Shown: piece by piece, positions 1 to 39,182 of the stretch
How positions within the stretch are numbered: position 1 is the first letter of the stretch
How the letters are laid out: each line of letters begins with the position of its first letter
NCBI GenBank assembly: GCA_017858255.1
Contig: JAFMBV010000027.1
Coordinates: 1-39,182 of the forward strand
Length of the DNA stretch: 39,182 nt
Source: Bacteriovoracaceae bacterium
GTDB lineage: Bacteria > Bdellovibrionota > Bacteriovoracia > Bacteriovoracales > Bacteriovoracaceae
Direction of reading: 5' to 3'
The notes under the pieces: generated by a model
What the model saw: only the letters and a program-made list of their open reading frames with translations
What the model was told of the DNA's origin: nothing
Database searches by the model: none
Translations under genes and position numbers: made by a program

Positions 1-8
1 TTAGACCA

Positions 9-230
9 ATGAATATTGATTTGGACTATTGGGCCCAAAAAAAAACCGTCAAACGGCTCTCTACAAAAGTTCCAGGACTTGGCTCTAGAAAAGGAAAGAT
101 TAGTCGCCGTCACCTTAGAAAGCTTTCAAAAGTCGATAAGGATTTAAACAACCTTAAGAAACGCTTACGCTTTACAATATTTTTTTGGACCAAAGAATCA
201 ATCAGACTCTTAATTAAGGGACATGACTAA
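9..230 (+). CDS. small basic hypothetical protein, possibly 5'-partial
   Basis: I do not recognise this 73-residue product. It is rich in Lys and Arg, has no signal peptide, and ends in a short hydrophobic stretch (FTIFFW) followed by a charged tail. The frame is open to the left edge of the window (codons before the ATG have no stop), so this may be the C-terminal end of a longer gene rather than a complete small one. There is no clear Shine-Dalgarno sequence before the ATG. It converges on the SulP transporter gene with only 16 bases between the two stop codons. Whether it is translated is uncertain. Confidence 0.35.
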   Translation: MNIDLDYWAQKKTVKRLSTKVPGLGSRKGKISRRHLRKLSKVDKDLNNLKKRLRFTIFFWTKESIRLLIKGHD

Positions 231-246
231 AAGCCAGTACTTATCC

Positions 247-1773
247 CTACTCACCAGCAACTACGGTATATTCAGGATCTTCATACATATTAACTTCAAC
301 CATCGTTCCGGCCTTGCCTAAGAGCTTAATGCAGTCATGACTAAGGTGTTTTAGACGAATTTTCTTACCAACCTTCGAGTATCTCTCGGTCAACTGATTT
401 AAGGCCTCTATGGCACTATGATCGACAACTCGGGATTCTTTAAAATCTACAATGACTTCTAGTGGATCTTCACTGGGCTCAAACTTTTCTTGAAAAGTAG
501 CAATAGAGCCAAAGAAGAGTGGTCCAAAGATCTCATAATGCTTCACACCCAAATCATCAACATATTTACGTGCTCTAATCCTTAAAGCATTGTCCCAAGC
601 AAAAACAAGAGCAGCAATAACAACTCCGATCGCAACAGCAATGGCCAAATCGAAGACAACTGTTAGAACAGTCACCGCGACAATAATAATGGCATCACTT
701 TTTGGGATCTTATTCATAATTCGAAAGCTACCCCATTCGAATGTTCCAATAGAAACCATAAACATTAGACCAACCAGTGCTCCCATTGGAACTCTTTCAA
801 TATATTCAGAGCCAAAAAGAATAAAGGATAAAAGAGAAAGAGCAGCGACAATCCCAGATAGTCTCGATCGGCCCCCAGAGCTTACATTGATAATTGATTG
901 ACCAATCATCGCACATCCACCCATACCGCCAAAGAATCCCGTTGTGATATTGGCAACGCCTTGGGCGACACATTCTTTATTGCCCTTTCCTCTTGTCTCC
1001 GTGATTTCATCGACAAGAGTTAGAGTGAGTAATGACTCGATAAGGCCAATTCCGGCGAGAATAAGAGAGTAAGGAAATATGATCTTTAGAGTTTCAAAAT
1101 TAAAGGGAACATTAGGAATACTAAAGTCCGGTAGACCACCCTTAATGGAGGCCAAGTCTCCTACAGTTCTTGTGTCCAACTTGAAGAAAATCACAATTCC
1201 CGAGACCACCAAAAGCGCGGCCAAAGATGAAGGGATGGCCTTTGTAAGGCGTGGAAGAAATTTAATAATAACCATTGTTAAAACAACGAGTGAAAGCATA
1301 ATCCCCAACGGCGTCGATGAGAGCCACTCAACTCCTCCATCAGGCGTAGTCGTTTTAAATTGAGCAAACTGGGCCGAGCCAATGACAATCGCGAGACCAT
1401 TAACAAAGCCATAAATTACTGGTTGAGGAACTAAGCGGATAAACTTTCCAAGCTTTAGTAGTCCGACGGCAACTTGAATAATTCCCATCAATACAACCGT
1501 AGCAAATAAGTAATCAACCCCATGCTTATTAACTAAGGCCACCATCACGACTGCAAGAGCGCCAGTAGCACCAGAGATCATTCCAGGTCTGCCACCAAAC
1601 ACAGAAGTAATTAAACAAACAATAAAGGCCGCATATAACCCAACAAGAGGCGCAACATTGGCAATCAGGGCAAAAGCCACCGCTTCAGGAACAAGGGCCA
1701 AGGCAACAGTTAGACCAGAGAGCACTTCTGTTTTCACATTTATATTTTCAAATTTTTTGATATCAAAGATCAT
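247..1773 (-). CDS. SulP family inorganic anion transporter with STAS domain
   Basis: Inner-membrane anion transporter or exchanger of the SulP (SLC26) family; substrates in the family include sulfate and bicarbonate, and the sequence alone does not decide between them. The N-terminus shows the family pattern (GLTVALALVPEAVAFAL, then PLVGLYAAF and GGRPGMISGATGA), followed by about ten further hydrophobic segments to roughly residue 400. A cytoplasmic STAS domain occupies about residues 430-500 (VIVDFKESRVVDHSAIEAL). The length of about 508 residues is normal for short bacterial SulP proteins. I place the start at the ATG at 1773, with GGGTG upstream; an in-frame TTG at 1791 would add six residues (MFAGVP) but has no ribosome-binding site. 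No carbonic anhydrase or sulfur-assimilation gene is adjacent, so the context does not point to the substrate. Confidence 0.93.
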   Translation of the reverse strand: MIFDIKKFENINVKTEVLSGLTVALALVPEAVAFALIANVAPLVGLYAAFIVCLITSVFGGRPGMISGATGALAVVMVALVNKHGVDYLFATVVLMGIIQVAVGLLKLGKFIRLVPQPVIYGFVNGLAIVIGSAQFAQFKTTTPDGGVEWLSSTPLGIMLSLVVLTMVIIKFLPRLTKAIPSSLAALLVVSGIVIFFKLDTRTVGDLASIKGGLPDFSIPNVPFNFETLKIIFPYSLILAGIGLIESLLTLTLVDEITETRGKGNKECVAQGVANITTGFFGGMGGCAMIGQSIINVSSGGRSRLSGIVAALSLLSFILFGSEYIERVPMGALVGLMFMVSIGTFEWGSFRIMNKIPKSDAIIIVAVTVLTVVFDLAIAVAIGVVIAALVFAWDNALRIRARKYVDDLGVKHYEIFGPLFFGSIATFQEKFEPSEDPLEVIVDFKESRVVDHSAIEALNQLTERYSKVGKKIRLKHLSHDCIKLLGKAGTMVEVNMYEDPEYTVVAGE

Positions 1774-2149
1774 AGGGACACCCGCAAACAAAAAGCATTT
1801 ATATTTATTAAGATCAAATATTTACTGCTTAAAGCAGATGATAAATCTCTTCATTATATAGAATATAAAACATAAATGATGCAGGTTACCTACCGTTTGT
1901 GACTTATACAACACTTTTTTAAAGGTCAACGTTCAGCCTATCTAAAAATATCCGAAAAACTCGAAGTACATAGAGTCCTCGCTACTGCATTTTTATTTTG
2001 TATTACTAAAGATTAAAATTTTAATAAAACCTTGATCTCTGGCGTTCCTTACCCCTAAGCATCAGCATAGTATAAATTTTAAAAGCTGAGTTAAATCAGT
2101 CTTTTTAGTAAGTATTTTTGCTATCCTCCATTCAAATAAAGGATAAATC
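1774..2149. promoter_or_regulatory. divergent intergenic control region between the SulP and PEP-utilizer genes
   Basis: These 376 non-coding bases separate two divergently transcribed genes. For the SulP gene, a TATAAT on the minus strand lies at 1858-1853, without a good -35 element. Between it and the start codon is an almost perfect operator-like palindrome, CTGCTT-A-AAGCAG, at 1825-1837. For the rightward gene, TGCTATCCT (extended -10-like) lies at 2119-2127, and AAAGGA at 2138-2143 is a Shine-Dalgarno sequence six bases before the ATG at 2150. A perfect 14-base AT-only palindrome (ATTAAAATTTTAAT) lies at 2012-2025. No open frame here looks real. The promoter calls are weak; the palindromes are directly visible. 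Confidence 0.35.
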
Positions 2150-4471
2150 ATGATTGTAGACTTCAACCAGCTTCCGCTTGATGCAAAGCAAGTAGGATCT
2201 AAGGCGTATATACTGGCAATAATGAGCCAAAATGGACTACCGGTTCCAGCTGGGCTGATCCTCTCCCATCTTCCCACTCAAGCAGAAGATTGGGACAAGA
2301 TAGAATCATGGTGGCAAGCGCAAAACATGTTGCCTCTTGCTGTGCGCTCCTCCGCCTACGGAGAAGACTCAGAGGAGATGAGCTTTGCTGGCCAGAACCA
2401 AACCTTTCTTAATATTGATAACTTTGATTCCTTAAAAGAATCTATACATGCTTGTTTTGCATCAGTAGATAGAGAGGCCTCCCAAAGTTACCGCCAATAC
2501 TTCATAGGTGAAAAGGCTGAAATTCCAATGAATGTGCTCCTCCAAGTTATGGTGGATGCCCAATATGCAGGCGTTTATTTTAGTGTAAATCCAACCCACA
2601 CCGAGAAGGGCGCCGTTCTCGAATATATTGAGGGCTTAGGAGAAGCATTGGTCTCAGGCCAAGTCGATCCGTTCCAGGCCTCAAAAACTGAATTAGATGA
2701 GCAAAAGCATCATGGCCCGATAGACAATGAGACTCTTAAAGAAGTCTTTAGGCTTGGTGAAAGAGTTGAAAAGGCTTTGGACCAAAAAATAGACATGGAA
2801 TGGGCGATAGGAAAATCCAACGAATTATTTCTTTTACAAGCACGCCCGATAACTTCAGCAAGAAGTGAAACTCTCCAAAAAAAACTTCTTAATAAAGAGC
2901 GCAAAAGAATTGAGACCTCTGCAGGTGAAGATACGTGGTGGGATGGTCAAACTTTTGCAGAATGGACCGGTCAACCAAGTCGACTAACCTATGAAGTTTG
3001 GAAGAGGGCCTTTGCTCCCGGAGGTGCGTTTGATAACTCGCTTCATGAACTTGGTTATTTAGGATTTAGTGATCGAGAATACTCTCCCCATGAATCCATC
3101 TTGGACCAGTTATTTGGCCGGGCCTATGTCAATATGACAAAAATGGTTCCTCTCTATTTTGGCCCTATCCCCTATCGAATAGATCCATTGCCTAGACCTC
3201 ACTTAAAGTTTGATTGGCGAAAAGTTTCCACGACAGGAATTCTCAATACACCAAAAAGCCTATGGAAAATGGTTCAGGTAGGCTGGAATATGTCGGCCAA
3301 TAGAAGAACATGGATTGAGAAATCAAGAAAAGAGCTTATTGAATACAAAGATAAAATGCAACATCCCCAAGATGGTACGCTTTATAGAGAATGGCAGACG
3401 TCAGAAGTACTCGCCGTTTTTAAGAAAGAAGTGGATAACTTTTCGAAGATTAGATTAAAGTGGCCACTCGTTCTAGTTGTCCTAATTGAAGCCACTCATC
3501 AAAGTCTGAGAACAATTCTTGGAGGCATTGTTGGAAAAGATAAAGTTGAGGATACTCTTCAACGCTGGATGGGTGCAGGACTAAAGACTGCCACCTATGA
3601 AATGAATCGCTACTTTGCTAAGGCCCAGCTGAATCCAAATAAAAGAGAATTCTTTTTTTCTCGCTTTGGTCATCGAGGCCCCGGTGAGCTCGAACTCTCT
3701 CATCCTCGTTGGCAAGAATTATCTGAAAATGCATTTGGCAGTGGTGGCCAAAATATTGAAGTTTTACACAGCAAAGTTGATATTGAGGCAGAGATCAATT
3801 CCTTTAAATCTTTTAAAGAGTCTATTGTTAAGGAAGAGTGGCGTCTTCTTAAGGACTTACTCGAGTTACGCGAACAATGGAAAATGGAAATATTAAGACC
3901 CTATGCTCACATTCGTTACACGGCACTCGAGCTTGGTCGTAGATTGAATGTTGGTAATGATATTTTTCAACTTACGATAGAGGAGATAACTTCTTTAATA
4001 GAAGGGCAATTAGAATTAAAAGTCGCTCTATCCATCATTAAAGAGAGAAAGGAAGAACTGAATGCTTACAAATCAGTTTATTTACCAGACGTTCTTCTTA
4101 AAAAAGATTTAACTGAACACCTCGATAATAAGGATACTGAACTTGGTAATGTTCGCGGAGTCCCGTTAAGCCAAGGTATTGTTAAAGGTCATGTTCGCAT
4201 TGTTAATGACCCATCAGAAGTAGATTTTTCAACATGGCCTGAGGATGCAATTTTGGTAGCCCCAGCAACTGACCCTGGCTGGACGTCTTTATTGACAAGG
4301 TCACGAGGAGTCATTGTTGAGCGAGGAGGAGTCTTAAGTCACTGTGCTATTGTCGCCAGAGAAATGGGACTTCCCGCTGTTAAGCTTCCTAGAGCGACAA
4401 CTATTTTAAAAAATAATGACCTCATACTAATTGATGGCAACCATGGGAGTGTTAAAAATGACAACGCCTGA
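2150..4471 (+). CDS. PEP-utilizing phosphotransferase-like enzyme (ATP-grasp + mobile His domain, no PEP barrel)
   Basis: This 773-residue protein begins like PEP synthase or pyruvate phosphate dikinase: a nucleotide-binding ATP-grasp domain over about residues 1-240, with the VRSSAYGEDSEEMSFAGQ motif and the closing ELFLLQARPIT. It ends with the swivelling phospho-histidine domain at about 665-773 (GGVLSHCAIVAREMGLPAV, with the expected catalytic His). The C-terminal PEP/pyruvate-binding TIM barrel of the classical enzymes is absent. Instead about 400 residues of unassigned, mostly helical sequence lie between the two conserved domains. That order, ATP-grasp / variable substrate domain / His domain, is the one known for rifampicin phosphotransferase, so an ATP-driven transfer of phosphate to an unknown acceptor is plausible. 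The substrate cannot be read from the sequence. It has a good Shine-Dalgarno (AAAGGA) and its 3' end overlaps the next gene, suggesting coupled translation. Confidence 0.85.
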   Translation: MIVDFNQLPLDAKQVGSKAYILAIMSQNGLPVPAGLILSHLPTQAEDWDKIESWWQAQNMLPLAVRSSAYGEDSEEMSFAGQNQTFLNIDNFDSLKESIHACFASVDREASQSYRQYFIGEKAEIPMNVLLQVMVDAQYAGVYFSVNPTHTEKGAVLEYIEGLGEALVSGQVDPFQASKTELDEQKHHGPIDNETLKEVFRLGERVEKALDQKIDMEWAIGKSNELFLLQARPITSARSETLQKKLLNKERKRIETSAGEDTWWDGQTFAEWTGQPSRLTYEVWKRAFAPGGAFDNSLHELGYLGFSDREYSPHESILDQLFGRAYVNMTKMVPLYFGPIPYRIDPLPRPHLKFDWRKVSTTGILNTPKSLWKMVQVGWNMSANRRTWIEKSRKELIEYKDKMQHPQDGTLYREWQTSEVLAVFKKEVDNFSKIRLKWPLVLVVLIEATHQSLRTILGGIVGKDKVEDTLQRWMGAGLKTATYEMNRYFAKAQLNPNKREFFFSRFGHRGPGELELSHPRWQELSENAFGSGGQNIEVLHSKVDIEAEINSFKSFKESIVKEEWRLLKDLLELREQWKMEILRPYAHIRYTALELGRRLNVGNDIFQLTIEEITSLIEGQLELKVALSIIKERKEELNAYKSVYLPDVLLKKDLTEHLDNKDTELGNVRGVPLSQGIVKGHVRIVNDPSEVDFSTWPEDAILVAPATDPGWTSLLTRSRGVIVERGGVLSHCAIVAREMGLPAVKLPRATTILKNNDLILIDGNHGSVKNDNA

Positions 4472-5927
4472 TCAACTAGTTCCCATGATTATTCCAACAG
4501 TCATGATTCCGCTGACAATCGTTAGTGTCGCGATATCTGTCGTAGCAAGTTTTATTGCAGGACTTTTTGGCATCCAATTAAAACTTGAAGGTCCAAGAAA
4601 ACTTTTAGAGCTTTTATTAAAACCGAAAATTCTTGTGACGGCTTTTGTCCTTAACATTTTAATCCTAGGTGGATTTCATGGAATAAAATGGTGGAAGAAC
4701 TACCCCAAGCTCCTCTCAACTATTGAAAGAGAAATGAACTCTCGCACCAAAGTAAGTGGCCACAAGTATACAAATGTAGAAACAAATCAATCCCATTTTT
4801 ACACTCGGTCTGAGTCTGTTTCATTGATTTCTGATGTCGAACAAAAATGGAAGATTGAGACGGGTGCGGGTGCCTTTCGTTCGGCGATTGTCAGTAATGG
4901 AAGAGTATTCAGTGGCAATAAGCTAGGAGTAATAAGTGAGCTAGATATACAAACTGGCGAACTTCTAAGAACTTTTTATACCGGAACGATGGTATCGCCT
5001 AGAATAACCATTTGGAATAACTACCTCTACGTAGGAGAAGGAACCCATGACACCCACCATGCTAGGGTCTATCGTTTCAATTTAAAGTCCGGAAAACTCG
5101 AAGGACATTATCAAACCTTAGGGCACACAGAAGGACAGGCCATTATTGCAACCTACGCCTCAGAAAATACTCTCTTCGTAGTCTCTGGAAGCGACGGACT
5201 CCATGCCGTTGACCCTGTTACGATGAAACCAAAATGGCATTATAACTCAGGGCATATGGATGCTGCTGTCGTCGCTGATAGTAATGGATTGGTTTACCTT
5301 GGAACAGGTCGCGAAAAAGGCGATGATTCTAAAAATAAAACCTATGCCGCGGCCATAGACTTTAAGACGGGGGAAGAAAAATGGAAGATAGAACTTCCGG
5401 CATCTAGCTGGATGAGACCTGTTATAGTCAAAGAAGATGTCTGTTACATAACAGGGGAAATCTATTTCCCAAGTAAGAGAGGACATATTGTATGCCTTAA
5501 TAAATTAACCGGTGAACACACGGCAGGCATTCATACGACTGAGCCATTAGTCTCAACGCCCAAGGCCTTAGACGGCTCCATTCTATATACATCTATGAAA
5601 GGAAAAGTTTGTCGTTTTGATATTTCAGCAAGAAGGAATATGTGGTGCTTTAACTCTAAAATTGAAGGCACCTCATTCGCTGGTGCCGCTTTTGATGAAA
5701 GAACAAATAGTGTGGTCTATCCCTCAATTAATAAAGGCCTCTTTGTTCTAAACGCTAATAATGGAAAGGTCATTTTCCATTGGAACCCCAAAGATGATGA
5801 GGGTGAATGGAAAGACACTTATGCTGATGTAACGATTAAAGATGGTCTTTGGTTAGTATCGGATTATAGTGGCAATATTAGGGCCTTAAAAGCAAAGACT
5901 TCACCGAAGACGTCTGCCAATAAATAA
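4458..5927 (+). CDS. membrane-anchored PQQ-like beta-propeller (quinoprotein-type) protein
   Basis: About 489 residues. The N-terminus carries two hydrophobic segments (roughly residues 10-38 and 58-76), followed by a large domain with repeated beta-propeller blades of the PQQ type: VFSGNKLGVISELDIQTGEL, LYVGEGTHDTHHARVYRFN, GLVYLGTGREKGDD and KTGEEKWKIELP. The domain probably lies in the periplasm. I see no reason to assume that it binds PQQ, since many such propellers are scaffolds like BamB. The chosen ATG at 4458 has GGGAG eight bases upstream; longer in-frame starts (TTG at 4431, ATG at 4434 and 4443) are possible but lack this spacing. It overlaps the upstream PEP-utilizer gene by 14 bases, so the two are probably made together. 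Its 3' end overlaps the converging rhomboid-like gene by 27 bases. Confidence 0.82.
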   Translation: MTTPDQLVPMIIPTVMIPLTIVSVAISVVASFIAGLFGIQLKLEGPRKLLELLLKPKILVTAFVLNILILGGFHGIKWWKNYPKLLSTIEREMNSRTKVSGHKYTNVETNQSHFYTRSESVSLISDVEQKWKIETGAGAFRSAIVSNGRVFSGNKLGVISELDIQTGELLRTFYTGTMVSPRITIWNNYLYVGEGTHDTHHARVYRFNLKSGKLEGHYQTLGHTEGQAIIATYASENTLFVVSGSDGLHAVDPVTMKPKWHYNSGHMDAAVVADSNGLVYLGTGREKGDDSKNKTYAAAIDFKTGEEKWKIELPASSWMRPVIVKEDVCYITGEIYFPSKRGHIVCLNKLTGEHTAGIHTTEPLVSTPKALDGSILYTSMKGKVCRFDISARRNMWCFNSKIEGTSFAGAAFDERTNSVVYPSINKGLFVLNANNGKVIFHWNPKDDEGEWKDTYADVTIKDGLWLVSDYSGNIRALKAKTSPKTSANK

Positions 5928-6461
5928 AGCAAGTCCTGCGATCACTCCAAAAGTGTGGGCCAAGAGAGTTAAGGCCGCCTGACCTTGGAACGCGCCTACC
6001 GATAAAAAGAGCGCCGGAACCAACAACGGCCAGTAGTGTCTATTCCTAACACTCCAATAGGTAATGAGCCCCATTAAAATATGGCTTATACCTAAAAAGC
6101 CTGCCCCCTCAAAATTAAAATAGAAATGCCCGAGGGTGAGGAAAATCAAGACAAGAAAGTGATGGGCGAAAAATAGAGAGGTTACGTGGAAGCTCCCTTT
6201 TTTTTTCTCAATCATCATACTAATAGGGATAAAAAAGAATAGATTAGTTAATAAGTGCTGCATGTTTAAGTGTAAAAAGGGCGAGAATATTAAAGAGAGT
6301 CCGTATGCTCTCAGTGGAGACTCAGGCATAAAGCTCAGCCAGATCAATGGGCTGCCATCAAAACTATAAAGAGATGAATCAAAAACCCCTACTCCCAAAG
6401 TTATCAGACAGCATAGAAGACTCAGGATAATAGTGGAAATAGGGCGTCCGGATTTATTCAA
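5901..6461 (-). CDS. small rhomboid-like intramembrane protein
   Basis: 186 residues with about six hydrophobic segments, the size of the minimal bacterial rhomboid core. Rhomboid landmarks are present in order: HLNMQHLLTN in the second helix, a following E...KG turn, a serine in the fourth helix within GFLGISHILMGL, and AHTFGVIAGL in the last helix, matching the family H-x-x-G-x-x-x-G pattern. The usual GxSG serine motif is changed to GISH, so the serine is kept but the last glycine is replaced. It is therefore probably a rhomboid-fold protease, or a relative with altered activity. The start is TTG at 6461 with GAGGA seven bases upstream. It converges on the quinoprotein gene with a 27-base overlap. 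Confidence 0.72.
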   Translation of the reverse strand: MNKSGRPISTIILSLLCCLITLGVGVFDSSLYSFDGSPLIWLSFMPESPLRAYGLSLIFSPFLHLNMQHLLTNLFFFIPISMMIEKKKGSFHVTSLFFAHHFLVLIFLTLGHFYFNFEGAGFLGISHILMGLITYWSVRNRHYWPLLVPALFLSVGAFQGQAALTLLAHTFGVIAGLALFIGRRLR

Positions 6462-6603
6462 TTAACTTTCCTCAAAAATCACCTTAATCATTGATATAAT
6501 AACACAGGTAATAAAAGACAACTCTTTTTGAAATTATCAGGTCCATGTGTAAAACAAAGGCCAACAGTGAGGCAGATTATCCTCAACTTATGAGGTCAGT
6601 CAT

Positions 6604-6612
6604 TGGTATAAT
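6604..6612 (+). promoter_or_regulatory. extended -10 promoter for the UPF0178-yaeQ unit
   Basis: TGGTATAAT is a perfect extended -10 element (TGn-TATAAT). It would start transcription near 6619, about 28 bases before the TTG start at 6647. No good -35 is seen at the right distance, which is usual for extended -10 promoters. A second TGATATAAT lies at 6492-6500, further upstream, and could be an additional promoter. A short CCTCA/TGAGG inverted repeat (6581-6595) lies just before the element. Confidence 0.45.
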
Positions 6613-6646
6613 AGGAGCCTGTTGATAATGAAACTAAGGATATTTT

Positions 6647-7096
6647 TTGAAAATCTGGATTGACGCCGATGCTTGCCCAAAAGTCATAAAAGAAGTAGTT
6701 TTTAAAGCTAGCTTCAAGTTAAAGATTGAAGTCGTCATGGTTGCCAATAGTTACATGAGCTTTCCTCATGGAGGGCTCATAAGCTCGATACAAGTCGATC
6801 AAGGAGCCGATGTTGCTGATAGCTATATAGTTGATCGCGTTGAAAATGGAGACCTCGTTATTACAGCAGACATTCCCCTGGCCTCACTTATTATTGAAAA
6901 AGAGGCCATTGCCATTAACCCTAGGGGTGAGCTTTATACCGAGGAAAATATAAGTGAGAGACTCTCCATGAGAAACTTCATGCAAGAGTTACGAGACGGT
7001 GGAGTCAACACAGGTGGTCCGGCACCATTTGGAACTAAAGATAAAGCGGCATTTGCCAATTCACTTAATAATATACTTACTAAACTCAACAAATAG
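6647..7096 (+). CDS. UPF0178 / DUF188 (YaiI) family protein
   Basis: 149 residues, full length for the YaiI/UPF0178 family, which has a PIN-like fold and is often suggested, without direct proof, to be a nuclease. The family signatures are clear: KIWIDADACP at the N-terminus, the ADVADSYIV and GDLVITADIPLA acidic motifs, and NPRGELYTEENI. The C-terminal GGPAPFGTKDKAAFANSL is also typical. The start codon is TTG at 6647, six bases after AAGGA; the alignment of KIWIDADACP with the usual family N-terminus fixes this start. The gene is followed nine bases later by yaeQ on the same strand, and both are probably driven from the extended -10 promoter upstream. Confidence 0.92.
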   Translation: MKIWIDADACPKVIKEVVFKASFKLKIEVVMVANSYMSFPHGGLISSIQVDQGADVADSYIVDRVENGDLVITADIPLASLIIEKEAIAINPRGELYTEENISERLSMRNFMQELRDGGVNTGGPAPFGTKDKAAFANSLNNILTKLNK

Positions 7097-7105
7097 GTTT
7101 TAAAG

Positions 7106-7648
7106 ATGGCGATTGGTGCATCCATTTACAAAGTTGTTTTGAATATTTCAAATCTCAATACACATTCCTATCAAGACTTTAATCTCACCATGGCCAAGCA
7201 CCCTTCTGAAAGTGAAGCGCGCCTAATGAATAGGCTTGTGGCCTTTTGTCACTGTGCCCATGAAGATCTAGAGTTTACAAAGGGTTTAAGCACTAAAGAT
7301 GAACCAGAAATTTGGCAAAAAGATATGACCGGTGAAATTGTTCACTGGATAGAGTTAGGTCAACCAGATGAGAAACGTATTAAGCAAGCTGCTGGAAAAT
7401 CTAAGAGAGTTTCTATTTTCACAACCCACCCTAATACTTCTCTAGATTGGTTTAAAAAAATAGAGAACAAAATTCCAAAAGATAAGGTTTTCGTTTATTT
7501 CGTCAAAATATTGGAAAATGGACCTATTGATAGATTTGTTGAAAGAGGCATGCGCCTAAGTTGTACAATTGAAGAAGGTCTTACTTATTTGGGAAATGAT
7601 GACGAGAGAATTACTATTGAAGTCGAGAATCTCACCGGAAACTTCTAA
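7106..7648 (+). CDS. yaeQ: YaeQ family protein
   Basis: 180 residues, the normal YaeQ length. It follows E. coli YaeQ along its length: ASIYKVVLNISNL, LTMAKHPSESEARLMNRLVAF, EFTKGLSTKDEPEIWQKD, WIELGQPDEKRIKQA and the C-terminal region. The family has a PD-(D/E)XK nuclease-like fold; E. coli YaeQ was linked to suppression of RfaH loss, but its biochemical role is unsettled. Cytoplasmic, with no signal peptide. It sits in a likely operon with the UPF0178 gene (nine-base gap) and converges on the DUF3820 gene with only five bases between the stop codons. Confidence 0.93.
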   Translation: MAIGASIYKVVLNISNLNTHSYQDFNLTMAKHPSESEARLMNRLVAFCHCAHEDLEFTKGLSTKDEPEIWQKDMTGEIVHWIELGQPDEKRIKQAAGKSKRVSIFTTHPNTSLDWFKKIENKIPKDKVFVYFVKILENGPIDRFVERGMRLSCTIEEGLTYLGNDDERITIEVENLTGNF

Positions 7649-7653
7649 TAAAG

Positions 7654-7872
7654 CTATAAGTCTCTAATAAGAGACTCTAGACCATTAACCTTAATCTCAT
7701 ACAATTCAGATAATAAAGCTCCCAGCTCTCCAGTTGGGAGATTATTCTCATAGAGCCACACAACATAGGGCTCTGGAAGGTCAATGAGCTTAAGGCCTTT
7801 GTACTTACCATAAGGCATTGGAAAATTTTTAAGTTTCAAAAGGTTATTGGGACGAGGGGTTTCATTCATCAT
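7654..7872 (-). CDS. DUF3820 family small protein
   Basis: 72 residues matching the DUF3820 family: MPYGKYKGLKLIDLPEPYVVWL near residue 18, then a short helical tail ending in LESLIRDL. The family is small, soluble and of unknown biochemical role, although database names call it a putative quorum-sensing-regulated virulence factor. Its ATG shares one base with the TAA of the preceding rbgA gene (TAATG), so translation is probably coupled to that gene. It is the last gene of the ybcJ-like/rbgA/DUF3820 unit. Confidence 0.85.
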   Translation of the reverse strand: MMNETPRPNNLLKLKNFPMPYGKYKGLKLIDLPEPYVVWLYENNLPTGELGALLSELYEIKVNGLESLIRDL

Positions 7873-8786
7873 TATAATACCGGTGGAACTCCAAAACTCA
7901 TTAGACCTAACTTCCCGCTGCGAAAGTCACCTAATATAATTTTATAAACTCTTTCATAATCGTACTGACCTTTTGCAGATAAGCAGCCTCTAATCTCGGC
8001 GATATGATTGATGGCACCCAAAGTATCAACCTTAAGATCCTTGAACTGATATAAATCTTTGAGGAAGGAAGACTCCTTTTTAAGAAGGGTCTCAATGATA
8101 TAACTGGCAGGAATCTCTGGTGTAACAATATTATCAGGAATTGCATGAAGAGCACTTAGCCATTGACCATGTTCATACTTAATAATTTTTGGAGGCATCA
8201 CTCCTGGTGTATCCAATATTTCTATTCCAAGAGCTACTTTGACCCAAAGCTGGGTTCTTGTTTGCCCGGGTTTATCAGCAACTTTGGTCGCCTTTCTCTT
8301 CGCTAATTTGTTAATCAGCGTCGATTTACCAGTATTTGGTAATCCTAAAATCATCATACGTATGACTTTCTTTTCATCAATATCTGGATTCGATTCAAGC
8401 CTTCTATTTTGTATAATTCTCTTCGCTTCTGAAATAATATTTTGAAGTGTGCTTTGATCAAAATCATGAATGAATTGAAAAGGAGTTTCTTGTTTTTTAA
8501 ACCAAACATCCCATTGTGAGAGAATTGCAGGATCAGCTAAATGACTCTTATTAATGATAATCATCCGGCTCTTCTCACCGATCGCCTCAGTCACAAGAGA
8601 GTTACCTGTCACTAAAGGTGAGCGAGCGTCTCGTAGCTCTAAAACAATATCAACCATTTTTAGACGTTTTTTGATCTCTTTAACGGCCTTATTCATGTGA
8701 CCAGGAAACCAATTGATATGCCCACCACTATCATCTGGTGTTAGCATATTCTCTGTAAATTCTTTTCGTACCTTTTTGTTCTTCAT
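7872..8786 (-). CDS. rbgA: ribosome biogenesis GTPase YlqF/RbgA
   Basis: 304 residues, a circularly permuted GTPase of the YlqF/RbgA group, which in Bacillus acts late in assembly of the 50S subunit. The motif order is the permuted one: NKSHLAD (G4) comes first, near residue 80, then GLPNTGKSTLINKL (G1/P-loop) and ILDTPGV (G3). The start INWFPGHMNKA is the family N-terminal signature, preceded here by an unusual extension of about 23 residues. The gene lies ten bases after the S4-domain gene and overlaps the DUF3820 start by one base, so it is the centre of a three-gene operon related to ribosome or RNA function. Confidence 0.93.
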   Translation of the reverse strand: MKNKKVRKEFTENMLTPDDSGGHINWFPGHMNKAVKEIKKRLKMVDIVLELRDARSPLVTGNSLVTEAIGEKSRMIIINKSHLADPAILSQWDVWFKKQETPFQFIHDFDQSTLQNIISEAKRIIQNRRLESNPDIDEKKVIRMMILGLPNTGKSTLINKLAKRKATKVADKPGQTRTQLWVKVALGIEILDTPGVMPPKIIKYEHGQWLSALHAIPDNIVTPEIPASYIIETLLKKESSFLKDLYQFKDLKVDTLGAINHIAEIRGCLSAKGQYDYERVYKIILGDFRSGKLGLMSFGVPPVL

Positions 8787-8796
8787 TTCTTTATGA

Positions 8797-9009
8797 CTAT
8801 TCTAGAATTTTTATTTTTTGACCAGCAAACTCAACGACTTGATTGGCACGAATCTTACAACGTTTTCTAAGTTCCTGCTCACCATCAACAGTTACCTCTC
8901 CCTCAGAAATTACAAGCTTCGCTTGACCCCCTGTTTGGCAGAGACCTAAAACTTTCAGTAGGTCGCATAGAGGTATAAAGTCCTTGCCATCAAGATTATA
9001 GGAATCCAT
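8797..9009 (-). CDS. ybcJ: S4-domain RNA-binding protein, YbcJ-like
   Basis: 70 residues made almost entirely of one S4 RNA-binding domain. It matches E. coli YbcJ in layout: IPLCDLLKVLGLCQTGGQAK, then ISEGEVTVDGEQELRKRCKI and a final FAGQKIKIL strand. A role in RNA or ribosome binding is inferred from the fold. It is the first gene of a minus-strand operon with rbgA (ten-base gap) and DUF3820. The 190 bases upstream (9010-9199) separate it from the divergent MepA-like gene and hold no obvious open frame. Confidence 0.9.
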   Translation of the reverse strand: MDSYNLDGKDFIPLCDLLKVLGLCQTGGQAKLVISEGEVTVDGEQELRKRCKIRANQVVEFAGQKIKILE

Positions 9010-9199
9010 TGATAATCCTCAGTAAAACTTAATTTCGAATACTTCCCTAATATACATGATTCTCTTCATTTGAATAGAGACCAAAACGCTCAGGAAAGCC
9101 ATTTAGATGCTCACTAGTAAACATATGCCTTCTAGAAATGAGTATTAAAACCTCTATAATTTAAGAATAAGTTTGTTTTAAAAAAAGAGAGGTCATTGT

Positions 9200-9898
9200 A
9201 TGAAAGTACTCTATTTTATTACTCTTACTTGCGTCTTCAGCATTCTATTTATTGGCAATACTCACGCCAGTGAGTCCATTGGCTATTATAGCTCTGGAAG
9301 CCTTAATAATAGTGTCAGCATAGATGACTTTAGAACCTCACAATCTCTAGTTAAGCTTTTTAGAAACCGCGGACAAATCTATGGAACTCACGAACTCGGT
9401 CGCGCCCTTGAGGGGCTTTCTGAATATATGCTTAACCTCTACCCTTCCATTGAACCCGTGCAAGTCGGGGATATGTCTGCCAAAAATGGTGGTAAAATCA
9501 GTCGTCACAAAAGCCACCAAAATGGCCTAGATGCAGACATCGTATATTATCGCATCAATGAAACACCACAGTCTCCAACAAACACAGAATGGTCAGAATA
9601 CTTTGTTCGTTCAGGTAGGCTTAATAATAACTTTCACTCTCGTAGGAATTGGGAGGCGTTTAAGTATCTTGTAGAAAATCATGATGTTAGTAGAATTTTA
9701 GTTGATGGTGCTATTAAACGTGAAATATGCATTGTAGCGAAAGGACTTAATGAAATAAATTCTCACGCTGAAGTTTTAAGACGTCTTCGCATCGAAAATA
9801 CAGTTCACAAAACTCATTATCACCTGAGACTAAAGTGTCCCCAAGGTAGTCCAAAGTGCAGGGCCCAAGTTGAGCCCCCTCGGGGATCTGGCTGTTAG
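9200..9898 (+). CDS. mepA: penicillin-insensitive murein endopeptidase (MepA, peptidase M74)
   Basis: 232 residues with a signal peptide (MKVLYFITLTCVFSILFIGNT, cleavage near HASES), so exported to the periplasm or beyond. It is a LAS-type zinc peptidase of the MepA family that cuts peptide cross-links in peptidoglycan. The zinc site is visible: His106 and Asp113 in SHQNGLDADI, and His206/His208 in HKTHYHLRLKC. The tail CPQGSPKC is also typical. The ATG follows GAGAGG at an eight-base distance. Its last four bases overlap the end of the converging 428-codon gene. In a predatory bacterium such an enzyme could remodel its own or prey wall; that role is inference. Confidence 0.93.
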   Translation: MKVLYFITLTCVFSILFIGNTHASESIGYYSSGSLNNSVSIDDFRTSQSLVKLFRNRGQIYGTHELGRALEGLSEYMLNLYPSIEPVQVGDMSAKNGGKISRHKSHQNGLDADIVYYRINETPQSPTNTEWSEYFVRSGRLNNNFHSRRNWEAFKYLVENHDVSRILVDGAIKREICIVAKGLNEINSHAEVLRRLRIENTVHKTHYHLRLKCPQGSPKCRAQVEPPRGSGC

Positions 9899-11181
9899 TA
9901 CCAAGCCTTACAACGGGTTTTGCCTCGTGAAGTTTCGCCCCACCGTTGTTCCATTTCATCATTAGGGTGAGAGCTTAAAAGACCGGCATTTATTCTTCTA
10001 AAAAGCTCACCAAGGTGAATAGACACTCCTTGGCGATAGTTAATTGAACAGACGTTTGAAAGTTCACGGTCCAAAGTTCGATCTCCACCTTGGCGCATAC
10101 CAGAACGAATATTAACGAGAAGATCCCAATAACTATAATCAACTTCACCAACAAGGCCCATTTGCTCAATATCTTTCATCTCATAAAAGAGGTTTTCGAA
10201 ATCATTCAGAAGAGACTTATCGCGAGAAGGTGTTGAGTAGGCATCATAGTCAGCATAATTCATGCACTTTCTTCGAGACTGACGATGGAAGGCTACCCCT
10301 TGATTAACATACTCAATCCGATCATTGGCCGCACGACAAAGTGTTTTTAACTTTGATTCCAATAGTTGCTCAGGTGTTTGATCTGTTACTTTTAAAACCT
10401 TCTTTACGTATCTAAAGAATCCTCGAGCACCTAAATTTTGAGATAAGCTAAATTGTTCTTGGGAGTAACCGAATTCTTGTGGGTATGAACTTACAGACTC
10501 ATTTAAAAGTTCTGGCCACTTAAATCTTTTAAAACCCCAAACAGTCTGTGGTGCATTTGAAAATGCAAAACCCTGTTTTAGATTAAGAGGCAAACCTTCT
10601 TTTGCGATGGCCTGAGTTGCATAGATAACATCGAAGTCCCCAGTAGGAGTAACCTCTTTGATATTATAAGAGTGACGAATACTTTTTCCAAAACGACCTT
10701 TAATTTTATAAGTAAAGAGCATACCAGGAGCGATGCTCTTTATGCTTACGGGTAATGTATCGTGATAATTTAAATGCTCTGTCCCCACCGCATCACCAAG
10801 GTAATTGACGAGGGCAACAAGCCTTCTCTTCGAAGAACCAGCTGAATCAAATTTATTAGTATCGTTATTAAGTGTTCCATATCCAGAGCGAGCTCCTGAT
10901 GGATTTTTCACCTTAAAGGGTAGAGAATTCTCCAAACTAAAGATCGCCCTTAGAGCATAACTGGCATCAGCACAATCTGCTTTAATTCCGTAGTAAGGAC
11001 TATTACGGTCAGTGAATATTGTCTTTTTCACCTTGTTAGTAGTCACCCACTTGGAATATTTCTTTTCCCAGTCGAGAGACCAAGAATTAGTCGCCTGCCA
11101 AACTTTCGCTTGGGTCGGGGCCATAATGAAAAAGAATAGAACTAAAAAAGATGGGAAAATAAATTGGGCAGCTATTTTCAT
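9895..11181 (-). CDS. exported protein of unknown function with a possible Cys-His-Asp arrangement
   Basis: 428 residues with a clear signal peptide (hydrophobic core FIFPSFLVLFFFIM, cleavage after APTQA). I do not recognise the family. A cysteine sits in a helix-like context at residue 70 (GIKADCADASYALRAIF), followed about 100 residues later by His170 (IRHSYNIKEV) and Asp182 (TGDFDVIYATQ). That order and spacing resembles transglutaminase-like or NlpC/P60-like cysteine peptidase folds, but this is pattern matching only. The C-terminal half (about 265-428) has several Cys, Arg and Tyr residues and ends KTRCKAWY. It converges on mepA with a four-base overlap; an exported cell-wall role would fit this neighbour but is not shown. 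Confidence 0.75.
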   Translation of the reverse strand: MKIAAQFIFPSFLVLFFFIMAPTQAKVWQATNSWSLDWEKKYSKWVTTNKVKKTIFTDRNSPYYGIKADCADASYALRAIFSLENSLPFKVKNPSGARSGYGTLNNDTNKFDSAGSSKRRLVALVNYLGDAVGTEHLNYHDTLPVSIKSIAPGMLFTYKIKGRFGKSIRHSYNIKEVTPTGDFDVIYATQAIAKEGLPLNLKQGFAFSNAPQTVWGFKRFKWPELLNESVSSYPQEFGYSQEQFSLSQNLGARGFFRYVKKVLKVTDQTPEQLLESKLKTLCRAANDRIEYVNQGVAFHRQSRRKCMNYADYDAYSTPSRDKSLLNDFENLFYEMKDIEQMGLVGEVDYSYWDLLVNIRSGMRQGGDRTLDRELSNVCSINYRQGVSIHLGELFRRINAGLLSSHPNDEMEQRWGETSRGKTRCKAWY

Positions 11182-11301
11182 GACTCTCTCTTGAATGAAG
11201 CTATTGTGGATTACTAAAGACGTGGTATGACAGGCCTTGCTTGTCTGTCAACGAAACATGATTTGCGTCATAAAAATATAAGATAGACGTAAGGAAAACT
11301 T

Positions 11302-11910
11302 TTGAATAAAAAAATGATTTTCCCACTATGTGTCATAGTTCTTCTTATAACTCTTTGCTTCTTTTTTCTGTGGAAAAGGCCTGACCCAACCCAAATTAAA
11401 TTAGTGGCCCAAGAAGAAGTTAAGGCAATGCAGTACAAAACAAATTCTGCCGTGGCCAATGAGACGAGAAATATAAATGATCTAGACTCTGCGCTCTTGA
11501 TATTAAAACTTAAAGAGCACTGCCCAAAACTCAAGAAACACATATTTACCGTTAATCCCTCTAACACCTCTAGAATGGCCAGAAATATTCACTTTAAAAA
11601 AGGTGAGGAAGTATACAGACTAAGAGTTTTTCTTGAGGACAGTGCAGAAAAATCATTTGAAAAACTCGTCTTTTATAAAGAAGACTCTGATGGCTTTGCC
11701 AAATACCAAAAGATTCCTAAAGCAGACGAAATCAACCCCAGCGATGACACAATTAGAAAGTATATTAAGGAATTTGAAATAATCTATGACGAATCAGATA
11801 TGTCCCTTAAAACAGACAAGGGCAGCGTCTTTTACACGCTTTTAAATGGTGAACTTGTAAAAGCTCTGGCCCCTCAATTTGATTGCTACTTTGAAAGAAA
11901 AAAACCCTAG
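11302..11910 (+). CDS. membrane-anchored hypothetical protein
   Basis: 202 residues, not recognised. One N-terminal membrane segment (MIFPLCVIVLLITLCFFFLW) is followed by a soluble domain rich in Lys, Glu and Asp. Two cysteines (Cys in KEHCPKL and in QFDCYFE) could form a disulfide, consistent with a periplasmic location. The start is TTG at 11302 with AAGGA six bases upstream; an ATG at 11314 would remove four residues. The upstream 120 bases are shared with the divergent 428-codon gene and contain a TGACAG/CTGTCA inverted repeat near 11228-11250. It is followed by endonuclease I after 84 bases on the same strand. Confidence 0.7.
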   Translation: MNKKMIFPLCVIVLLITLCFFFLWKRPDPTQIKLVAQEEVKAMQYKTNSAVANETRNINDLDSALLILKLKEHCPKLKKHIFTVNPSNTSRMARNIHFKKGEEVYRLRVFLEDSAEKSFEKLVFYKEDSDGFAKYQKIPKADEINPSDDTIRKYIKEFEIIYDESDMSLKTDKGSVFYTLLNGELVKALAPQFDCYFERKKP

Positions 11911-11994
11911 AAAACAAATTCTATTGTGAAAAAGTTTTCAAATGAATTACTGGCCGATATAAAAAACCACCCTTTTTTAATGCGGAGCTAGCTC

Positions 11995-12708
11995 ATGATG
12001 ATCTTTAAAAACGCAGTTATGGTTTTGATTCTAGCGCTCTGTTTTACCCATCAGGCCAAAGCACTGTTAACTCCACATCAAGTTAACCAACTCACCCGCC
12101 TCAACCTTAAAAACCTAAAATCTGAACTTCGAGAAATCGTTTCCAAAAACCATGACTCCCTGGGGTACGACCGCGCAAGAAAAACAATTTTTCAAAAACT
12201 AGACAATGATCAGGGTCAAGTTTGCTGTGTTTATTCAAATAATAAATGCCTGAGAGTATCAAAAGTTCCCAGTCATAAGATTATGAATGTTGAGCATACA
12301 TGGCCTCAGTCTCTCGGCGCACGTGGAACAGCTAAGAGCGACCTTCACCACCTCTTTCCAACTACAAGTAGCATCAATTCAACTCGATCAAACTTCCCCT
12401 TCTGCAAAGTTAATACGGCAAAGTGGGCGGGAGACGGCAGCAAGATGGGAAAAGACTCCTCAGGAGTTACCTGCTTTGAACCACCTGATCATCACAAAGG
12501 TGATATTGCGAGGGCCATGTTCTACTTCTCCATCCGCTACAATTATAGGATTGATCAATCTCAAGAAAAAGTCTTAAAGAGGTGGCACCAAGAAGACCCA
12601 GTCGACAGCACTGAGCTCAAGCGCCATAAACGCATCCTTGATTTTCAACACAACACCAATGTTTTCATTGAAAACCCAGAACTAGTAGACGAGATAAGTG
12701 ATTTCTAA
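11995..12708 (+). CDS. endA: exported endonuclease I (EndA/NucM type)
   Basis: 237 residues with a signal peptide ending near THQAKA, so periplasmic or secreted. It belongs to the endonuclease I family, with a beta-beta-alpha metal site that cleaves DNA and often RNA without sequence preference. The catalytic region is clear: VEHTWPQSLGARGTAKSDLHHLFP at about 99-122, then NSTRSNFPFC. Several cysteines (CCVY, NNKC, PFC, VTC) suggest disulfides. The start is one of two adjacent ATG codons (11995 or 11998) after GGAG. Together with the MepA-like peptidase nearby, it gives this region a macromolecule-degrading character. Confidence 0.92.
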   Translation: MMIFKNAVMVLILALCFTHQAKALLTPHQVNQLTRLNLKNLKSELREIVSKNHDSLGYDRARKTIFQKLDNDQGQVCCVYSNNKCLRVSKVPSHKIMNVEHTWPQSLGARGTAKSDLHHLFPTTSSINSTRSNFPFCKVNTAKWAGDGSKMGKDSSGVTCFEPPDHHKGDIARAMFYFSIRYNYRIDQSQEKVLKRWHQEDPVDSTELKRHKRILDFQHNTNVFIENPELVDEISDF

Positions 12709-12754
12709 ATTTAATTTTATTGTTGCCCAATGTAATTAACGATAAAATGATTGG

Positions 12755-13132
12755 GTGAGATCTATACTACAAAAACATCGATGGTCCTTATTTTGCTTGG
12801 TGGCCATTATCATGCAGACAATCTTCACAATGAATCATCTTAAATTCTTTCCCTTTTCGGATCATGGGGTCTTTGAAACCTATTTGAATATCCATGGTCA
12901 AAAGTTTTATCGAGTAAAACTAAAGAAGACAGATCGTCATTATCAAGAAGAAGGCATCCTCTACGAAAGAACGAGAGAAATATCGTATCAAATTCATCAA
13001 TACCAAGCAGAGCCTCAGAAATTAATTAATTATTTTGAAAGTAAGAATATTTACGCGGTAGATGAATTCCATTTATATATTCAGGAGAATGGTAAGCTCT
13101 TCGATAAAAAACGCATTTATGAGAGAAATTAA
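12755..13132 (+). CDS. small membrane-anchored partner protein S1 of an HTTM pair
   Basis: 125 residues. One hydrophobic segment (WSLFCLVAIIMQTIFTM, about residues 10-26) is followed by FFPFSDHGVFETYL and then an alternating, basic, strand-rich domain. I know no named family, but the same plan (one helix, then FP[FIY]S, then a strand-rich domain) recurs in two other small genes nearby, at 13928 and 16663. Its stop and the next start share a base (TAATG), so it should be translated together with the HTTM-like protein H1. The start is uncertain: GTG at 12755 has no clear ribosome-binding site, and ATG at 12812 would shorten the membrane helix. Confidence 0.7.
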   Translation: MRSILQKHRWSLFCLVAIIMQTIFTMNHLKFFPFSDHGVFETYLNIHGQKFYRVKLKKTDRHYQEEGILYERTREISYQIHQYQAEPQKLINYFESKNIYAVDEFHLYIQENGKLFDKKRIYERN

Positions 13133-13899
13133 TGTTTAGTTCATTAACAAAGAAAGAAGTTCAGATGTTCTTTTTGGTTTTTATGCCCATATACATGGTC
13201 CTCCATTTTATGTTCTTTCCCTATTTCCAACAACTTCATCAAACAGGTTATATTAATTTTGATTCAATAACTTTAGCTAATCTATATTCGAAATATTCTC
13301 TAGTTGGTTTCTATATTTACTTTTTTTCAGGGCTTCTCTTTTGGTTTAAGCCTAAGGTGCTACTTCCCATTCATTTGGTTTCGTATTGGCTCGTTCAAGC
13401 GCCAAATATGAATATCCTCAATTGGCACGACCAACATGTCGCCTACCTGACAATTTTAACGATCACTCTTTGTTACTTTTCTTTTAATAAAGGAAATCTC
13501 CCCGTCCGCAAGCTCATCATTCTCTACCTGGCCATGTTCTTTTACGGAGCAGGTCTAGGCAAAATACATAATGGTGGTTGGCAGTGGCTGGATGGAGAAA
13601 CGACAAGGTATAGGTTTCTTCAATATTACTTACTTTTTGATGCTACTCCTGGATTATGGATTGCTAATAATTTTTGGCTTTGTAAAATTTTGACTTGGTG
13701 TACAGTATTCTTTGAAATCACCTTTCCTGTGTGCCTATTCTGGGAAAAGACTCAAAAGTTTTATGTATGGGGTTCTCTAATATTTCTAACCCTTATCTAT
13801 ATAACAATGAAGATCAACTTCTTCTGGTTTTTGGCGCCAGTGTACCTAGTCTTCTTACCTTGGGACAAATTGACCAATAAAATGAAACTCACCGAATAG
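13132..13899 (+). CDS. HTTM-like polytopic membrane protein H1
   Basis: 255 residues with about six to seven membrane helices. It resembles HTTM-domain proteins, the group that includes vitamin K-dependent gamma-carboxylase and Bacillus SdpB. The matching positions are His102 (NWHDQHVAYL), Lys144 (GAGLGKIHNGGWQW) and Glu195 (VFFEITFPV). The Lys-x(4-5)-G-x-x-W pattern is shared with two other proteins at 14307 and 17108. In human gamma-carboxylase an essential lysine and a histidine act in catalysis; whether these residues are equivalent is inference. It overlaps S1 by one base and is followed by S2 after 28 bases, so S1-H1-S2 looks like one operon. The similarity is weak enough that a profile search is needed for the family name. 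Confidence 0.65.
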   Translation: MFSSLTKKEVQMFFLVFMPIYMVLHFMFFPYFQQLHQTGYINFDSITLANLYSKYSLVGFYIYFFSGLLFWFKPKVLLPIHLVSYWLVQAPNMNILNWHDQHVAYLTILTITLCYFSFNKGNLPVRKLIILYLAMFFYGAGLGKIHNGGWQWLDGETTRYRFLQYYLLFDATPGLWIANNFWLCKILTWCTVFFEITFPVCLFWEKTQKFYVWGSLIFLTLIYITMKINFFWFLAPVYLVFLPWDKLTNKMKLTE

Positions 13900-13927
13900 C
13901 ATTTTGTTGGTGTAAAATATCAAAAGT

Positions 13928-14368
13928 ATGAAAGAAGACTCGAACAAACTTATCCTCTCCTCCTTTGTAATCTTATTGGTGATTGCCTTTACTCCTTGGT
14001 TTGTTACGGAGAAATTCCCCATAAGCGTTTACCCTATGCTTTCTGAGAAGTGGGATTCATATATGCTTGTGAAAGGCCTAGATCAAAAGGCTGAAATCTT
14101 CTTGAAAGAAAGAAATATTAACTCGCAATACTTTGGCATACCTTTGGACCTCCCTATTGGGCGCTCCTATAAAAAGACTCTTATCTCTTTTGGTAAAAGT
14201 TATGACTTAGATTTTATAAAACTTAAAATGAGACAATTAGGAAGTGAAGAGAATTTATGCTTTGTCATTGAAAGGTATCAGCAAGGACTCCTAGGAGCTT
14301 TCGGAACTAGCTTGTCTGAAGATTTCTGTCTTTCTGACTCTTCATCAAATAACCAGCAAGCGGAGTAG
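13928..14368 (+). CDS. small membrane-anchored partner protein S2
   Basis: 146 residues. The hydrophobic segment LILSSFVILLVIAFTPWFV (about 8-26) is followed by KFPISVYPMLSEKWDSYMLV, the clearest version of the FP[FIY]S motif shared with S1 and S3, and then a soluble domain with two cysteines (ENLCFVIE and EDFCLSD) that could form a disulfide outside the cytoplasm. Function unknown. It follows H1 by 28 bases on the same strand. Its last 62 bases overlap the end of the opposite-strand H2 gene, so it touches two HTTM-like genes and could partner either. Confidence 0.68.
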   Translation: MKEDSNKLILSSFVILLVIAFTPWFVTEKFPISVYPMLSEKWDSYMLVKGLDQKAEIFLKERNINSQYFGIPLDLPIGRSYKKTLISFGKSYDLDFIKLKMRQLGSEENLCFVIERYQQGLLGAFGTSLSEDFCLSDSSSNNQQAE

Positions 14369-15206
14369 CGGTTAATACTAATAGGACAACGTGAGAATAG
14401 AAGGTCCAACCAAAGAGATAAGTAACACTAAGGTGAAACATAATAAAAGAAACCCCAAGTGCATAGGCCAACCACTTATGAAAGATTCCTAAAAACGCAA
14501 AACACTCCAAAGATAAAATACTCACTCCAAGCACCAAAGAAAAATTGGCTGATTCAAGAGCAAGTGAAACCAGTCCGGTTTTAGAGAGGGCAAAGTAGTG
14601 AAGATAAACCTGTATATTTTCAGAGCTTACCCAGCTTAGACCCGATTGAGTAATCTTATAAAAACCAGAAACAGTGTAAACAATAAAAAGAAAGCATCTA
14701 ATCGTGTAAGGCACAACGAAAGGGGTTGTGCTTCTTAAGGAGAAGTTAACAAGACTCCTTTCATTAATATCTTTAAAACCCCATAGATGTCCAAGCCATA
14801 TAAGTAGCATAGATAAGCCTAAAACATTCCCAGTATGAGAAGACGCCCTTGATATATTTTCTAAATGATGACTACAGGCAAGGATATAGAATAGTAAAAT
14901 TATAAAAGAAAATAGACTTCTCCATTTGTATAAAATTAACCAACAGAGAATCGCTATAATAAAGAGTGCACTATAATACTTAATAACTTCTGAAGAGTGG
15001 AAGAATTCTTTTGAAAATAGACCCCAAGAATAAAGTTCACCATAAAATGTTGCTGGAGCTTCCCACCCCCCTGCTTCTTTGATGTTTAATTTAAAAAGCA
15101 GACGATAAAGACCAAGTGTATAGATGGAAAATATAGTGACAAGAGTCCAACGATTTGAAACAGGTTGGATTAATTTTTCTTGAAAATTTCGTATTAAATC
15201 ATTCAC
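14307..15206 (-). CDS. HTTM-like polytopic membrane protein H2
   Basis: 299 residues with about seven membrane helices and the best HTTM match of the three. Conserved positions: His124 (SSHTGNVLGLSMLLIWLGH), Lys184 (YTVSGFYKITQSGLSW), Glu233 (ILSLECFAF), and the later FHLSVTYLFGW. HTTM proteins such as SdpB work with a small partner in making or exporting peptide toxins in Bacillus; other members carboxylate or have no known role. The start is GTG at 15206; an ATG at 15202 is out of frame. It lies 78 bases downstream of the histidine-rich membrane gene on the same strand, and its end overlaps S2 on the other strand by 62 bases. Confidence 0.7.
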   Translation of the reverse strand: MNDLIRNFQEKLIQPVSNRWTLVTIFSIYTLGLYRLLFKLNIKEAGGWEAPATFYGELYSWGLFSKEFFHSSEVIKYYSALFIIAILCWLILYKWRSLFSFIILLFYILACSHHLENISRASSHTGNVLGLSMLLIWLGHLWGFKDINERSLVNFSLRSTTPFVVPYTIRCFLFIVYTVSGFYKITQSGLSWVSSENIQVYLHYFALSKTGLVSLALESANFSLVLGVSILSLECFAFLGIFHKWLAYALGVSFIMFHLSVTYLFGWTFYSHVVLLVLTATPLAGYLMKSQKDRNLQTS

Positions 15207-15284
15207 AATCTTATCTTATCTAATTTTATAGATTTGGGATACTTCATTGAATTCAAATAAAGTGCTTTAGACGAAGAAAGATTT

Positions 15285-16433
15285 TTATAGATACTTTTTT
15301 AAGACAGCACCTATTTCAGGATCAGAAATTTTAAATGCCAACCGATCATAGTAATAGTGGCAAATACCAAGCCCCACGAAAAGGCCTAAGATCAACAGCC
15401 TTATAGTACTATTGGCATCTGCAAGAGGAATAATGTCTTTAAATATTCTATCATAGCGACCACTTACGGAACCAACAATTTGGTAGTGATAGTGGATAAC
15501 GGCAAGGAAGACAGATATAAAGACAAGGATTCCATAATGCTTAAGTAAAGGCGAACTATTTTGTTTTTTATTATTACTGCTGTCAATTTTGTTAAGGATA
15601 TGACCACATAACCCAAAATGAGAGAAGTAGTGTTGCATGTGAACAAGTATCCATGCGAACAGAAAATCATCAAGGGTAAGGACTAAAGACAATAAGGAAA
15701 TTGAAATCGCATAAAATATTTTTTGATAGGACCTCCTACTAGTTTTAAGTTCGAGGTAGATATATAAAACAGTCATCGAGACGACTATTACCCATGCAAT
15801 CGCATTCCAATTTATAAAACGCGTAAGAAATAATTGCCCATAAGTAAAATCGCCTAACTTGTGATCATAGAAGTTATTTAAGTTTAGTGCGGTCAGAGTA
15901 AAACTCGTTACAACATGACAGTAGATTTTATCGAATTTCTTATGAAAAGGGGACAATTCTTGCTTTGCCCTGGCTCGATAGACCGACAGGATCCCAATAT
16001 GCTGTCCGGCATAGTGAACATATATATAAGGGAAGGCAAAAAAGTAATAGATCTCTAAACGAGAATAGGTGTCATGAGGAAAAATTGTTTGTGGCAACAA
16101 AAAATAGATGACAAAAAATAGAGTGATGAGGGCAGGTATACCATAAAAGCGCCAAATATTTTTCTTGGCCACTTCCCTATAAGCAGGATGGGCCACACAC
16201 ATATAAGTAGAGAAATAACCATGGGCCAACCTAACAAGTACAAAAATACTCGCAACGATAAATAAAAGAGTATCTCCCCCTATTGAAAAGTAAATCATTG
16301 TCGCAAGTGGCAATATCCAGTAAACACACTGAAGCCAAAAGCTATCCCAAGTATTCGAGCGAAACCACTGCAAGGATTGGCCTACAGGTTTCTCCAAAGT
16401 AGCCGTTGGCACTATTTTCTGTGAACTAAGCAT
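15285..16433 (-). CDS. histidine-rich polytopic membrane protein, possible membrane metal oxygenase type
   Basis: About 382 residues with eight or more hydrophobic segments and conserved-looking histidines at helix ends: RLAHGYFSTYMCVAHPAY, YIYVHYAGQHIGI, VHMQHYFSHFGLCGH and CHYYYDRLAFKISDPEIG. The last motif (HY-x-x-D-x-x-x-[WF]K followed by x-PE) is one I associate with integral-membrane metal-binding proteins near the Brp/Blh carotene-oxygenase type, but I cannot assign the family securely. A bound di-iron centre is therefore an inference. The start is uncertain: ATG at 16433 is used, and TTG at 16469 would add 12 residues; neither has a strong ribosome-binding site. It is followed on the same strand by H2 after 78 bases, suggesting that the two act together. 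Confidence 0.68.
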   Translation of the reverse strand: MLSSQKIVPTATLEKPVGQSLQWFRSNTWDSFWLQCVYWILPLATMIYFSIGGDTLLFIVASIFVLVRLAHGYFSTYMCVAHPAYREVAKKNIWRFYGIPALITLFFVIYFLLPQTIFPHDTYSRLEIYYFFAFPYIYVHYAGQHIGILSVYRARAKQELSPFHKKFDKIYCHVVTSFTLTALNLNNFYDHKLGDFTYGQLFLTRFINWNAIAWVIVVSMTVLYIYLELKTSRRSYQKIFYAISISLLSLVLTLDDFLFAWILVHMQHYFSHFGLCGHILNKIDSSNNKKQNSSPLLKHYGILVFISVFLAVIHYHYQIVGSVSGRYDRIFKDIIPLADANSTIRLLILGLFVGLGICHYYYDRLAFKISDPEIGAVLKKYL

Positions 16434-16662
16434 GACTGTAATTATAAGGGTCTTCTTTGTCTGGATCAATGCATATAAGATGAACTAAAGCTCTTTTATA
16501 ATTCAAATTCCGTATACTTACCCTAAATAGTCATAAGTTGTTGGACTAAAATTAATGTGAAAGTACCGTTTAATGACAGAAGGTGTATAGAAATGGATCA
16601 AAATAGAGTGAGATTTATTTTAGAATGAGTTACAATTTTGAAAAAAAATAGGCTAAATATTT

Positions 16663-17121
16663 ATGATAATGGAAGATAGTCAAGATACTTCAAGTAAACT
16701 CTTTCCTGTTGAAGCACTAATTATTAGTTTCGTACTACTTTCTCATATTCTTATTCCCCTATTAAAATCAGAGCTATTTCCCTACTCTTCTTTTCAACTC
16801 TTTACCGGAAAAACACTTTCTTATGTGGAATATGAGGCCTTTGACAGCAAAAGACGCCCGATAAGTTTAAGAGATATAAAATTGCAGCGAAATTATTATG
16901 GCATGAGTCCAAGAGAACCTTATGCTCGGATCAAGCCATTTACACTAGATAAGTTTGATCAAAAACTTAATCAAAACGAGTTAAAAGAACATATTCTTAA
17001 ATATGCTACACCTGAGATGATCCCAATAACAATAATACAAAAAGTTTATGGTGTTAAAGATGAGAAAGTTAAATTAATAAGTACAGAGTCTATACTTATT
17101 CAAAGCAGTGAAAATGAATAA
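16663..17121 (+). CDS. small membrane-anchored partner protein S3
   Basis: 152 residues. A hydrophobic segment (VEALIISFVLLSHILIPLL, about 16-34) is followed by ELFPYSSFQLFTGKTLSYVEY, the same FP[FIY]S plan as S1 and S2, and then a charged soluble domain. Function unknown. ATG codons lie at 16663 and 16669; the only upstream purine motif (TAGG) is distant. Its stop codon is overlapped by the start of H3 (14 bases from GTG 17108, or 8 from ATG 17114), which indicates coupled translation of the pair. A short 11-codon open frame at 16593-16628 precedes it but has weak support as a leader. Confidence 0.7.
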   Translation: MIMEDSQDTSSKLFPVEALIISFVLLSHILIPLLKSELFPYSSFQLFTGKTLSYVEYEAFDSKRRPISLRDIKLQRNYYGMSPREPYARIKPFTLDKFDQKLNQNELKEHILKYATPEMIPITIIQKVYGVKDEKVKLISTESILIQSSENE

Positions 17122-17977
17122 TACTCTCAAGCACTATTTTTTTAAAAACACAAATCTCTTCTACTTGCACCTCTGTTTGATCGTATGTTACCTATCGACT
17201 TGTTCAATTATATTTTATGAAAAACTTCCAACCGTAGGTGAGATTGGCGTTCCAGCAACACTAATAGGTCATTTTTTTAGAGAAGCCCTCTCAAACCCAA
17301 TCATTTTTGATTACTCTCGTATTGTCTTCCTAGTTGCAGGAGGACTATGGTCACTCAATTTGTTAACACCATTTACTGGTTGGTTAACGAGCCTCTCTTA
17401 CTTATTATTTACAAGTATGATTTTTGAAAACTCACCTGGCGCAGAAAGACACTCAATTCACCTAGTCCCAATGCTTTTTTTAATTTTCTCTATTTATTAC
17501 CAATTTTATTCACAAGAGCTTAAGAATTCAATTTCTATTCCAAATGGAATTAAATTAGATATATCAGGACCTAGATGGTGCATTGATCTCCTAGTTTTTG
17601 TCATCGGTATAAATCATTCTTGGGCAGGATTTTCAAAATTTTTAGAAAGTGGTCTCGGCTGGTCTAATGGAATATCGCTACAATTGTGGGTTCATATGTG
17701 GGGCCAAGATAATTATTTGAATGACTTAATTATTAACTCCACTCGTTTTGCTATATTCTCACAATGGAGTGTCATTATTGTAGAGAGCAGTGCAGTCTGC
17801 GCATTCTTCTTTAGAAAAAATAGAGTTTGGTGGGGACTCCTCCTAATATTCTTCCATCTTGTTAACCAGTGGATGTGGGGATGGAATTTCCTCTACTGGT
17901 GCCCAATAATATTACTCTGTTATTCTAGTGATTTCGCCGAGTTAATTCTAAAAAATAATCTTAAAATCAAAGTGTGA
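17108..17977 (+). CDS. HTTM-like polytopic membrane protein H3
   Basis: 289 residues from GTG 17108, or 287 from ATG 17114, with about seven membrane helices. The three HTTM-type positions recur: His115/His118 (GAERHSIHLVPM), Lys177 (HSWAGFSKFLESGLGW) and Glu226 (SVIIVESSAV). The region around Lys177 is closest to that of H2 (both K-x-x-x-S-G-L-x-W). The final helices are rich in Trp (HLVNQWMWGWNFLYWCP). The gene overlaps S3, so S3-H3 forms a two-gene unit like S1-H1. The neighbouring DUF1800 pseudogene begins about 73 bases downstream and is probably unrelated. Confidence 0.7.
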   Translation: MKMNNTLKHYFFKNTNLFYLHLCLIVCYLSTCSIIFYEKLPTVGEIGVPATLIGHFFREALSNPIIFDYSRIVFLVAGGLWSLNLLTPFTGWLTSLSYLLFTSMIFENSPGAERHSIHLVPMLFLIFSIYYQFYSQELKNSISIPNGIKLDISGPRWCIDLLVFVIGINHSWAGFSKFLESGLGWSNGISLQLWVHMWGQDNYLNDLIINSTRFAIFSQWSVIIVESSAVCAFFFRKNRVWWGLLLIFFHLVNQWMWGWNFLYWCPIILLCYSSDFAELILKNNLKIKV

Positions 17978-18050
17978 TTTTGATTTATAAAAATACTTAA
18001 CTACACTGAAAGAGCAAATAGAAAGAGACTTTAAAAGTTTCGTTTAATAG

Positions 18051-19711
18051 ATTGATATTAGAATAATTGAAGAGGGTACTCAAATTTCAGGAAACTCACT
18101 TAATAAACATATATCTGATAGACAAGCATCTCGATTTTTATCTCAAGCAGGTTTTGGGGGTCGCGAAGATTATATAAATAACCTAAAAAAATTAGGTTAT
18201 GAAGAATGGATTAATAATCAATTTAGTAGTGCTCCCAAACCATATCGACACAAATTTGCTAGTCAATTACGCTTAAAAGATTATCCTTCTTACATACACA
18301 CTGACTCTATTTCGAATATTATGTGGCAAAGCATACTTACTGGAGATGATGTCCTCCAGCAACGTGTGACATTAGCGCTCTCAGAAATATTTGTCGTAAA
18401 TTCTGAGAATTGTATTTCTGTGAAGACTAAGCCTCTATTTATGGCACATTTCATGGACCTTCTCCAAAAGCATGCTTTTGGTAACTTTTACGACTTACTA
18501 TTTGATGTCACCCTAAGTGTCCCTCTAGGAGATATGCTGGGAATACTAGGTAATTTGAAAGGAAATGCTCAGGGTAGACGACCTGATGAAAATTTTGCTC
18601 GCTAAGTGATGCAGTTATTTACGATTGGTCTATATGAATTAAATTTAGACGGTTCTCGTAAATTGAATGCTAATGGCGAGCCAATCGATACTTATAATAA
18701 CGAAACCGTGAGAAACTTGGCCAGGGTCTTTACTGGATGGACAGCAACCTACACAACTGAGCAATCAAATAAACCTATGTACCTGGTAGAAGAAAATCAT
18801 TCTTTATTAGAGAAAAGTTTCCTAGGTATTACCATTCCAGCTGGAACCCAAGGTTTAGAATCACTTAAATTAGCTCTTAAAATACTATTCAATCACCCTA
18901 ATGTAGGTCCATTCATTGGCAAACAGTTAATACGCGTTTTGTCTGTAGTAACCCAAGTCCCGAATATATTACGAGAGTTGCCAATGCATTTAATGGAGTT
19001 AATGGTGAAAAACGTGGTGAATTAAAAAATGTCATTAAGGCCATATTACTTGATAAAGAAGCACGTCAGATGCCTTCCAAAAATGATTCCTTTGCAGGAA
19101 AGCATCGAGAACCAATGATTCGCTTAGCCCAGTTGATTCGAACTCTTGACTATAGAAGTCCTGATAACAATTGGCGTATTGGAGACACCACAGATTCAAC
19201 TTGGGGAATAGGACAATCACCACAGAGTGCGAAGAATGTTTTTAATTTCTTTAGACCTAATTACGCTCCACCTGGTTCTGAAATATCAAAGAAGAAACTA
19301 GTCACACCTGAGATGCAAATAGTCACAGAAACATCGACAATTTCTCAAGCAAACTATTGGTACAAATTGTTAAATGAACCCCAACGAATAACAAAACGTA
19401 AATATTCCCTTGTTGAAAAAGGGAAATTAAGGCAACACAACCTAGTAGATGAAGAAACACCAGGCCTTTCACTTTTCTTAGAAGAAGAGAAAAGTATGGC
19501 AGTGAACCCATCGAGCTTAGTAGAGAGATTTGATACCTTATTTTCCTGTGGGCAACTCAGCAAGGCAACGAAAGAATCTATTGTTGAGAGTATTAACAAA
19601 TTACCAATAGATAGTAATGATAGCTCTGCCAGAGAAAGTTATAAAAAGAACCGAGTTATAGGAGCACTTTTAATGGTAATTACCAATCCTGAGTATATAG
19701 TACTAAAATAA
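18051..19711 (+). pseudogene. DUF1800 family protein gene, disrupted (no start, nonsense codon, frameshift)
   Basis: The three frames together read as one DUF1800 protein: RQASRFLSQAGFGG near the N-terminus, LQQRVTLALSEIFVV, then GRRPDENFAR, MQLFTIGLYELNL, VRNLARVFTGWTA, and a C-terminal part with SPQSAKNVFNFFRPNYAPPG and ALLMVITNPEYIV. It has three defects. No ATG, GTG or TTG occurs in frame between the stop at 18048 and the first conserved motif, and no signal peptide is seen. An in-frame TAA at 18603-18605 sits where relatives have the Glu of NFARE. One base is missing near 18932-18935, after which the correct protein continues in another frame. DUF1800 genes are usually paired with a DUF1501 gene, as here; the role of the family is unknown. 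Confidence 0.85.
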
Positions 19712-19720
19712 GGCGTTCTT

Positions 19721-21100
19721 ATGAGTAAGAGCCATTCACGTAGAGAATTCTTAAAACGAGCCGCTTTGCTTAGCGCGACTGGTGCGGCTGTACCTTTGGC
19801 CTTCCAATTATCTTTAATAAATGAATCTTCTATTGCAGAAATGCCCAAAGACTATAAGGCCCTCGTTTGTATCTTTTTAGATGGTGGAAATGATCAACAT
19901 AACACTCTGATTCCTTATGATAATGATAATTATAAATCGTATCAAAGAAATAGGCAAAAACTCGCAATCCCTCAATCACAATTAATCCTCCCACCAATCT
20001 CACTAGATGATGGCAGAGAAGTCGTTCTTGCCTCCCAATTAGAGGGAATTCAATCCTTATTTAAAAAAGGTCGACTAGGAATTATCGCTAACACTGGGAC
20101 ACTTTTAGAGCCTACATCCAAAAAAAAATTAATGAACGGTACAATAAAGTTACCGCCGAGGCTTTTTTCCCATAATGATCAAAAAAACTACTGGTTGTCG
20201 TCCGTATCTGGATCTCCCCAAACGGGTTGGGCAGGGAGGGCCGGTGATTTATTTTTGAATAACAACACACTTAAACCCTTGACCTGTATCTCAGTAAATG
20301 GAGAGGGGTTATTCTTAAGTGGAGCTGAAGCTAAGAGCTTTAGCGTCGGTGTGGATGGAAATCCTAAATTATTGTGGGGATCAGACTACCTTTTTGGCGA
20401 AGATTATTTGGATGAATTAAGAATCATGATGTCCAAGAGTAAAGAAAATCACCTTGAGAATGAATATGTAAAAGTAACAACTCGTGGCCTTGATTATGCG
20501 GATAAACTTGATACCGCCCTAAAGTCAAGGCCTCCATTGAAAACCAACTTCCCAAAGGAAAATAAACTTGCTGACGCTTTAAAAATGGTGGCAAAACAAA
20601 TAAGTGCTCATAAGGAGTTAGGGAATAAACGACAGGTTTTTATGGTCCAACTGACTGGTTTTGACTCGCATGATAATTTAAGAATTAAACACCCTGCTCT
20701 ATTAAAACTTCTCAATGATGGGATGGTTTCCTTTAATCTCGCTTTGGAGGAACTAAACCTAGAAAACCAAGTAACAACCTTCACAGCTTCTGAGTTTGGT
20801 AGAACCCTAACAAGTAATGGAGATGGCTCCGATCATGGATGGGCAAGTCATCATTTTATAATGGGAGGCGCAGTAAAGGGTGGAAAAATTCATGGACGTG
20901 TACCATACCCTATCGTAGATGGAAATGACGATTTTGGGCAAGGAAGGTTTATACCAGACTTATCAACTGACCAATTTTTTTGGCCATTGGCAAAATGGTT
21001 CGGAGTTCCTCATTCAGACAGGTTCTTAGTTTTACCTAATCTCAAGAGGTTTAATGAAGAAGCGTTAAATATGATGATAAAAGAGAAGTTGACGACGTAA
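19721..21100 (+). CDS. DUF1501 family Tat-exported protein
   Basis: 459 residues, intact. The N-terminus is a twin-arginine signal (SRREFLKRAALLSATGAAVP), so it should be exported folded. DUF1501 is a sulfatase/alkaline-phosphatase-like family of unknown substrate. Its landmarks are all here: VCIFLDGGNDQHNTLIPYD, the R-x-x-LAIP segment, FDSHDNL, TASEFGRTLTSNGDGSDHGW and HHFIMGGAVKGGKIHGRVP. The Asp, Ser/Thr and His residues expected of the metal site are therefore kept. It starts nine bases after the stop of the DUF1800 pseudogene and probably depended on that gene's transcription. Whether it is still expressed without an intact partner is unclear. Confidence 0.92.
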   Translation: MSKSHSRREFLKRAALLSATGAAVPLAFQLSLINESSIAEMPKDYKALVCIFLDGGNDQHNTLIPYDNDNYKSYQRNRQKLAIPQSQLILPPISLDDGREVVLASQLEGIQSLFKKGRLGIIANTGTLLEPTSKKKLMNGTIKLPPRLFSHNDQKNYWLSSVSGSPQTGWAGRAGDLFLNNNTLKPLTCISVNGEGLFLSGAEAKSFSVGVDGNPKLLWGSDYLFGEDYLDELRIMMSKSKENHLENEYVKVTTRGLDYADKLDTALKSRPPLKTNFPKENKLADALKMVAKQISAHKELGNKRQVFMVQLTGFDSHDNLRIKHPALLKLLNDGMVSFNLALEELNLENQVTTFTASEFGRTLTSNGDGSDHGWASHHFIMGGAVKGGKIHGRVPYPIVDGNDDFGQGRFIPDLSTDQFFWPLAKWFGVPHSDRFLVLPNLKRFNEEALNMMIKEKLTT

Positions 21101-21130
21101 TCATAGGCCAAGTTATTGGACGTCATCAAC
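21088..21130. terminator. hairpin between convergent genes, possible bidirectional terminator
   Basis: GTTGACGACGT (21088-21098) pairs with ACGTCATCAAC (21120-21130) over eleven positions with one mismatch, and an inner CCAA-GTTA-TTGG hairpin sits in the loop. On the minus strand the stem is followed by TTCTCTTTT, a usable U-rich tract, 18 bases after the stop of the 128-codon gene. On the plus strand it overlaps the DUF1501 stop and has only TTGTT after it. Termination for the leftward gene is more likely than for the rightward one. Confidence 0.45.
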
Positions 21131-21147
21131 TTGTTCAAATTATGAAT

Positions 21148-21513
21148 TTATTGATTAAACTCGTACCAACGGCAGTTATTAAAACTTAATTGAATTCCCT
21201 TGAATTTAAATTTCACAGGTTCATTATCATCAAGATACATCCCAAAAGAGATATCCGAGTTTAGACTATCATAGGTAAACCAAACATCTGCTTCATTAGC
21301 GATTCCCTCTTCAACATAATCTGGAAATGGAAGCTCTGTTGTCTGTAGAGACAGCTTAAATCTTCCCGTTGAATCCCTGTCTGGTTGAGTAGGTAATGAC
21401 TCAACTAAACCAAAAGTAATCGTTTGATTTGTTTCGATCACGTCACATACGTATGTCTCTGCATTTACTGAAAGACTAGCGAGCGTTATTAATACTAAAA
21501 TTAATTTCATCAT
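21148..21513 (-). CDS. small exported hypothetical protein
   Basis: About 121 residues, not recognised. The signal peptide MMKLILVLITLASLSVNA is followed by AETYVCDVIE and a mainly beta-strand domain ending in FNNCRWYEFNQ; the two cysteines probably form a disulfide in the periplasm. The ATG pair at 21513/21510 is chosen because GGAGGAG lies directly upstream at the right distance. A longer frame from TTG at 21534 would translate this ribosome-binding site and is unlikely. It converges on the DUF1501 gene across the hairpin at 21088-21130, and diverges from the astacin gene. Confidence 0.75.
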   Translation of the reverse strand: MMKLILVLITLASLSVNAETYVCDVIETNQTITFGLVESLPTQPDRDSTGRFKLSLQTTELPFPDYVEEGIANEADVWFTYDSLNSDISFGMYLDDNEPVKFKFKGIQLSFNNCRWYEFNQ

Positions 21514-21721
21514 TTTCTCCTCCAAGATCAACAAGAGATATCAGGCAATATTTGAGGTAACAACCACATAGGGATTTTTTATAGTGTTTAAAAGCTCTCA
21601 AATAAGGTCATTGTGAAGTGGTAATAAACCCAAATAATTAGAACACGTTACTTCTGACACAGGACTCCTTTAAAGCTTATAGCAAGGCCTTTATCATTGT
21701 ATTTATTCATGGAGGAATAAA

Positions 21722-22402
21722 ATGAAGAGAATACTTCAAATGTTACTATTATCTATAATTGTGACACCAGTCTTGGCCATCAATTGCCCAACAGACAGGC
21801 CCCCAGCTACAATAACCACGATAAATAATAAGCTTACCGTTATGACTGATGAAGAAGGTAGCAGGCGTATTTGGACCAGCGAGGATCGCCACAAGCTCAC
21901 ATATTGCATTAGCAATCGTTTTAAAGAACTAAAACCTGTGATTATAAGTGCCTTAGAAATGGCCACGAAAGATTGGATGGATACAGCAAATGTTACCTTC
22001 CAGTATGTACCTGAAGCAGATCAAAGTTGTGACAACCGCAAAGGACCTACGACCCTATTTAGTATTTCTATAAATACAAGCCGACGCTATCCTTATGCTG
22101 GGCGGGCGTTCTTTCCCTATGATGAGAGAAATACCATTACCTTTAAAAAAAGCTATGTTGAAGGAAGCTATGAAAGGCTTCTTCGGCTAGCACGCCATGA
22201 ACTTGGCCATGTGCTTGGCCTTAGGCATGAGCACATTCGCAAAGAAAACCCTTATCATCAAAACTGTTCTGAAGATGATAACTTTACCCCTGTAACGGAT
22301 TACGATAGCGAATCAATCATGCACTATGCTAGCTGTGGTGGTACGGGAACAAGTGAACTGTCAGTAAAAGATCGTGAGGGTGTGGCACTTCTTTACCCCT
22401 AA
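21722..22402 (+). CDS. astacin-type zinc metalloprotease (peptidase M12A)
   Basis: 226 residues with a signal peptide (MKRILQMLLLSIIVTPVLA), so exported. The zinc-binding signature HELGHVLGLRHEHIR (His159, Glu160, His163, His169) is the HExxHxxGxxHE form of astacins, and the Met-turn SIMHYAS lies at 198-204. Four to six cysteines suggest disulfide stabilisation. The pro-region is short or absent, so this is close to a minimal catalytic domain. The ATG has GGAGG at seven bases. It probably degrades external protein; the bacterial family includes scavenging and virulence proteases. It ends 15 bases from the stop of the converging universal-stress gene. Confidence 0.92.
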   Translation: MKRILQMLLLSIIVTPVLAINCPTDRPPATITTINNKLTVMTDEEGSRRIWTSEDRHKLTYCISNRFKELKPVIISALEMATKDWMDTANVTFQYVPEADQSCDNRKGPTTLFSISINTSRRYPYAGRAFFPYDERNTITFKKSYVEGSYERLLRLARHELGHVLGLRHEHIRKENPYHQNCSEDDNFTPVTDYDSESIMHYASCGGTGTSELSVKDREGVALLYP

Positions 22403-22417
22403 CACATAAGGCATATC

Positions 22418-23344
22418 TCAAGAGACTCTTTTCTTGCTTATTAAATAAAGGTTACAACTTAAATTTCGCATTATATCTAGGGTCGTACTGCTAACGGTTA
22501 GATGTTCAAAAAGATAGTGGTGAGGTTTCATAATTACTAGATCTGAACTTTCTTTTTTTACCATTTCCTCTAAATAATTACCCGGCAATTTATTTAAAAT
22601 CATTTTTAAGGAATAAGTACTCTCTACCCCTTGCGCCTTAAGCTCTTTTGTTGCCCTAGCAAGCTGCTCTTCTGCATTTGAACTATATACTGTGGTTTCA
22701 GTTTTTAAAATTTCCTTTGGTGGTGGATCATCTTTAAATGCTTCAAGGTTTAATCCTACAAATTCAATAGGGACAACACAATCCAAGAATACCTTCGCAT
22801 TAGAAGCTCTAGCGATATGTGCCACAACACTTAAATCATCAAAGTTAACAGGAGCATAAGGTAATAAATAAGTGATGCTCCGTATCTCCTTCATCTCTTT
22901 TTTAATAACAAGAACATCTTTACTTAGATGAGATAGAGCTTTCTCTGCGAATGTATTTAAAAACAGCCTATGAATATTACCGTGATTAGTAGATCCTATT
23001 GAAAGAAATTCAATCTCAGGATGAGAATTTAGGTGTGCAATTCCTTCATTAATAGTTCCTTCAAAATTTTCAAAATCAAAGTCTTCTTTTTCTAAATTTA
23101 ATCTCTTCAGCTGAGAGTTAATTCTCTGTGAAACGATGACTTCTATGTCGCCACCCCAAACTGGATCAAGCTTATATTCAGTCTTTATGGCAATTGGGTG
23201 AAAAACTTTATCTATTCGGGGCGAAATCGTATCAATATGATATAGCATAGGTCTTAAATCCATTTTCTTCGCAAGCAAATAACCGGCCAATACATTCCTA
23301 TCTGAGTTTTGATAAAGGTCGGTACAGATTACGAGTCTATTCAT
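22418..23344 (-). CDS. tandem universal stress protein (UspA family)
   Basis: 308 residues forming two Usp-like domains: residues 1-150 (RLVICTDLYQNSDRNVLAGYLLAKKMDLRP..., ending in KDVLVIKKE) and about 155-308 (ITYLLPYAPVNFDDLSVVAHIA..., ending in CNLYLISKK). The ATP-binding G-x2-G-x9-G[ST] motif is incomplete in both halves: GSTNHGN is present in the first, but the second GS is not. It may therefore not bind ATP. Usp proteins act in stress and growth-arrest survival. The start ATG has AAGGAG six bases upstream, like the other genes of this cluster. It is the last gene of the minus-strand stress island. Confidence 0.85.
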   Translation of the reverse strand: MNRLVICTDLYQNSDRNVLAGYLLAKKMDLRPMLYHIDTISPRIDKVFHPIAIKTEYKLDPVWGGDIEVIVSQRINSQLKRLNLEKEDFDFENFEGTINEGIAHLNSHPEIEFLSIGSTNHGNIHRLFLNTFAEKALSHLSKDVLVIKKEMKEIRSITYLLPYAPVNFDDLSVVAHIARASNAKVFLDCVVPIEFVGLNLEAFKDDPPPKEILKTETTVYSSNAEEQLARATKELKAQGVESTYSLKMILNKLPGNYLEEMVKKESSDLVIMKPHHYLFEHLTVSSTTLDIMRNLSCNLYLISKKRVS

Positions 23345-23450
23345 AGGATTCTCCTTGCTAGTATTTTTTTTATAATTTACATTTGGAAACTCATGTTAAA
23401 ACTTTCATCTCTTAATTCCGGGACACCAAAAAAAGACAGCTCAAGTTTTG

Positions 23451-23486
23451 ATCACGAGGAGAGGAACCATTCCCTCTCCTCGTGAT
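23451..23486. repeat. perfect 14-bp inverted repeat (strong hairpin)
   Basis: ATCACGAGGAGAGG (23451-23464) and CCTCTCCTCGTGAT (23473-23486) are exact reverse complements with an eight-base loop. The GC-rich stem is notable in this AT-rich DNA and is the main structure in the 307 bases between the Usp and Hsp20 genes. Neither side is followed by a clear T-run (plus: TCCGTAATC; minus: CAAAACTTG), so it is not a textbook terminator. It could be an mRNA stability or processing element in the Usp leader or Hsp20 trailer, or a copy of a dispersed repeat. Confidence 0.8.
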
Positions 23487-23651
23487 TCCGTAATCAATAC
23501 TCCGTATTTTAACTTAGAGTTATTAAGAGAGTTATTAAAGAAAAGCCTCGGCACTAACAGCATTTAAGTTAATAAATTATAATAGGCCTATCAATCAATA
23601 ACTCCCACGGAACAATGATTAACGAAAATCATTTAATATTAGATTACAAAA

Positions 23652-24134
23652 CTAATGTTTTATTTTAATTTTTCGATGGTCCTTACCATCTACTTCCTTT
23701 TTCATAAGTTCTATCTGCAGAATCCCATTTTTAAAGTTTGCCTTAACTTTATCTGGGTCTACTTTCTCAAAGAAAGGTATATCCCTTCGAAAGGTACCAA
23801 ATCGGCGTTCAGTATAGATATTACTGTCCTTAAGATCATTCCCCTCTGGCTTTCGTTCTCCCTTTAAAGTAAGAATATTATCGTGTAAATCTAAATTGAT
23901 ATCATTCTCCTTCATCCCAGGAAGCTCAGCTTCAACGATGTACTTATCCTTATCTTCTTTGACATCCAACATTGGATTAAATTCCATTTTGTTTACAATT
24001 GGCATGTTGAAAGAATTTGGTCTAAAGAATGTACTTAGTAGATACTCCATCTCATTTTGAAGACTCATCATATCAGGATCTAGTGGGCGTACGTTCAAAG
24101 GAAACATTTCTGTTTTAAAAGGTACTATGCTCAT
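23652..24134 (-). CDS. Hsp20 / alpha-crystallin small heat shock protein
   Basis: 160 residues. An N-terminal arm of about 50 residues with an amphipathic LQNEMEYLLSTFFRP region is followed by the alpha-crystallin domain: FNPMLDVKEDKDKYIVEAELPGM, LTLKGERK, ERRFGTFRRDIPF and the NGILQIEL motif. These are all standard for the IbpA/Hsp17 group, an ATP-independent holdase chaperone. The ATG follows AGGAG at a six-base distance. It lies downstream of the Cys-rich and CBS genes on the same strand, with a 117-base gap that may hold its own promoter; I saw no convincing heat-shock sigma consensus or CIRCE element there. Confidence 0.93.
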   Translation of the reverse strand: MSIVPFKTEMFPLNVRPLDPDMMSLQNEMEYLLSTFFRPNSFNMPIVNKMEFNPMLDVKEDKDKYIVEAELPGMKENDINLDLHDNILTLKGERKPEGNDLKDSNIYTERRFGTFRRDIPFFEKVDPDKVKANFKNGILQIELMKKEVDGKDHRKIKIKH

Positions 24135-24251
24135 AAAACTCTCCTATTTAAATATAAAACTTGCTTATCTTGTTATTACTGTACAAATTAAAATAAAACT
24201 AAAGACAAAATCTTCATACAAAAAGCTTAAAATCATTAATTAAGATTAATG

Positions 24252-24521
24252 TTATGCAAAGAGTAGTGGTAGTTCCTGATCTCTAAAGTTAACTTTCTCT
24301 GCCTGCCTAACACAATGAAGACAACAGTAAATGGTATTATCTCCCTCGACACCATGCCCGATTATCCTACATTGACAATGATGACAGCGAGGTGCCACAG
24401 CGTGGATTGCACATTCAAAAGAATCAAAGACATGAATTTTATCACTTTTCATTATTTTAAAAAAGTTCCCAGATTCATTCTTACAAACTTCACACTTTTC
24501 CATTTCCATTTCCATTTCCAT
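24252..24521 (-). CDS. small Cys/His-rich metal-binding-type protein
   Basis: 89 residues from the first ATG. Paired metal-ligand motifs occur: KCEVCKN at the N-terminus, FDSFECAIHAVAPRCHHCQCRIIGHGV in the middle, and YCCLHCVRQ near the end. The FDSFECAIHA-L/V-AP...GHG pattern occurs in a widespread small-protein family often labelled metallothionein- or zinc-finger-like; zinc binding is likely, function unknown. The gene begins with four copies of GAAATG, giving four in-frame ATG codons. The Shine-Dalgarno AGGAG is two bases from the first ATG but eight from the second (24515), so the second is the better start. It follows the CBS gene by 11 bases, in one operon. Confidence 0.82.
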   Translation of the reverse strand: MEMEMEMEKCEVCKNESGNFFKIMKSDKIHVFDSFECAIHAVAPRCHHCQCRIIGHGVEGDNTIYCCLHCVRQAEKVNFRDQELPLLFA

Positions 24522-24524
24522 TTC
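24501..24524 (-). repeat. hexanucleotide repeat (GAAATG)4 at a gene start
   Basis: Four tandem GAAATG units encode Met-Glu repeats at the start of the Cys-rich protein gene. Each unit supplies a start codon six bases from the next. Gain or loss of units would not shift the frame but would change the distance between AGGAG (24524-24528 on the minus strand) and each ATG, and the length of the Met-Glu tail. The repeat is directly visible; an effect on expression is inference. Confidence 0.9.
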
Positions 24525-24532
24525 TCCTAGTA

Positions 24533-25033
24533 TTAAAGATTAGCTCGAGAGCTTGCTTTTAATTGAGTCCCTCTTTTTTGAGGCTTAATCGTTTTACTTT
24601 CTTTCATTTTTTCACTTGAAAATATCTGGGACAAGTCACTCAACTCCTCACCAAGCAACATAAGAATATCATCCGAGGCAATTAAACCGACCAATTCATC
24701 GTTACTATCTATTACAGGCATGCGTCTCACACCATTTTGGCGCATTTTCACAATAGTTTGATAAATCCCATCTTCTGGTGAACACATCACAACACTTGAA
24801 GTCATGACCTTCTTTATAGAGTAGTCTGACGCGAGTTCTGGAACTTTCCCATAAGCAATGGCTATATCTCGGTCTGTGACAATACCGATGGGAATGGGCT
24901 TTGATTTCTTTGACTTATCAACGACAACGACAGTCCCAATATGATTCTTATACATAAGCTTCGCTGCTTCCTTAACTGTACCTGTGACGGGAATAGTTAT
25001 GGCCTTTGTTTTAATAATTTTGCTTAGTGACAT
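24533..25033 (-). CDS. CBS-domain pair protein
   Basis: 166 residues holding two CBS domains (about 5-62 and 74-130) and a basic Lys-rich tail. Typical CBS features are seen: ITIPVTGTVKEAAKLMYKNHIGTVVVVD, GIVTDRDIAIAYGK, then GIYQTIVKMRQNGVRRMPVID and GLIASDDILMLLGEEL. CBS pairs bind adenine nucleotides and report energy status, either alone or on a partner. The ATG has AAAGGAG six bases upstream. It is followed after 11 bases by the Cys-rich gene, and lies in the stress island with Hsp20 and Usp, as similar pairs do in other proteobacteria. Confidence 0.92.
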   Translation of the reverse strand: MSLSKIIKTKAITIPVTGTVKEAAKLMYKNHIGTVVVVDKSKKSKPIPIGIVTDRDIAIAYGKVPELASDYSIKKVMTSSVVMCSPEDGIYQTIVKMRQNGVRRMPVIDSNDELVGLIASDDILMLLGEELSDLSQIFSSEKMKESKTIKPQKRGTQLKASSRANL

Positions 25034-25203
25034 TACAATCTCCTTTAAAAGTTTTTTTCGAACGCTATTTAATTATTTCTTTCTACACCAAATAAAAGAC
25101 TTCCTTTACGAGCTGTTTCTCTTTTGAAAGACAGAAGTTTTTTAATCATCGTGTAAATAAATCCTTTTCTTAGTTATTAGGCAAAGACATTCTTTAACAA
25201 GAG

Positions 25204-25416
25204 TTACTTAAAGCTTCCCAAACGTACTATTTCAGGGTCTTTTTTAAGCAATAAGAAAGTATTACTTTTATTACATCTTTCGCATAACTGATCCTCTTTT
25301 GATTGGACTTTAAAAAACTTACGACAGGCAGGGCACCTCTTCTTTCTAACCACCCTCACTTCCCTTTCAGGTAATAAACTAATTAGTGGGTTGTCTTGTT
25401 TTTTATTTTTATACAT
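25204..25416 (-). CDS. small zinc-ribbon-like protein
   Basis: 70 residues with two CxxC knuckles 18 residues apart (KRCPACRKF and LCERCNKS), so a one-zinc ribbon is likely. The N-terminal part is basic (EREVRVVRKKR), consistent with nucleic-acid binding. No named family is recognised. AAGGAG lies six bases before the ATG, as for the other genes of the stress island. It is 170 bases upstream of the CBS gene on the same strand, and could be the first gene of that cluster. Confidence 0.7.
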   Translation of the reverse strand: MYKNKKQDNPLISLLPEREVRVVRKKRCPACRKFFKVQSKEDQLCERCNKSNTFLLLKKDPEIVRLGSFK

Positions 25417-25746
25417 AACCTCTCCTTACTGGTCCCTTGCTTCTCGTAACAAAGAAAGAAACTTTTAAATATCTCGTTATTAATATTGAAAATCATCCTT
25501 ATCTATCAACTTAATGATAAGATCTCCATCACGATTCTGTTGTAAAACAAAAATCGTATTGAAACCTTTATATAAAACATCCTTTAAACATCTTAGGATT
25601 TAGACCACTTTAGTTTTTGATATTCATCATTAATTCAAACTCCACTGAAAGTGGATAAGCTATCAACATTTAACCTGACGAGAATCATCCCGAATATTGA
25701 ATCCCTATGAGATGATACGATTTGAACGAATAACAAAGGTGAAGAA
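25417..25746. promoter_or_regulatory. intergenic region with an FNR-like palindrome
   Basis: No gene is seen in these 330 bases. A TTGAT-ATTC-ATCAT sequence at 25617-25630 matches the FNR/Anr/CRP-type consensus TTGAT-N4-ATCAA at nine of ten positions. A second inverted repeat, TATCA-ACTTAA-TGATA, lies near 25516-25533. The first lies about 200 bases upstream of the zinc-ribbon gene (minus strand) and 116 bases upstream of the small frame at 25747. FNR-type control would fit Usp/Hsp20/CBS genes, but the distances are long and no regulator is encoded in the window. Confidence 0.3.
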
Positions 25747-25920
25747 GTGCCCCAAGAAACAAATAATCTAAAGATGCCTCAAGAGAACTTTCTACTTAAT
25801 GATATAAAAAAAAAGAATTTCTCAACTAGTAAAAATATATATAAAGAATTAAACAAACGCTCTTTCAAGCTAAGCCTAGAACGGCTTAATGCTTTCTACA
25901 TTTCCACTAATAGAAAATAA
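25747..25920 (+). CDS. possible small basic protein, 57 residues
   Basis: An open frame of 57 codons starting with GTG at 25747, preceded by AAGGTG five bases upstream; an internal ATG at 25774 would give 48 residues. The product is basic and polar (NDIKKKNFSTSKNIYKELNKR, then LERLNAFYISTNRK) and matches nothing I know. It is the only gene-like frame on the plus strand between the stress island and the giant glucan-synthase gene, and it ends 39 bases before that gene's stop codon. Weakly supported. Confidence 0.3.
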   Translation: MPQETNNLKMPQENFLLNDIKKKNFSTSKNIYKELNKRSFKLSLERLNAFYISTNRK

Positions 25921-25959
25921 AAAACGAATAAGGGGTCTAATAAGAACCTTTAAGAAACA

Positions 25960-28900
25960 TTAAAGGTCTTCTTCACCCTTTTCCGCTATATATAAGTTAA
26001 CAATCACCAAATGGTCTTTACTATCATCTACTAATTTTAGTGTTAACTCATTTCCCAAGAACTCTTGATCCTTATAGATAGCATTCGGATTTAACGACTG
26101 CTTCACTTCTATTACATATAAACTTGAACCAAAACGAATCCTTAATTCAAAATTAGGTAAAGTACTTGGCAGAGAGGATTTAAAGAATAGGTGTTCTCCT
26201 TCGCGACGAAGACCTAGAATTGATTCTATAAATGCTCTGTAATACCAACTAGAGGAGCCTGTATACCAACTCCAGCCACCTTTTCCCATATGCAAAGGTG
26301 CAGAGTAAATATCAGCAGGTATAACGTAAGGTTCAATTTTGTAAACTTGTGCATTTTCTTCAGTACAAGAATGTTGGATGGGATTCAAAGTATTCATAAT
26401 ATCAAAAGCTGTATCCTCATCCCCCTCCTGTGCAAGGCCCATCGCCAACCAAATTGCAGCATGGGTATATTGACCTCCATTCTCCCGTATTCCTGGTACG
26501 TAGCCTTTAATATAGCCTGGATTTAAATCTGTCTTATCAAAGGGTGGAATAAATAAATGTACGATTGAATCTTTCTTATTAATTAAGTATTTTTTTGCTG
26601 AGTCTAGGGCCAATTTCCTGTGTTCAATATTACCAAGGTTCGAAATTGAGCTCCATGACTGAGCAATAGAATCTATTTTGCACTCATCATTGCTAGCAGA
26701 ACCCAAAGGAGTACCGTCATCAAAATAAGCACGACGATACCACTGCCCATCCCAACCAGTAGTTTCAACGGAGTCCTTTAATTTTTCAAGATGTAATGCA
26801 TAATCATTGGCCCTTTTCGAATCTCCCCGTTTTTCACAAATTTCAATGAATGATCGAAGGTTAGCACCAAGAAACCATGCCAACCAAACACTTTCACCTT
26901 TTCCTTTGTTACCTACACTACTCATTCCATCATTCCAATCCCCCGAGCCCATAAAAGGCAGTTGATGGGCGCCAAGTTTTAGGCTGCGATCAATTGCTCG
27001 AAGGCAATGTTCAAAAAGGCTACCACTACCATCGCTCTTCTCTGCTTTAATATATAGATCATCTTGACCTTCAGGGAGAAGAGGACCCTTTATAAAAGGT
27101 ATGACCTCATCTAATATTGATTCGTCACCAGTGGTTAAAACATAATGGTCAACAACAAAGGGAAGCCATAAAAGATCGTCTGAAAACCTTGTCCTTACAC
27201 CCTTTTCAATAGGTGGATGCCACCAATGAAGCACATCACCTTCTTCAAACTGGTGAGCTGCTGCTTTTAATATATGATCTCGTGCTATCATTGGATTCGA
27301 GTGAGCAAGAGCTGTCACATCCTGCAGTTGATCTCTAAAGCCATAGGCGCCACCTGATTGGTAAAAAGCGGTTCTGGCCCAAATACGACTTGATATTGTT
27401 TGATAAAGCATCCAGTGATTAATAAGAATGTCGAATTGAGGAAATGGAGTTTTTACCTGAAGCGATCCGAGAGTTTCCTCCCAAAAATTTTTAGCCTCTT
27501 TAAGTACCTGGTCCGCTTTTTTAACATCTATATTTAACTCAACAATTTCTTTAATTAGCTTACAATCTGGTACTTGGCCTAAAAGAAAAATTATCTCCTC
27601 TTCTTGTTGAGCTTCAAGCTTGCAGTCTACTTTCATTGTTAAACATGGATCCAGACCGGCGCCCATTTTTCCATCTAATTGATCATTATTAATTCCCAAA
27701 GGTCGATCATACTGACCATGCCTTCCAAAAAAGGACCTACGGTCACACGTAAAAGAAGAAACGTTCTTGCTAGAACAAGCAAATGTAGTCTTTGACCCAA
27801 AATCTTCCTGAAAATGATTTTGAGCATGAAAGACATTCTGATCAAAACCCTTTTCAGTAACTATATGGTGAGCTGTTTGAGATCGATGAAAGCCTATTAC
27901 CCATTCTAGGTAGTAGTAAACTGAGATATGCCTTTTGGTATTACTTAAATTCTTAAGTTTTAAACGAACAAACTTTAAGTCTTCCTCTAAAGAGACATAC
28001 ATAGTTAGTTTGTGAGCAACTTCTGCGTAATTATGCTCGAAGACGGTATACCCTTGCCCATGACGGACAAGATAAGGTGACATATCCCGTGCGTACCCAG
28101 GAGCAGGGGACCAAGTCTCTCCACTCTCTTGATCATAAAGATAAATAATTTCACCAGAGTGGTCGAGGACTGGATCATTATTCCACGGAGTAATACGATT
28201 TTCTCTACTATTTTCAGACCATGTATGGCTGCTTCCCGTTTCCGAAACAAGAAAACCAAACCCCCTGGAGTTGGCGATAACATTAATCCAAGGCGCAGGA
28301 GTGACTTGATTTCCCTTTAGATAAATCTGATATTCTTTCCCACCATCTTTAAAACCACCAAAACTATTAAAGAACTCTAGTTCAGGTCTTTTTACGGGAT
28401 GCTCTTTCCTACTTGGTGACTGTCTTTTACCTAATACCTTTAAAGCAGGACACTTTGTCACTTTTAATAGTTGATTCACTTGTTTTTTTAGGCTTCCCTC
28501 TTGAGTATTAAAATAGACCCTCGCCACAGACTTCAAAAAAGTAAAGTCTTCATCAGTTGTAATGTCTTTTCTAAAAAGAAATATCCCGCCCTTTTTAAAT
28601 AATAACCCTTGCCCACCAGAAGTATTAACCTGATGAAGTAACTCTTCGTGAATATCCAATCTGTAAGAACTTGATTCCTCACTAAAAATAACAAGGTCGA
28701 ATGGAATATTTTTTGCCCTTAAATACTCGTGAAATTGTAAAATATCCGTAATAAAGGAAATCTCATGTTTGTTTTTTATGAAAATTAGAAGGATTGGAAT
28801 ATCACCACTAATGCCATAGTTCCATAAGTCCTTTTGAGATTTTATATTTTTTTCTACTCGACTACTTGGAGGTCTTAACTTCGAATCTGAATAAATTAAT

Positions 28901-31900
28901 GAGCCAGCCAATTTTTGAAAAGTATTAACCTCATCAAGTTCAATATTCAGATGCTTAAGTCTAATTTGACTTTGAGTCCAAGACATTTGGTCTTCTCTCA
29001 TAAAAGTGTGGCGATCATGATATTGATCAATAAGCCTTAAGGCTTCATCACGTGATTTAGCGAGCCCTGAAACAAATATTACCTGAGTGCTTCCATACGG
29101 TGCTAATGAAACATTCGTTTTAAATGATAAGATGGGGTCCAATACACCACCCACTGTATTTGAGAGAGTGCTCCCCCCTTTTAGGCCATTCGCCTTGGAT
29201 AGGTTATTCCTCCTTCCAAGAAATTTCTCTCTGTCTGTTTCATATTGAATATTTTTACACTTTTTATGATCATAGACTATTTGATGAATACCATAAAGGT
29301 CATCCTCATCATCTGAACGCTTCCTTCTATTGGCAAGGAGAGCTGACTTTTCATTAATATATTCTGTTTGGATAAATAGCTTATTAAAAGCAGGGTGCGC
29401 TAAATCAGATTCAGGTGTAGATAGAACAGGCTCAGAATAACTTGTTAGGTCCAAAGATAGATCTTTATCAGTCACATTTGTAATTGTTATTCTTCTAAGC
29501 TCAACATTATCCTCTGCTGAAACAATAACTTCCGTATGAGTGTTAATATTTTTTTTTCGACAAAAGAACTCTACTTTATGTTCGGAGAAGATTGTCTTAT
29601 AGTCCTGCGGTTTTCGAGACATGGGCTGAAATGTCAATGGATACAACGATCCTTCGATAGTATCAAAAATAAAGAAGTATTGCCCATCCCGATCAACCGT
29701 TCTATCTTCCTCCCATCTAAAAACAGATAAATCGTCGCATTTAGAAAACCCAGACCCAGCAGCTGTAAGCATGACCGTATAGCTACCATTTGATAAAATC
29801 CTAATTTGGGGCTCTTCCGTGTGGACATGCTCAATGTGATGTAAAGTGGGTAACGATCGTGCCCTCCCGCCTGTTTTATGCAAAACCTCTTCCTCTCTAG
29901 GGTTTAGAATGGATATTCTTTGGGGAACACGCTCTTGTAGCAAAAGTTCAGAGGACTTTACGATGGGGTCATTATGAAATGCGATAGCGACCATATTTTC
30001 ATGAAGCAAATTATCAATCGCTACTAAAATCATACCCTGATGATGCGCCATAAAACTTTCAATAATAGTATAGCTTTCCTTCGGTGCTAATCTTCCTTCA
30101 GTGTAGTCTACAGCTTCAAAAAAGCCAAAATCAGTAAGTAGATTATTGGCAATTAGCCTCCTTAAATTTGCTATTGATTCTTTGGGAAGAACAAGAGATG
30201 CCAAGACCGTGGAGTATGGTGATACAACAAAGTCATTACTTAAACCCCTTTTTAATCCAAGACCTGGTACTCCAAATGGTCCATATTGATAATTGCTATT
30301 TAGGTCTCTAGCATTAAATGCTGACTCGGAAATTCCCCATGGACGATTCTGAATGCCAGCATACGCCATTTGTTGTTTAACAACCGCTACATGGGTTTCA
30401 TTTAGAAGAGTACCCAAGTAATCTTTCATAACTAATAAAGGCATTAGGTATTCAAACATTGAAGCAGACCAAGATATGAGAACCCGTTGTCGAAACAACG
30501 AAGTCATTTGCCTTCCTAGGTGAAACCAATGATTTTCTGGAACATCCCCCTTTGCTATGCTTATAAAACTAGTAAGGCGTGCTTCAGAAGCGAGAAGGTC
30601 ATAATAACTATCATCTATTTTCCCATCTCTTACGTTAAAACCAATAGTAAACAATTTTCTTTTTCTATTATAGAGAAATGAGAAATCCATATTTATAACA
30701 AAGTCATGGCATGCCTGAGCAACATCCTCACAATCATTATGAAAGGAAATCAATTGGTCTTCACTTGAAGTACTGGAAATTTCGTATTTAATTCGATTAA
30801 TTTTATCTTTAAGTTTCGATACCCAATTTGTAATTGAATTAAACTCATTTCCCCCAATATAATGGGATATTTTAATAAATTGACTATTAACAAAATTGAC
30901 CCTGCTCTCTAAACCATCTAAGAAATAAGGATTACCTTCAAATTGTTCAACCTTCATTTCACGCACATATTTAAGCATTTCGTTGATTTGAAATTTAATT
31001 GAGTCCAAATCCTTTTGGGGTGAGATAAGAACAGAACGCGTAAAATCCTCAACATCTTGTTTTAAAATTTTAATAATATCTTCGATTCCTAACAGGAGAG
31101 ATGAATACAACAATGGCGTACTTTTCACATCAAGACAGATTTGTTTGACGGCCAGTAGGTGTCCAGCAAGGTTACCACTATCAACAGTAGAGATATATTC
31201 TGGGCCCAATTGCGACAGGTCAGTGGTGTTGTACCAATTATAAAAATGCCCTAAATGACTAGGCATTTTTAACATCGTATTTAATGTATGTCGCAAGCGA
31301 GTTATTAACTCTTGGGGGCCGATATAACCAAATCTAAAAGCACTGCAAGTCGAAAGGAGATAAAGCCCAATATTGGTAGGGGAAGTCCTGTGAGCAACTA
31401 AGTCTTTTGGTACTTGCTGAAAATTATCTGGGGGGAGCCAGTTATCTTCCTCAGTAACAAAAGTCTCAAAAAAATTCCATGTTTTACAAGTTATATTCCT
31501 TAATAATTCAACATCTACCGACGGTATATCATAAGTTTCTCTTGTTCGATCTTTACTAATTTTATCTAAGATGAAGGGAGAGAAAAACCAGGTTCCAATA
31601 AAGATAAGTGAAACATACACAGAAGCTGGTTTAAAAAACAAAATGAGAAAGAAAACAACAAGAGAAAAAACCGTTGTATACCTGAAGGTTCGACTAACAA
31701 ATGACAATCCATTCTTTATGCTTGATTCAACTTGAGCCGCAGTTACCCATTCAAGCAAATTAGCTTTGGAAATAAAAACTCTGTAAAGAGTTCGTAAGAT
31801 CGCATCTATATTCAGATAAGTTTGATAAGGAAGCACTACAATTGATATAGCGAGCTGATAAGCACTTAACTTTAGGTCTTCACAGGTTCCCAATAAGTGC

Positions 31901-34587
31901 TCCACCAAAGTAAGGTTTCGAGGATACTTAAGGAGGTTGTTTGCTGTATGGACGTACAGAGGTAATGTTAAGACGGTTAATGTCAAAAATGTCCATAGCA
32001 ACGCACTCCCTGGCAACACAGTCCATCCTAAGATTAGCCAGATAAAAGTTGCAGGTGTAACCAAACTTCTTCTTAAGTTATCTAGAATTTTCCATCTTGA
32101 TATGAGGGACAGAGGACTTTTCACCAACTGATTTTTATCATTAGGTACATATGAAAAAATCCATTGAAATATTTGCCAATCGCCCCGTACCCATCGGTAG
32201 TTTCTTTTAGAAAATGGCTCATAATGTGACGGGTAGTCATCTAGGAGCTCAATATCAGAGACAAGTGCAGTACGCGAAAAAACCCCCTCAAATAGGTCGT
32301 GACTTAAGAGAGTATTTTCTGAAACTCTTTTTTTAAGAGAGGATTCAAAGGCATCAACCACATAAAGACCCTTCCCCGTATAAATACCTTCTCCAAATAA
32401 GTCCTGATAAGTATCAGAAACCGCAGTTGTATAAGGGTCAATCCCTGTGTGACCGGAATAAATTTTTGAAAAGATTGACCGTTCAGAGCTCTCGGGAGTA
32501 ATGCTGATACGAGGTTGAAGAACACTGTAACCTTTGGTAACGACTCCTGCCTTTTTATCAAACTGAGGTGAATTAAGTGGATGAAGGATAGTGCCGACAA
32601 GCTTTTGGGCAGCATTTCGTGGCAATTTTGTATCAGTATCAAGGGTAATCACATACTTCACCTCTGAGAAGAAGGTGGTATGTTCAGGAAATACATAAAA
32701 ACTTGTGTGTTTATCACCTCTTAGATAACGATTAAACTCGTGAATTTTGCCGCGTTTTCTTTCCCAGCCCATGTACTTTTTTTCACTAGGATTCCAAAGA
32801 CGTTTTCGATGAAAAAGGTAAAATCGATCTTTTTCTTTTCTATATTTTACATTTAGGTTTTCAACACCCATTTTTAAAGTCTTTATCATCTTATTATCAG
32901 AGGATATCTCTTCAAACTCAGCATCTTTAAAATCACTTAATAAAGCAAAATAGAGATTTTCGTCCTGATTGGCCAAAAAACGAATTTCTAAATCTTCCAA
33001 GAGATGAGGAACCATATCTATAGAAGTAATGATTGTTGGAACAATCACAAAAGTACGAGCATTAGTGGGAATACCATTTTCTAAATTAATCTTAGGTAAT
33101 ATAAAAGGTCCAACAAAATGAGTGACAAAGAGATTTAGGATATTAAGTCCACTGTCACTGGCAGGTAAAAAAGCTACAAGTACAACGAGAATAGACCATT
33201 TAAAATAATTGGGATTATTTAAATTTATATAGAGAACCAAAGGTATCAATAGAGAAACAGTTAATATTACCAAGAAACTGAGATAAAAGCAGGTTGGATA
33301 ATCTAAAATTAGCCTTTTTAAAGACTCTTTTATAGATGGAGAATACTGTATTTTCTTTTCTAATCCCCTAACCCCCTTTCTTACTAGATAATAACCAACA
33401 TGGTGCTTTCTCTTATCCTTGTCTCTTTCCCTGCTAGCTTTTTGGGCCATACGTATCGCCTCTTGGGCGATTTTAATTTCTCCAAAGCCTGTTTTCTTGT
33501 GAATTCTCTCTATGGCATTACGATATTGATCACGACTCGAAAAAGTCATACTCTTATAAGAACGCAAGGGATCTTGGGCCAATATAGATTCAACAAGTGA
33601 TAAGCTTTCGAAAAACTCTTGCCAATCAGAATGAGATAAGAGCCTCATACTTGTGATAATATTGCTAACAGTTACCTGTGCAATAATTTGCAATTGGTGC
33701 TCGTTTTTAACAATTTCTTCTATATTTATATTTTTTTCAGCTAAATATTCATTAATATATTGTTTATCTGAACCCACCTCAAGACTACGGCTATGCTGTA
33801 TTTGTGATAATTGGGATATAGTGGAGCAGTCACATATATGAGATTTCCCTAGAATTTGGGATAATTCATCGGTTAGCATTTTAACATTGGCCATCGAACT
33901 ATCTTCATTATCCAATAGTGTTTCGGTTAATATATCGACTTTTCTCTTCATCTCCTGACAAATAACAATCTCATCAGCGACTCGCCTTAAGTTTTCGATC
34001 AAAGCGATTCTTAGGGCAATTGGTATCGCCCAAAGCTCACCAATAAGAAGAGGAGAAACACTTTGATAGGAATGAACAAATCTTTTGACTGTTCCAATTT
34101 CTATATGACTATCTAAATGGGCAACCAAAGTTAAAGCGATGGCATATACACGGGGAAAACCAGCTAAGTTTCCATCTTTAGTTTTTGGTAGTTCCAAATA
34201 ATACTTTACTGGAAGGTCTTCTTTAATCTCACGGATCTGATCTTCAATAGTATGAAAGTTATCAATAATCCATTCACCTGCTGGTGAAAGATCAATCCCT
34301 TCCTTAGCCCATTCTGTTAACTTACGATAAGCTCCCTTTAAAGACTGACTATTTTCTTTAACCCTTGGGAGAAGAGAGACTCCTTTCTTTTTTTCACTCG
34401 TCACTGATAATTCTGAGGCCAAAAACCTAGCATACTTCTCCAAGCGCTCAGGGCTAAAAATTTCATCACGTATTGGGTTTTCAAGACTCATAGATTCAAT
34501 GATTGAGCCTTCTTTATATTGAAACACTGACTTATGCCTTTGAGAAAGATTGCGATATTCAAGATACCTTTTAACATTCTTAGTCAT
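25960..34587 (-). CDS. ndvB: cyclic beta-1,2-glucan synthase (NdvB/ChvB type; GT84 + GH94)
   Basis: 2875 residues, close to the 2830-2870 of rhizobial and Brucella enzymes. The N-terminal region has the family motifs LSPAGEWIIDNF and GELWAIPIALRIALIENLRRVA. Membrane segments near 430-490 precede the GT84 domain, with TLDTDTKLPRNAAQKLVGT (Asp650, Asp652) and WVRGDWQIFQW (799-809), which polymerises UDP-glucose on the protein. More membrane helices (about 840-1030), a glycoamylase-like domain (about 1300-1540), two supersandwich domains (near 1600 and 2080) and a C-terminal GH94 phosphorylase domain follow. The latter has HWWHPP, GSGDWNDGMSSVG (Asp2550/Asp2553) and GGWSWYTGSSSWYYRA, and sets chain length. 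The product is a periplasmic cyclic glucan. No NdvA/ChvA-type exporter or glucan-modifying gene is next to it. The frame is intact throughout. Confidence 0.95.
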   Translation of the reverse strand: MTKNVKRYLEYRNLSQRHKSVFQYKEGSIIESMSLENPIRDEIFSPERLEKYARFLASELSVTSEKKKGVSLLPRVKENSQSLKGAYRKLTEWAKEGIDLSPAGEWIIDNFHTIEDQIREIKEDLPVKYYLELPKTKDGNLAGFPRVYAIALTLVAHLDSHIEIGTVKRFVHSYQSVSPLLIGELWAIPIALRIALIENLRRVADEIVICQEMKRKVDILTETLLDNEDSSMANVKMLTDELSQILGKSHICDCSTISQLSQIQHSRSLEVGSDKQYINEYLAEKNINIEEIVKNEHQLQIIAQVTVSNIITSMRLLSHSDWQEFFESLSLVESILAQDPLRSYKSMTFSSRDQYRNAIERIHKKTGFGEIKIAQEAIRMAQKASRERDKDKRKHHVGYYLVRKGVRGLEKKIQYSPSIKESLKRLILDYPTCFYLSFLVILTVSLLIPLVLYINLNNPNYFKWSILVVLVAFLPASDSGLNILNLFVTHFVGPFILPKINLENGIPTNARTFVIVPTIITSIDMVPHLLEDLEIRFLANQDENLYFALLSDFKDAEFEEISSDNKMIKTLKMGVENLNVKYRKEKDRFYLFHRKRLWNPSEKKYMGWERKRGKIHEFNRYLRGDKHTSFYVFPEHTTFFSEVKYVITLDTDTKLPRNAAQKLVGTILHPLNSPQFDKKAGVVTKGYSVLQPRISITPESSERSIFSKIYSGHTGIDPYTTAVSDTYQDLFGEGIYTGKGLYVVDAFESSLKKRVSENTLLSHDLFEGVFSRTALVSDIELLDDYPSHYEPFSKRNYRWVRGDWQIFQWIFSYVPNDKNQLVKSPLSLISRWKILDNLRRSLVTPATFIWLILGWTVLPGSALLWTFLTLTVLTLPLYVHTANNLLKYPRNLTLVEHLLGTCEDLKLSAYQLAISIVVLPYQTYLNIDAILRTLYRVFISKANLLEWVTAAQVESSIKNGLSFVSRTFRYTTVFSLVVFFLILFFKPASVYVSLIFIGTWFFSPFILDKISKDRTRETYDIPSVDVELLRNITCKTWNFFETFVTEEDNWLPPDNFQQVPKDLVAHRTSPTNIGLYLLSTCSAFRFGYIGPQELITRLRHTLNTMLKMPSHLGHFYNWYNTTDLSQLGPEYISTVDSGNLAGHLLAVKQICLDVKSTPLLYSSLLLGIEDIIKILKQDVEDFTRSVLISPQKDLDSIKFQINEMLKYVREMKVEQFEGNPYFLDGLESRVNFVNSQFIKISHYIGGNEFNSITNWVSKLKDKINRIKYEISSTSSEDQLISFHNDCEDVAQACHDFVINMDFSFLYNRKRKLFTIGFNVRDGKIDDSYYDLLASEARLTSFISIAKGDVPENHWFHLGRQMTSLFRQRVLISWSASMFEYLMPLLVMKDYLGTLLNETHVAVVKQQMAYAGIQNRPWGISESAFNARDLNSNYQYGPFGVPGLGLKRGLSNDFVVSPYSTVLASLVLPKESIANLRRLIANNLLTDFGFFEAVDYTEGRLAPKESYTIIESFMAHHQGMILVAIDNLLHENMVAIAFHNDPIVKSSELLLQERVPQRISILNPREEEVLHKTGGRARSLPTLHHIEHVHTEEPQIRILSNGSYTVMLTAAGSGFSKCDDLSVFRWEEDRTVDRDGQYFFIFDTIEGSLYPLTFQPMSRKPQDYKTIFSEHKVEFFCRKKNINTHTEVIVSAEDNVELRRITITNVTDKDLSLDLTSYSEPVLSTPESDLAHPAFNKLFIQTEYINEKSALLANRRKRSDDEDDLYGIHQIVYDHKKCKNIQYETDREKFLGRRNNLSKANGLKGGSTLSNTVGGVLDPILSFKTNVSLAPYGSTQVIFVSGLAKSRDEALRLIDQYHDRHTFMREDQMSWTQSQIRLKHLNIELDEVNTFQKLAGSLIYSDSKLRPPSSRVEKNIKSQKDLWNYGISGDIPILLIFIKNKHEISFITDILQFHEYLRAKNIPFDLVIFSEESSSYRLDIHEELLHQVNTSGGQGLLFKKGGIFLFRKDITTDEDFTFLKSVARVYFNTQEGSLKKQVNQLLKVTKCPALKVLGKRQSPSRKEHPVKRPELEFFNSFGGFKDGGKEYQIYLKGNQVTPAPWINVIANSRGFGFLVSETGSSHTWSENSRENRITPWNNDPVLDHSGEIIYLYDQESGETWSPAPGYARDMSPYLVRHGQGYTVFEHNYAEVAHKLTMYVSLEEDLKFVRLKLKNLSNTKRHISVYYYLEWVIGFHRSQTAHHIVTEKGFDQNVFHAQNHFQEDFGSKTTFACSSKNVSSFTCDRRSFFGRHGQYDRPLGINNDQLDGKMGAGLDPCLTMKVDCKLEAQQEEEIIFLLGQVPDCKLIKEIVELNIDVKKADQVLKEAKNFWEETLGSLQVKTPFPQFDILINHWMLYQTISSRIWARTAFYQSGGAYGFRDQLQDVTALAHSNPMIARDHILKAAAHQFEEGDVLHWWHPPIEKGVRTRFSDDLLWLPFVVDHYVLTTGDESILDEVIPFIKGPLLPEGQDDLYIKAEKSDGSGSLFEHCLRAIDRSLKLGAHQLPFMGSGDWNDGMSSVGNKGKGESVWLAWFLGANLRSFIEICEKRGDSKRANDYALHLEKLKDSVETTGWDGQWYRRAYFDDGTPLGSASNDECKIDSIAQSWSSISNLGNIEHRKLALDSAKKYLINKKDSIVHLFIPPFDKTDLNPGYIKGYVPGIRENGGQYTHAAIWLAMGLAQEGDEDTAFDIMNTLNPIQHSCTEENAQVYKIEPYVIPADIYSAPLHMGKGGWSWYTGSSSWYYRAFIESILGLRREGEHLFFKSSLPSTLPNFELRIRFGSSLYVIEVKQSLNPNAIYKDQEFLGNELTLKLVDDSKDHLVIVNLYIAEKGEEDL

Positions 34588-34824
34588 GGGCTTTGCATGC
34601 TTATGAATAATAAAATCATTGATAAAGATCAGTAAGTGAGAAACTACTGCTTAAATTGCTGTTTTTATTTAAAAGGGCCATGAAGATGGTCAATATAACT
34701 AAAAAAAAATAATGGCATAGGTAGAAATAAATGAATATGCCGGATTGAGGTTTCCGACTATATCCATATAATTATATTATTATGAGAAGTTGTTTTTGTT
34801 AAAATAAGTCCATGACATACTCGA

Positions 34825-36021
34825 CTAGCTTGTCGGAATATCCTTTATATCTAGTTTTTTCATTTTTGGACTTCTTCTCTTTCGTGTTTTTTCAGGAATC
34901 AAATCTTTCATTGATTCTAGTTTACCAAAACACAACAGCCTATCATCTGAATGTAATTCTCTACTAGGCTTTGGATTTGGTATTACTTTTCCATCTCGGT
35001 GGAGTGTCAGTACATTTATGTCTTTTTCATTTAGACCGGAGTCAGTAATAGTTTTACCAACATATTCAGAGCATTCAGGAATATAAATTTCTGTTACTCC
35101 ATACCCCTTACTAACAGATAGCTTTTGCCTTAGATCAATTTCAGGAAAATCTACTTGAGCTGCAATATATTCGATAAAAGCACCAGCGATATCAAGTCCC
35201 GTACATCCTTCAATACCTTCTAGACCAGGTGATGAATTAATTTCCATAATCTGTGGACCATCTTTCCCTTCAAGCATATCAACACCAGCAATGCCAAGCC
35301 CCATTAGTTTGGTAGCTCGGATAGCGGTTTCCTTGTATTCCTCATCAAGTTCCACGGCTTCTGTAAGTCCACCTCTGTGAACATTACTTCTAAATTCCTG
35401 CCCTTGAGCTACGCGCCTCATTGCCGCGACCACACGGTCCCCAACAACTATCGCTCTCACGTCTTTCCCCTTACTTTCAGCAACAAACTTCTGGATAAGT
35501 ACGTTTTGTTTCTGACTTTGAAGTAGTTCAATTATAGAAGTGGCCATTTCAATCGTGTGTGCAAGTAAAACCCCTATCCCTTGAGTTCCCTCTAAAAGCT
35601 TAATAACAACGGGGGCACCACCCACTCTTTCAATGGCAGGCAATACATCGGCCTTATCCTTCACAAAAGTAGTCGCTGGTATTCCTATTTTATGCTTACT
35701 TAAGATTTGAAAACTTCTTAGCTTGTCTCTAGAATTTAAAATTCCATCGGCAGAGTTAGCACTATATATGTCCATTTGTTGAAATTGGCGCACAATCGCC
35801 GTCCCAAAATAAGTAAGAGAGGCACCGATTCGCGGTAGAACAGCATCATAATGAGTTAATCTTTTTTGCTTAAAATAAAGGTCAGGATTTTCTTCTTCCA
35901 AATCAATTGCGAATTTTAGAGTGTTTAAGACCTTAACTGAGTGACCTCGTTTTTTACACGCCTCTACTAAGCGCTTGGTACTGTAGTTATTTGGCTCTTT
36001 TGATAAGATCGCTAATTTCAT
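34825..36021 (-). CDS. RimK-like ATP-grasp ligase fused to a C-terminal RCK_C domain
   Basis: 398 residues, about 100 longer than E. coli RimK. Residues 1-295 are a RimK-type alpha-L-glutamate ligase: KLAILSKEPNNYSTKRLVEA, the LPRIGASLTYFGTAIVRQF segment, VVIKLLEGTQGIGV in the ATP-grasp, RAIVVGDRVVAAMRR, and MEINSSPGLEGIE with Glu260 and Asn262 for magnesium. Such enzymes add Glu to protein C-termini (RpsF in E. coli) or to small molecules. Residues about 307-367 (VTEIYIPECSEYVGKTI, then RELHSDDRLLCFG) read as an RCK_C/TrkA-C ligand-binding domain, usually found in potassium transport regulators. A basic tail (KTRKRRSPKMKK) ends the protein. It is 75 bases downstream of the CorC-type gene, so probably co-transcribed. 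Confidence 0.87.
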   Translation of the reverse strand: MKLAILSKEPNNYSTKRLVEACKKRGHSVKVLNTLKFAIDLEEENPDLYFKQKRLTHYDAVLPRIGASLTYFGTAIVRQFQQMDIYSANSADGILNSRDKLRSFQILSKHKIGIPATTFVKDKADVLPAIERVGGAPVVIKLLEGTQGIGVLLAHTIEMATSIIELLQSQKQNVLIQKFVAESKGKDVRAIVVGDRVVAAMRRVAQGQEFRSNVHRGGLTEAVELDEEYKETAIRATKLMGLGIAGVDMLEGKDGPQIMEINSSPGLEGIEGCTGLDIAGAFIEYIAAQVDFPEIDLRQKLSVSKGYGVTEIYIPECSEYVGKTITDSGLNEKDINVLTLHRDGKVIPNPKPSRELHSDDRLLCFGKLESMKDLIPEKTRKRRSPKMKKLDIKDIPTS

Positions 36022-36096
36022 AATTCTCTGTCCTTACTTATCTATTGTTTTAAAATTTATGACTTTATAACTTAATATCTTTTAGGTTATTAAAAT

Positions 36097-37347
36097 TTAG
36101 CTTTTTTTAATTTTAACTTTCTTAATCATATTGTTAACTATCTTAGTTACTTCTATCTCATAATCATCTTCTACTAACTTTGATCCAACTTGTACATTTC
36201 CATCAAGTTTGTTGAAAATCAAACCACCTAATGTGTCCCTTTTTTCCGCAACAATTCTTATTCCTGTTCTCTTTATAACATCTGAAACGAGAAGAGCGGA
36301 ATTAACAATGAATTCATCATCACCGACGTTGACGATTTCGTTCAACTCTTCATCATCAAACTCATCTCTTATCTCCCCAACCAGCTCTTCGAGTATATCT
36401 TCAAGAGTGACCAAGCCTTGTGTTACCCCAAACTCATCCTTAACCACGGCCATATGAGAGCTCTTTGCTTGCATAATCGCCAGAGCAGTAAATAATTTAG
36501 TTCGTTCAGAAAAAGAAATTATTGGTCTGATAAGATTCTTTAGATCTTTGTCGCTACTGTTTTGGTTAATAACGAGATCCTTTAAATGTACGATTCCAAT
36601 AACATCATCGATACTTTGATCAAATACTGGCAACCTAGTGTATCTATCATTCAACAAAATACCCAGGGCCTCATCAACATGAGTGTCTACAGAACAAGAC
36701 TTAATCCCAGCTCTATTTACCATGATCTCTTCTAAAACAATTTCTGAGGATTTTACCGTAGCGCCGATTACTCTTATTGGTGTAACTCCTCGTTTTTTTG
36801 AATGGGGTTTGACTTCTCTAGCGAGCATCATAAGATCCTCATAACTAGCAGGCCCATCTTCACCATCTTCATTCGCTTGAAACTTCTTGATTAAAGTATT
36901 TATGGATTTTTCAAATACCCAATGAATAGGAGTGAGTAATTTATGGAGGGCGTATAATGGCAGCGCTACAATCTTTGTAACCATAAAACTATTATTTGCT
37001 GCAATTGTTTTAGGAAGAATTTCTGAGAATATTAAAACTAAAATTGTCATTCCTGAGGTGGCAACCACTAGGCCCTTTTCTTCTCCAAAATGAGAAACAG
37101 CTAAACTACTCGCAGCCGCTGCACCGAAAATATTAACCACATTATTTCCAAGTAAAATAGTAACAAGGAGACTAGAGGTCGACCCACTAAGCTCTGTGGC
37201 CGCATGAAGAGAAATCGATGGGTTTTCTTTAAGCTTTTTTGCTAGATTTCGGGTATTCAACTTAAGAAGCGCAGTTTCACTTCCCGAAAAAAAAGCTGAA
37301 AATACTAAGCAGGAAAATATTAAAACTAAGAAATAAAAATCGCTCAC
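36097..37347 (-). CDS. CNNM/CorC (HlyC) family transporter-like protein
   Basis: 416 residues. A CNNM (DUF21) membrane domain with about four helices covers about 1-180 (FSAFFSGSETALLKLNTRNLAKKL, then SLLVTILLGNNVVNI and EILPKTIAANN). A CBS pair follows at about 205-325 (RLPVFDQSIDDVIGIVHLKDL, MAVVKDEFGVTQGLVTLEDI), and a CorC_HlyC domain from about 340 to the end. Family members act in magnesium or cobalt efflux or, in some cases, hemolysis. The start is GTG at 37347 with AAGGA six bases upstream; an overlapping ATG at 37349 is out of frame. It lies upstream of the RimK-RCK_C gene, and both carry ligand-sensing domains tied to ion transport. Confidence 0.9.
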   Translation of the reverse strand: MSDFYFLVLIFSCLVFSAFFSGSETALLKLNTRNLAKKLKENPSISLHAATELSGSTSSLLVTILLGNNVVNIFGAAAASSLAVSHFGEEKGLVVATSGMTILVLIFSEILPKTIAANNSFMVTKIVALPLYALHKLLTPIHWVFEKSINTLIKKFQANEDGEDGPASYEDLMMLAREVKPHSKKRGVTPIRVIGATVKSSEIVLEEIMVNRAGIKSCSVDTHVDEALGILLNDRYTRLPVFDQSIDDVIGIVHLKDLVINQNSSDKDLKNLIRPIISFSERTKLFTALAIMQAKSSHMAVVKDEFGVTQGLVTLEDILEELVGEIRDEFDDEELNEIVNVGDDEFIVNSALLVSDVIKRTGIRIVAEKRDTLGGLIFNKLDGNVQVGSKLVEDDYEIEVTKIVNNMIKKVKIKKS

Positions 37348-37532
37348 ATCGGTTCCTTTTAGGATTATTTTATTTAGTTGCTGCTATAATTCATGCTGAA
37401 AGCCTGCATCAATATATTGGATTTGGGCGAGAAATTAGTTTAAAAATTTCTAGTTTGATAAAAGGAACGGCCATGAGGCCAACAGAGCATAGAGTCATCT
37501 CCTCAAATGTATTTTACGCAACGACGAACGCC

Positions 37533-39182
37533 CTACCCCGTCGTCATCATACCTGATGCTATACCCGTCACAGTTTCCCTTAGAAGTTTAGAGTTTTTTC
37601 TTTCTAAAGAAATGAGTTGTATTAAATTGAGTGGATGAATCATAGGTGCCCTAAGATCAATACTCTCACCTAGCCATGGTCTAAACCATAAGTAGCTTTC
37701 TTCGCGAGTGATTTCATGAAAAAACCTTTCTGCTTTTTGTAATTCTTGATAAAAGTTTTCATAATAGGATTTCGCTTCCTGCTTTGACAGATTTTCTTCC
37801 AGATAAAGTCTAAAAACTCCAAGCTCTACTTTCTTAAGGGTAAACCCTAAAATTTTCATAAAACTCGAAAAGAAAGAGGAACCTTTATAAAATTGCATAA
37901 TTTCGTATTTATCCTCTACTTTTAAACTCTCCCATGCACTACCAATCCCCCACCAAGTGGGAAATAACACTCTTGTTTGAGTCCAACAAAGTACCCAGGG
38001 AATTGCCCTGATTTTGAATTGCTTCTGCCCGCTTGAACGACTGCTTGGCCTAGAACCTATCTTTAATTTGTCTAGATAACTATAGGGAGTTGATTGCGAT
38101 ACAAATGCAGGAAAACTATCTGCGGTAACAAAGTCTTGATAAGCTTTATTCGTAAATTGTACCAACTTTTTAAATGAATCAGAATCTGGCTCAACATGGC
38201 GGTGATCTCTTTGGTGGAATTCATGATAGATTTTTGCAACCTGACTTCTCATTACTTCAGGAGAACCAAAGTTTCTTCCGACCATCTCACCCTGAATGGT
38301 TGATTTAAAAATATTGACGGCTGATTTTGGCCACCAATTAATTTGCTCTTTTATAGAGCCACCACCTCTTTCAACACTTCCTCCATTCCCATGAAAGAAA
38401 ACGGGAGTCAGCTGATGCTTTTTAAAAAACTTATCTAAATCTATTAGTGTTTTTGAAATCAAAAAACGACTTGTTAATGTACCGTTTTCTTTGGCCGAGT
38501 CAGAGTAGCCCAACATTACTTCGAAGCGCCCAAACCATTTTTTCTTATGCCTGTTCTTTAACTCAGGCACCCTTTTATAAAGTTTTGTTAAAATTTCTTT
38601 ACTCTCCACTAGTGCTTGCTTTGTTTCAAATAATGGAACAACAGGTATAACTTGATCATTAAAAAAGTGTTTTACAAGTTCAATCCCATTTATTATATCC
38701 TCTTCGTTTTTAACCATACTGAGAACAAATCCACGCACATACCACCTTGGTTCAAATCCTGTAGAAATATCTTTAAGGGACTTCATCATTCCCTTTATTT
38801 TCTTTGATTCAACTCCATTACTCTCGATAACTTCGGAGTCTTCCCTAAATTCAAGAGGCAATACAAGTGCAGGATACAGCCAAGTAATACTCTCCACGTT
38901 TTTCAGATAAAAGTTCAGATCACCCCATACTTCTTTGTAAGATTTTAAAAGAGCCGTTAATCGCTCTCTAAAAGATTTAACCTTTTTGCCATCATTTATT
39001 TTAATACTACCTAGTGCCTTTAAGTCATCCATTAAAGCGACATGTTTGCCAACCAACGACTTCACCTTTACTTCCATATTCGCGTCTTTAAATAAGCTCA
39101 TGGAAGAGCGTAGATTATCCTCTGTAAAGGCCAGAAGTCTTGAGCGACTTTCTTGCAGGCTACTTTTCATCACCTTAGCGTC
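37533..39182 (-). CDS. ppc: phosphoenolpyruvate carboxylase, partial (C-terminal part), altered catalytic loop
   Basis: The frame is open through the right edge, so the N-terminal part, including the TAHPT catalytic His region, lies outside the window; a GTG at 39173 is not a likely start. The visible ~550 residues match the C-terminal two thirds of the enzyme that carboxylates PEP to oxaloacetate: MLGYSDSAKENG, FFHGNGGSVERGGG, QGEMVGRNFGSPEV, and FKIRAIPWVLCWTQTRVLFP. Two departures from the family are clear. The GRGGSxGRGG loop reads GNGGSVERGG, losing the first Arg and a Gly but keeping the second Arg. The C-terminal end reads IASGMMTTG instead of IAAGMRNTG. Activity may be changed. The gap to the CorC gene is 185 bases with no clear gene. 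Confidence 0.85.
   Translation of the reverse strand, partial: DAKVMKSSLQESRSRLLAFTEDNLRSSMSLFKDANMEVKVKSLVGKHVALMDDLKALGSIKINDGKKVKSFRERLTALLKSYKEVWGDLNFYLKNVESITWLYPALVLPLEFREDSEVIESNGVESKKIKGMMKSLKDISTGFEPRWYVRGFVLSMVKNEEDIINGIELVKHFFNDQVIPVVPLFETKQALVESKEILTKLYKRVPELKNRHKKKWFGRFEVMLGYSDSAKENGTLTSRFLISKTLIDLDKFFKKHQLTPVFFHGNGGSVERGGGSIKEQINWWPKSAVNIFKSTIQGEMVGRNFGSPEVMRSQVAKIYHEFHQRDHRHVEPDSDSFKKLVQFTNKAYQDFVTADSFPAFVSQSTPYSYLDKLKIGSRPSSRSSGQKQFKIRAIPWVLCWTQTRVLFPTWWGIGSAWESLKVEDKYEIMQFYKGSSFFSSFMKILGFTLKKVELGVFRLYLEENLSKQEAKSYYENFYQELQKAERFFHEITREESYLWFRPWLGESIDLRAPMIHPLNLIQLISLERKNSKLLRETVTGIASGMMTTG

Follow-up and report, generated by a model that had tools for sequence, protein, structure and literature searches.

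The window analysed here, a stretch of 39,182 nucleotides that makes up an entire contig of a 4.08-Mb, 98% complete genome of the phylum Bdellovibrionota, catalogued as Bacteriovoracaceae (a family name that may be loose), carries a cyclic beta-1,2-glucan synthase (CGS) which is a standard, complete and intact member of a known family and which, to judge from its domains and conserved residues, is probably a working enzyme. The explanation that we favour as a whole, and consider likely, is that a working CGS makes a glucan which would be exported by a general ABC exporter and play an osmoregulated periplasmic role, its gene being an accessory trait that is lost and exchanged among the Bdellovibrionota. 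The gene and its regions are laid out as follows.

25960..34587, minus strand: cyclic beta-1,2-glucan synthase, whole gene, called from the open reading frame (ORF), Pfam, alignment with Agrobacterium Cgs and residues
33328..34587, minus strand: N-terminal scaffold region, about aa 1-420, an approximate boundary set by analogy with Agrobacterium Cgs
32083..33135, minus strand: GT84 glycosyltransferase region, about aa 485-835 (approximate), with D552, R610, D650, D652, D764, R798-W799 and R801
32431..32433, minus strand: Y719, counterpart by alignment of the autoglycosylated primer tyrosine Y694
29878..31554, minus strand: GH189 cyclisation domain, about aa 1012-1570 (approximate), with E1335 (acid/base), E1421 (nucleophile), H1515-H1516, S1133 and D1136
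25963..29877, minus strand: GH94 phosphorylase half, about aa 1571-2875 (approximate), with D2419 and D2553

The gene is a single ORF of 2875 aa on the minus strand (25960-34587), with an ATG start and no internal stops. Translation may in truth begin about 30 codons downstream of this ATG, since homologues match only from near aa 35. Pfam searches placed the Glycoamylase model (PF10091, best stretch aa 1328-1538), two stretches of the GH94 supersandwich model (PF06165) and the GH94 catalytic model (PF17167, aa 2368-2792) on the protein, and the synthase was the single gene in the genome matched by PF06165 and PF10091. The GT84 part drew no Pfam match at E 0.001 and the protein no NCBIfam match; the solved Agrobacterium Cgs (8rf0/8rf9) aligns to aa 73-2822 with 2101 bits, the GT84 part included. 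Hydropathy peaks flank GT84 at aa 426-484, 841-880 and 966-1008, at a resolution that does not separate single helices, and further peaks were observed at aa 177-198, 512-530 and 1369-1387.

Seventeen residue positions were chosen from PMC10901819 and PMC10834661. In GT84 these are six that bind UDP or take part in catalysis, a pair of arginines close to the gating loop and the primer tyrosine; in the cyclase, five residues and the serine found in place of a GH144 aspartate; and in GH94, two aspartates. The Agrobacterium residue numbers were counted by hand along the alignments. All 17 were identical in 111 of 111 sequences (41/41 Bdellovibrionota, 70/70 others). These sequences, which also underlie the CGS tree, were drawn from 121 loci after leaving out L042 and L072 (no synthase after the ORF filter), L131 and L140 (duplicates of L014 and L065) and six sequences shorter than 2500 aa. 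The GT84 catalytic and UDP-binding residues (D552, D650, D652, D764, R798-W799), the primer tyrosine (Y719), the GH189 nucleophile (E1421) and acid/base (E1335) and the GH94 aspartates (D2419, D2553) are all kept in the window's synthase. The initial annotation had named missing GT84 or GH94 active residues as the observation that would count against it; none is missing from the window's synthase or from its 110 aligned relatives, in which every checked residue for catalysis, UDP binding, priming, cyclisation and phosphorolysis is in place. Its claim of a complete CGS is borne out by the single open frame, the Pfam domains, the full-length Cgs alignment and the 17 residues, and with every checked residue in place a broken or partial synthase is ruled out.

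According to the available excerpts of PMC10901819, substitutions in the GT and CY sites of Agrobacterium Cgs, as well as Y694A, abolish function in a low-osmolarity growth assay, while the GH94 substitution D2528A has a minor effect; the excerpts of PMC10834661 describe E1442 mutants of the Thermoanaerobacter italicus enzyme as inactive and E1356A as nearly so. By analogy, the GH94 catalytic residue would weigh little as evidence, being of little consequence for Agrobacterium function. Liposomes with purified Agrobacterium Cgs convert UDP-glucose to cyclic glucan (PMC10901819, same excerpts), so that one gene suffices for synthesis.

In a direct comparison, made with the Agrobacterium protein alone, the synthase resembles Cgs in length, domain order, all checked residues and single-chain architecture. 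It differs from the Agrobacterium-type system in belonging to a Bdellovibrionota clan and in having neither a ChvA/NdvA/Cgt partner above cut-off nor an OpgC_C gene. TiCGS, the GH189 reference from the Gram-positive Thermoanaerobacter italicus, shares the nucleophile, acid/base and paired histidines; its cyclase domain aligned with ours in two stretches, the middle of the domain remaining unaligned. The osmoregulated periplasmic glucans that enterobacteria make with OpgGH would share the role, but these enzymes are unrelated to CGS, and OpgG/MdoG was found in none of the 39 genomes searched, the window's genome included.

We infer the following scheme for the synthase. Its GT84 domain would prime itself on Tyr719 and extend a beta-1,2-glucan from UDP-glucose within the cytoplasm, the GH94 phosphorylase would trim the chain, and the GH189 domain would cut it off the primer and close the ring. 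The ring would then pass to the periplasm via one of the general ABC exporters of the cell, which we propose because no dedicated ChvA/NdvA is recognisable, and take on the part of an osmoregulated periplasmic glucan there, OpgG having gone unfound in this lineage. The most likely role of the product is to counter low osmolarity or stress on the envelope from within the periplasm; neither its linkage nor its ring size can be told from the sequence.

The best match of the ChvA model in the window's genome scored 271 bits against a cut-off of 585.4, so that the search for an NdvA-like exporter elsewhere in the genome, suggested earlier, yielded nothing above that mark. No match above cut-off was seen in any of eight genomes, nor in 14 control genomes, a set that held no positive control. 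Matches below the cut-off occurred in all 14 controls; since they are present in every control and above cut-off in none, we take them to be general ABC exporters. The five ABC exporters of the window's genome recognise each other at E below 1e-47; with these five as queries on the flanks, an ABC exporter gene stood beside the synthase in 0 of 119 loci (83 with at least 4 kb on both sides; two loci in both counts are duplicates). Standing without an adjacent exporter is therefore true of our gene, as had been remarked, but is no peculiarity, being usual for CGS loci. Three of the five exporters (C44, C9 and C128) have close counterparts in genus-mates both with and without CGS, and for C155 and C5 a comparison with 26 loci from other genomes, to which three additional matches from such genomes and the second C128 protein did not belong, gave no close counterpart. 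The NCBIfam cut-off for ChvA or a glucan exporter was reached by none of the four exporters scored (all except C128), and no exporter tracking the synthase could be named among the five. As regards decoration, OpgC_C (PF10129) was absent from all eight genomes; other succinyltransferases may still be present, since among the controls this model matches Methanosarcina only and not E. coli.

Around the synthase, listed from upstream to downstream, lie the following genes.

34825..36021, minus strand: RimK-type ATP-grasp ligase with TrkA_C, 398 aa, 238 bp upstream of the synthase
25205-25416: a protein of 70 aa carrying two CXXC pairs, placed between the genes for the synthase and the CBS protein and too small to enter the ORF list
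24533..25033, minus strand: protein with two CBS domains
24252..24521, minus strand: 89-aa protein without a family, a relative of which lies between FtsH and CGS in L144
23652..24134, minus strand: HSP20 small heat shock protein
22418..23344, minus strand: Usp-like protein of 308 aa in the stress neighbourhood

Further upstream on this strand come the genes for a CNNM protein and for a PEP carboxylase that the end of the contig truncates. The initial annotation had described a lone gene beside a stress island, and both descriptions agree with what we observe: no recognisable exporter, modifying or degrading gene stands beside the synthase in the window, where several proteins match no family, and HSP20, CBS and Usp-like genes are close by. 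Elsewhere in the window a DUF1800 gene (17978-19711) looks broken, one domain being split over two frames (18606-19025 and 19070-19711), and the sequence preceding these pieces contains many stops in the one frame read.

These neighbours give rise to an alternative which we think rather unlikely, namely that the synthase is a stress-island gene moving with HSP20/Usp/CBS/FtsH-type genes, its glucan serving survival between meals or under heat or envelope stress and not osmotic balance. HSP20 lies within 6 kb of CGS in four of 21 family loci (the window, L145, L156 and L169) where genome-wide counts predict 0.18. In L169 the synthase has HSP20, Usp, a CBS protein and a phosphoribosyltransferase all within 4 kb, and FtsH and DJ-1 each adjoin CGS in 4 of 41 phylum loci. 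However, L156 and L169 (genus g39) represent one shared arrangement and the window itself prompted the test; with the count reduced to the two remaining independent cases, p is about 0.015, for counts that differ in method, the flanks being searched by phmmer and the genomes by a Pfam model. All four DJ-1 loci belong to genus g15, and the FtsH and DJ-1 frequencies stand without a genome-wide background. A Pfam scan of the 21 family loci, which covered 121 proteins close to CGS and not the 116 from other families, recovered only two HSP20, two Usp, two CBS and four DJ-1 proteins. BLAST clustering of the 41 phylum loci, mostly with 5-6 kb of flank, gave no non-synthase family common to more than four, and HSP20, Usp, CBS, FtsH and DJ-1 were found in 0 of 76 loci outside the phylum, in a search of variable flanks with proteins from Bdellovibrionota as queries. 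The stress genes beside the synthase are thus real, and their recurrence is weak to moderate (two independent further cases). Other neighbours were also noted: a GH16-domain protein and a Gcw_chp protein flank the synthase in L156 and L169, and a phospholipase A1 family gene adjoins it in three family loci (L149, L150 and L153).

On the upstream side, RimK matches of similar length and near-full coverage were found in four genus-mates (G001, G002, G003 and G006), other strong matches being frames of about 300-330 aa that mostly end before the TrkA_C part. CGS is absent from the 20-kb stretches that hold the counterparts in G002 and G006, and the counterparts in G003 and G001 sit on contigs of 5.3 and 3.6 kb. 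Since gene order around RimK is not kept (CNNM follows RimK in G002 and precedes it in the window), an insertion at this site cannot be demonstrated by an empty-site comparison.

Synthase matches were present in two of seven genomes of the genus, in 8 of 39 relatives, two of which match in GH94 alone, in 39 of 129 genomes of the family (19 of the 73 better ones) and in 74 of 339 genomes across the phylum. The family and phylum counts scored at most two candidates per genome and may underestimate both carriers and second copies; under this scoring no genome in the phylum scan had two full-length copies. Among the 74 phylum matches, 40 of whose loci were fetched with flanks, seven are GH94-only (G027, G035, G043, G049, G064, G068 and G072), G337 lacks GT84 and others are partial, with N-terminal pieces only in G199 and in G255, where the frame runs off the contig. 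The G337 locus (L224, 359-5065) has a 1568-aa frame with cyclase and GH94 parts and no GT84 match, and is synthase-like without the polymerising domain. The synthase is not rare in the family, though it is carried by a minority of species. Outside the phylum there are at least 596 confirmed relatives among named genomes, the best 80 of which span at least 10 phyla, including Pseudomonadota, Myxococcota, Bacteroidota, Bacillota and Verrucomicrobiota. Our lineage is indeed distant from rhizobia, as had been suggested, but to call the enzyme best known from rhizobia and their like overstates the case, since it is common elsewhere. The excerpts of a glacier study (PMC10876117) report that metagenome-assembled genomes from several phyla carry it for osmotic adaptation; Bdellovibrionota is not one of the phyla they name.

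In a FastTree phylogeny of the 111 sequences, whose rows come from genera other than Agrobacterium, Rhizobium and Brucella, the Bdellovibrionota synthases form two clans, of 30 and of 11. The clan of 30, which includes the window, is entirely Bdellovibrionota and stands apart from the alphaproteobacteria-rich clan; the clan of 11 has as its sister a clan of 22, of which 12 are alphaproteobacterial. The L156 synthase forms a single long end branch of this tree. An rpoB tree of 24 genomes (30 carriers were tried and 24 yielded rpoB, neither G002 nor G304 being one of these) recovers the window's family f1 (11 rows), f6 (6) and f7 (3) each as one clade, f1 and f6 with support 100. The CGS tree of the same genomes rejects a single clade for f1 (p-AU 9e-44) and f6 (p-AU 4e-7), while f7 stays one clade; this AU test was post hoc, the family split having been seen already in the 111-sequence tree, and used one matrix and a quick tree in which 12 of 24 rows have an uneven amino-acid make-up. 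Pairwise identities point the same way: G000, the window's genome, and its genus-mate G002 are 91% identical in RimK, 79% in CNNM and, for three ABC exporters, 85-91%, yet their synthases share 59%, whereas G304, of another genus, has the best CGS match to G000 (70%) with 59% in an MsbA-like exporter.

Since rpoB groups f1, the CGS tree rejects f1 and the best CGS match lies in another genus, these comparisons suggest that the synthase has probably moved between Bdellovibrionota families. Old duplication with loss could account for part of the conflict, as second copies may be missed when at most two candidates are scored per genome; exchange between lineages explains it best. The GC content of the synthase (0.370) is close to that of the other window genes (0.379 +/- 0.030), and because base composition is unremarkable, the transfer would be either not very recent or from a similar genome. 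Of the transfer proposed by the initial annotation, the part that stands is exchange within the phylum, whereas a recent import from rhizobia-like bacteria does not fit the clan of 30 or the composition.

The phylum includes bacterial predators, and carriers also occur in groups f6 and f7, which might suggest that the synthase is a predation factor, for example one that protects the predator or acts on the prey periplasm; we consider this improbable, as the synthase went unmatched in 90 of 129 family genomes and in five of seven genus genomes. Since only two of seven genus members carry it, the gene is unlikely to be needed for predation. A recent transfer from rhizobia or other Alphaproteobacteria is most improbable, since the window's clan holds 29 other Bdellovibrionota sequences and none from elsewhere (outside the phylum, the best 80 of at least 596 relatives were compared), the GC content is unremarkable, and the old link to Alphaproteobacteria seen for the clan of 11 concerns a type to which the window does not belong.

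Most work on cyclic glucans has dealt with their part in symbiosis and virulence, in rhizobia and Brucella. A full-text search with Bdellovibrio and glucan terms, covering few subscription journals, gave no literature on CGS in Bdellovibrionota among the matches listed; papers holding both Bdellovibrio and glucan words concern, in the excerpts available, the synthases of other organisms, and glucan and related words are absent from PMC11656739 and PMC12827227. Our findings show the synthase to be spread through a phylum known for bacterial predators. Its exchange pattern there is interesting, though not startling: the patchy distribution allows closely related bacteria that have or lack the gene to be compared, so that the use of the glucan outside a plant or animal host can be tested and its exit without ChvA studied. 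We put forward only tentatively, as a possibility less likely than not to hold in full, that the Bdellovibrionota CGS is a freely exchanged stand-alone survival gene, one 8.6-kb gene amounting to a whole periplasmic-glucan pathway, which would use a resident, non-dedicated ABC exporter and tend to settle beside stress genes. If this is true, a cell could gain or lose the entire pathway by moving one gene.
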